The notes under the pieces were generated by a model. That model saw only the letters and a list, made by a program, of their open reading frames with translations. It ran no database searches and was not told the origin of the DNA. Made by a program: the position numbers and the translations under genes. Shown here in pieces: positions 1 to 34,374 of a stretch of 34,374 nucleotides of DNA. Source of the stretch: Cryobacterium sp. (GTDB lineage Bacteria; Actinomycetota; Actinomycetes; Actinomycetales; Microbacteriaceae); assembly GCA_014376815.1 (NCBI GenBank), contig JACMQV010000136.1, positions 1 through 34,374 of the forward strand, in the 5' to 3' direction. Position 1 is the first letter of the stretch. The number at the start of each line of letters is the position of its first letter.

Positions 1-117
1 CTCAACTCCAGTCAAGGCTCGAAGTACGCGACGGTGACCGCCATCGTGCTGATGATCCTGGTCACCGTCCTGGCCGTCGAGGGCCTCGCGATGTGGATGC
101 GGCGGGTGTTCCGATGA
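1..117 (+). CDS. ABC transporter permease, C-terminal end (partial, probably phosphonate uptake)
   Basis: Only the last 38 codons are inside the window. They read as a single hydrophobic segment (about residues 10-29 of the fragment) followed by a short basic tail ending RRVFR, which is how inner-membrane permease subunits of ABC importers commonly end. The stop overlaps the ATG of the next gene by 4 bp (ATGA), so it belongs to the same operon as the HpnW-like oxidoreductase and the phosphonatase-like hydrolase. In known genomes that pair is often next to phosphonate transporter genes, which is the main reason for suggesting an aminophosphonate permease. The fragment itself is too short to prove the family. 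Confidence 0.55.
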   Translation, partial: LNSSQGSKYATVTAIVLMILVTVLAVEGLAMWMRRVFR

Positions 118-1265
118 GCGAACGCTTCGATCTGGTTGTCGTCGGTTCCGGCATCGTCGGGCTGGGCGCCGCCTACGCCGCGGTCCGGCGAGGGCTGCGC
201 GTCCTGGTGATCGACCGCAGCACCGAACCGGTGGGTGCAACGGTCCGCAACTTCGGCCACCTCTGCTTCACGCCTCAGTCCGGCGACGCGCTCCGCTACG
301 GGATCGCATCCCGGGAACTCTGGCTCCGCCTCGCCCGCGACGCTGGGTTCTGGCTGCGCGAGTCCGGCACACACGTCATCGCCCGGCACAGCGACGAGTT
401 CGCCCTGCTCGAGGCGTCCGCCGCGCACCTGGCCCGCGGCTTCGGCGAAGGGCCGGCGATCCGGCTGCTCGACGCAGCGGAGATGGCTGCTGCAGTGCCT
501 ATCGAACAGCAGCAACTGACCGGCGGCGCGGTACTCCCCTACGACTTGCAGACAGACCCGCGCACCGCCGCGGCAGCGATCGTCCGTCACCTCGCGTCCC
601 TCGGCGTCGAATTCCGGATGCGCACCTCCGTGGGCCGCGTCGGCACCGGAATCGTCCACACCGGTAGAGGCACCGTCCACGCGGGCACGATCGTGGTCGC
701 GGTCAACCACGACATCGACCAGATCCTCCCGGACCTCGCCGAAGAACGCGGCATCGTCCGCTGCTCGCTCGACATGCTCCGCATCGACATGCCCCTCCCC
801 CGGCCACTGGCGGCACCACTGCTGACCGGTTGGTCCCTCATCCGCTACAGCGCCTTCGCCACGCTGCCCCAGGCAACCTTCGTGCGTGAACGCCTCCACC
901 GTCAGCGACCGGAACTGGCAGCCATCGACCTCAATCAGATGTACACCCAGCTTCCCGACGGAAGCGTCCTCGTCGGCGACTCCCATCACAGGGCTGCAAC
1001 TCCCTCCCCCTTCCAGGACGAGGCAACGGCGGACCTCCTCCTGGCGGAGGCCTCCCGGCTTTTCGGCGCACCGGCCCGTGTGCTCGAGCGATGGCAAGGC
1101 GTCTACGCCAGCGCCCCGACCGAATTCCTGGTGGCGGAGCCGGAACCGGGGGTGGTCGTCCTCGCGGCGACCACCGGCATCGGTATGACCACCGGCCTCG
1201 GCCTCGCCGAAACAACCCTCTCCGAGCACCTCGGCGCTCTCAACCCCACGAAAGGCGCCTCATGA
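114..1265 (+). CDS. FAD-dependent oxidoreductase, HpnW-type (TIGR03364-like), proposed aminophosphonate oxidase
   Basis: A 383-residue flavoprotein of the DAO (glycine/D-amino-acid oxidase) superfamily. The N-terminus carries the Rossmann dinucleotide motif GSGIVG (residues 11-16), an acidic/basic strand end (VIDRS) and a conserved ATVRNFGH segment; the C-terminus has ATTGIGMTTGLGLAE, the second FAD-binding region. I chose ATG 114, which overlaps the upstream stop by 4 bp, over an upstream in-frame ATG at 93 that would extend into the permease. This family is known to co-occur with phosphonatase-like hydrolases and phosphonate transporters and is proposed to oxidise an aminophosphonate to the matching phosphono-aldehyde. 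Both neighbours fit. The substrate cannot be read from the sequence. Confidence 0.85.
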   Translation: MSERFDLVVVGSGIVGLGAAYAAVRRGLRVLVIDRSTEPVGATVRNFGHLCFTPQSGDALRYGIASRELWLRLARDAGFWLRESGTHVIARHSDEFALLEASAAHLARGFGEGPAIRLLDAAEMAAAVPIEQQQLTGGAVLPYDLQTDPRTAAAAIVRHLASLGVEFRMRTSVGRVGTGIVHTGRGTVHAGTIVVAVNHDIDQILPDLAEERGIVRCSLDMLRIDMPLPRPLAAPLLTGWSLIRYSAFATLPQATFVRERLHRQRPELAAIDLNQMYTQLPDGSVLVGDSHHRAATPSPFQDEATADLLLAEASRLFGAPARVLERWQGVYASAPTEFLVAEPEPGVVVLAATTGIGMTTGLGLAETTLSEHLGALNPTKGAS

Positions 1266-1984
1266 CGCTGCCCACCCACATCCCAACCACCACCGGTTCC
1301 GCCCTCCACGGCATTGAGCTCGTCGTCTTCGACATGGCGGGAACCACCGTCAGCGACGACGGTGTCGTCGAGACAGCCTTCCAGCGCGCTGCGGAGCGCA
1401 CCCACGTCGTCGCGCACCTCTCGCCGGCGGACGCACTCGCCTATGTTCGCCAGACGATGGGAATGTCGAAAATCGACGTCTTCACCTACCTCGCCGACGG
1501 CGACATCACCGCGGCCGCACGGGCCACCGCCGCATTCGAGGACGCCTACGCCGAGCTGATCGAAGAACACGGGGCCGCCGAAATCCCCGGTTCCGAAGCG
1601 CTGATCCGTCATCTCATCGCCGACGGTATGAAAGTGGCCCTGACCACCGGCTTCGCACCGGTGACCCGCGACGCGATCCTCCGCTCCCTCGGGTGGATCG
1701 ACCTCGTCGATATCGCCCTGTCCCCCGTCGACGCCGGCCGTGGCCGCCCCACCCCCGACCTCGTCCTCACCGCGGCGCTCCGGGCGGGGGTCAGCGCGAT
1801 GAGCGCCGTCGCCGTACTGGGCGACACGGCCAGCGACGTCCGTTCCGGTCGCGCCGCCGGGGCGGGACTGGTCATCGGGGTCCTCAGCGGATCCCACGGG
1901 CGGGCCGCCCTGGAGGAGGCCGGCGCGGACGCCGTCATCGACGACGTGACGCTGCTGCCCTCGCTTGCCCCCGTCACCGGATGA
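1262..1984 (+). CDS. Phosphonatase-like HAD hydrolase (TIGR03351-like)
   Basis: A 240-residue HAD-superfamily enzyme. Motif I is FDMAGTTV (residues 23-30), with Asp24 as likely nucleophile and the Ala/Gly pair typical of phosphonatases rather than the usual second Asp. The cap domain keeps MGMSKID with Lys70 at the place of the Schiff-base lysine of PhnX. Motif II is ALTTGF (about 126-131), motif III has Arg in place of Lys (GRGRPTPD, about 159-166), motif IV is GDTASD (188-193). These features support cleavage of a C-P bond in a phosphono-aldehyde made by the preceding oxidase. The start ATG 1262 overlaps the upstream stop by 4 bp. It may act on phosphonoacetaldehyde or a substituted relative; this cannot be decided here. 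Confidence 0.85.
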   Translation: MTLPTHIPTTTGSALHGIELVVFDMAGTTVSDDGVVETAFQRAAERTHVVAHLSPADALAYVRQTMGMSKIDVFTYLADGDITAAARATAAFEDAYAELIEEHGAAEIPGSEALIRHLIADGMKVALTTGFAPVTRDAILRSLGWIDLVDIALSPVDAGRGRPTPDLVLTAALRAGVSAMSAVAVLGDTASDVRSGRAAGAGLVIGVLSGSHGRAALEEAGADAVIDDVTLLPSLAPVTG

Positions 1985-2329
1985 CCCTGTTCTGCGGATG
2001 AAGTCAGGGTCGGCGATGACGACTCGCGAGCCTCGTCTCAAGAACTCGTCGGCGCGACCGTCACTCTCGACCAACTCGACGAGGGAATCCGTCGCTCCGG
2101 GCCCGGTGGACCAGTCCGAATCGCGGTCGATCCGCGGTGAGGCCGGCCCACCTCGTGACGCAAACACGGAGATTTTCGCGCCACGCCGCATCCGTTGCCC
2201 GCCAAACGGCGTGTCGCGAAAAAACTCCTCAGTTGGGCACGGCGGCGGATGCCCGCAGCACCGGGTCTGAACGCGCTCGACCACCGGAATGGCGTGGCCG
2301 TGCCGCACTCCCTACCGGCAGATCGAGAC
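1985..2329. other. Convergent intergenic region without a convincing gene
   Basis: This 345-bp gap separates the phosphonatase-like gene (+) from deoC (-), both ending here. It holds one strong inverted repeat (2173-2222, listed separately). On the minus strand, about 2130-1995, a reading frame looks protein-like (it includes DSDWSTGPGATDSLVELVE) but has no credible start and runs on antisense through the hydrolase gene, so it is at best a decayed remnant. I see no RNA gene. Confidence 0.5.
2173..2222. repeat. Long imperfect inverted repeat (hairpin) between convergent genes
   Basis: The left arm 2173-2188 (TTTTCGCGCCACGCCG) and the right arm 2207-2222 (CGGCGTGTCGCGAAAA) pair over 16 positions with one mismatch (2181/2214), around an 18-nt loop. 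It lies between two convergent genes, where a bidirectional terminator would be expected. However the T run is on the 5' side and the A run on the 3' side in both reading directions, so the U tract would sit inside the stem base rather than after it. A classical intrinsic terminator is therefore not supported. Confidence 0.7.
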
Positions 2330-3058
2330 CTAGTAGCTGCCGGCCGTTTCGTCCGAGGTGGCGCCGGAGAGCAGTGCCGCGCTGCCGGAGACGCCGAGGC
2401 GGGTCGCGCCCGCGGCGATCAGGGCCCGGGCGTCGGCGAAGCTGCGCACCCCGCCCGAGGCCTTCACCTGCGCCCGGTCACCCACAGCCTGCTTCATCAG
2501 GCGCACCGCGTGCACGGTCGCCCCGCCCGCGGGGTGGAAACCGGTGGAGGTCTTGACGAAGTCGGCCCCCGCGGCGACGGAGGCCTGGCAGGCGGCGACG
2601 ATCTCCCCATCGGTCAGCGCCGCGGATTCGATGATCACCTTGAGCACTGCCGGTGCGGGAACGCGGGCCCGCACGGCCGCGATGTCGGCCTGCACCTCGG
2701 TGAACCGGCCGGACTTCACCGCACCGATATCGATGACCATGTCGATCTCGTCGGCGCCCTGCTCGATGGAGAGGGCGGCTTCGGCGGCCTTGATAATGCT
2801 GTGGTGCTTTCCACTGGGGAAACCGCAGACGACGGCGACCTTGAGGTCGGCGCCGGCGGGGATGCAGAGCGGCAGCATCGACGGGGAGACACAGACCGAA
2901 TAGGCGCCGAGCTCGATGGCCTCGGCAATGAGCGCGGCGACGTCGGCGGCGGTGGCCTCGGGCTTCAAGAGGGTGTGGTCGATGCGGCGGGCGACGCTCG
3001 CGGCGTCACGGGAGCTGGTGGATACGGTGCTGGTGGATACGGTGCTGGTGGATGTCAT
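2330..3058 (-). CDS. deoC: Deoxyribose-phosphate aldolase
   Basis: A 242-residue class I aldolase that cleaves 2-deoxy-D-ribose 5-phosphate into glyceraldehyde 3-phosphate and acetaldehyde in deoxynucleoside breakdown. The diagnostic residues are all present: DHTLLKPEA near the N-terminus (27-35), Asp110 in MVIDIGA, the Schiff-base Lys169 in DFVKTSTGF, and Lys199 in VKASGGVR. An AAGGACG ribosome site lies about 10 nt before ATG 3058. The first 18 residues are a Ser/Thr-rich repeat (STVST twice) encoded by a 15-bp tandem repeat, outside the conserved fold. It stands alone, without deoA or deoB, but near a ribose operon in the same window. Confidence 0.95.
3015..3052. repeat. 15-bp tandem repeat in the deoC start region
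   Basis: The unit GGTGGATACGGTGCT occurs twice in tandem and is followed by a partial third copy (GGTGGAT). On the coding strand it encodes the repeated STVST block at the DeoC N-terminus. The period is five codons, so gain or loss of a unit would keep the frame. Confidence 0.8.
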
Positions 3059-3304
3059 AATGGTGCGTCCTTAAATGGTGACGGATTCGGGGGTGCCGTG
3101 CGCGCGTCGGGCCATCGTCGCCGGATACGGCTGCGGCTGCGGCACCCGCGGCGGCGCGGAACCTCGGACCTCTGCCCGATTCGCCGAACTCCATAACCGA
3201 CACTACGCGTCCGTCGAGTCCCGCCTCGGTCGGCCCTGTCCACAACGTGCCGAACCCACACCGCGCCGGGACGTCACACCGACCCCGTGCCGACGCGGCG
3301 GGCC

Positions 3305-3330
3305 GGTCAGGCGGCGGGGTCAGGCGGCGG
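3305..3330. repeat. Perfect 13-bp tandem duplication at the stop of the PNPOx-family gene
   Basis: GGTCAGGCGGCGG occurs twice back to back. The copy at 3318-3330 holds the stop codon (TCA at 3320-3322) of the gene read on the minus strand; the other copy lies just downstream. The 13-bp period is out of frame, so this looks like a slippage or short duplication event. Confidence 0.75.
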
Positions 3331-3847
3331 GAAGGTCGTACCGGTGGCGCACGTGCCGGCGGTCGTGGCTGGCCTGCCAGAACTCCACTTCGAGCGGCCG
3401 TACGGCGTAGAGCTGCCAGGTCGGGTTCGGTGAACCGTCCGCGCTCGGGCGCTCGTCCCAGTCGGCCGCGGACGCCTCCGCGGACAGTTCGACGACCGTG
3501 CCGACCACGCGCACCTGGCGGCCGAGGGCCGACCAGAAGAAATTCATGGCGGCCCGCGGATGTTCCGTCAGCTCCCGGCCCTTGCGTGACGCCCTCGAGG
3601 TGGCGAAGTGCCACCCCTCGGCGTCGATGTTCTTCAAGATCATCATTCTCGACGACACCGCACCGGCCGCGTCAGAGGTGGAGAGGGTGAACGCGTGCGG
3701 CTGCCGCACGCCGGCCGCGAGCGCAGCGCCCAGCCAGTCCCGGAACAGGTCGGCCGGGGCCGACGGGGCCGTGGCCGGGTCGAAGACGGGCAGATCAACG
3801 GGAAAATCCGGCAGGGAACGCAGCATGCTGCGGAATGATTCGCTCAC
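3320..3847 (-). CDS. Pyridoxamine 5'-phosphate oxidase family flavoprotein (short form)
   Basis: A 175-residue FMN-binding split-barrel protein related to PdxH/PhzG. Landmarks are AFTLSTSDAAGAVSSRMMILKN (start of the barrel), FATSRASRKGRELTEHPRA (phosphate/FMN region, residues about 81-99), NFFWSALGRQVRVVG and the C-terminal EFWQASHDRRHVRHRYDL. It is about 40 residues shorter than E. coli PdxH: the stretch between the barrel and the C-terminal EFWQ motif is compressed and the usual RL-P ending is missing. It may oxidise another PLP-like or small substrate. The GTG start at 3847 is supported by a TAGGCT hexamer ending 6 nt before it, which implies a leaderless mRNA. Confidence 0.8.
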   Translation of the reverse strand: MSESFRSMLRSLPDFPVDLPVFDPATAPSAPADLFRDWLGAALAAGVRQPHAFTLSTSDAAGAVSSRMMILKNIDAEGWHFATSRASRKGRELTEHPRAAMNFFWSALGRQVRVVGTVVELSAEASAADWDERPSADGSPNPTWQLYAVRPLEVEFWQASHDRRHVRHRYDLPAA

Positions 3848-3853
3848 GCCGCG

Positions 3854-3859
3854 AGCCTA
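3854..3859 (-). promoter_or_regulatory. -10 hexamer for leaderless transcription of the PNPOx-family gene
   Basis: On the minus strand TAGGCT is followed by exactly 6 nt and then the GTG start (3847). The TSS would fall on or next to the start codon, so no leader or ribosome site is expected, and none is seen. The same spacing recurs before the genes at 10793 and 25050, and with 7 nt before the gene at 20088. Confidence 0.55.
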
Positions 3860-3924
3860 GTGCGCGTTCCCGGCCGGATCCTGACCGGTGATTGAACCTG
3901 CAGCCTGGAATCAGGCGGAGAGCA

Positions 3925-4308
3925 TCAGAATGAGACTCCGCAGACCAACGCCGCGTTGGCGAACGGCGTGGCCTCACCCGTGCGGATGAAGAGCTTCGCC
4001 GAGGCGGAGAGGTCCTTCAGTTCCGCGTGGCTGATGTACTCGATCCCGTCGAACCGCTCGGCCAGCCAGGCCCCGGCGGGAGCGCTCTTCGCTTCCTCCG
4101 CCGCCACGCACCCCTGGAACACCATCTCTTCCAGGAGGGCGTCGAGCACCTGTTCGAACCGCGGAATGCCGTGCACCAGCGCCAGGTCGATCACGGGAAC
4201 CCCTCGCGGGATCGGCATGCCGCAGTCCGCGAGGAGAACGACATCCGTGTGGCCGAGCCGGGCCAGTGCGCCCGACAGCTCGGCGTTCAGGATGCCCCGC
4301 CGCTTCAC
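3925..4308 (-). CDS. rbsD: D-ribose pyranase
   Basis: A 127-residue RbsD/FucU-family mutarotase that interconverts beta-pyran and beta-furan ribose so ribokinase can use it. The N-terminus RRGILNAELSGALARLGHTD places His20, the family's catalytic histidine, and Asp28 follows in LADCGMPIP. The C-terminus has the FIRTGEATPFANAALVCGV block that closes the sugar site. The GTG start at 4308 overlaps the rbsK stop (GTGA); an upstream extension would run antisense-like through rbsK and has no RbsD similarity. It is the last gene of the rbs operon. Confidence 0.92.
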   Translation of the reverse strand: MKRRGILNAELSGALARLGHTDVVLLADCGMPIPRGVPVIDLALVHGIPRFEQVLDALLEEMVFQGCVAAEEAKSAPAGAWLAERFDGIEYISHAELKDLSASAKLFIRTGEATPFANAALVCGVSF

Positions 4309-5279
4309 GCGGGCACCTTGGCGTTCACCGTCGGCAGCACATCGGCCAGCGTCGGATACGATGTCTGGGTTCCGCGGCCCTGCACCGCGAAGGCCCCGAC
4401 CCGCACCGCCAGTCGAACGGCCTGCGAGAGGGGCACCCCGGCAGCCAGCTGAGCGCTCAGCGCGCCGACGAAGGCATCGCCGGCCCCCGAGCTGTCGACG
4501 GCGACGACCGTGGGCGAGGCCACGTTGTGGGTGCCGTCCCGGTCGGCGCAGATGGCTCCCTTGGCGCCACGGGTCAGCACGACGGATGCGACGCCCCACT
4601 CCCGCAGCCGGGCGACCAGCTCGGCGTCCTCGGTCGGGATGATCAGGTGCGGTGCCAGCTGCGCGAGCACGAGCGCGGCCTCGTGCTCGTTCACGACCAG
4701 CGGGTCCGCGCGGCGGATCGCCGCGGCGTCCAGCGGGATCACGGGGGCCAGGTTCAGCACCACGCGGCCCGTGGCTAGCCGCGTGGCGGCGACGATGCCC
4801 GCGGCGGGGATCTCGCCCTGGAGCACCACCACGGCGGCCGCCGCGATGACGGCCGCGCTGGCCTGGACGGCCTCGGTCCCCATCAGCGCGTTGGCGCCGG
4901 GGATGACGACGATCGTGTTCTCGCCGTCGTCGGCCACCGTGACCAGGGCCAGCCCGGTGGGACCGTCGACCGTACGCACGGCCGACTGGTCGACGCCCGC
5001 GCTGGTCAGGATCGCGGTAGCGACCTGGGCCTGCGAGTCCCGGCCGACGGCGCCGACCATCCGGACGGAGGCTCCCAGCTGGGCCGCGGCGACGGCCTGG
5101 TTGGCCCCCTTGCCGCCGGGCAGGAACTCCATCGACGAGCCGATGAGAGTCTCGCCCGGCTGCGGGTGCCGGTCGATCCGGATCAGCTGGTCGACGTTGA
5201 TGGATCCGACGACGACCACCGACCCGGGCTCGGTGGTGCCGGGAGGTGAGGCGAGTGCGGTACCGGTGAAGTCACTCAC
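4305..5279 (-). CDS. rbsK: Ribokinase
   Basis: A 324-residue PfkB-family kinase that phosphorylates D-ribose to ribose 5-phosphate. Residues 24-30 VGSINVD and 55-60 GGKGAN form the substrate-side signature; GAGDAF at 265-270 is the second PfkB signature with Asp268 as catalytic base. The first 20 residues are a low-complexity extension. The GTG start (5279) overlaps the rbsB stop by 4 bp, and the stop overlaps rbsD in the same way, so rbsB-rbsK-rbsD are translationally coupled. No other ribokinase was found in the window, so it may also serve the ribose released by the nucleoside hydrolase at 23901-24848. Confidence 0.93.
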   Translation of the reverse strand: MSDFTGTALASPPGTTEPGSVVVVGSINVDQLIRIDRHPQPGETLIGSSMEFLPGGKGANQAVAAAQLGASVRMVGAVGRDSQAQVATAILTSAGVDQSAVRTVDGPTGLALVTVADDGENTIVVIPGANALMGTEAVQASAAVIAAAAVVVLQGEIPAAGIVAATRLATGRVVLNLAPVIPLDAAAIRRADPLVVNEHEAALVLAQLAPHLIIPTEDAELVARLREWGVASVVLTRGAKGAICADRDGTHNVASPTVVAVDSSGAGDAFVGALSAQLAAGVPLSQAVRLAVRVGAFAVQGRGTQTSYPTLADVLPTVNAKVPA

Positions 5280-6217
5280 TTGGCGAAGTCGCCGACATTC
5301 GTCTTGGTGACGGAGACGACCTCGACGGGAACGGTCTTCTCGATCTTCTCACCCTTGATGGCCTTGACGGCCAGTTCGATGGCCAGCTTGCCGAGTTCGG
5401 CCGGCTGCTGCGCGATGGTGGCGACGAGGGTGCCGGCCTTGATGGCGGCGAGTCCGTCGGAGGTGCCGTCGAAGCCGACGACGGAGACCTCCGCGCCGGC
5501 CTTGGCGCCGAGGGCCTGGATGGCACCGAGCGCCATTTCATCGTTCTCGGCGAAGAGGCCGGTCACGCCCGGGTTGGCCTGCAGCAGGTTGGTCGTGACG
5601 TCGAGCGCGGCTGCCCGGTCGAAGTTCGCCGTCTGCTTGGCGACCACGGTGATCTCGGGGTAGGCCTTCATGCCCTCCTCGAAGCCGGCCCCGCGGTCGC
5701 GGCTGGCCGACGTTCCGGAGACACCCTGCAGGTGGATGACGCTGCCCTTCTCGCCCATGGCCTTGGCGAGTTCGTCGGCGGCCTGGCGTCCCCCGGCCAC
5801 GTTGTCGCTGGCGACGAGGGAGGCGGGGTCGGCGCCGTTGGCCGTCCGGTCCACTCCGATGACCGGGATGCCGCCCTTGATCAGGGCGTTCACGGCCGAT
5901 GCGGCGGCGTCCGAGTCCACCGGGTTCACGATGACGGCCTTGGTGCTGCCGGAGGCGGCGGTCGCGAGCTGGTTGGCCTGGGTGGCCGAATCGTTCTGCG
6001 CGTCGACGATGTTGAGCTGCACTCCGGCGTCCTTGGCGGCGGCCTGGGCGCCGTCGCGCAGCTCCACGAAGAACGGGTTGTTCAGGGTGGAGATGGCCAT
6101 CACGATCTTGTCGCCGGAGGCCTCGCCGCCGCCGCGGCCACAGGCGGTGGTTCCGGCCAGGATCAGGGCCGCGGTGGCGGTCAGTGCTGCGATTTTAAGG
6201 AACGAGGACGACTTCAT
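5276..6217 (-). CDS. rbsB: Ribose ABC transporter substrate-binding lipoprotein
   Basis: A 313-residue periplasmic-binding-protein-type sugar binder, anchored as a lipoprotein. A basic start, a hydrophobic core and the sequence LAGTTACG give a signal peptide with Cys26 as probable lipidated residue; the lipobox is somewhat degenerate (Thr rather than Leu at -3). The mature part begins with AISTLNNPFFVELRDGAQ, the conserved first strand and helix of the RbsB family, and contains VNPVDSDAA and FAENDEMALGAIQALG. An AGGAAA ribosome site precedes ATG 6217. A C-rich mRNA tract just upstream (6230-6259 on the other strand) separates it from rbsC. Confidence 0.93.
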   Translation of the reverse strand: MKSSSFLKIAALTATAALILAGTTACGRGGGEASGDKIVMAISTLNNPFFVELRDGAQAAAKDAGVQLNIVDAQNDSATQANQLATAASGSTKAVIVNPVDSDAAASAVNALIKGGIPVIGVDRTANGADPASLVASDNVAGGRQAADELAKAMGEKGSVIHLQGVSGTSASRDRGAGFEEGMKAYPEITVVAKQTANFDRAAALDVTTNLLQANPGVTGLFAENDEMALGAIQALGAKAGAEVSVVGFDGTSDGLAAIKAGTLVATIAQQPAELGKLAIELAVKAIKGEKIEKTVPVEVVSVTKTNVGDFAK

Positions 6218-6229
6218 TGTGTTTCCTTT

Positions 6230-6259
6230 GGGTGGGGATGGGGTGGGGATGGGGTGGGG
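6230..6259 (+). repeat. G-rich 11-bp repeat between rbsC and rbsB
   Basis: Six G-tracts of 3-4 bases separated by T or AT arise from a repeated 11-bp unit, GGGGTGGGGAT. The rbs operon is read from the other strand, so its mRNA carries a C-rich tract just before the rbsB ribosome site, while the non-template-side DNA could form a G-quadruplex. Confidence 0.7.
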
Positions 6260-6288
6260 AAAAAGTGACGGATGCCGGCCGCGGTGGG

Positions 6289-7260
6289 TCAGCTGCTGCG
6301 CGTCTTGCGGCGCAGCACGTCCACGCCGACGGCGAGGGCGATCACGAGGCCGATGACGACCTGCTGCCAGAACGAGGTGACGTTGAGCAGGTTGAGGCCG
6401 TTGCGGATGACGACGAGCACCAGGGCGCCGACGAAGGTGCCCGAGATCTTGCCGAGGCCGCCCGACAGGGAGGCGCCGCCGATGACGACCGCGGCGATGG
6501 CGTCGAGTTCGTAGCCGGCCGCCGCCTGCGGCTGGGCGGAGTCGAGGCGACCGGCCAGCAGCAGCCCGGCGAGGGCGGCGAAGAGGCCGGCCAGGGCGAA
6601 CACGGTGACGAGGATGCGTTTGACGGGCAGTCCCGACAGGCGCGCCGCCTCGGCGTTGCCGCCGACGGCGTACATGGACCGGCCGACCACGGTGCGGTTG
6701 AGCAGGAACGAGGCCGCCAGGGCCGCGAGCAGCAGGATCACGATCGGCATCGGCACGGGGCCGAGGTTGCCGCCGAGGAAGGAGACCTCGGCGGCGGTCT
6801 TGATCGGCCGGCCGTCGGAGATGACGAGGGTCAGGCCGCGGGCGACGCTGAGCATGGCGAGGGTGGCGATGAAGGAGGGCAGCTTGCCGTAGGCGTTGGC
6901 CAGCCCGTTGATGACGCCGGCCAGCAGGCCGACCGCCAGGCCGCCGAGGAGGGCGAACCAGCCGGGGAGGCCGCCGCTGGCGAAGAGCCAGCCGGACGAC
7001 ATGGCCGACAGTGCCGCGACGGCGCCCACCGACAGGTCGATCCCGCCGGCGACGATGACGAAGGTCATGCCGAAGGCCAGCACTGCCACGGTGGACACCT
7101 GGATGCCGATATTGAGCAGGTTCTGCGCGGTCAGGAAGTCGGGGGTCGCGATGAACAGGGCGAGGCAGAGAACGACGAGGCCGACCAGGGCGCCGTTGTT
7201 GGCGAGGAACTTCTTGTAGTCGAGGCCGCGGCGCTTCGCCGGCAGGGTTGTGGTGGACAT
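6289..7260 (-). CDS. rbsC: Ribose ABC transporter permease
   Basis: A 323-residue integral membrane protein of the BPD_transp_2 family (RbsC/AraH/XylH). It shows about eight to ten hydrophobic segments from residue 25 on, the family motif VIVAGGIDLSVGAV (about 67-80) and the cytoplasmic loop PSFIATLAMLSVARGL that docks on the ATPase, followed by AVVIGGASLSGGLGKISGT near the C-terminus. It starts 11 nt after the rbsA stop, and a 71-nt gap separates it from rbsB. It would form the pore for ribose uptake with RbsA and RbsB. Confidence 0.93.
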   Translation of the reverse strand: MSTTTLPAKRRGLDYKKFLANNGALVGLVVLCLALFIATPDFLTAQNLLNIGIQVSTVAVLAFGMTFVIVAGGIDLSVGAVAALSAMSSGWLFASGGLPGWFALLGGLAVGLLAGVINGLANAYGKLPSFIATLAMLSVARGLTLVISDGRPIKTAAEVSFLGGNLGPVPMPIVILLLAALAASFLLNRTVVGRSMYAVGGNAEAARLSGLPVKRILVTVFALAGLFAALAGLLLAGRLDSAQPQAAAGYELDAIAAVVIGGASLSGGLGKISGTFVGALVLVVIRNGLNLLNVTSFWQQVVIGLVIALAVGVDVLRRKTRSS

Positions 7261-7271
7261 GGTGTGGTTCC

Positions 7272-8789
7272 CTATCTCTGTTCGTTCTTGTCGTCGACGT
7301 CGCGGGCGGCGAGTGTCATGACTGCGTCTTGGGTGGCGTCGGACGCGGCGAGTTCGCCGGCAATCCGGCCGTCGCGCATCACGAGGATGCGGTCGCTCAT
7401 GCCGAGGATCTCGGGCAGCTCGCTGGAGACCATCAGGATCGCTCCCCCGGCCGCGGTGATCGCGTTCATCAGTTCGTAGATCTCGACCTTGGCGCCCACG
7501 TCCACGCCGCGGGTGGGCTCGTCCAGCAGCAGCACCGTGGAGGCGGCGATGATCCAGCGGCCGAACACGGCTTTCTGCTGGTTGCCGCCGGAGAGCGCCC
7601 CGATCGGCTGGTCGATGGTGTGCATCCGGATGCGCAGCTTCTTCGCGACCTCCGCGGCCCGGCTGCGCTGGCCGGCGAAGTCCACCAGCCCCAGCTTGGC
7701 GGTGGAGGCGAGCGTGGCGTAGCCGAGGTTGTCGTTGACGGATGCGTCGAGCACCAGCCCATGCCCCTTGCGGTCCTCGGGGACGTGCCCGATGCCCGCG
7801 GCGATCGCCGCCGGGATGCTGCCGTTGGGCAGGACGTGCCCGCGCACCGCGACCGAGCCGGTGGAGTAGCGGTCGACCCCGGCGATGGCCCGGATCAGTT
7901 CGGTGCGGCCGGCTCCGACCAGGCCGGCGATGCCGAGCACCTCGCCGGCCTTGACGGTGAAGCTGATGTCGTCGAACTTCCCGGCCGAGCTGAGGTTCTC
8001 GACCCGGAGGATCTCGGCGGCCGCCTGGCCCGCGTCCCCGGCCACGCGCGGGAACTGGTCCTCGATGCTGCGCCCGACCATCAGCGTGACGAGCTCAGCC
8101 TCCGGGGTGGCGGCCGGCACCTCGGCGATGAACTCGCCGTCGCGCAGCACGGTGACGGTGTCGCCGACCTCGGCGATCTCGTCGAGGTGGTGGCTGATGA
8201 ACAGCATCCCCACGCCGCGGCGGCGCAGGTCGGCCATCACGGCGAACAGGCTTTGCGTCTCGTGGCGGGTCAGGGCGGCGGTGGGCTCGTCCAGGATCAG
8301 GATCCGGGCGTTGATGCTCAGGGCCTTGGCGATTTCGACCAGTTGCTGCCGGGCGATGCCGAGCTCGCCGACCAGGGTGTCGACGTCGACGTCGAGGCCG
8401 ATCAGGGCGAGCGCGGCGCGCGCCCGGTTGCGCAGGGCGCTGCGGTCGACCATGCCGTGCTTGGTGGGCATCCGTCCGAGCATGACGTTCTCGGCGATGC
8501 TCATGGTGGGCACGAGGTTGAGTTCCTGGTGGATGGTGGCGATGCCGAGATCCTCGGCGGCCCGGGTCGTGGGCAGGGTGACCGTCTTGCCGTCGACGAC
8601 GATGTGGCCGGAGTCCGGCTGGTACACGCCCGCCATCATCTTGATCAGGGTGGACTTGCCGGCCCCGTTCTCCCCGAGCAGCACCTGCACCTGGCCGGCG
8701 TAGACACTGACCGTGACGTCCTTGATGACCGTCACCGGCCCGAAGGTCTTGCCCACGTTCTGCAGGGTGACCAGTGGTTGTTGACTCAT
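7272..8789 (-). CDS. rbsA: Ribose ABC transporter ATP-binding protein (duplicated ATPase)
   Basis: A 505-residue protein with two ABC ATPase halves, as usual in sugar importers of the CUT2 class. The first half has Walker A GENGAGKST (39-47), a degenerate signature (LGIARQQ, about 143-149) and Walker B ILILDEPTAALT (about 163-174). The second half has a degenerate Walker A (GLVGAGRTE), a canonical LSGGNQQ signature and LLLDEPTRGVDVG. This asymmetric pattern matches RbsA/MglA. Its ATG follows the rbsR stop by 1 nt, so the regulator and the transporter are on one message. Confidence 0.93.
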   Translation of the reverse strand: MSQQPLVTLQNVGKTFGPVTVIKDVTVSVYAGQVQVLLGENGAGKSTLIKMMAGVYQPDSGHIVVDGKTVTLPTTRAAEDLGIATIHQELNLVPTMSIAENVMLGRMPTKHGMVDRSALRNRARAALALIGLDVDVDTLVGELGIARQQLVEIAKALSINARILILDEPTAALTRHETQSLFAVMADLRRRGVGMLFISHHLDEIAEVGDTVTVLRDGEFIAEVPAATPEAELVTLMVGRSIEDQFPRVAGDAGQAAAEILRVENLSSAGKFDDISFTVKAGEVLGIAGLVGAGRTELIRAIAGVDRYSTGSVAVRGHVLPNGSIPAAIAAGIGHVPEDRKGHGLVLDASVNDNLGYATLASTAKLGLVDFAGQRSRAAEVAKKLRIRMHTIDQPIGALSGGNQQKAVFGRWIIAASTVLLLDEPTRGVDVGAKVEIYELMNAITAAGGAILMVSSELPEILGMSDRILVMRDGRIAGELAASDATQDAVMTLAARDVDDKNEQR

Positions 8790-8790
8790 G

Positions 8791-9840
8791 TCAGTTCTTC
8801 CTCGGGCTCAGCCCGGCTGCGGGTGAAACGGATGTGCGTGGGATGGGCGACGACGAGGAGGCCCGGATGATGAGCTCGCTGGGCAGCACCACCGATTGCG
8901 GGGTTTCGCCGTTGATGACCTGCAGCAGCATGTCGACGGCGATCCGGCCCATGTCTTCGACGCTGTGGGAGATGACGCTGAGTGCGGGGTTGAGCAGGGC
9001 GAACCACTCGATGTCGTCGAAGGCGATCATCGCGATGTCCGTACCGATGCGCAGGCCGCGTTTGTGCAGGATGGCGATCGCGCCGACGGCCATCAGGCTG
9101 TCCGCGGCCAGGAGCGCCGTGGGCGGATCGCTCAGTTCGAGCAGGGCGTGCACACCGGCCGAGCCGCTCGCCGCCTGGAAGTCACCGAAGTAGACCAGCT
9201 CGGGGTCCTGGCTGAGGCCGGCGGCGGCCACGGCCGTGGTGAAGGCGGCGAACCGGTCGCGGCCGGTCGAGGTGGCCTGCGGGCCGGAGATGTACCCGAT
9301 CCGGGTGTGCCCGACGGCGGCGAGGTGCTCGACGGCCTGGCGGATCCCGGCTTCGCTGTCGGTGGTCACGCTCGGCACGTCGATGCCGGCCACCGTGCGG
9401 TCGACGAACACGGTGGGGATCTCGCGCTCGATCAGGGAACGGATGCTGCCGCTCCCGTCGCCCAGCGGCGCCACGATGATGCCGTCCACCCGCCGGGAGA
9501 TCAGGGTGTCCAGGTAGCGGTCTTGCTGTTCCTTGCGCTCGTTGGCGTTGCCGAGCAGGGTGACGTACCCCTCGGAGAGGGCGGCCTGCTCAACGGTGTG
9601 GGCGAGGTCGGCGAAGAACGGGTTGCGCACATCCGACACCAGCAGGCCGATGGAATCGCTGCGGGTGGAGCGCAGGGCGCGCGCCTGGGCGTTCGGCCGG
9701 TAGTCCAGCTCGGTGACGGCCGCGGCCACGCTGGCCCTGGCCCGGGGCGAGGTGGCGGGGTTGCCGGAGAGCACCCGGGACGCGGTGGCCGCCGAAACGC
9801 CGGCCAGCGCGGCCACATCCTTGATCGTGATGTCCACCAT
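8791..9840 (-). CDS. rbsR: LacI-family regulator of the ribose operon
   Basis: A 349-residue LacI/GalR regulator. The N-terminus ITIKDVAALAGVSAATASRV is a canonical LacI helix-turn-helix, with the hinge helix NAQARALRST; the rest is a ribose-binding-protein-like effector domain with DVRNPFFADL and AFDDIEWF. I start it at ATG 9840, behind an AAGGGG ribosome site; an upstream in-frame ATG would encode the operator palindrome itself. It is the first gene of the rbs operon, so it is probably autoregulated by the operator at 9858-9889. Ribose or ribose 5-phosphate is the expected inducer (family knowledge, not visible here). Confidence 0.9.
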   Translation of the reverse strand: MVDITIKDVAALAGVSAATASRVLSGNPATSPRARASVAAAVTELDYRPNAQARALRSTRSDSIGLLVSDVRNPFFADLAHTVEQAALSEGYVTLLGNANERKEQQDRYLDTLISRRVDGIIVAPLGDGSGSIRSLIEREIPTVFVDRTVAGIDVPSVTTDSEAGIRQAVEHLAAVGHTRIGYISGPQATSTGRDRFAAFTTAVAAAGLSQDPELVYFGDFQAASGSAGVHALLELSDPPTALLAADSLMAVGAIAILHKRGLRIGTDIAMIAFDDIEWFALLNPALSVISHSVEDMGRIAVDMLLQVINGETPQSVVLPSELIIRASSSSPIPRTSVSPAAGLSPRKN

Positions 9841-9857
9841 CGCGTCACCCCTTCGTG

Positions 9858-9889
9858 TATGGAATCGTTTCCATGGAAACGATTCCATA
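9858..9889. promoter_or_regulatory. Double LacI-type operator forming a 32-bp perfect palindrome
   Basis: All 16 base pairs match around the centre 9873/9874. It contains two abutting 14-bp LacI-type sites, TGGAATCGTTTCCA (9860-9873) and TGGAAACGATTCCA (9874-9887), each a near-palindrome around a central CG. Each site is the exact reverse complement of the other. The outer edge overlaps the -10 hexamer at 9887-9892 and the rest covers the likely TSS and early transcribed region, so a bound regulator would block initiation. Confidence 0.9.
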
Positions 9890-9916
9890 ATAGATCATGA
9901 GGTGAGGGGATGTCAA
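9887..9916 (-). promoter_or_regulatory. Sigma-70-type promoter of the rbs operon
   Basis: On the minus strand a perfect -35 TTGACA (9916-9911) is followed by an 18-nt spacer and the -10 TATTAT (9892-9887). The spacer is 1 nt longer than optimal. The predicted TSS near 9880 lies inside the operator, giving a leader of about 40 nt before rbsR. This is the best consensus promoter in the window. Confidence 0.85.
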
Positions 9917-9947
9917 CGTGCGAGTCCGACCCGAGTCTCCGCCGGCG

Positions 9948-10691
9948 TCACCCCACCAGTTCTGCGACGCCCCGCGCGATCGTGGCCGCGGCTCCGGTGT
10001 AGGCCACGATCACCAGCAACCGCCGGGCGATGTGGGGTTTCAGGAATCGGGCCAGCACCTCGCCCTGAATCAGTCCGGCGACGCAGGCAACCGCGACCAG
10101 AAGCCAGACCCAACCCTGCAGCGCGGGCACCCCGGCCGAGCCGGAGGCGAATTTCGCCCCCAACGACGTGAGGCCGATGAACAGGAAGTAGGGCTGCATG
10201 GTGGCGGCGAACGATCGGTGGGGCCAATTCGTGGCCAGGGCGTAGATACTGACGGCGGGACCACCGACGCCGGCCGTCGCGTTCATGAAGCCGCTGAAGA
10301 CCCCGGCGATGGCCCGAAAGCTGCGCCGGTCACGAATGTGCACGCGACCCAGGTTCACCGAGGCGGTCAGACCGACGGCAATCAAGACGCCGATGGCGAT
10401 CTCCAGCCACGCCGCCGAGACGTACCGCAGGATCATCGCACCCGGCACAATGCCCGCGATCGCAAACAGCGCCAATGCTCCGGCACGTCGCCAGTCCACG
10501 TCCCGCACCACCCGGGTCAGGATGATGGCGGCGGTGAGCGCGCTGCACAGATTGGTCAGGATGACGCCGTCGACGGGGCCCAGGAGCAGCACCAGGAAAG
10601 GTGCCGCCACCAGGGCAAAACCCATGCCGGTGACGCGCTGCATGCTCGACCCCACCAGCACCGCCAGGAGCACGAGAACGATCGACCACAC
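9948..10691 (-). CDS. TauE/SafE family membrane exporter
   Basis: A 247-residue membrane protein of the TauE/SafE (DUF81) family, which exports sulfite, sulfoacetate or other small anions. Two similar halves of about four helices are visible; typical landmarks are GFALVAAPFLVLLLGP in the first loop, and GVFSGFMNATAGVGGPAVSIY in the middle, the family's best conserved block. The GTG start at 10691 is directly preceded by an in-frame TGA, so it is the earliest possible start, and GGAGAG lies about 8 nt upstream. It ends near the rbs promoter but is transcribed towards it. The substrate is unknown. Confidence 0.85.
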   Translation of the reverse strand: MWSIVLVLLAVLVGSSMQRVTGMGFALVAAPFLVLLLGPVDGVILTNLCSALTAAIILTRVVRDVDWRRAGALALFAIAGIVPGAMILRYVSAAWLEIAIGVLIAVGLTASVNLGRVHIRDRRSFRAIAGVFSGFMNATAGVGGPAVSIYALATNWPHRSFAATMQPYFLFIGLTSLGAKFASGSAGVPALQGWVWLLVAVACVAGLIQGEVLARFLKPHIARRLLVIVAYTGAAATIARGVAELVG

Positions 10692-10780
10692 TCAGGCTCT
10701 CCAGGCCAGGGACCGCGTCCACTCCTGAGGGGCGAACCGCACAGAAACATGAACCGTCATGACTTGACCCTATGCGCCCC

Positions 10781-10786
10781 TAGGTT
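10781..10786 (+). promoter_or_regulatory. -10 hexamer for leaderless transcription of the GNAT gene
   Basis: TAGGTT is followed by 6 nt and then ATG 10793. No ribosome site precedes the ATG. A TTGACC at 10764-10769 is only 11 nt upstream of the hexamer and so is not a properly spaced -35. Confidence 0.5.
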
Positions 10787-10792
10787 GGTCAC

Positions 10793-11449
10793 ATGTCCAA
10801 ACCGATTCGCGAGCTGTGGCCGCCCTTCGGGCTGACGATCACGTATGGTCCCGTGACGCTCTCGCCTGTGCGCGACGCCGACCTGGCCGAGCTCGACGCG
10901 CTGGCCCAGGCAGGCGTCCACGCGCCGACCGAGATGCCCTTCTACTTCCCCTGGACTGTGGGCACGCCGGACGAGATCCGGTTGAGGCTCATGCAGTACC
11001 ACTGGGCACGACGGGCTGCGATGTCGCCCGCGTCCTGGACCTTAGAGACCGCGGTTCGCTTCGACGGCGAAGTCGTCGGCTGCCAGAGCATCTCAACCAC
11101 GGACTACCTCGTCACCAGAACAGGGGAAACGGGCTCGTGGCTCGGGATGCAGCACCACGGCCGAGGGATCGGGACTCTGATGCGACAGGCCCTCTGCACC
11201 TTCATGTTCGATCACCTGGACGCCGCGGAGGTGACCTCAGCAGCCTTCGTGGACAATCCCGCCTCGATCGGCGTGTCGAGAAAGGTCGGCTACCGGGACA
11301 ACGGAGTCGGTCGTCTCAAGCGGCGCGACGGCGAGATGGCCCTGAACCAGAAACTGGTCCTGACCAACGAGTCCCTGAACCGGGCCGAGCATGAACTGAC
11401 CGTCGAGGGCGTGCGCCCGTTGCGGGAATTCCTCGGCCTGGCTCCGTAG
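10793..11449 (+). CDS. GNAT family N-acetyltransferase (RimJ/RimL-like)
   Basis: A 218-residue acetyl-CoA-dependent acyltransferase. The acetyl-CoA-binding motif A reads GMQHHGRGIGTLMRQAL (about 118-134), preceded by ETGSWLG and followed by SAAFVDNPASIGVSRKVGY, the pattern of the RimJ/RimL type that modifies protein N-termini or small amines. It is slightly longer than the usual 170-190 residues, with a C-terminal tail after about residue 195 that has no recognisable motif. It is transcribed alone and divergently from the TauE-like gene. The substrate cannot be inferred. Confidence 0.85.
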   Translation: MSKPIRELWPPFGLTITYGPVTLSPVRDADLAELDALAQAGVHAPTEMPFYFPWTVGTPDEIRLRLMQYHWARRAAMSPASWTLETAVRFDGEVVGCQSISTTDYLVTRTGETGSWLGMQHHGRGIGTLMRQALCTFMFDHLDAAEVTSAAFVDNPASIGVSRKVGYRDNGVGRLKRRDGEMALNQKLVLTNESLNRAEHELTVEGVRPLREFLGLAP

Positions 11450-11486
11450 CCGACCCGGATGCGGGACGGCAGGCCCCAGAATGGGC

Positions 11487-12518
11487 TCACTCTTTGAGGT
11501 AGAGCTCCAGTGCCGGCACCCGCATCAACGCCAGGGCCCGTTTCTCAATCTGGCGGATGCGTTCCCGGGTCACGCCCTCACGAACGGCGATCTGGTCGAG
11601 GGTGCACGGCTGATCGCCATTGAACCCGAACCGAGCTTCCAGGATCATCCGCTCCCGGGTGGGCAGCGAATCAAGATGAAACGTGATGTCAGAGCGGCGC
11701 AGGGCCAGCGCCGCGTACTCCTCCGGCTGGGGCCAATCATCGTCCATGATCAGCTCGGAAATGTCCCCCAGACCCTCGCCGAGCGGGATGTGATACGAGA
11801 TAGGTTTGTTGTCCCAGTCGAGCAATGACCGCACGTCAGCCTCCGGAATCCGGCAGCCCTCGGCCAACTCCGCCAGGGTGGGATCGCGGTGCAGAGCACC
11901 GGTGAGGTCACCACGAATGCGCTTGACTTTATTGAGCTTCTCCACGGTGTGCACCGGAAGCCGAATAGTTCGGGCGGCGCCAACCATGCCCCGGTGGATG
12001 GACTGCCGGATCCACCAAATCCCGTAGGTGGAGAACTTGTACCCGGTCGTGAAATCGAATTTCTCCACCGCGCGCAGCAGCCCGAGGTTACCGTCCTGGA
12101 CGAGATCCATGATCGGAATCCCGCGGCCGGAATAGTGCTTGGCCACGCTGACCACCAGGCGCAGGTTCGCCTCGACGAACCGGGTCTTCGACCGCTCGCC
12201 GTCCCGGGCCAGCCAGGTCAGGTCCCGGGTCGCGTCCGGATCGGAGACACCCAGGGCGAGTCTTTGGGCCGCGAACAGGCCCACCTCAATCCTCCGGGCC
12301 AGGTCAACCTCCTCCTCTGCCGTGAGCAGGGCTACCCTGCCGATCTTCCGCAGGTAGAACCCGAACGTATCCGTCGGCCCCCGACCCAGTCCGGCCGGCG
12401 CAGCCGACCGGATTGGCGGCGCGGCGACCGGTGGGGCCGCATACGACCGAAGTTGAGACGGTTCGGAGTCGCGCGCTCCCGATCCCCCGGACCTCGAATC
12501 CTCGGCCGGTGAGCTCAT
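11487..12518 (-). CDS. Group 2 (principal-like) sigma-70 factor
   Basis: A 343-residue RNA polymerase sigma factor. Residues 1-48 are Ser/Pro/Ala-rich and low in complexity; region 1.2 starts at DTFGFYLRKIGRVALLTAEEE (about 50-70). Region 2 is nearly identical to principal sigmas (RFVEANLRLVVSVAKHYSGRG, then KFSTYGIWWIRQSIHR), and region 4.2 ends VREGVTRERIRQIEKRALA with a short tail to LYLKE. The lack of the long N-terminal part of SigA/HrdB and the size mark it as an alternative group 2 factor (HrdA/SigB class of actinobacteria). No anti-sigma gene is adjacent. It converges with the GNAT gene, 37 bp apart. Confidence 0.92.
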   Translation of the reverse strand: MSSPAEDSRSGGSGARDSEPSQLRSYAAPPVAAPPIRSAAPAGLGRGPTDTFGFYLRKIGRVALLTAEEEVDLARRIEVGLFAAQRLALGVSDPDATRDLTWLARDGERSKTRFVEANLRLVVSVAKHYSGRGIPIMDLVQDGNLGLLRAVEKFDFTTGYKFSTYGIWWIRQSIHRGMVGAARTIRLPVHTVEKLNKVKRIRGDLTGALHRDPTLAELAEGCRIPEADVRSLLDWDNKPISYHIPLGEGLGDISELIMDDDWPQPEEYAALALRRSDITFHLDSLPTRERMILEARFGFNGDQPCTLDQIAVREGVTRERIRQIEKRALALMRVPALELYLKE

Positions 12519-12860
12519 TGGGTGGCCCGCCAGGCGGTCGGAGAAAGCTCGGTCACGCTCACACCTTCACGTCGTCGTGAGGTTTTGTCATGTTCAAGCA
12601 TAGAAGCCAATCGAGAGATTTGAGGATTGAGAATACACACCGAGCCCGGCCATCTCAAGAGGCAGAATCGTGCCGAAGCAGGCCGGATTTCACCTCTGGG
12701 GCAGCGTGCTCACCCAGCAGTCAACGGGTGCGGCAGCCTGCCCAGACTCCGGGCGCGCGCAGTCACGATTTGCTCACGGCGGGCAACAAGAAAAATTTGC
12801 GTTCCGGGCCCCGGCCCTCCCCCGGGCTAGATGATGAGGTTCACCCGCCAGGGAACCGGG
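12519..12860. other. Intergenic region upstream of the sigma factor gene
   Basis: This 342-bp gap lies between the mannosyltransferase stop and the sigma factor start, both on the minus strand. I see no credible gene. It must contain the sigma promoter; AT-richer sequence at 12590-12650 is the likely place but I cannot fix a -35/-10 pair. TCACG/CGTGA (12568-12581) forms a small hairpin in the probable leader. Near 12835-12785 a GC-rich hairpin (GGGCCGGGGCCC on the minus strand) is followed some 10 nt later by ATTTTTC, a weak terminator candidate for the mannosyltransferase gene. Confidence 0.4.
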
Positions 12861-14201
12861 TCAGTCGGGTCGGAGGTCGCGCTGCAGCCGACGCTCGCTT
12901 TCGCGGTCGCGTTCGCGTTCGGGCACGCGGACCGCTTCGGTGCCACGCGCCAGGCCCCACAACACCCGGACCGACCAGCCGAACAGCACCAGGAGAAGCA
13001 GATTCCGCCCGGTCAGCAGCAGCACGGCAAAGGGATCACCGTCGATCAGGGGGAGGTAGAAGATCGGAAAGATCAAGGTTGTGAGCAGCGCGATCAGAAC
13101 CGTGAGATAAGCAGGGACGCGCCACCGCCACCAGTCCTGAGCCACCCCGACCGTGACGATCGGTGCGATCCAGAGCATGTACTGCGGTGAGCCGACCTTG
13201 TTGAAAACCACGAACGCACTCACGAGGGCGAGCGCCCCGATCAGAAGCAGGGCCGGAGCATCCTGTGTCCGTCGGCGGGCCAGAACCACGAGAACGAAGA
13301 TCCCGAGCACGGCGGCAAACATCACCGGGGTCATGAGGGCGGCGACCGCGGCGGTTCCGGGCCCGGTGACCTCCCGGGTGGAGATGGCCAGGTTCTCGTA
13401 GATGGCGGTCCGGTGATGCCCCATCGCGGCCAGCCAGACCCAGGGGGTCGTGACCGGGGCCTCCAGCTGCAGGGCGCGGTCGGATTGCATGGTCACGAAT
13501 CCGGTGAGGAACTTCAGTCCGCCCATCAACCAGACGAATGCCGTGACGGCCGCCGTGACGGCCGCCCCCGCGAGGACAACGGTGATTCGCCGCCGTGAGA
13601 CGGCCACGGCAGCCAGGAGTACGGCGGCGGGCCAGACCTTGATCCAGGTGGCCGCGCTGAGGAGGACACCGGCGAGCGCGGGCCTCGTTGCCAGGAGCAC
13701 CAGCCCGGCGATGACAAGGGGTGCGGTGAGTCCTTCGAGGCGCAGCAACCCCACCGGGCTGAGAAGGAAGCTGAACAGCAGCCACAGCCAGGCGGCCTTG
13801 TACCCGCTGCTCCGGCGGCCGCCGCCGGTGAGAACCGCCACCGCGACACCATTGAGCAGCGCAGTCATCAGAAACCAGACGAGTTGATACACGAGGGGGC
13901 CGCCCAGACCGGCCAAGGTGATCGGGAGCAACGCTCCGATCGGGTAAACCCATTCGGCACTGATCCCCTGCCACACCTGATGGTTGAGACCGAGACCGGC
14001 CCAGATGCGGTACAACGGCAAATCGCCGAGAACGCGGCCGGTGAGGATGGTCGGCAGAAGGGTGAAGAAGAAAATCCCGTGCAAGGTCAAGAAACCGATG
14101 CGGAGGGTGCGCAGCTGCTGAAGTCGCATGCGCCGCTCCGGGGTCAGAGCAGCCATCACCGCGCTGTCTATCTGTGCCAATACGAAGCGCATGTCACTCA
14201 T
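12861..14201 (-). CDS. GT87-like (DUF2029) polyprenyl-phosphate-mannose-dependent glycosyltransferase
   Basis: A 446-residue integral membrane protein with about ten to twelve hydrophobic helices. The segment LEGLTAPLVIAGLVLLATRP followed by ALAGVLLSAATWIKVWPAAV is typical of GT87/GT-C mannosyltransferases of actinobacteria, which extend lipomannan-type glycans outside the membrane using polyprenyl-phosphate-mannose. The later FNKVGSPQYMLWIAPI block is also characteristic. The N-terminal 30 residues and the charged C-terminal tail (rich in Arg/Glu) are cytosolic. I start at ATG 14201, preceded by GGAATGG in the loop of a small GTGCC/GGCAC hairpin; the much longer frame upstream is antisense-like and overlaps the cyclase gene. 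A second ATG lies 9 nt inside. Confidence 0.75.
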   Translation of the reverse strand: MSDMRFVLAQIDSAVMAALTPERRMRLQQLRTLRIGFLTLHGIFFFTLLPTILTGRVLGDLPLYRIWAGLGLNHQVWQGISAEWVYPIGALLPITLAGLGGPLVYQLVWFLMTALLNGVAVAVLTGGGRRSSGYKAAWLWLLFSFLLSPVGLLRLEGLTAPLVIAGLVLLATRPALAGVLLSAATWIKVWPAAVLLAAVAVSRRRITVVLAGAAVTAAVTAFVWLMGGLKFLTGFVTMQSDRALQLEAPVTTPWVWLAAMGHHRTAIYENLAISTREVTGPGTAAVAALMTPVMFAAVLGIFVLVVLARRRTQDAPALLLIGALALVSAFVVFNKVGSPQYMLWIAPIVTVGVAQDWWRWRVPAYLTVLIALLTTLIFPIFYLPLIDGDPFAVLLLTGRNLLLLVLFGWSVRVLWGLARGTEAVRVPERERDRESERRLQRDLRPD

Positions 14202-14277
14202 TTCAGTGCCATTCCGGCACCTCGGGCGATTGTTCGGGCAGTGTAGCAGGACAAGAAAACGCCTGGACGCCTGACGG

Positions 14278-15822
14278 TCAGGAGCGGGCCGTGAGGTCCC
14301 GGTCCGTGTGGAGCAGCCCGGGGGTGAAGAACTCCACCCGGTTCTTGCCCCGCGCCTTGGCGGCGTACATCGCCACGTCGGCCCGGTGCACCAGCCCCTC
14401 GACGTCGACGCCGGGGGCGGCGGTCGCCACGCCGATGCTGGCGCCGACCTGCACGGAGCGCCCGCCGGCTCCGCCGAGCAGGAAGGGCGCGTTGATGGCC
14501 TCCACCATTCGCTGGGCCACCGACGCCGCGGCCTCCGGGGTCGTGTTCCGCAGCAGCACCGCGAATTCGTCGCCGCCGAGGCGGGCGCAGAGGTCTGTCG
14601 GCCGGGAGCAGCGCAGCAGTCGGGCGGCCACATCCACCAGCAGGGCGTCGCCGGCGCCGTGGCCGAGGGCGTCGTTGACGTCCTTGAAGTCATCGAGGTC
14701 GAGGAACAGAACCTGCGTTTCGCGCGAACCGGCCTCGGCGAGGGTCTCGGCCAGCCCGGTCAGGAACGACGACCGGTTGTCGAGCAGGGTCAGCGAGTCC
14801 GTGCGGGCCAGCGTGGTCAGGTCCCGGTGGGCGTCACTGGTGCGGATGGCCAGGGCCACCTGGGCGACCAGGCCCCGCACGGAGAGGAGCACTTCGGCGG
14901 GCATCCGTTTGGGGGCGCCGACCAGCAGCCAGCCCCGGTGATCGCGGCCCTCGAAGGCCAGGCACTCCCACATCACGGGCGTGCCGACTGCGGCGTTGAG
15001 GGGCGCCGGGTCGAGGATGCGTGCATAGGAGGACCCCGGTCGAGTGAACAGCACCTCGGCGGTCAACCGGGTCGGCGCGGTGCGGAAAGAGCCGGCGGTT
15101 CCCTCGACGCGCAGAGCCGACCCGTCCGCGAGGACACGGAGCAGACGCAGCCCCGGAGTGGCGGCGCAGAACTCGGTCGACGCTTTCCAGGCCAGGGCGA
15201 TGATCGCCTCCGGGTCGGTCGCGCCGAGCAGTTGCGAACCGGTCGCGGCCAGCACCCGGTCGCGGCCGATGCTCTGGTCCCGGGCGACGAGGGACTTGCC
15301 CAGCTGCCGGGCGATGACGACGGTGAAGAACAGGGTCGGCAGCACCGCCAGGTAGAGGCCGGGCTCGGTTCGCACCGCCGTCCCGAACACGACCGGCCAC
15401 AGCGCGAAGAGTGACCCCATGGCGACCGCGTAGAGGCAGACCCGGAGCAGTGCCTGCCACGCGGAACCGTACAGGCTGCGGAACCAGAGCGCCCCGAACA
15501 CGACGATCACCACCGACTCCGGCTGGGGAGAAGCCAGCGCGATCCCGATGATCGCGACCGCGTCGACGATGTCCAGCCAGACGGGCGCCGTTTTGCTGCG
15601 ATAGCCGAAGACCCAGGAGGCGGTGAGAGCCAGAACGGCGGCCAGCGCCAGCACCAGGAGCCCGCCACGGGCGGTGACCAGCACCCCGGGCAGCGTGAGC
15701 GCCACCGAGACCACGGCCAGCCAGAGGAAGAGCCACCGGATGCCTTCCGCCACCCCGGGGGGCCGCCCGAAAGCGTGCGTGCGGCCGCGATCGAGCACGA
15801 GTCCGTGCGACGCTGCGTCCAT
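14278..15822 (-). CDS. Membrane-bound GAF-GGDEF diguanylate cyclase
   Basis: A 514-residue protein that should make cyclic di-GMP from GTP. Residues about 25-190 hold five to seven hydrophobic helices; a GAF-like domain follows (about 200-350); the GGDEF domain has an intact active site RLGGDEFAVLL (GGDEF at 416-420) and an intact inhibitory I-site RPTD (407-410) five residues upstream, so product feedback is expected. The C-terminus ends shortly after the ADVAMYAAKARGKNRV block. I start at ATG 15822 (AGGA about 12 nt upstream); a longer frame from ATG 15963 is possible but its first 47 residues are basic, repetitive and coincide with a strongly structured sequence. No EAL domain or effector is next to it. 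Confidence 0.9.
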   Translation of the reverse strand: MDAASHGLVLDRGRTHAFGRPPGVAEGIRWLFLWLAVVSVALTLPGVLVTARGGLLVLALAAVLALTASWVFGYRSKTAPVWLDIVDAVAIIGIALASPQPESVVIVVFGALWFRSLYGSAWQALLRVCLYAVAMGSLFALWPVVFGTAVRTEPGLYLAVLPTLFFTVVIARQLGKSLVARDQSIGRDRVLAATGSQLLGATDPEAIIALAWKASTEFCAATPGLRLLRVLADGSALRVEGTAGSFRTAPTRLTAEVLFTRPGSSYARILDPAPLNAAVGTPVMWECLAFEGRDHRGWLLVGAPKRMPAEVLLSVRGLVAQVALAIRTSDAHRDLTTLARTDSLTLLDNRSSFLTGLAETLAEAGSRETQVLFLDLDDFKDVNDALGHGAGDALLVDVAARLLRCSRPTDLCARLGGDEFAVLLRNTTPEAAASVAQRMVEAINAPFLLGGAGGRSVQVGASIGVATAAPGVDVEGLVHRADVAMYAAKARGKNRVEFFTPGLLHTDRDLTARS

Positions 15823-15883
15823 CAGAAATCTGGTCCTGTCCCCCGGTGTGCCGGCTGGCCGGGCGACCTCGCACCGGCGGGAT

Positions 15884-15961
15884 CTCTTCGCCGACGGGGG
15901 ATGCCGAAGCTGCCGTCGTCGGCGTAAAGCCCTACTTTCAAGGTAGGCGAAGAGGGCATCC
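15884..15961 (-). promoter_or_regulatory. Candidate structured leader with pseudoknot potential upstream of the diguanylate cyclase
   Basis: Several perfect pairings fall in 78 nt. Arms 15884-15892 and 15946-15954 (9 bp, CTCTTCGCC/GGCGAAGAG) interlock with arms 15899-15905 and 15955-15961 (7 bp, GGATGCC/GGCATCC), which is an H-type pseudoknot order. Inside lie a 5-bp hairpin (15931-15935 with 15943-15947) and an 8-bp stem (15889-15896 with 15917-15924) that competes with the 9-bp stem. It sits 60-140 nt before the cyclase ATG. It does not match the c-di-GMP-I riboswitch consensus as I know it. It could instead be coding for an N-terminal extension. Confidence 0.4.
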
Positions 15962-16012
15962 ATGTCCCCCTAAACGAGGACCCCAGTTCGGGGCGCGTGG
16001 CGGGGGCTGGGG

Positions 16013-16855
16013 CTACGGCCGGGCGCGCCCGGTGAACGCATCCATCGAGCCGTAGACGCCGAAGATGCGGCCCGCCACGGCGTCCCACAGCGGCAGTGGC
16101 AGCACTCCACGGAGGATCGTGGAGAGCCCGACGGTCCACGGCATCGTGAGCATCGGCCGACCGGCGAGCATCGCCCGCCACACCCGGTCGACCACGTATT
16201 CCGGGGTCAGCAGGGGGGTCAGCAGCGGCCCGCGCGCTCCCTCGAACATGCCGGTGGAGATGTAGCTCGGGCTCACGGTGGTGACCTTCACGTGACCGTG
16301 CTTCTGCTGCACGAGCTCCAGTCGCAACGAGTCGCTCCAGCCGATCAGGGCCGCCTTGGACGCCGCGTACACGCTCATCCGCGGGTTCGACAGCAGTCCG
16401 GCCGCCGAGGCGATGTTCACGATCCGGGACTCCCGGCCCGGGTTGTTCATCATCGAGGGCAGGAACTCCCGGGTGATGTACATGGGCGCGAGCGCGTTGA
16501 TCTGCATGGTCGGCCGAGTGTCGTCGCCGTTGTCGTGCTCCCAGAAGAACGAGCCGCGCACGATGCCTGCGTTGTTGATCACGATGTCCGGGTTGCCCAC
16601 CTCGATGCGCACCCGCTGTGCGGTCTGCGCGATTGCACCCAGGTCGGCGATGTCCACGACGAAAGGGGCCACGAGGGTGCGGCCGGCGGAGCGTTCGGTC
16701 AGGATGGCGGCGGTCACGGCGAGCGCCGCCGCGTCACGGTCCCAGAGAATCACGGCCTCGGCTCCTTCGGCGACGGCCCGCTCCGCGTAGAGGCGGCCCA
16801 TCCCCATGGCTGCGCCGGTGATCAGCACGCGGGCTCCGGACACGGTTCGACTCAT
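16013..16855 (-). CDS. SDR family NAD(P)-dependent oxidoreductase
   Basis: A 280-residue classical short-chain dehydrogenase. The cofactor motif is TGAAMGMG (13-20), followed by DRD at the end of strand 2, NNAG (94-97), and the catalytic triad Ser150, Tyr163 and Lys167 (YAASK). The C-terminal 60 residues include the hydrophobic stretch around LSTILRGVLPLPLWDAV, a membrane-associated tail seen in lipid- or retinol-type SDRs. Longer upstream frames to 17074 lack homology; ATG 16855 has a GATGAT hexamer 6 nt upstream, weakly suggesting a leaderless start. The substrate is unknown. Confidence 0.88.
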   Translation of the reverse strand: MSRTVSGARVLITGAAMGMGRLYAERAVAEGAEAVILWDRDAAALAVTAAILTERSAGRTLVAPFVVDIADLGAIAQTAQRVRIEVGNPDIVINNAGIVRGSFFWEHDNGDDTRPTMQINALAPMYITREFLPSMMNNPGRESRIVNIASAAGLLSNPRMSVYAASKAALIGWSDSLRLELVQQKHGHVKVTTVSPSYISTGMFEGARGPLLTPLLTPEYVVDRVWRAMLAGRPMLTMPWTVGLSTILRGVLPLPLWDAVAGRIFGVYGSMDAFTGRARP

Positions 16856-17010
16856 GGACCAATCATCCCAAGAAGTAGAGGCCCGCGTAGTACGCCGGAT
16901 GCCGACTCGGCCGGCGCCACGCATCCGGGCCGGCGAGTTCCAGCCGCCACTCAGCGACGGATGGGATCGTGGAAGTCGCCGACTCACCACCTCGAGCCAA
17001 GGAGCACACC

Positions 17011-17586
17011 ATGGGATTCTTCGACCGCCTCTTCGGCACCGAACCGGAGCCGCAACGCCAGCAGCCCCGCGCACCCCAGGCGCCCCCGGCGCCCCAGCGC
17101 ACCGACGATGAGATCGCCGTGGAGCGCTATCAGTACCTGCTTCGAACGGCCCCGCCCGAGACGATCGAGCAGGTGCACACCGAAGCCTTCAGCAAACTCA
17201 CCGATGAGCAGCGGGACCTTCTGTTCCGCCAGCTCAGCGAGAGCGTCCCCGCGAGCGAACGCCCGGCCAACGCCGAGCCGCCCGCGCTGGCCCAGGCGGC
17301 CACGCGGGCGGAACTGCGGCAGCCCGGCACCCTCACCCGCAGCTTCGGCAACCAGGGCGGCCCGGGCCAGGGCGGCCCGAGTTTCGGCAGCATGGTCGGC
17401 AGCTCGCTGCTCGGCACCGTCGCCGGCTACGTGATCGGTTCCGCCCTGGTCAGTGCCTTCCTGCCCATGGATTCCGGGTCGACGGATGCCTCGGGGGGCG
17501 ACTCCGGCGGCGGTGACTCGGGCGGCGGTGACTCCTCGGGCGGCGGCGACTTCGGCGGAGACTTCGGCGGCGACTTCGGCTTCTAA
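17011..17586 (+). CDS. Small protein with glycine/aspartate-rich C-terminal tail, function unknown
   Basis: A 191-residue protein. It starts MGFFDRLFGTEPEP, passes through a Pro/Gln-rich linker (15-30), a helical charged region (about 31-80, with RYQYLLRTAPPETIEQVHTE), one hydrophobic segment (SSLLGTVAGYVIGSALVSAFL, about 130-150) and ends in repeats of GGGDS and GGDFGGDF. The arrangement fits a single-pass membrane protein with a disordered tail. Similar actinobacterial proteins are sometimes labelled cation-transporting ATPase, which nothing in this sequence supports. AAGGAG lies 8 nt before ATG 17011. Its gene is divergent from the SDR gene. Confidence 0.8.
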   Translation: MGFFDRLFGTEPEPQRQQPRAPQAPPAPQRTDDEIAVERYQYLLRTAPPETIEQVHTEAFSKLTDEQRDLLFRQLSESVPASERPANAEPPALAQAATRAELRQPGTLTRSFGNQGGPGQGGPSFGSMVGSSLLGTVAGYVIGSALVSAFLPMDSGSTDASGGDSGGGDSGGGDSSGGGDFGGDFGGDFGF

Positions 17587-17653
17587 GCCGGCCCCTGTTC
17601 CCCACGCGACTCCCGCGGCCCCCGCGACTCCCCCTCCGTGAGCACCACTCCCC

Positions 17654-17710
17654 CGAGGGCGCACAATCTGCCCCCATGGTCCTGCTCAAGGGGCACATCG
17701 TGCGCTCTCG
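17654..17710. repeat. Intergenic long hairpin with 21-nt arms
   Basis: Arms 17654-17674 and 17690-17710 pair with 18 Watson-Crick pairs, one G-T and two mismatches, around a 15-nt loop. A related but degenerate copy of the inner word (GCACCACTCCCCC versus GCACAATCTGCCCC) lies exactly 19 nt upstream. It lies 67 nt after the stop of the Gly-rich protein gene and has no U tract. It resembles, more loosely, the three 62-nt elements at 21166, 26637 and 28919. Confidence 0.7.
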
Positions 17711-17830
17711 CGACCGGACGCGGGTTGCGGCGAGGCTGTAATCTGAGGGTTCGCGACGGGATGACGGCGCGACGGGTTGGACCGCGGCATCCGTGGCTGG
17801 CCGACTGAGACTCGAACAGGGCTGGTTACG

Positions 17831-18622
17831 GTGCGCGAAGCCGGGGTGTTGATCGTGCTGCGGCACGGCGAGAGCACCGCGAACGCCGCCGGGCTGTTCA
17901 CGGGCGTGCTGGATGCGCCGCTGTCGAAGCGGGGAATCCTCGAGGCCCACGCGGCGACCGACCTGCTGAACCTGGCGCTGTCGGCCGAGCTACGTCCCGA
18001 GCCCGGCAACGATCCCCCGGCCCCGGTCACCCTCCTCACGTCGACGCTGGCGCGTGCCCGCCAGACCGCCGCGATCGTCGCCGACGGCCTCGCCCGCCCG
18101 CTGGCCGGCTTCGACTCGGACTGGCGGCTGAACGAGCGCAACTACGGCGCCCTGACCGGCCGTTCCAAGGACGATGTGCGGGCCGAGTTCGGCGAGGAGC
18201 AGTTCGTGGCCTGGCGCCGCTCCGTGGACGCGGCCCCGCCTCCGATGAGCGACGCGCTCTACGACGGCTTCGCCGGCTCGGCCCTGTTCCGCGGCCTTCC
18301 CCCGGCGGCCCTGACCCGCACCGAGGCTCTGATCGACGTGATCGGGCGGGTCGGCGCCGTCCTCACCGAGCGCGTCGCGCCGCTGCTCGACCTGGGCCAG
18401 ACGGTGCTCGTGATCGCGCATGGCAACTCCCTGCGCGCCCTGTGCGCGGTTCTCGACGACCTGGACGACCGGCAGATCCGCGACCTGAACCTGCCCACCG
18501 GGCATCCGCTGGTCTATCGCTTCGACGCCGCCGGCCGGCCCGACCCGGTGGGCGGCCGGTATCTCGACGCCCACGCCGCGCTGGCGGCTGCGGTCCGGCT
18601 CGCGAGCGAAGGCGGAACCTAG
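17831..18622 (+). CDS. Phosphoglycerate-mutase-like histidine phosphatase family protein
   Basis: About 263 residues. The catalytic motif is LRHGESTAN with the phospho-accepting His near residue 11; other family landmarks are TSTLARARQTA, ERNYGALTG and the second active His in VIAHGNSLRAL. The ERNYGALTGRSKDDV segment and the overall length match 2,3-bisphosphoglycerate-dependent mutase (GpmA type), though several residues around it differ and an actinobacterium normally has another GpmA. The start is uncertain: GTG 17831 has AGGG 9 nt upstream, whereas TTG 17777 would add 18 residues. The stop overlaps the tail of the inverted P-type ATPase remnant. Confidence 0.82.
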   Translation: MREAGVLIVLRHGESTANAAGLFTGVLDAPLSKRGILEAHAATDLLNLALSAELRPEPGNDPPAPVTLLTSTLARARQTAAIVADGLARPLAGFDSDWRLNERNYGALTGRSKDDVRAEFGEEQFVAWRRSVDAAPPPMSDALYDGFAGSALFRGLPPAALTRTEALIDVIGRVGAVLTERVAPLLDLGQTVLVIAHGNSLRALCAVLDDLDDRQIRDLNLPTGHPLVYRFDAAGRPDPVGGRYLDAHAALAAAVRLASEGGT

Positions 18623-18861
18623 CCCGCTCCCCGATTCCGGTTGTTCCGGGGTTCGGCCACGCTGAACGGCGCCGCCCGGCGGCTGATCCGGTGGTTCGGC
18701 GTTCTCCGTCGCACCGGGATGGACGGCACGGCCACCCGGGCGTAGAAGAAGACCTTGGTGAACTCCACCATCACCAGGTACACGACGGTCAGCACGGCCA
18801 GCGCCAGGAAGAACGGCGCCGGAAGCGGTTCGAAGCAGCAACCCGTCCCGGCGCCGGGCGC
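18619..18861 (-). pseudogene. C-terminal remnant of a P-type ATPase (Mg2+-transporter-like)
   Basis: On the minus strand the open frame ending at the TAG 18621-18619 reads, after a few arbitrary residues, EPLPAPFFLALAVLTVVYLV and then MVEFTKVFFY plus a basic tail. This matches the last transmembrane helix and end of MgtA/MgtB-type P-type ATPases (pattern PLPxxFF...Y...K..FY). There is no start and nothing of the ATPase upstream: the frame meets a stop at 18864-18862 next to an 8-bp tandem repeat at the glycerate kinase 3' end. The rest of the gene appears lost by deletion or rearrangement. It could be a chance resemblance, but the codon use is coding-like. Confidence 0.55.
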
Positions 18862-18892
18862 TCAGCGTCTCAGTGCCTCAGCGCCTCAGCGC
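18861..18892. repeat. Four 8-bp units (CTCAGYGY) at the glycerate kinase 3' end
   Basis: CTCAGCGT, CTCAGTGC, CTCAGCGC and CTCAGCGC are in tandem. The stop codon of the glycerate kinase gene (18880-18878) lies in the third unit. The repeat coincides with the point where the ATPase remnant loses its reading frame. Confidence 0.75.
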
Positions 18893-20011
18893 GAGGAGGC
18901 GGCAGACCGTCGCGACGGCCCGCTCGAGGTTCTTCGGGCCGTCCCTGAGCGCCTGCGGCAGGTCGCCGACCCCCGCCACGATCGGCACCAGGGCGCTGAA
19001 CCCGTGGTCGTAGAGGGCCTCGGCGCCGTCGCCGATCCGCCCGGCGAACGCGATCACCGGCACGTCGGCGCTCACGGCGACCTCGGCCACCCCGAGCGGG
19101 GTCTTGCCACCGAGGGTCTGGGCGTCGAGGCTGCCCTCGCCGGTGAAGACGTAGGCGGCCCCGGCCATCCGTGCAGAGAGGCCGGCAGCCTGCATGACCA
19201 CGTCGATTCCTCGCCGCAGCCGGCAATCGAAGCAGGCCAGGAAGGCCGCGCCGAGCCCGCCCGCCGCACCGGCACCGGGCAGCCCCGCGACGTCGCGCCC
19301 GGTGGCCTCGGCCAGCACCCGGGCGTAGACGGCGAGGGCCGCGTCGAGCTCACGCACCGTCTCGTCGTCCGCGCCCTTCTGCGGACCGAAGACGGCGGCG
19401 GCGCCCTCGGCGCCGAGCAGCGGGTTGGTCACGTCGCTGGCGATCTCGAACGTCGCGTCGAGCAGTCGAGGGTCGAATCCGGCCAGGTCGATCCGGGCCA
19501 GCCGCGCCAGCGCCGCGCCCCCGCCGGGGAGGTCCCGGCCGTCGGCGTCGAACAGCTGTGCGCCGAGGGCGTGCAGCATCCCGGCGCCGCCATCGGTGGT
19601 CACGGAGCCGCCCAGCCCGATCACGAACCGGCGCGCGCCCCGGTCCAGCGCATCGGTGATCAACCGCCCCACGCCGAACGTGCTCGCGATCCGCTGGTCC
19701 CGGTCGGCCGGGTCGATGAGCTGGATGCCCGCCGCAGCCGCGATCTCGATGATCGCCAGCCGTTCGTCGGCCACGTAACCGTACCGGGCGACGAGCGACC
19801 GGCCGAGCGCATCCTGGGCCGCCGCATCCACGAGCGCACCGCCGCGGGCGGCCACGAGCGCGTCGACGGTGCCCTCGCCGCCGTCAGCCATCGGCAGGCC
19901 CACGCACTCCGCGTCGGGGAACACGGTCCGGACGCCCCGCTCCATGGCGGCGACAGCCTCGGCCGCGGACATGGATTCCTTGAACGAGTCGGGGGCCAGA
20001 ACGAACTTCAT
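18878..20011 (-). CDS. glxK: Glycerate kinase
   Basis: A 377-residue kinase of the GlxK/GarK family, which phosphorylates D-glycerate (to 2-phosphoglycerate in bacterial members) and feeds glycolysis from glyoxylate or serine breakdown. It opens VLAPDSFKESMSAAEAVAAM, the family hallmark, and continues PMADGGEGTVDAL, IGLGGSVTTDGGAGMLHALG and FTGEGSLDAQTLGGKTPLGV, the conserved blocks lining the active site. The length is normal. It is divergent from the luciferase-like gene and no glyoxylate carboligase or tartronate reductase gene is nearby. It ends within a short tandem repeat. Confidence 0.93.
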   Translation of the reverse strand: MKFVLAPDSFKESMSAAEAVAAMERGVRTVFPDAECVGLPMADGGEGTVDALVAARGGALVDAAAQDALGRSLVARYGYVADERLAIIEIAAAAGIQLIDPADRDQRIASTFGVGRLITDALDRGARRFVIGLGGSVTTDGGAGMLHALGAQLFDADGRDLPGGGAALARLARIDLAGFDPRLLDATFEIASDVTNPLLGAEGAAAVFGPQKGADDETVRELDAALAVYARVLAEATGRDVAGLPGAGAAGGLGAAFLACFDCRLRRGIDVVMQAAGLSARMAGAAYVFTGEGSLDAQTLGGKTPLGVAEVAVSADVPVIAFAGRIGDGAEALYDHGFSALVPIVAGVGDLPQALRDGPKNLERAVATVCRLLALRR

Positions 20012-20074
20012 GAGGTTGATCCTCCCGGGTCTCGGCTGCCCGGCGCAAACGGATCAGTGGGGCGGCGTGGCGCG

Positions 20075-20080
20075 TAGGCT
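20075..20080 (+). promoter_or_regulatory. -10 hexamer for leaderless transcription of the luciferase-like gene
   Basis: TAGGCT lies 7 nt before ATG 20088 and no ribosome site precedes the ATG. The same hexamer occurs before the PNPOx-family gene on the other strand. Confidence 0.5.
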
Positions 20081-20087
20081 CGAATTC

Positions 20088-21080
20088 ATGCGATTTGGAC
20101 TCTTCATACCCCAGGGCTGGCGTCACGACCTGGTCGGCATCGACCCTGCCGACCAGTGGGCGGCCATGAGCGGCCTCGCGGCGCACGCCGACGCGGGCGA
20201 CTGGGAATCGATCTGGGTCTACGACCACTTCCACACCGTGCCGGTGCCCAGCGAGGAGGCCACCCACGAAGCCTGGACGCTGATGAGCGCGTTCGCCGCG
20301 ACCACCTCCCGGGTGCGGCTCGGCCAGATGTGCACCTGCATCAGCTACCGCAACCCCGCCCACCTGGCGAAGGTTGCTGCGACCATCGACATCATCTCCG
20401 GCGGGCGGGTCGAGATGGGCATCGGCGCCGGCTGGTACGAGCACGAGTGGCGCGCCTACGGCTACGGCTTCCCGCGCGCCGGCGAGCGACTGGCCCGCCT
20501 CGACGAGGGCGTGCAGATCATGCGCCAGGCCTGGACGACCGGCACGGCCACCCTCGACGGGCAGCACTACCAGGTGGACGGCGCCATCGTGCGGCCGCTT
20601 CCGCTGCAGCCGGGCGGCATCCCGATCTGGATCGCCGGCGGCGGCGAGAAGGTCACCCTGAAGATCGCGGCGAAGTACGCGAACTACACCAACTTCGACG
20701 GCTCGCCCGAGGGCTTCACGTACAAGAGCGATCTGCTCCAGGCGCACTGCGCCGCCGTCGGCACCGACTTCGACGCCATCACCCGCTCCGCGAACTACAA
20801 CACCGTGATCGGCGCAACCGAGGCCGAAGTCGCGCAGCGCCTCGACGCCATCCAGGCCCGGGTCACGCCCTACCTCGGCGAGGACGGCGCGGAATCGTTC
20901 ATGGCCGAGTACCGCAGCGGCACCGCGGCGGGCGTCGGCACGCCCGAGCAGATCGCCCGGCGCCTGCACGGCATGAAGGAACGCGGCCTCGGCTACGCCA
21001 TCCACTACTTCCCCGAGGCGGCCTACGACCGCTCCGGCATCGAGCTGTTCGAGCGCGAGGTCATGCCCGCGCTGCGCTGA
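20088..21080 (+). CDS. LLM class flavin/F420-dependent oxidoreductase
   Basis: A 330-residue luciferase-like TIM-barrel enzyme. It starts MRFGLFIPQGWRHD, and shows WESIWVYDHFHTVP (strand 2), AATTSRVRLGQMCTCISYRN, then DIISGGRVEMGIGAGWYEHE, the best conserved block of F420-dependent members, and IPIWIAGGGEKVTLKIAAKY. These support coenzyme F420 or FMN binding; which of the two is not decidable. The substrate is unknown. ATG 20088 is chosen since the longer frame to 19869 runs antisense through the glycerate kinase gene. It is divergent from that kinase, 76 bp apart. Confidence 0.88.
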   Translation: MRFGLFIPQGWRHDLVGIDPADQWAAMSGLAAHADAGDWESIWVYDHFHTVPVPSEEATHEAWTLMSAFAATTSRVRLGQMCTCISYRNPAHLAKVAATIDIISGGRVEMGIGAGWYEHEWRAYGYGFPRAGERLARLDEGVQIMRQAWTTGTATLDGQHYQVDGAIVRPLPLQPGGIPIWIAGGGEKVTLKIAAKYANYTNFDGSPEGFTYKSDLLQAHCAAVGTDFDAITRSANYNTVIGATEAEVAQRLDAIQARVTPYLGEDGAESFMAEYRSGTAAGVGTPEQIARRLHGMKERGLGYAIHYFPEAAYDRSGIELFEREVMPALR

Positions 21081-21165
21081 CCCCGCCCCCACCCCCGACC
21101 CGCCCCTGGGCGGATCGCCCGCGCGCCGGCACCTCCGATCCTGATCCCGGCCCCACCCCCGCCGA

Positions 21166-21227
21166 GTTCGCCACTTCCGGTCGAGTTCGACCGGCACACC
21201 ACGCGAACTCGACCGCAACGGTCGAAC
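21166..21227. repeat. 62-nt nested inverted-repeat element, word GTTCG
   Basis: The word GTTCG stands at 21166-21170 and 21185-21189, its inverse CGAAC at 21204-21208 and 21223-21227. Spacers and loop are all 14 nt. The inner arms pair over 12 bp (21178-21189 with 21204-21215) and the outer over 10 bp (21161-21170 with 21223-21232), with a symmetric 7-nt internal loop. Its constant parts are nearly identical to those of the element at 26637-26698. It lies about 80 nt after the stop of the luciferase-like gene, with no U tract. Confidence 0.85.
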
Positions 21228-21257
21228 TCGGCGCATCAGAGCACGAGGATGGAACCC

Positions 21258-22430
21258 ATGAGCAACACCAGGCCCACAGCCGCCACCGCGCCCGCCCGCA
21301 TCACCTGGCAGGAGGCCGGGCAGCCCCGGTCGGCGCTCTGGCACTCCGAGAGCAACTGGGCTCCGCCGAAACGCATCGTGATCGCCGACGACACGATGAC
21401 CGCGGATGCCGCCTATCGCCTCGCGCAGAACGGCACCGGCATGCTCTGGCGGGGCGACTTCCAGGGCGCCCGCCAGCTGCTCAGCGCCCTCGCCCGCCGG
21501 GTCGATCGCGGCCGGCACACGCCCACCACGGACCTGGCCGCCGCGTTCCGGCGGTACCGGTCGGAGGCGCTGCGCCGGGCTCAGCTGCTGGGCCTGGTGC
21601 TGGTGCCGCTGGAGTCGGACTACACGGTGCCGCTGCGCCGCGCCCCCGATGTGCGGCAGGCCTGCACCGAGACCTACGGCCCGGCGACGGATGCCTCGGT
21701 GACCGCCCTGCGCGAACTGGTCGGCGTGATCGGGGCGCATGAGTGGCGCACCACCGGCGTCGACGTGCCGGCTCTCGGCGCGCGCATCCACCCGCACTAC
21801 GGCGTCTTCTCCCCCGTGCGCGGCGAGTACCTCGACCTGGTCAACACGGCCCCGCTGCCGGACGCCGCCGCCGGGCCCACCGGCACCGCGTTCGACATCG
21901 GCACCGGCACCGGAGTGCTCGCGGCCGTGCTCGCCCGCCGTGGCATCCGTCACGTGGTCGGCACCGACCAGGAGCCCCGGGCCCTGGCCTGCGCGCGCGA
22001 AAACGTCGCCCGGCTCGGCCTGGCCGGTTCCGTCGACATCGCCCGGGCCGACCTGTTCCCGGCCGGGCGCGCCGACCTGGTGGTCTGCAACCCGCCGTGG
22101 ATCCCCGCCTCCGCCGTCACCGCCACCGATTTCGCCGTCTACGACCCGGACAGCCGGATGCTGCGGGGCTTCCTGGCCGGGCTGGCCGACCACCTCGAGC
22201 CGGCCGGCGAAGGCTGGCTCGTCCTCTCCGACATCGCCGAGCACCTGGGCCTCCGCTCCCGCGGTGCACTCCTCGACCTGATCGAGGACGCCGGCCTGGA
22301 GGTCGTGGCCCGCCTGGACACCAAGCCGGTGCACCGCCGCGCGACCGACGCGGCCGACCCCCTGCACGCGGCCCGGTCGAAGGAAACGACCTCGCTCTGG
22401 CGGTTGCGGGCGGTCACCGCGCCGAAGTAG
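21258..22430 (+). CDS. Class I SAM-dependent methyltransferase with NPPW motif
   Basis: A 390-residue methyltransferase. The SAM-binding motif I is DIGTGTGVLA (213-222), an acidic residue follows in GTDQEPRAL, and the catalytic motif is NPPW (278-281). The (N/D)PP(Y/F/W) signature marks enzymes that methylate amino groups of nucleobases or glutamine (HemK, RsmC, RlmF types). The N-terminal 200 residues, including HYGVFSPVRGEYLDLV, may bind the substrate. I use ATG 21258, spaced properly from GGATGGAA; the ATG at 21249 has its purine stretch too close. The target, probably rRNA or a translation factor, is an inference. Confidence 0.82.
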   Translation: MSNTRPTAATAPARITWQEAGQPRSALWHSESNWAPPKRIVIADDTMTADAAYRLAQNGTGMLWRGDFQGARQLLSALARRVDRGRHTPTTDLAAAFRRYRSEALRRAQLLGLVLVPLESDYTVPLRRAPDVRQACTETYGPATDASVTALRELVGVIGAHEWRTTGVDVPALGARIHPHYGVFSPVRGEYLDLVNTAPLPDAAAGPTGTAFDIGTGTGVLAAVLARRGIRHVVGTDQEPRALACARENVARLGLAGSVDIARADLFPAGRADLVVCNPPWIPASAVTATDFAVYDPDSRMLRGFLAGLADHLEPAGEGWLVLSDIAEHLGLRSRGALLDLIEDAGLEVVARLDTKPVHRRATDAADPLHAARSKETTSLWRLRAVTAPK

Positions 22431-22449
22431 ACCCGGCAGGAACCGCCGA

Positions 22450-23904
22450 TCAGGCCGGGACTTCTGCTGTGACGGGCTTCGGGATGAGGAAGGATGCCGC
22501 TAGCGAGGCCAGAGTCAGCACGAACCCGACCGCGACCACCACGAAATACGAGGTTTGCGTGTCGGTGGAGGCACTCACCACGGCCAGGGTTGACGGGAGC
22601 ACCAGGAAACTCAGGCCGGCGCCGAGGTTGAAGGCCCCCGCGTTCATTCCGGGCAGAAAACCCGGGTTCCCGGGTGGGGATAGAACCACGCCAAGCCCAT
22701 TGAGCATGATGTTTGCCGTGCCGGCGTAGAGAATGCCGAGCAGGGCCGCGCCGACGATCATCAGCGGCAGGCTGCCGAGCCCGCCGATTCCGATGACAGC
22801 CAGCGCGAGGGCGCTTCCACCCAGCCCGATGCGGAGCATCCTCGTGTAGCCGAACGTGGGTGCGAGACGACCGCTGAACGGGCCGACGAGCCAGCCCAGG
22901 AGTGCATAAGGGGTGAGGATCATGAGCGCCATCTGGGTGGGATTCACCGCGAACCCCGGGGCGGCGGCCTGAACGTACGCCGGCACGATGCCGTTGATGA
23001 CCGCGAAGATGCCGGTCATGGCGAGGGTGGTCGTCAGCAAGGGCGCCCAGGTGGATCTCCGACGAAGGTGAACGATCTGCACCATCGGCTCTCTCCCGTT
23101 CTTCTCCACCGACCAGAAGGCGGCGAATGCCGCGGCAGAAACCGCGATCAGCCCAATGGCAAGGGCCAGGGTGCCCGCCGAGAAGCCGCTGGCCAGGGTC
23201 GCAGCCTCGTTCAGCGCGGTCAGGACGGCCCCGACAGCCACGACGATGCAGAACGCGCCAAGCCAGTCCATCCGGGTTCCCGCTGCGGGCCGTGATTCGA
23301 CGGCCAGGAACAGGACCAGAACCAGGGCAACCACCGAAAAGCCGACCATGAGCCAGAAGATGCTCCTGAAGCCGAAGTGTTCGGCGAGATAGCCTCCGGC
23401 GAAGGAGTCGATTCCGGCAATCCCCCCATTGACCGCCGCGACGAAGCCCATCAGGGTCCCGTACTTACGCGGATTGGAGATGGCGGAGCGGAGCATGATC
23501 AGGCAGAGCGGAACCGTGGGCCCACTGACGCCCTGAATGATGCGGCCGACGAACAACCACGTCACATCCGGCGCCATGGCCGCAACCACGGAGCCGACAC
23601 CCATCAGGGCCATCATGCCCAGCAGGATCCTCTTCCGGCCGACGATATCGCTCAGGCGCGGCAACACCAGGGAGAACAATGCGGCCGCAGTGAAGAACCA
23701 GGTCTGGGATAGGCCGATGGCGGCCTGATCGGCTCCCAGCTCGTCTCCCATGGTGACCAGGGCCGGGCTGAGCATGCTCGCGTTGAGTTGAAAGGCGACG
23801 CACGCGGCCAGGAGCGCGGTCATCAACGCAGCCGTGTTGACGGTCGTGCGGGTGCCCGTGGGCGTGGAAGACGGTGTGGACGAGGGCGTCAGGGTCGCGG
23901 TCAT
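22450..23904 (-). CDS. uriT: MFS transporter, probable nucleoside (uridine) permease
   Basis: A 484-residue major facilitator of the DHA2-like 14-helix type. The loop 2-3 motif is RLSDIVGRKRILLG, and a GRIIQGVSGPTVPL motif C-like block follows; a Ser/Thr/Pro-rich stretch of about 20 residues precedes helix 1. It overlaps the nucleoside hydrolase stop by 4 bp (ATGA), so both are on one message. In Corynebacterium glutamicum the uri cluster pairs an MFS uridine transporter (UriT), a nucleoside hydrolase (UriH) and a LacI regulator (UriR); the set here is the same without the local ribokinase. The symbol rests on that context, since sequence alone does not separate it from drug exporters. Confidence 0.72.
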   Translation of the reverse strand: MTATLTPSSTPSSTPTGTRTTVNTAALMTALLAACVAFQLNASMLSPALVTMGDELGADQAAIGLSQTWFFTAAALFSLVLPRLSDIVGRKRILLGMMALMGVGSVVAAMAPDVTWLFVGRIIQGVSGPTVPLCLIMLRSAISNPRKYGTLMGFVAAVNGGIAGIDSFAGGYLAEHFGFRSIFWLMVGFSVVALVLVLFLAVESRPAAGTRMDWLGAFCIVVAVGAVLTALNEAATLASGFSAGTLALAIGLIAVSAAAFAAFWSVEKNGREPMVQIVHLRRRSTWAPLLTTTLAMTGIFAVINGIVPAYVQAAAPGFAVNPTQMALMILTPYALLGWLVGPFSGRLAPTFGYTRMLRIGLGGSALALAVIGIGGLGSLPLMIVGAALLGILYAGTANIMLNGLGVVLSPPGNPGFLPGMNAGAFNLGAGLSFLVLPSTLAVVSASTDTQTSYFVVVAVGFVLTLASLAASFLIPKPVTAEVPA

Positions 23905-24848
23905 GACTCAACGTCTCCAATCCGCACCAGAGCATCAGTGATCAGGTTCCAGAAGCGCTCGGTATCGAGGGCGACCGCCACAGAAGTCGTGCAATCAGCG
24001 GGAGCTGGGGCGCGGAAATCGGCGACGGTCATCCCCAGGGTGTGGGTGCCCGTCAGTTCGACGGTGACGGGGACCTTCCGCGTGGAGACGATGCTCGGGT
24101 CGATGACATAGGCGACCGCGCACGGGTCGTGCACCGGCGGCGAGTCAAAACCCTGCACATCCCGATAGGTTTCTCCAAAGAATTCCAGCAGTTCGCCGAC
24201 GAATCGGGCCGGCCCGGTGCCCACGTCGGCGATCTGCGCGGCAACCGCCGGTGTCGCGAGAGCCTGGTGGGTCAGGTCCAGTCCGACCATGACGACCGGC
24301 CATTTCTCGTTGAAGACGATGTGCGCCGCCTCCGGGTCGACGATGATGTTGAACTCCGCGACCGCGCTCCAGTTGCCCACATGGCAGCCTCCGCCCATCA
24401 GGACGACTTCCTTGACGCGGCCTACGATTCGCGGTTCCTTGCGCGCGGCCATGGCGATGTTCGTGAGGCCGGCCGTGGGCACGAGGGTGATCGTGCCCGG
24501 TTCGTGGGCCATGACGAGGTCGATGATCAGGTCGACCGCGTGGCGCGGGTCCAGCGCCAGGGTCGGCTCCGGTAGAGCCGGTCCGTCAAGCCCTGACTCA
24601 CCGTGGATGGACGGGGCGGTTTCGATCTCCCGCACGAGAGGGCGGGAACAGCCCGCCGCGAACGGCACATCCGTGATGCCGGCGATCCGGGCCACGGCCA
24701 GTGCGTTGCGAGTCACTTTCTCGAGCGTCTGGTTTCCCACGACGGTCGTGACGGCCAGCAAGTCGATTTCGGGACTGCCGTGAGCGAGGAGGATCGCGAT
24801 CGCGTCATCGTGGCCGGGGTCACAGTCGAGAATGATCTTTTTAGGCAT
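23901..24848 (-). CDS. uriH: Nucleoside hydrolase (probably pyrimidine-preferring)
   Basis: A 315-residue inosine-uridine-preferring nucleoside hydrolase that splits ribonucleosides into base and ribose. The Ca2+-binding motif is LDCDPGHDDA (7-16); the middle has VVLMGGGCHVGNWSAVAEFN, with the AEFN/VDPEAA block contacting ribose; the C-terminal HDPCAVAYVID holds the conserved His-Asp. The spelling of these motifs is closest to RihA/RihB/UriH-type enzymes. I start at ATG 24848, with GGAG 4 nt upstream, not at ATG 24863. The promoter region contains LacI-type sites, so control by the divergent regulator is likely. Confidence 0.88.
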   Translation of the reverse strand: MPKKIILDCDPGHDDAIAILLAHGSPEIDLLAVTTVVGNQTLEKVTRNALAVARIAGITDVPFAAGCSRPLVREIETAPSIHGESGLDGPALPEPTLALDPRHAVDLIIDLVMAHEPGTITLVPTAGLTNIAMAARKEPRIVGRVKEVVLMGGGCHVGNWSAVAEFNIIVDPEAAHIVFNEKWPVVMVGLDLTHQALATPAVAAQIADVGTGPARFVGELLEFFGETYRDVQGFDSPPVHDPCAVAYVIDPSIVSTRKVPVTVELTGTHTLGMTVADFRAPAPADCTTSVAVALDTERFWNLITDALVRIGDVES

Positions 24849-24914
24849 GGTGCTCCACTTCATTGGGGACGTTGCCCACCCTTGGGTTGTGGCGGCTGCA
24901 GCGTGCTCACTCGT

Positions 24915-24943
24915 ATCCTGCGCTTCGATAACGCCGAAGTCAA
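24915..24943 (-). promoter_or_regulatory. Probable promoter of the nucleoside hydrolase-transporter operon
   Basis: On the minus strand TTGACT (24943-24938) is followed by a 17-nt spacer and CAGGAT (24920-24915). The -35 is good, the -10 is poor. The LacI-type site 24939-24952 overlaps the -35, which would fit repression. Confidence 0.5.
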
Positions 24944-24952
24944 ACGCTTAAC
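24939..24952. promoter_or_regulatory. LacI-type operator site 1 of the uri intergenic region
   Basis: GTCAAACGCTTAAC is a near-palindrome around a central CG (24945/24946), with mismatches at two position pairs. It overlaps the -35 of the nucleoside hydrolase promoter. A half-site GTCAAGCG follows at 24962-24969. Confidence 0.6.
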
Positions 24953-24983
24953 TTGCTTATCGTCAAGCGCTGATCGGCTGAGG

Positions 24984-24999
24984 CGTCAAACGATTGACG
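24984..24999. promoter_or_regulatory. LacI-type operator site 2 of the uri intergenic region
   Basis: CGTCAAACGATTGACG is palindromic over 16 bp around the central CG (24991/24992) except for one pair. It is about 50 nt upstream of the uriR -10 hexamer and 45 nt from site 1, roughly four helical turns, so two regulator dimers on one DNA face are possible. Confidence 0.65.
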
Positions 25000-25037
25000 T
25001 CGGGGAGACGTGCGCAGCCGACGGGGAGCCCGCCCGG

Positions 25038-25043
25038 TACCAT
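25038..25043 (+). promoter_or_regulatory. -10 hexamer for leaderless transcription of uriR
   Basis: TACCAT is followed by 6 nt and then ATG 25050, with no ribosome site. It has the same spacing as the hexamers at 3854 and 10781. Confidence 0.5.
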
Positions 25044-25049
25044 TGGCTC

Positions 25050-26096
25050 ATGGCCATCCCCGGCGCAGCCAGCGAGATCCCCGGTCACCCGCCGCGCGTC
25101 ACGGCTGCCATGGTCGCCGATCGAGCCGGAGTTTCCGTTGCCACGGTGTCATTGGTCGCCAGCGGCAAGACCGGGGGCCGAGTGTCGGCGGGAACCGTCG
25201 CCCGGGTACGAGGCGCCATCGCCGATCTCAACTACGTGGTCAACCGCGTCGCCAGCTCACTGGCGACCGGATCGAGCAACTTCGTCATCCTGGTCGCCCC
25301 GGACATATCGAATCCATTCTTCGCCCGGGTCATCACCGGGGTGCGGGAGTCTCTCGGGTCGTCCTACCAGCTGCTCCTGTCCGTCACCGACTCCGGCCAG
25401 ATGCCCCGAGAAGAAAACGTGCGGGAACTGCTCGCCTTCCGGCCGGCGGGGCTACTGATCGACGCCCCGAGCCCACAGCTCATGCGCTACCTCGGCGCCG
25501 ACGTGCCGATCGTGCTTCTGGACGCTCCCGGGACGCAGAACTTCGCCCCGGCCGTCAACCTCGATGTCGTGCACGGCGCCGAAGCACTTGCCGTTCATCT
25601 TGCAGAACGCGGCCACCGCCACGTCGGCTACCTCGACAGCGTCACTGCCGCGCCGACCTTCGAACTCAGGCGGACGGCATTTCTGGCCAAGGCCGAGAGT
25701 CGCGGGATGACCCGACCCGGCTCCCCCCGCGCCCGCAGCACGATCGACGTCGGTTCGGCCGCCGAGGAATTCAGGAAGGTCTGGCCGGCCTGGGACCGCG
25801 CCGGCGTCACGGCTGTGGTCTGCGCGACGGACACCCACGCCTACGGCGTGCTGCAGGCGGCCCAGTCGCTGGGAGTGCGGGTTCCCGAAGACCTCGCGGT
25901 GGCAGGTTTTGACGATTTGCCCTACTCCGCGATGAGCCAGCCGAGCCTGACCAGCGTGGAGCTGCCCGCCCGGAAGCTCGGTCGGGCCGCCGCCGCGCTG
26001 CTCACTGCGCTGATCCAGGGTCGGGACTCCACCAGCGCCTCTCCCCTCCTGCCCAGCCGTCTGACAATCCGGGAATCGACCGGCGATTCGACGTAA
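25050..26096 (+). CDS. uriR: LacI-family regulator of the nucleoside module
   Basis: A 348-residue LacI/GalR regulator. The helix-turn-helix lies at about 17-40 (VTAAMVADRAGVSVATVSLV) and the hinge at VNRVASSLATG; the effector domain has DISNPFFARVITG, LLDAPG and AVAGFDDLPYSAMSQPSLTS. The recognition helix differs from that of RbsR (VSVATVSLV versus VSAATASRV), in line with different operators in front of the two modules. It is divergent from the nucleoside hydrolase-MFS operon and three sites lie between them. The UriR role is by analogy with C. glutamicum; the effector is unknown. Confidence 0.83.
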   Translation: MAIPGAASEIPGHPPRVTAAMVADRAGVSVATVSLVASGKTGGRVSAGTVARVRGAIADLNYVVNRVASSLATGSSNFVILVAPDISNPFFARVITGVRESLGSSYQLLLSVTDSGQMPREENVRELLAFRPAGLLIDAPSPQLMRYLGADVPIVLLDAPGTQNFAPAVNLDVVHGAEALAVHLAERGHRHVGYLDSVTAAPTFELRRTAFLAKAESRGMTRPGSPRARSTIDVGSAAEEFRKVWPAWDRAGVTAVVCATDTHAYGVLQAAQSLGVRVPEDLAVAGFDDLPYSAMSQPSLTSVELPARKLGRAAAALLTALIQGRDSTSASPLLPSRLTIRESTGDST

Positions 26097-26105
26097 GCCG
26101 GCGTG

Positions 26106-26486
26106 TCAGTCGCGACCTGCGGCACCGTTCCTTTCCCCGGCCAGACGCCACCGGGACCAGGGCCAGACTCCGTCCATCTCCACCTCGAGGGAGAAGCTGA
26201 GCAGCACCCGGATCACCACGATCGCGCCCAGGACCAGCACGCTCTGCGGGGTCGGATCCACGAGGATCGTGCGGATGATGTCCGCGATGATCAGCACCTC
26301 GAGGCCGAGCAGGATGGCCCGGCCGAGATTTCGGCGCAGCGCGCCGTAGGCGCCCTGCCGGGCGTCGGCGCGCAGCACGGCCGGCACGGCGGCGATGACC
26401 GCCGCCGCCCCGCCGAGCACCATGATGGCCGCGCCGGCCGCCTCGACGACCCGAATCACCGCCGAGATCACCTGCTCAAAGTCCAT
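26106..26486 (-). CDS. DUF1622 family membrane protein
   Basis: A 126-residue protein with two to three hydrophobic helices (about 12-38, 62-84 and 88-105). The segment RNLGRAILLGLEVLIIADII is the signature of DUF1622 proteins, small membrane proteins of unknown function. ATG 26486 has GAGGAG about 7 nt upstream, and TACTCT (minus strand, 26521-26516) may be its -10. The C-terminal tail is charged and cytosolic. It converges with uriR, 9 bp apart. Confidence 0.82.
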   Translation of the reverse strand: MDFEQVISAVIRVVEAAGAAIMVLGGAAAVIAAVPAVLRADARQGAYGALRRNLGRAILLGLEVLIIADIIRTILVDPTPQSVLVLGAIVVIRVLLSFSLEVEMDGVWPWSRWRLAGERNGAAGRD

Positions 26487-26541
26487 CGGGCTGCTCCTCG
26501 ACTCGGGTTGCTGCGAGAGTAGCGCGCGGCGCTGGGCCGGG

Positions 26542-26640
26542 CTATGGCAGGCGGACCACCGCCCGGTAGCGGGCACGCAGCTCCGGGTCGAGGTGTTCGG
26601 TGGCGTAGCTGAGCATGGTCCGCGGCAGCCGCCCGACAGT
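26542..26640 (-). pseudogene. C-terminal gene remnant of unknown family
   Basis: On the minus strand the last 32 codons before the TAG 26544-26542 read GRLPRTMLSYATEHLDPELR and then ARYRAVVRLP, which looks like the helical C-terminus of a real protein, possibly a DNA alkylation repair or HEAT-like protein; I do not recognise it firmly. Upstream the frame enters the inverted repeat at 26637-26698 and becomes Arg/Ser-rich and unlike protein. No start is present, so the gene has lost its front part, at or near the edge of the repeat. Confidence 0.5.
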
Positions 26641-26698
26641 GCCCGTTCCGGTCGAGAGTGACCGGCGCGACGGGCACTCTCGACCGGAACGGTGATTT
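26637..26698. repeat. 62-nt nested inverted-repeat element, word GAGTG
   Basis: The inner arms 26643-26660 and 26675-26692 are perfectly complementary over 18 bp around a 14-nt loop. The inner word GAGTG (26656-26660) has a near copy CAGTG at 26637-26641, 19 nt upstream, and the inverse CACTC at 26675-26679; the outer right copy (26694-26698) has decayed. The constant spacers share 12 of 14 (left) and 13 of 14 (right) bases with the element at 21166-21227, and the loop starts with the same ACCGGC. Confidence 0.85.
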
Positions 26699-26845
26699 TC
26701 GTCGCGGTGAGGCCGACGAAGCGGCGATTCGTTGCGAGAAGTCGCAAGAAAAAGCCGGTCGGCTCCAGCTACTCTGGACCTTGGCGCTGACGCTGGCGCC
26801 GCCCCACGCCGCACCCGCGGCACTCACGAAGGACGGGAGGTTCCC

Positions 26846-28225
26846 ATGTCGAATTACGTTGCGCAGGACGCACTAATCGGAGAGCCCGAGGTTCTCGAGG
26901 ATGTCGCCACCCACCCGGCCTGGCACCGCCTCAAGTCAGCCGCCACGGCGCTGCAGGCCAGCCAGGTACAGGACGGCTCGATCCCGAACACCGACGCGCA
27001 CGCGGATGCCGCGGCCCACGTCGACGTGATCTGCGCCGCCATCGACCTGCTCGCGCCGCTGTTCCCGCACGACGCCGCCTACCTCGCGGCCTCGGTCCGG
27101 GACTTCGAGCGCTGGCGCGGCGCGGACTTCGGCCTGCCGGACTTCTACGACTCCCTGATGGCATTCCAGCCCCAGCAGAACCGGGCCGACGGCATCCGTC
27201 ACCTGGTCGTGTTCCCGATGTACACGCAGAACGGCAGCGCGAACCGCCTGGTCGAGGCCGTACTGATCGAGGTCATCTGGCCGGCGTTCATCGACGAGTT
27301 GGAGGAGGAGTACACGAACAAGTTGTTCGTGCCGATCCGGTTCCTCGATTTCACGCCCGGCTACGACACCAACTCCGCCGTGCTCTTCCCCGAGACGGTG
27401 GCGATGCGCGAGATCCCCACCTTCACCTGGGGTGCGATCTTCGCCGACCGCGAGGCGGCCCGGTTCCGCCGGGTCGTGCGCGCCGCCGCCGAGATCACGC
27501 GTCTCAAGCTGCCGGAGGACGCCGCGGCGCTGCTCGACGACCAGCACCTCACCGAGGAAATGTTCGTCATGTGGGACCTCATCCACGACCGCACGCACAT
27601 GCGCGGCGATCTGCCATTCGACCCGTTCATGATCAAGCAGCGGATGCCGTTCTTCCTCTATTCCCTCGAGGAACTGCGCTGCGACCTGACCGCGTTCCGC
27701 GAATCGGTCACGATCGAACGCGACGAGAGCGCCAGCCCGGAGGCGCGGAAGCACGCGAAACTGGTGCAGTACGGCGTGATCTTCGACCGGATCTTCCGGT
27801 TCTCGATCACCGGCAGCCGGGTGCGCAACTACGACGGCCTCGGCGGGCAGCTGCTGTTCGCGTGGATGCACCAGCACCACGCGCTGCACTGGACCGACAC
27901 GGCCCTCACCTTCGACTGGGACGCCGTGCCCGACGTGGTGATCGCGCTCGGAAAGCAGATCGACGACCTCTACTGGGCGTCGATCGACCGGCCGAAGAAG
28001 TCCCACTGGCTGGCCGCCTACGACATGATCGCCGAGACGCTCACGCCCAACCCGGCCTCGCAATGGTCGCGCGGCCTGCCGCTGGAGGTGCTGGCCGGCC
28101 CGCCGAAGGGGTACACCGACCTGGTCCTGGACGACGAGTTCCCGCTGTCGATGTTCTTCGAGGCGCTCGACAAGAAGATGAAGCCCGTGATCGAGTCGAC
28201 GGCCGGACTCACCGGGCGTGACTGA
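26846..28225 (+). CDS. DUF6421 family protein, function unknown
   Basis: A 459-residue soluble protein of an actinobacterial family of unknown function. No signal or membrane segment is seen. A cluster of potential metal ligands stands out: IHDRTH (His247, His251) followed by EELRCD (275-280) and HQHHALHW near residues 375-383. The region PGYDTNSAVLFPETVAMR, about 171-188, is also distinctive. A strong GGGAGG site lies before ATG 26846. Its stop overlaps the start of the next SDR gene by 8 bp, so the two are coupled and probably act together. An enzymatic, metal-dependent role is my inference only. Confidence 0.82.
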   Translation: MSNYVAQDALIGEPEVLEDVATHPAWHRLKSAATALQASQVQDGSIPNTDAHADAAAHVDVICAAIDLLAPLFPHDAAYLAASVRDFERWRGADFGLPDFYDSLMAFQPQQNRADGIRHLVVFPMYTQNGSANRLVEAVLIEVIWPAFIDELEEEYTNKLFVPIRFLDFTPGYDTNSAVLFPETVAMREIPTFTWGAIFADREAARFRRVVRAAAEITRLKLPEDAAALLDDQHLTEEMFVMWDLIHDRTHMRGDLPFDPFMIKQRMPFFLYSLEELRCDLTAFRESVTIERDESASPEARKHAKLVQYGVIFDRIFRFSITGSRVRNYDGLGGQLLFAWMHQHHALHWTDTALTFDWDAVPDVVIALGKQIDDLYWASIDRPKKSHWLAAYDMIAETLTPNPASQWSRGLPLEVLAGPPKGYTDLVLDDEFPLSMFFEALDKKMKPVIESTAGLTGRD

Positions 28226-28910
28226 CACCCCGGGCAGCGACGTCGGCCGCGCCGTGGCCGGTCGCACCGTGCTCATCGCCGGTGCGACCAGCGCGGCCGG
28301 CCGCGCCGTGGCGACCGCGCTGACGGATGCCGGCGCCCGCGTGATCGCGGTCGGCTCCAACGACGTGCGCCTCCAGGGCATGCGCCGTGACCTGCCCGGC
28401 CTGCTCACGTACCGCTCTGACCTCGGCGACTTCGCCGCGGTCACCTCCCTCGCCGACGCCGTTCGGGCCGACGCCGGCCCGATCGACGGCCTGATCCACC
28501 TGGTCGGCGGCTGGCGCGGCGGCGGCGGCCTGGCCGGCCAGAACGACGAGGACTGGGACTTCCTGCACGGTCATGTCGTCGCGACCCTGCGCAACACCAC
28601 CCGTGCCTTCAACGACGACCTGCTGGCCTCCCCGGCCGGCCGGCTGGCGATCGTGTCGTCGGTGTCGGTCGACAAGCCCGCCCCGGGCGGCGCGAACTAT
28701 GCCGCGGCGAAGGCCGCCGCGGAGACCTGGACCCGCGCGGTCGGCCAGGGCTTCGCGAAGGCGGGCACGGATGCCGCGGCGGTCATCTTCGTCGTGCGGG
28801 CCCTCGACGGGCTCGAAGCCACCCTCGCGGCCGAGGTCGTGGGTCTGTGGGACGTGCCGGCGGCATCCGTCAACAACACCCGCATTCTCCTGGCCCCGCC
28901 GACATCGTGA
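28218..28910 (+). CDS. SDR family oxidoreductase coupled to DUF6421
   Basis: A 230-residue short-chain dehydrogenase. The nucleotide-binding loop is AGATSAAGRAV (21-31), a divergent form of TGxxxGxG; the catalytic Tyr161 and Lys165 (YAAAK) and a Ser at 147-148 are kept. It has HLVGGWRGGGG (94-104) where classical SDRs have NNAG, and a short C-terminus. The GTG start lies inside the end of the DUF6421 gene (8-bp overlap). The altered loop may reflect an unusual cofactor or a non-catalytic role. Confidence 0.85.
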   Translation: MTDTPGSDVGRAVAGRTVLIAGATSAAGRAVATALTDAGARVIAVGSNDVRLQGMRRDLPGLLTYRSDLGDFAAVTSLADAVRADAGPIDGLIHLVGGWRGGGGLAGQNDEDWDFLHGHVVATLRNTTRAFNDDLLASPAGRLAIVSSVSVDKPAPGGANYAAAKAAAETWTRAVGQGFAKAGTDAAAVIFVVRALDGLEATLAAEVVGLWDVPAASVNNTRILLAPPTS

Positions 28911-28918
28911 GTCACTGA

Positions 28919-28980
28919 CTGTTGCCCGAGCGGACAACTGTTGCCGTCACGCCGGGAACAGTTGTCCGATTGGGGCACAG
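28919..28980. repeat. 62-nt nested inverted-repeat element, word CTGTT
   Basis: The word CTGTT stands at 28919-28923 and 28938-28942; its inverse is exact at 28957-28961 (AACAG) and one base off at 28976-28980 (CACAG). Spacers and loop are 14 nt. The inner arms pair over 12 bp (28931-28942 with 28957-28968), and pairing continues in register with a few mismatches out to 28918/28981. It begins 8 nt after the SDR stop. Geometry matches the elements at 21166 and 26637, whereas the backbone sequence is only about half identical. Confidence 0.8.
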
Positions 28981-29074
28981 TTGGGCGCGGAACGGCGCGG
29001 GAACGGGCGCGGGTACAGGACGTGTGCCGGGGTGGGCCGCTAACGTGGTCGGGACAGGCTACGGAGGGGTAGGC

Positions 29075-29959
29075 ATGCTCGAGATCAGGGGCGTGAACAA
29101 GCGGTACGGCGCCCGCGCGGTGCTGACCGATGTGAGTTTCGGCGTCGACGGCGGCCGGCTCACCGGTTTCGTCGGCGCCAACGGGGCCGGCAAGACCACG
29201 GCCATGCGCATCATCCTGGGCGTGCTCTCCGCCGACTCGGGCACGGTGCTGCGGGACGGCGCGCCCCTGACCATGGACGACCGCCGCCGATTCGGCTACA
29301 TGCCGGAGGAGCGCGGCCTCTACCCGAAGATGAAGGTCGGGGAGCACCTCGTCTACCTGGCCCGACTGCACGGGCTGAGCTCGGCGTCCGCGCGCCGCAA
29401 CACCGCCGAACTGCTCGAGCGCCTCGGCCCCGGCGAGCGCGCCGGCGACCTGGTGCAGTCCCTGTCGCTGGGCAACCAGCAGCGCGCCCAGATCGCGGCC
29501 GCCCTCGTGCACGACCCCGAGTTCCTCGTGCTCGACGAGCCGTTCTCCGGCCTCGACCCGATCGCGGTGGAGGCGGTCATGGAGGTGCTTTCCGACTATG
29601 CCGCCCAGGGCGCGCCGGTGCTGTTCTCCTCGCACCAGCTCGACATCGTCGAGCGCCTCTGCGATGACCTCGTGATCATCGCCGACGGGCAGATTCGCGC
29701 GAACGGCTCTCGGGAAGAGCTGCGCGAGCAGCACAGCAGTCCCCGCTTCGAGTTGCGCTGCGACGGGGATTCCGGCTGGATCCGGGACGTGCCCGGCATC
29801 TCGGTGATCGAGCTCACCGGCGGGCTCGCCGTGTTCGAGGCCGACACGGACGCCGCCAGCCAGGCCGTGCTGCGGCTGGCCGTCGATCGCGGACCGGTGG
29901 CCTCCTTCAGCCAGCAGCGACCCAGCCTCGCCGCCATCTTCAGGGAGGTCGTGAAATGA
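29075..29959 (+). CDS. ABC transporter ATP-binding protein (NatA-like)
   Basis: A 294-residue ATPase. Walker A is GANGAGKT (34-41), the Q-loop region reads YMPEERGLYP (75-84), the signature is SLGNQQRAQ (131-139), Walker B is FLVLDEPFSGLD (150-161) and His187 is the switch histidine. The MPEERGLYP form and the 80-residue C-terminal extension are typical of the sodium/drug exporter type (NatA, YhaQ). ATG 29075 has GGAGGGG upstream, and a TAACGT about 33 nt upstream may be the -10. The gene overlaps the permease gene by 4 bp. Confidence 0.9.
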   Translation: MLEIRGVNKRYGARAVLTDVSFGVDGGRLTGFVGANGAGKTTAMRIILGVLSADSGTVLRDGAPLTMDDRRRFGYMPEERGLYPKMKVGEHLVYLARLHGLSSASARRNTAELLERLGPGERAGDLVQSLSLGNQQRAQIAAALVHDPEFLVLDEPFSGLDPIAVEAVMEVLSDYAAQGAPVLFSSHQLDIVERLCDDLVIIADGQIRANGSREELREQHSSPRFELRCDGDSGWIRDVPGISVIELTGGLAVFEADTDAASQAVLRLAVDRGPVASFSQQRPSLAAIFREVVK

Positions 29960-31125
29960 GCACCGCAACCGGAACCGGAACCGATCCCGGCACGGCGGCC
30001 GGCGCCGCAACCGGCACCGCCCGCCTCCGTCCCGAGCATCCGGCGCCCCGCTTCGGCCGGAGTGTGCGGCTGGTCGCCACCCGCGAGATCGTCGCCCGGC
30101 TGCGCAGCAAGGCGTTCCTGATCTCCACCGGCATTCTGCTGCTCATCTCGATCGGCTCCGTCGTCGCCGGCGGCATCGCCAGCCAGAACCAGACCCTGCC
30201 GAAGGTGGCCGTAGTGGGCGCGGCCGGCCAGGTGCTCGCGGAGACGAAGGCCTTTACCGCGGTGAAGGCGGACGATGTGGACGCCGCCGAGGCACTGGTC
30301 CGCGCCGGCACGGTGTCTGCGGCCGTCGTCCCCGCGACCGACGAGGTCTCCCCGCTCGGCGTGCGCGTCATCGCCCTCGACTCCGCCCCGCTGGTGCTGC
30401 TGGGTGCCCTGAGTGTGAGCCCGCCCGTGAGCCTGCTCGAGCCGTCCCCGCAGAGCGGCGGACTCGTCTACCTGGTGGCCCTCGGCTTCGGGCTGGTCTT
30501 CTTCATGTCCGCGATCACCTTCGGATCGACCATCGCGCAGAGCGTGGTTGAGGAGAAGCAGACCCGCGTGGTGGAGATCCTGATGACCACCATCCCGGTG
30601 CGGGCCCTGCTCGGCGGGAAGGTCGTCGGCAACAGCGTGATGGCCTTCGGGCAGATCCTGGCGATCGGCTCGCTGGTGGCGATCGGCATGGCCGCGACCG
30701 GCCAGAGCGGGCTGCTGGGCGCCATCGGGCCGTCGATCGTCTGGTTCGCCGTGTTCTTCGCGTGCGGCTTCGTGATGCTCGCCGCCCTGTTCGCCGCGAC
30801 CGCGTCGATGGTGTCCCGCCAGGAGGACGTCGGGTCGGCGACCTCCCCCGTGCTGGTCCTCGTGATGATCCCGTATTTCCTGGTGATCTTCTTCAACGAC
30901 AACCCCACGGCGCTCGCCATCATGTCCTACATCCCGTTCTCGGCCCCGGTCGGCATGCCGATGCGCATTTTCCTGGGCACGGCCCTGTGGTGGGAGCCGC
31001 TGGCCTCCCTGGCCATCCTGCTCGCGGCGACGCTGGTGGTCATCCTGCTCGGCTCGCGCATCTACGCCAACTCCCTGCTGCGGATGGGTGCCCGGGTCAC
31101 GTTCCGTCAGGCCCTGCGCGGCTGA
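29956..31125 (+). CDS. ABC-2 type permease (NatB-like)
   Basis: A 389-residue membrane subunit. After a disordered Thr/Gly-rich N-terminus (1-35), ATREIVARLRSKAFLISTGI leads into helix 1, followed by an extracellular domain (about 75-165), and then five helices with the cytoplasmic motif SVVEEKQTRVVEILMTTIP, the hallmark of NatB/YhaP-type ABC-2 exporters. It works with the preceding ATPase as an exporter. No substrate-related gene is adjacent; sodium or a small toxic compound is possible. Confidence 0.88.
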   Translation: MSTATGTGTDPGTAAGAATGTARLRPEHPAPRFGRSVRLVATREIVARLRSKAFLISTGILLLISIGSVVAGGIASQNQTLPKVAVVGAAGQVLAETKAFTAVKADDVDAAEALVRAGTVSAAVVPATDEVSPLGVRVIALDSAPLVLLGALSVSPPVSLLEPSPQSGGLVYLVALGFGLVFFMSAITFGSTIAQSVVEEKQTRVVEILMTTIPVRALLGGKVVGNSVMAFGQILAIGSLVAIGMAATGQSGLLGAIGPSIVWFAVFFACGFVMLAALFAATASMVSRQEDVGSATSPVLVLVMIPYFLVIFFNDNPTALAIMSYIPFSAPVGMPMRIFLGTALWWEPLASLAILLAATLVVILLGSRIYANSLLRMGARVTFRQALRG

Positions 31126-31164
31126 CATCGAACACCGAGCAGACGGATGCGCGAAGATGGAAGA

Positions 31165-32235
31165 GTGACTCAACTCCATGACCTTTCTTCGCGCGGGTTC
31201 GCCTCCGACAACTACTCGGGGGTCCACCCCGAAATCCTCGAGGCCATCGTGTCCGCCAACGGTGCTCACCAGATCGCCTACGGCGAGGACGTCTACACGG
31301 CCAGGCTGCAGCAGGTGTTCGCCGAGCACTTCGGCGAGGGCGTCGAAGCCTTCCCGGTGTTCAACGGCACCGGCGCGAACGTGATCGGCCTGCAGTCGAT
31401 GCTGCCGCGCTGGGGCGCCGTGATCTGCGCGTCCACCGCTCACATCAACACGGATGAGGCGGGCGCCCCCGAGAAGGTGGCCGGCATCAAGCTCCTCACC
31501 GTCGACACCCCGAACGGGAAGCTCACCCCCGCGCTCATCGACGAGCAGGCCTGGGGCTGGGGCGACGAGCACCGGGCGCAGCCGCTGGTCGTGTCGATCA
31601 CCCAGACCACCGAACTCGGCACCGCCTACACCGTGGACGAGGTGCGGGCCATCGCCGACCACGCGCACGCCCACGGGATGAAGCTGCACATGGACGGCGC
31701 CCGCCTCTCCAACGCCGCGGCCTCGCTGGGCCTGCCCTTCCGCGCCTTCACCCGCGACGCCGGGGTCGACGTGCTCAGCTTCGGCGGCACCAAGAACGGC
31801 ATGATGTACGGCGAATGCGTCGTGGTGCTGAACCCGGAGGCATCCGCGGGCCTGATCTTCCTGCGCAAACTGAACATGCAACTCGCGTCAAAGATGCGGT
31901 TCATCTCGGCCCAGCTGATCGCCCTGCTCGGCGGCGACCTCTGGCTGCGGAACGCCGGCCACGCCAACGCCATGGCGCAGCGTCTGCGCACCGCCCTCGA
32001 GGCCGGGATCGCCGACGGGTCGATCACCGGACTGACCTTCACCCAGGCCACCCAGGCCAACGCCATCTTCGCGGCGCTCCCGCCCGGGGTGGCCGACCGC
32101 CTGCGCGGCTCGTTCCGCTTCTACGACTGGAACCCGGCCATCAACGAGGTGCGCTGGATGTGCGGCTACGACACCGAGGAAGCCGACATCGACGCCTTCG
32201 TCGCGGCCCTGGTGCGAGAGCTGTCGGCGCGATGA
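31165..32235 (+). CDS. ltaE: Low-specificity L-threonine aldolase (beta-eliminating lyase family)
   Basis: A 356-residue PLP enzyme that cleaves threonine or allo-threonine to glycine and acetaldehyde. The landmarks are FASDNYSGVHPE at the N-terminus, VFNGTGANVIGL (65-76), His93 in STAHINTDEAGA stacking on PLP, HMDGARLSNAA with Asp177 and Arg180, and SFGGTKNG with Lys210 as the Schiff-base lysine. GTG 31165 is the likely start; ATG 31147 would add six residues. GAAGAT 6 nt before the GTG is a weak leaderless -10. The stop overlaps the acyl-CoA ligase start by 4 bp. Confidence 0.88.
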   Translation: MTQLHDLSSRGFASDNYSGVHPEILEAIVSANGAHQIAYGEDVYTARLQQVFAEHFGEGVEAFPVFNGTGANVIGLQSMLPRWGAVICASTAHINTDEAGAPEKVAGIKLLTVDTPNGKLTPALIDEQAWGWGDEHRAQPLVVSITQTTELGTAYTVDEVRAIADHAHAHGMKLHMDGARLSNAAASLGLPFRAFTRDAGVDVLSFGGTKNGMMYGECVVVLNPEASAGLIFLRKLNMQLASKMRFISAQLIALLGGDLWLRNAGHANAMAQRLRTALEAGIADGSITGLTFTQATQANAIFAALPPGVADRLRGSFRFYDWNPAINEVRWMCGYDTEEADIDAFVAALVRELSAR

Positions 32236-33923
32236 ACGTCTTCGAGAACAAGCCCTGGCTCGGCTCGTACGCCGCCGGCGTGCCGAGCACGATCACCGAG
32301 CCGACCGAAACGCTCTCCGACATGATCGAGACGTCCGCGCGCCAGTTCCGTGAGAACGTGGCCCTCGATTTCTTCGGCGCCACGACCACGTATGCCCAGC
32401 TCGGCGAGCAGATCGCGCGGGTGGCCAACGGGTTGCTCCGGCTGGGCGTGAAGCCCGGTGACCGGGTGGCGCTCGTGCTGCCCAACTGCCCCCAGCACGT
32501 GGTCGCCTTCTACGCCGTGCTGCGCCTGGGCGCGGTCGTCGTCGAGCACAACCCGCTCTACACCGAGCGCGAGCTGCGGCACCAGTTCGAGGACCACGGC
32601 GCCACCGTGGCCATCGTCTGGGACAAGGTCTACAAGACCGTGACCGACTTCCCCGCCGACATGGGGCTGCGCACGGTGATCGCCGTCGATCTGACGGATG
32701 CGATGCCCCTCGCCAAGCGTCTGCTCCTGCGCCTGCCGGTCGCCAAGGCCCGCGAGTCCCGCGACGCGTTGACCGCCGGCCCGCTGGGCAAGGGCGCCCT
32801 GGCCTGGCGCACCCTGGTGGACTCGCGGAAACTCCGCCACAACCACCCGCGCCCGAGGATCACCGACACGGCCGTGCTGCAGTACACCAGCGGGACCACC
32901 GGCACCCCCAAGGGCGCCATCCTGACCCATTTCAACCTGCGCGCGAACGCGCTGCAGGGTGAGGCGTGGGTGCCCGGGCTGCACCGGGGCGAAGAGGTCT
33001 TCTACGCGGTGCTGCCCATGTTCCACGCCTATGGGCTGACCCTGTGCCTGACCTACGCGATGGCCACCGGCGCCCGGCTGGTGTTGTTCCCCAAGTTCGA
33101 CGAGGGACTGCTGCTGGAGGCGGCCCGCCGCACCCCACCCACGTTCATGCCGGCCGTTCCGCCGATCTACGACCGGCTGGTGCGCGCCGCCGAGAAGAAG
33201 AACGTGAGCCTGCGCAGCATCCGTTTCGCCATTTCTGGCGCGATGAGCCTGCCGGTGTCGATCGTCGAACGCTGGGAGAAGGCGACCGGCGGACTGCTGG
33301 TCGAGGGCTACGGCATGACCGAGGCCTCGCCGATCGCCGTCGGCAACCCGATGGGGCCGACCCGGCGCCCCGGCACGGTGGGCGTGCCGTTCCCGAGCAC
33401 GGAGATCCGGGTCGTCGACCCGGCCGACCCGACCGTCAACCGCGGCATCGAGGAGGAGGGCGAGCTGCTCATCCGCGGCCCACAGGTCTTCTCCGGCTAC
33501 TGGGACCAGCCGAGCGAAACGGCCAAGGTGCTGCTCGAGGGCGGCTGGCTGCGCACCGGCGACATCGTGCGCGTGTCGTCCGACGGGTTCATCACGGTCG
33601 TCGACCGGATCAAGGAGCTCATCATCACCGGCGGCTTCAACGTCTCGCCGTCGGAGGTCGAGGCGGCGCTGCTGTCCTACCCGGATGTCGCCGACGCCGC
33701 CGTCGTCGGGCTGCCCAGCGCGAAGGGCGGCGAGGATGTCGTCGCCGCGGTCGTCCTGGCGGAGGGAGCCGGCCTCGACGTCGAGGCACTGCGCGCCCAT
33801 TGCCGCACCCGGCTCTCGGCCTACAAGGTGCCCCGCCGAATCGTGGCGGTCGACGAGCTCCCCCGCTCCCTGGTCGGCAAGGTGCTCCGCCGCGAGGTAC
33901 GCGCCGGCCTGACCGAGGAGTAG
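32232..33923 (+). CDS. fadD: Long-chain fatty-acid-CoA ligase
   Basis: A 563-residue adenylate-forming enzyme that activates fatty acids with ATP and CoA. The P-loop YTSGTTGTPKG is at 218-228, the second motif YGMTE at 360-364, the hinge motif GWLRTGDI and DRIKELIITGGFNVSPSEVE follow, and Lys550 (LVGKVLRRE) is the catalytic lysine of the adenylation step. ATG 32232 overlaps the threonine aldolase stop. Pairing with a threonine aldolase has no obvious metabolic reason, so co-transcription may be incidental. Confidence 0.9.
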   Translation: MNVFENKPWLGSYAAGVPSTITEPTETLSDMIETSARQFRENVALDFFGATTTYAQLGEQIARVANGLLRLGVKPGDRVALVLPNCPQHVVAFYAVLRLGAVVVEHNPLYTERELRHQFEDHGATVAIVWDKVYKTVTDFPADMGLRTVIAVDLTDAMPLAKRLLLRLPVAKARESRDALTAGPLGKGALAWRTLVDSRKLRHNHPRPRITDTAVLQYTSGTTGTPKGAILTHFNLRANALQGEAWVPGLHRGEEVFYAVLPMFHAYGLTLCLTYAMATGARLVLFPKFDEGLLLEAARRTPPTFMPAVPPIYDRLVRAAEKKNVSLRSIRFAISGAMSLPVSIVERWEKATGGLLVEGYGMTEASPIAVGNPMGPTRRPGTVGVPFPSTEIRVVDPADPTVNRGIEEEGELLIRGPQVFSGYWDQPSETAKVLLEGGWLRTGDIVRVSSDGFITVVDRIKELIITGGFNVSPSEVEAALLSYPDVADAAVVGLPSAKGGEDVVAAVVLAEGAGLDVEALRAHCRTRLSAYKVPRRIVAVDELPRSLVGKVLRREVRAGLTEE

Positions 33924-34094
33924 CCGCACCACCACGGTGATCGGAGCATCCCCGCGATCCAGCCTGTCGAGATCCCCGCAGCGCCCCGCCGCGGTCAGTA
34001 ACTCCACAGCACCGTCGGCTAGACATATCCTCCGACTATTTCGCTCGGCCCGGCGCTCGGGCGGGATCAGCAGTGACGACCTGTGGAGAACTCG

Positions 34095-34374
34095 ATGACC
34101 GAAAACACCCCCGATCACTTCGATGTCGTCGTGATCGGCGCGGGACCGGCCGGGACGGCCGCGGCACTCCGGGCCGCGGAGCTGGGAGCCCGGGTCGCTG
34201 TTGCAGAGGCCGACCGGCTCGGTGGAACCTGCGTGAACACGGGGTGCGTGCCAACGAGAGTGCTCGCCAAGGCGGCGCGCCTGATCCGCGAGGTGCGGGC
34301 GGCGGATACCTATGGAATCGAGGTCAGCGATCCGCACATCGACTGGCCCACCACGGTCGAACAGGTGAAGTCGC
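34095..34374 (+). CDS. Flavoprotein disulfide reductase, MerA-like (partial, N-terminus)
   Basis: The first 93 residues, cut by the window end. They show the FAD-binding motif VIGAGPAGTAAALRAAELGA, an acidic strand end (VAVAEADRLGG) and the redox-active pair in GGTCVNTGCVPTR. The CVNTGC form is typical of mercuric-reductase-like actinobacterial proteins rather than of lipoamide or glutathione reductases. The residue after PT is Arg where Lys is usual. ATG 34095 has GGAG 6-7 nt upstream. The 171-bp gap before it (33924-34094) shows no other gene or clear structure. Confidence 0.85.
   Translation, partial: MTENTPDHFDVVVIGAGPAGTAAALRAAELGARVAVAEADRLGGTCVNTGCVPTRVLAKAARLIREVRAADTYGIEVSDPHIDWPTTVEQVKS

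Follow-up and report, generated by a model that had tools for sequence, protein, structure and literature searches.

Three intergenic sites in a Cryobacterium contig raise the question of whether a DNA element can keep a fixed geometry while the sequence word it carries is exchanged. In the window (the whole stretch that was analysed, 34,374 nucleotides), the sequence-only reading had described a 62-nt layout that recurs to the base at all three sites: a 5-nt word that occurs twice directly and twice inverted, separated by three 14-nt stretches. The three sites are part of a large and apparently undescribed set of intergenic palindromes of about 70 bases in Cryobacterium and its relatives. The sites and the surrounding genes are as follows.

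21159..21234 (62-nt core 21166-21227), no strand: copy 1, family A, word GTTCG, longer form CGAGTTCG
26106..26486, minus strand: DUF1622 gene (Pfam PF07784 and gene call), divergent from the DUF6421 gene with copy 2 between them
26630..26705 (62-nt core 26637-26698), no strand: copy 2, family B, inner word GAGTG, between divergent genes
26846..28225, plus strand: DUF6421 gene (Pfam PF19985), downstream of copy 2
28218..28910, plus strand: short-chain dehydrogenase (SDR) gene (Pfam PF00106, synteny), copy 3 at its 3′ end
28912..28987 (62-nt core 28919-28980), no strand: copy 3, family C, word CTGTT, 3′ of the SDR gene

Structure of the three copies

The layout holds to the base in copy 1, which carries all four words exactly (GTTCG, GTTCG, CGAAC, CGAAC). 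Copy 3 (CTGTT, CTGTT, AACAG, CACAG) has one mismatch in the fourth word, and copy 2 (CAGTG, GAGTG, CACTC, GATTT) has one mismatch in the first and lacks the word at the fourth position. The inner words are complementary in every copy, as had been stated (GTTCG/CGAAC, GAGTG/CACTC, and CTGTT/AACAG), and the spacer identity reported for copies 1 and 2 (12/14 and 13/14) is confirmed. The supposed 14-nt loop, however, is largely paired: family C has 5 bp, a CATA-like tetraloop, and another 5 bp there. The stem of copy 1 reaches beyond the core (CGCCGA...TCGGCG), and its arms of 30 nt are 87% complementary. The predicted RNA folds of copies 1, 2, and 3 have minimum free energies of −47.2, −48.8, and −47.8 kcal/mol, respectively (z −7.4, −5.8, and −7.8). 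No Rfam RNA family matches the window at its gathering score. A strict form of the layout (exact inner pair, at most one mismatch per outer word) occurs twice in the window, in copies 1 and 3, against a mean of 0.117 and a maximum of 1 in 60 first-order Markov shuffles of the window.

Repeat families with a common frame

Each copy retrieves its own repeat family from the window's genome in sequence searches. Copy 1 yields 34 matches (E ≤ 0.001), and copies 2 and 3 yield 49 and 27 (E ≤ 0.01), both strands counted throughout, in what is a draft assembly with 6% contamination. The examined part of this genome contains 54 copies (19 of family A, 21 of family B, and 14 of family C), 48 of which align without a gap over 76 columns. 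The separate families and this gap-free alignment are stronger evidence that the elements are real than the layout count. Chance origin is ruled out by the dispersed families, the alignment, and the shuffle counts.

The frame of families A to C is a hairpin of about 29 bp with a 4-nt loop, in which the 5-nt word stands twice per arm, 19 nt apart. Its conserved alignment columns are C14, CGG at 20-22, C24, A26, and C33. The shared-core pattern is found at 30 places per strand, compared to 3 for the control. The arms pair in 77% of cells, and sliding the partner brings this down to 43% or less. Pairs changed on both sides number 27 versus 26.6 in shuffles; the lack of an excess counts against the structure.

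The 19-nt spacing is recovered independently of any word. In a word-blind hairpin search, the self-similarity of the arms peaks at a shift of 19 nt in all four sets that have hairpins, with values of 0.56 (window's genome), 0.43 (genome G044), and 0.39 (another genus), compared to 0.17-0.34 for other shifts there; in G024 the value of 0.32 is barely above the 0.31 at a shift of 27. First and second words (W1 and W2) are identical in 16 of the 54 elements of the window's genome versus 1.6 in permutations. In other genera they are identical in 9 of 24 elements (0.8 expected), with nine different words, which makes word and frame separable. The proposal of a fixed frame with an exchangeable self-complementary word is thus borne out by the 19-nt shift and by the unrelated words that occupy the frame in other genera. 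Six examples of a second, unrelated-looking kind of hairpin obey the same 19-nt rule.

The explanation that we favor, at a probability of about 0.58, is that the copies belong to one superfamily of small mobile repeats (about 70 bp) that are non-autonomous and palindromic throughout, and whose families were founded with different words that were not swapped in place. Among the options named in the sequence-only reading, a mobile element with a variable tag fits best. The 38 of 54 elements in which W1 differs from W2 count against this explanation.

Do the words of one copy change together?

The idea that all four words of a copy switch in concert is not upheld, as the words vary independently within all three families. 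W1 shows no association with W2 (permutation P 0.47, 0.13, and 0.21 in A, B, and C) or with the fourth word, W4 (P 0.65, 0.78, and 0.36). By permutation, no part of the stem shows a compensatory excess in family A, and none is significant in family B, where the lowest P is 0.07 (W1:W4). Spacer cells are paired in 219 of 266 cases in A versus 222.5 permuted and in 208 of 252 cases in B versus 209.5. Family C behaves differently: its spacers hold 12 compensatory cells versus 5.3 permuted, a value that none of 2000 permutations reaches, and W2:W3 shows weak compensatory change (P 0.04).

Orthologous loci, which had been suggested as the place to look for concerted switching, give a divided answer. 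At the orthologous site of copy 2 the mismatched fourth word persists among relatives: it is GATTT in G000, G010, and G007, whereas G031 has GGTTT. At the orthologous site L161, in contrast, the inner word is fully paired yet different in two genomes (GTGCA/TGCAC in G041 versus TTGCG/CGCAA in G042), and it is mismatched in G032, G018, and G039. One spacer pair at the copy-3 site is A:T in G009 versus G:C in G021.

These changes bear on quasi-palindrome correction, in which a template switch at replication lets one arm be rewritten from the other. Words would be rematched in this way, and a new word would sometimes spread within a copy. The family C spacers with their W2:W3 change, the paired inner words at L161, and the spacer pair at the copy-3 site all agree with it, and the two-arm changes at L161 shift weight slightly toward correction in place and away from founding with different words. 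Together with the family C spacers, they also argue against pure decay, which does not predict such changes. Correction nevertheless remains an improbable account of the whole, since coupling is not significant in A or B, the fourth word of copy 2 stays mismatched, and both the identity of W1 and W2 within one arm and the dispersal of the elements are left unexplained.

Position relative to genes

Two copies had been placed closely 3′ of stop codons. This applies to copy 3, the core of which begins 8 nt past the SDR stop codon (28908-28910); the core of copy 1 begins 86 nt past the stop codon at 21078-21080, and copy 2 has divergent genes on either side. Among 44 classifiable copies, 15 lie in convergent, 23 in tandem, and 6 in divergent gaps, compared to 12%, 47%, and 40% of random intergenic positions (binomial P about 1e-4 for each of the two deviations), a gene-end bias that depends on a simple gene caller, which overlooked at least one gene with Pfam support (19869-21080). 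The copy is nearer to the stop codon in 16 of the 23 tandem gaps (P 0.047), and 3 of 54 copies fall inside called genes. Terminator-like sites with a T-run number three in 20000-30000, none of them at any copy, and shuffles give 3.4. The terminator suggestion is supported by position, but no U-tract accompanies the copies.

A related view would regard the elements as bidirectional transcript-end hairpins that are kept by selection because they end transcription or shield the 3′ ends of mRNA, with the repeated word as a by-product of their origin. The strong predicted folds of the three copies, the excess in convergent gaps, and the proximity to stop codons in tandem gaps are in line with this view, as are the compensatory spacer changes in family C and the unrelated palindromes that different species hold at the SDR 3′ end. 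We consider it unlikely, though less so than correction between arms: the three copies have no T-run, pairing in A and B is no higher than for independent arms, 18 of 57 congeners show none of the elements, copy 2 sits between divergent genes, and a hairpin can be selected for whether or not W1 and W2 are equal.

Distribution and turnover

The search for further copies in related genomes, which had been proposed as a check, was positive. The family model matches 39 of 57 Cryobacterium genomes, with no match at E 0.001 in the other 18, and the number of matches per congener ranges from 0 to at least 84 with both strands counted, many genomes being at or near 84. It also matches 63 of 299 Microbacteriaceae genomes in 32 of 85 genera, a count that includes the window's own genome and four congeners; in searches over more than 40 genomes the filters were stricter, and weak matches are lost. 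In an order-wide sample, 24 genomes have candidate matches, 20 of them outside Microbacteriaceae.

A 2.7-kb query containing the DUF6421 gene has matches in all 57 genus genomes, and the SDR gene serves as reference for comparing orthologous sites. Copy 3 is common to G009, G021, and G040 at the same site. Across species, the SDR 3′ end holds unrelated palindromes at the same place, either C-type, A-type, or of the second kind, and elements turn over by position in a syntenic 20-kb block compared among 10 relatives. A clean empty site with target duplication was found neither at the SDR site nor in the 20-kb block nor at L161; the flanks are too diverged for an unambiguous boundary, and at least one site without an element, that of G005 at L161, seems to be a deletion with a remnant left behind. 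In about 1.8 Mb of sequence (seven sets of stretches), inward-facing half-elements occur in two cases, L107 (a fold-back contig end) and L259 (a B half and an A half, 5.5 kb apart), and no autonomous copy or transposase gene flanked by arms was found. At one end of contig C292, an inward-facing pair appears to be a fold-back of the assembly. Phage and plasmid collections were searched with the family B consensus, which has no blastn match there at E 0.01. Since neither a clean empty site nor an autonomous copy was found, the claim of mobility rests on dispersal and patchiness.

The same distribution speaks to a non-mobile chromosomal array of binding sites for a regulator or nucleoid protein, the specificity of which would differ between paralogues. 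Four word sites at 19-bp spacing, two direct and two inverted, with words that differ by family, would suit such a protein. The range from 0 to at least 84 matches per genome (both strands) within one genus, the positions lost or gained between relatives, and the independent variation of words in one copy make it very improbable.

Comparison with known systems

According to PMC3116915 and PMC2817692, REPs and REPINs are extragenic, multi-copy, and non-autonomously mobile, have inverted arms that form a hairpin, and fall into several sequence groups per genome. The Cryobacterium elements are likewise extragenic (apart from the 3 of 54 in called genes), multi-copy, and hairpin-forming, but they are one palindrome of 62-76 nt with words 19 nt apart in each arm, whereas a REPIN consists of two short REPs and a spacer. 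The RAYT transposase (Y1_Tnp, PF01797) was detected at E 0.001 in 0 of 57 genus genomes and in 5 of 14 control genomes, which rules out mobilization by RAYT as far as PF01797, the family covered, is concerned.

MITEs are short, non-coding, palindromic, dispersed, and patchy, as are these elements; neither a target-site duplication at the compared sites nor a parent transposon in about 1.8 Mb of stretches was found here. IR/DR transposon ends such as those of Sleeping Beauty have two direct binding words within each inverted repeat. The Cryobacterium elements share the two direct words per arm and differ in that, in the copies read, the arms join at a tetraloop with no gene between. Integron attC sites are imperfect palindromes as well, in which shape outweighs sequence; their box spacing is probably different. 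Intrinsic terminators share the strong GC-rich hairpin that is often close to stop codons, but the three copies have no T-run, and the conservation of sequence and word exceeds what a hairpin needs.

In the literature that was searched, which included few subscription papers, such repeats are not described for Microbacteriaceae or Cryobacterium. A GTAG or CGTC tag at one end, a trait of REP/REPIN palindromes, is named in the title of PMC3733652, the main text of which has none of the actinobacterial names looked up. In the searched text of two Microbacteriaceae genome papers (PMC5552033 and PMC6106888), "palindrom" occurs only within a CRISPR reference.

Proposed origin and implications

The families are dispersed, their frame is rigid, different families and genera carry different words, their presence among species is patchy, and A and B copies decay largely independently. 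With mobile repeats founded with different words, each arm would offer two places for a putative recognition word, 19 nt apart and often filled by the same word, which gives four sites in IR/DR order. Each family may have grown from a palindromic source element and may owe its spread to an enzyme that recognizes both frame and words and has its gene elsewhere. A change in recognition specificity would then produce a source element with another word and, subsequently, a new family. After insertion, a copy would be inherited and drift, although the two arms of family C copies are coupled to some extent. Most surviving copies would be those at gene 3′ ends and far from promoters, places at which a strong hairpin would do no harm or could serve as a transcript end.

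A bolder and more tentative reading, to which we give clearly less weight, is a new class of mobile palindromes across Microbacteriaceae, perhaps wider in the order, with a rigid four-site 19-nt frame and a word that is freely exchangeable between families, moved by a putative non-RAYT enzyme the specificity of which evolves through the word only. If it were true, a natural series of matched enzyme-site pairs would be available. The second kind of hairpin with its 19-nt rule would then mean that the frame and not the sequence is recognized.

For annotation, these palindromes recur near some draft-genome contig ends and at gene 3′ ends. If the favored explanation is right, a common repeat class of these actinobacterial genomes has so far gone unnamed, and REPIN-type multi-copy palindromes, it suggests, need not depend on RAYT. 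The geometry and the sequence of a recognition site, which are usually fused, would be separated here, and the families would constitute a natural experiment on specificity change in a DNA-recognizing enzyme.

Repeat families and their shared frame

The window contains three copies of a palindromic element:

21166, copy 1, family A, word GTTCG
26637, copy 2, family B, word GAGTG
28919, copy 3, family C, word CTGTT

The sequence-only reading had described a 62-nt frame (5-14-5-14-5-14-5) carrying an exchangeable, self-complementary word. All three layouts are present, but the fourth word is missing in copy 2 (GATTT) and has one mismatch in copy 3. When the inner pair must be exact and each outer word may have one mismatch at most, the window holds two layouts, against a mean of 0.117 and a maximum of 1 in 60 Markov shuffles. 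In family C the proposed 14-nt loop is mostly stem, with 5 bp on either side of a 4-nt loop. Rfam gave zero matches in the window.

The copies belong to repeat families of the window's genome (G000), a draft assembly whose 301 contigs total 3.10 Mb, with 87.5% completeness and 6% contamination. Used as queries, copies 1, 2, and 3 found 34 (E 0.001), 49 (E 0.01), and 27 (E 0.01) own-family matches there, both strands counted. The part of this genome that was read holds 54 copies (19 A, 21 B, 14 C), a copy being defined by at least 41 positions in agreement with one of three 62-nt consensuses. An ungapped alignment of 76 columns takes in 48 of them, leaving out one A and five B, and reveals frame columns common to the families (C14, CGG 20-22, C24, A26, and C33), each either fully conserved or conserved to 90% or more. 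Stem partners pair in 77.0% of cells versus 28.6-42.9% with the partner slid. The covariation score is 0.353 versus at most 0.112, but it spans three families and thus mirrors between-family differences; pairs altered on both sides are no more numerous than in shuffles.

Several copies lie less than 300 nt from contig ends. The end of contig C292 (L107:3150-3462) folds back via a B half-element together with the sequence beside it, which probably reflects misassembly at this palindrome.

The words and their 19-nt period

The words are diverse and are numbered W1 to W4 in element order (W1 and W2 in the left arm, W3 and W4 in the right). A search for long hairpins that is blind to words returned 18 in 375 kb of the window's genome, a sample enriched in stretches picked for their copies. 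In G024 it returned 30 from 389 kb; samples of 200 kb yielded 5 in G203, which belongs to another genus, and 11 in G044. None occurred in 200 kb of G026, a congener without matches to R1 (the model of the repeat families), or in 200 kb of G084, whose R1 matches sit elsewhere in the genome. Arm self-similarity peaks at a 19-nt shift in all four hairpin-bearing sets (0.56, 0.32, 0.39, and 0.43, in the same order), weakly so in G024 (0.31 at shift 27).

W1 equals W2 in 16 of 54 best matches, one per genome (permuted mean 1.57, maximum 6 over 5000 permutations); this set comprises 57 loci minus the own genome and two odd-length loci, with one locus shifted by one base. In other genera, the two words are equal in 9 of 24 elements versus a permuted mean of 0.80 (CCGCG, GAACA, GACCG, GCGCC, GCGTT, GTGAG, GTGCG, TAGTG, TTGAG). 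As they are unlike in 38 of the 54, the equality is a strong tendency and no law. Column information in the 24 elements is 0.46 bits for words and 0.92 bits for the spacer, a comparison biased toward the frame because these elements were found by the model.

The suggestion that the four words switch together finds no support: no such joint change turned up at any of the three orthologous sites compared (copy 2, copy 3, and locus L161). At the copy-2 site, GATTT is common to G000, G010, and G007, with GGTTT in G031; at the copy-3 site, the first word CTGTT is kept in G000, G009, G021, and G040. Within families, W1 is not coupled to W2 (P 0.47, 0.13, and 0.21 for A, B, and C) or to W4 (0.65, 0.78, and 0.36); for W2 and W3 the values are 0.57, 0.23, and 0.03. 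In an arm-pairing test on 51 of the 54 copies (19 A, 18 B, 14 C), pairing in A and B equals the expectation for independent arms (lowest P in B 0.07, W1:W4), and the family C spacer shows an excess (163 of 196 cells versus a permuted 146.9).

The L161 element is kept in five species, with the outer left word CTGTT in four and CTGGT in G032. The inner words of the two arms complement each other in G041 (GTGCA) and G042 (TTGCG); those of G032, G018, and G039 are mismatched. This is the strongest single-site case for a two-arm change, limited to the inner pair; the differences may instead stem from separate insertions at one place. Overall, the words seem to mark families: each would go back to a founder element and for the most part have decayed later.

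Distribution, position, and turnover

The distribution is patchy. The word-free core pattern TTCCGG-N10-CCGG-N4-CCGG-N10-CCGGAA, run on one genome per species for 84,980 species, matched 19 stretches. Thirteen are in Cryobacterium, one in Agrococcus, and one in Naasia, all Microbacteriaceae; the four elsewhere (Humisphaera, Desulfopila, Actinopolyspora, Lewinellaceae) are taken for chance. Inspected by eye, the stretches from Agrococcus and Naasia show different words (CGACC, CGGGCC) at 19-nt spacing. In two C. shii contigs (L119, L124) the elements lie within matches of G030, a congener of the window's genome, which makes Cryobacterium the very probable genus. R1 matched 39 of 57 genus genomes (E 0.001) and left 18 without a match; R1 absences are upper bounds because searches over 40 genomes filter more strictly and lose weak matches. 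Many positive congeners stand at or near the ceiling of 84 scored candidates (both strands counted). Across the family, R1 matched 63 of 299 genomes (including the own genome and four congeners) in 32 of 85 genera. Among 297 genomes sampled across the order it matched 24 (E 0.0001), four in the family and 20 in other families.

Of the 54 copies, 3 overlie called genes and 7 sit at the ends of contigs; the others lie in gaps that a crude gene caller classes as tandem (23), convergent (15), or divergent (6). Random intergenic positions are 47% tandem, 12% convergent, and 40% divergent; the convergent and divergent departures have binomial P of ~1e-4 each; with gap counts as the reference, the values are 4e-4 and 0.01.

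Copies also decay in place. A 20-kb block was compared with its syntenic counterparts in ten relatives. Element positions in G000 and G030 coincide at four places, with unequal degradation, and G030 has at least one extra; many of the other relatives' stretches have none or have them at other places. Behind the short-chain dehydrogenase (SDR) gene just upstream of copy 3, loci of 29 relatives were compared, G013 without the SDR end. A C element lies there in G009, G021, and G040, a related element in G008 and G016, and an A-type in G024; G030, G010, G028, G007, and G031 have none. At the L161 site, G005 has what resembles a deletion remnant, so absence of an element need not mean an empty target.

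Further hairpins

Five distant-congener loci (L208, L209, L211, L215, L216) instead carry, in this position behind the SDR gene, a hairpin of a second type (GCGGG...GCGGGTGGC/GCCACCCGC..., six examples), unrelated to the families in sequence, yet with a 19-nt direct word period per arm; its strict centre pattern matched none of the remaining stretches scanned. At the same site, G017 (L212) has a long inverted repeat rich in AT (GCATAACTCCTGCAATTT...AAATTGCAGGAGTTATGC) where others have elements.

An extra family, which has GAGTC as its word and lacks TTCCGG in its spacer, occurs at L254:6527, L255:9242 (G010), L174 (G050), L197:3908 (G031), and L194:1398 (G030); around the copy-2 site it adjoins a B element in G031 and is the sole element in G030. 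G031 also holds inward-facing B-type and A-type half-elements 5.5 kb apart (L259:9243 and L259:14736), which could be chance or the ends of a larger thing. G203 has two copies of a CACGAGTTGCTGGGTTTGCACCGGTT-like hairpin (L297:17473 and L298:9629) with no 19-nt word evident by eye. In 200 kb of G044, a CGCGAGCCGTGAG...CCCCGAAAA-like hairpin whose inner stem is rich in A/T resembles a terminator-type repeat and is present in five copies:

L311:18507
L315:891
L315:17578
L316:9734
L318:19314

Possible function and mobilisation

The window's copies had also been proposed as terminators. Their hairpins are strong (predicted energies of -47 to -49 kcal/mol), and a role at transcript ends is plausible as a by-product, but a T-run is absent at all three.

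An enzyme acting in trans would copy the elements, with the four word sites as its footprint. The best analogy is the REPINs of Pseudomonas, which reportedly fall into several groups within a genome, with a RAYT close to each group (PMC3116915; PMC2817692). The present repeats may work alike, but none of the 57 genus genomes gave a match to PF01797, and therefore they are no RAYT-REPIN system. A literature search returned no account of these repeats in Microbacteriaceae or Cryobacterium. There is a real chance that a new mobilising system lies behind these palindromic repeats.
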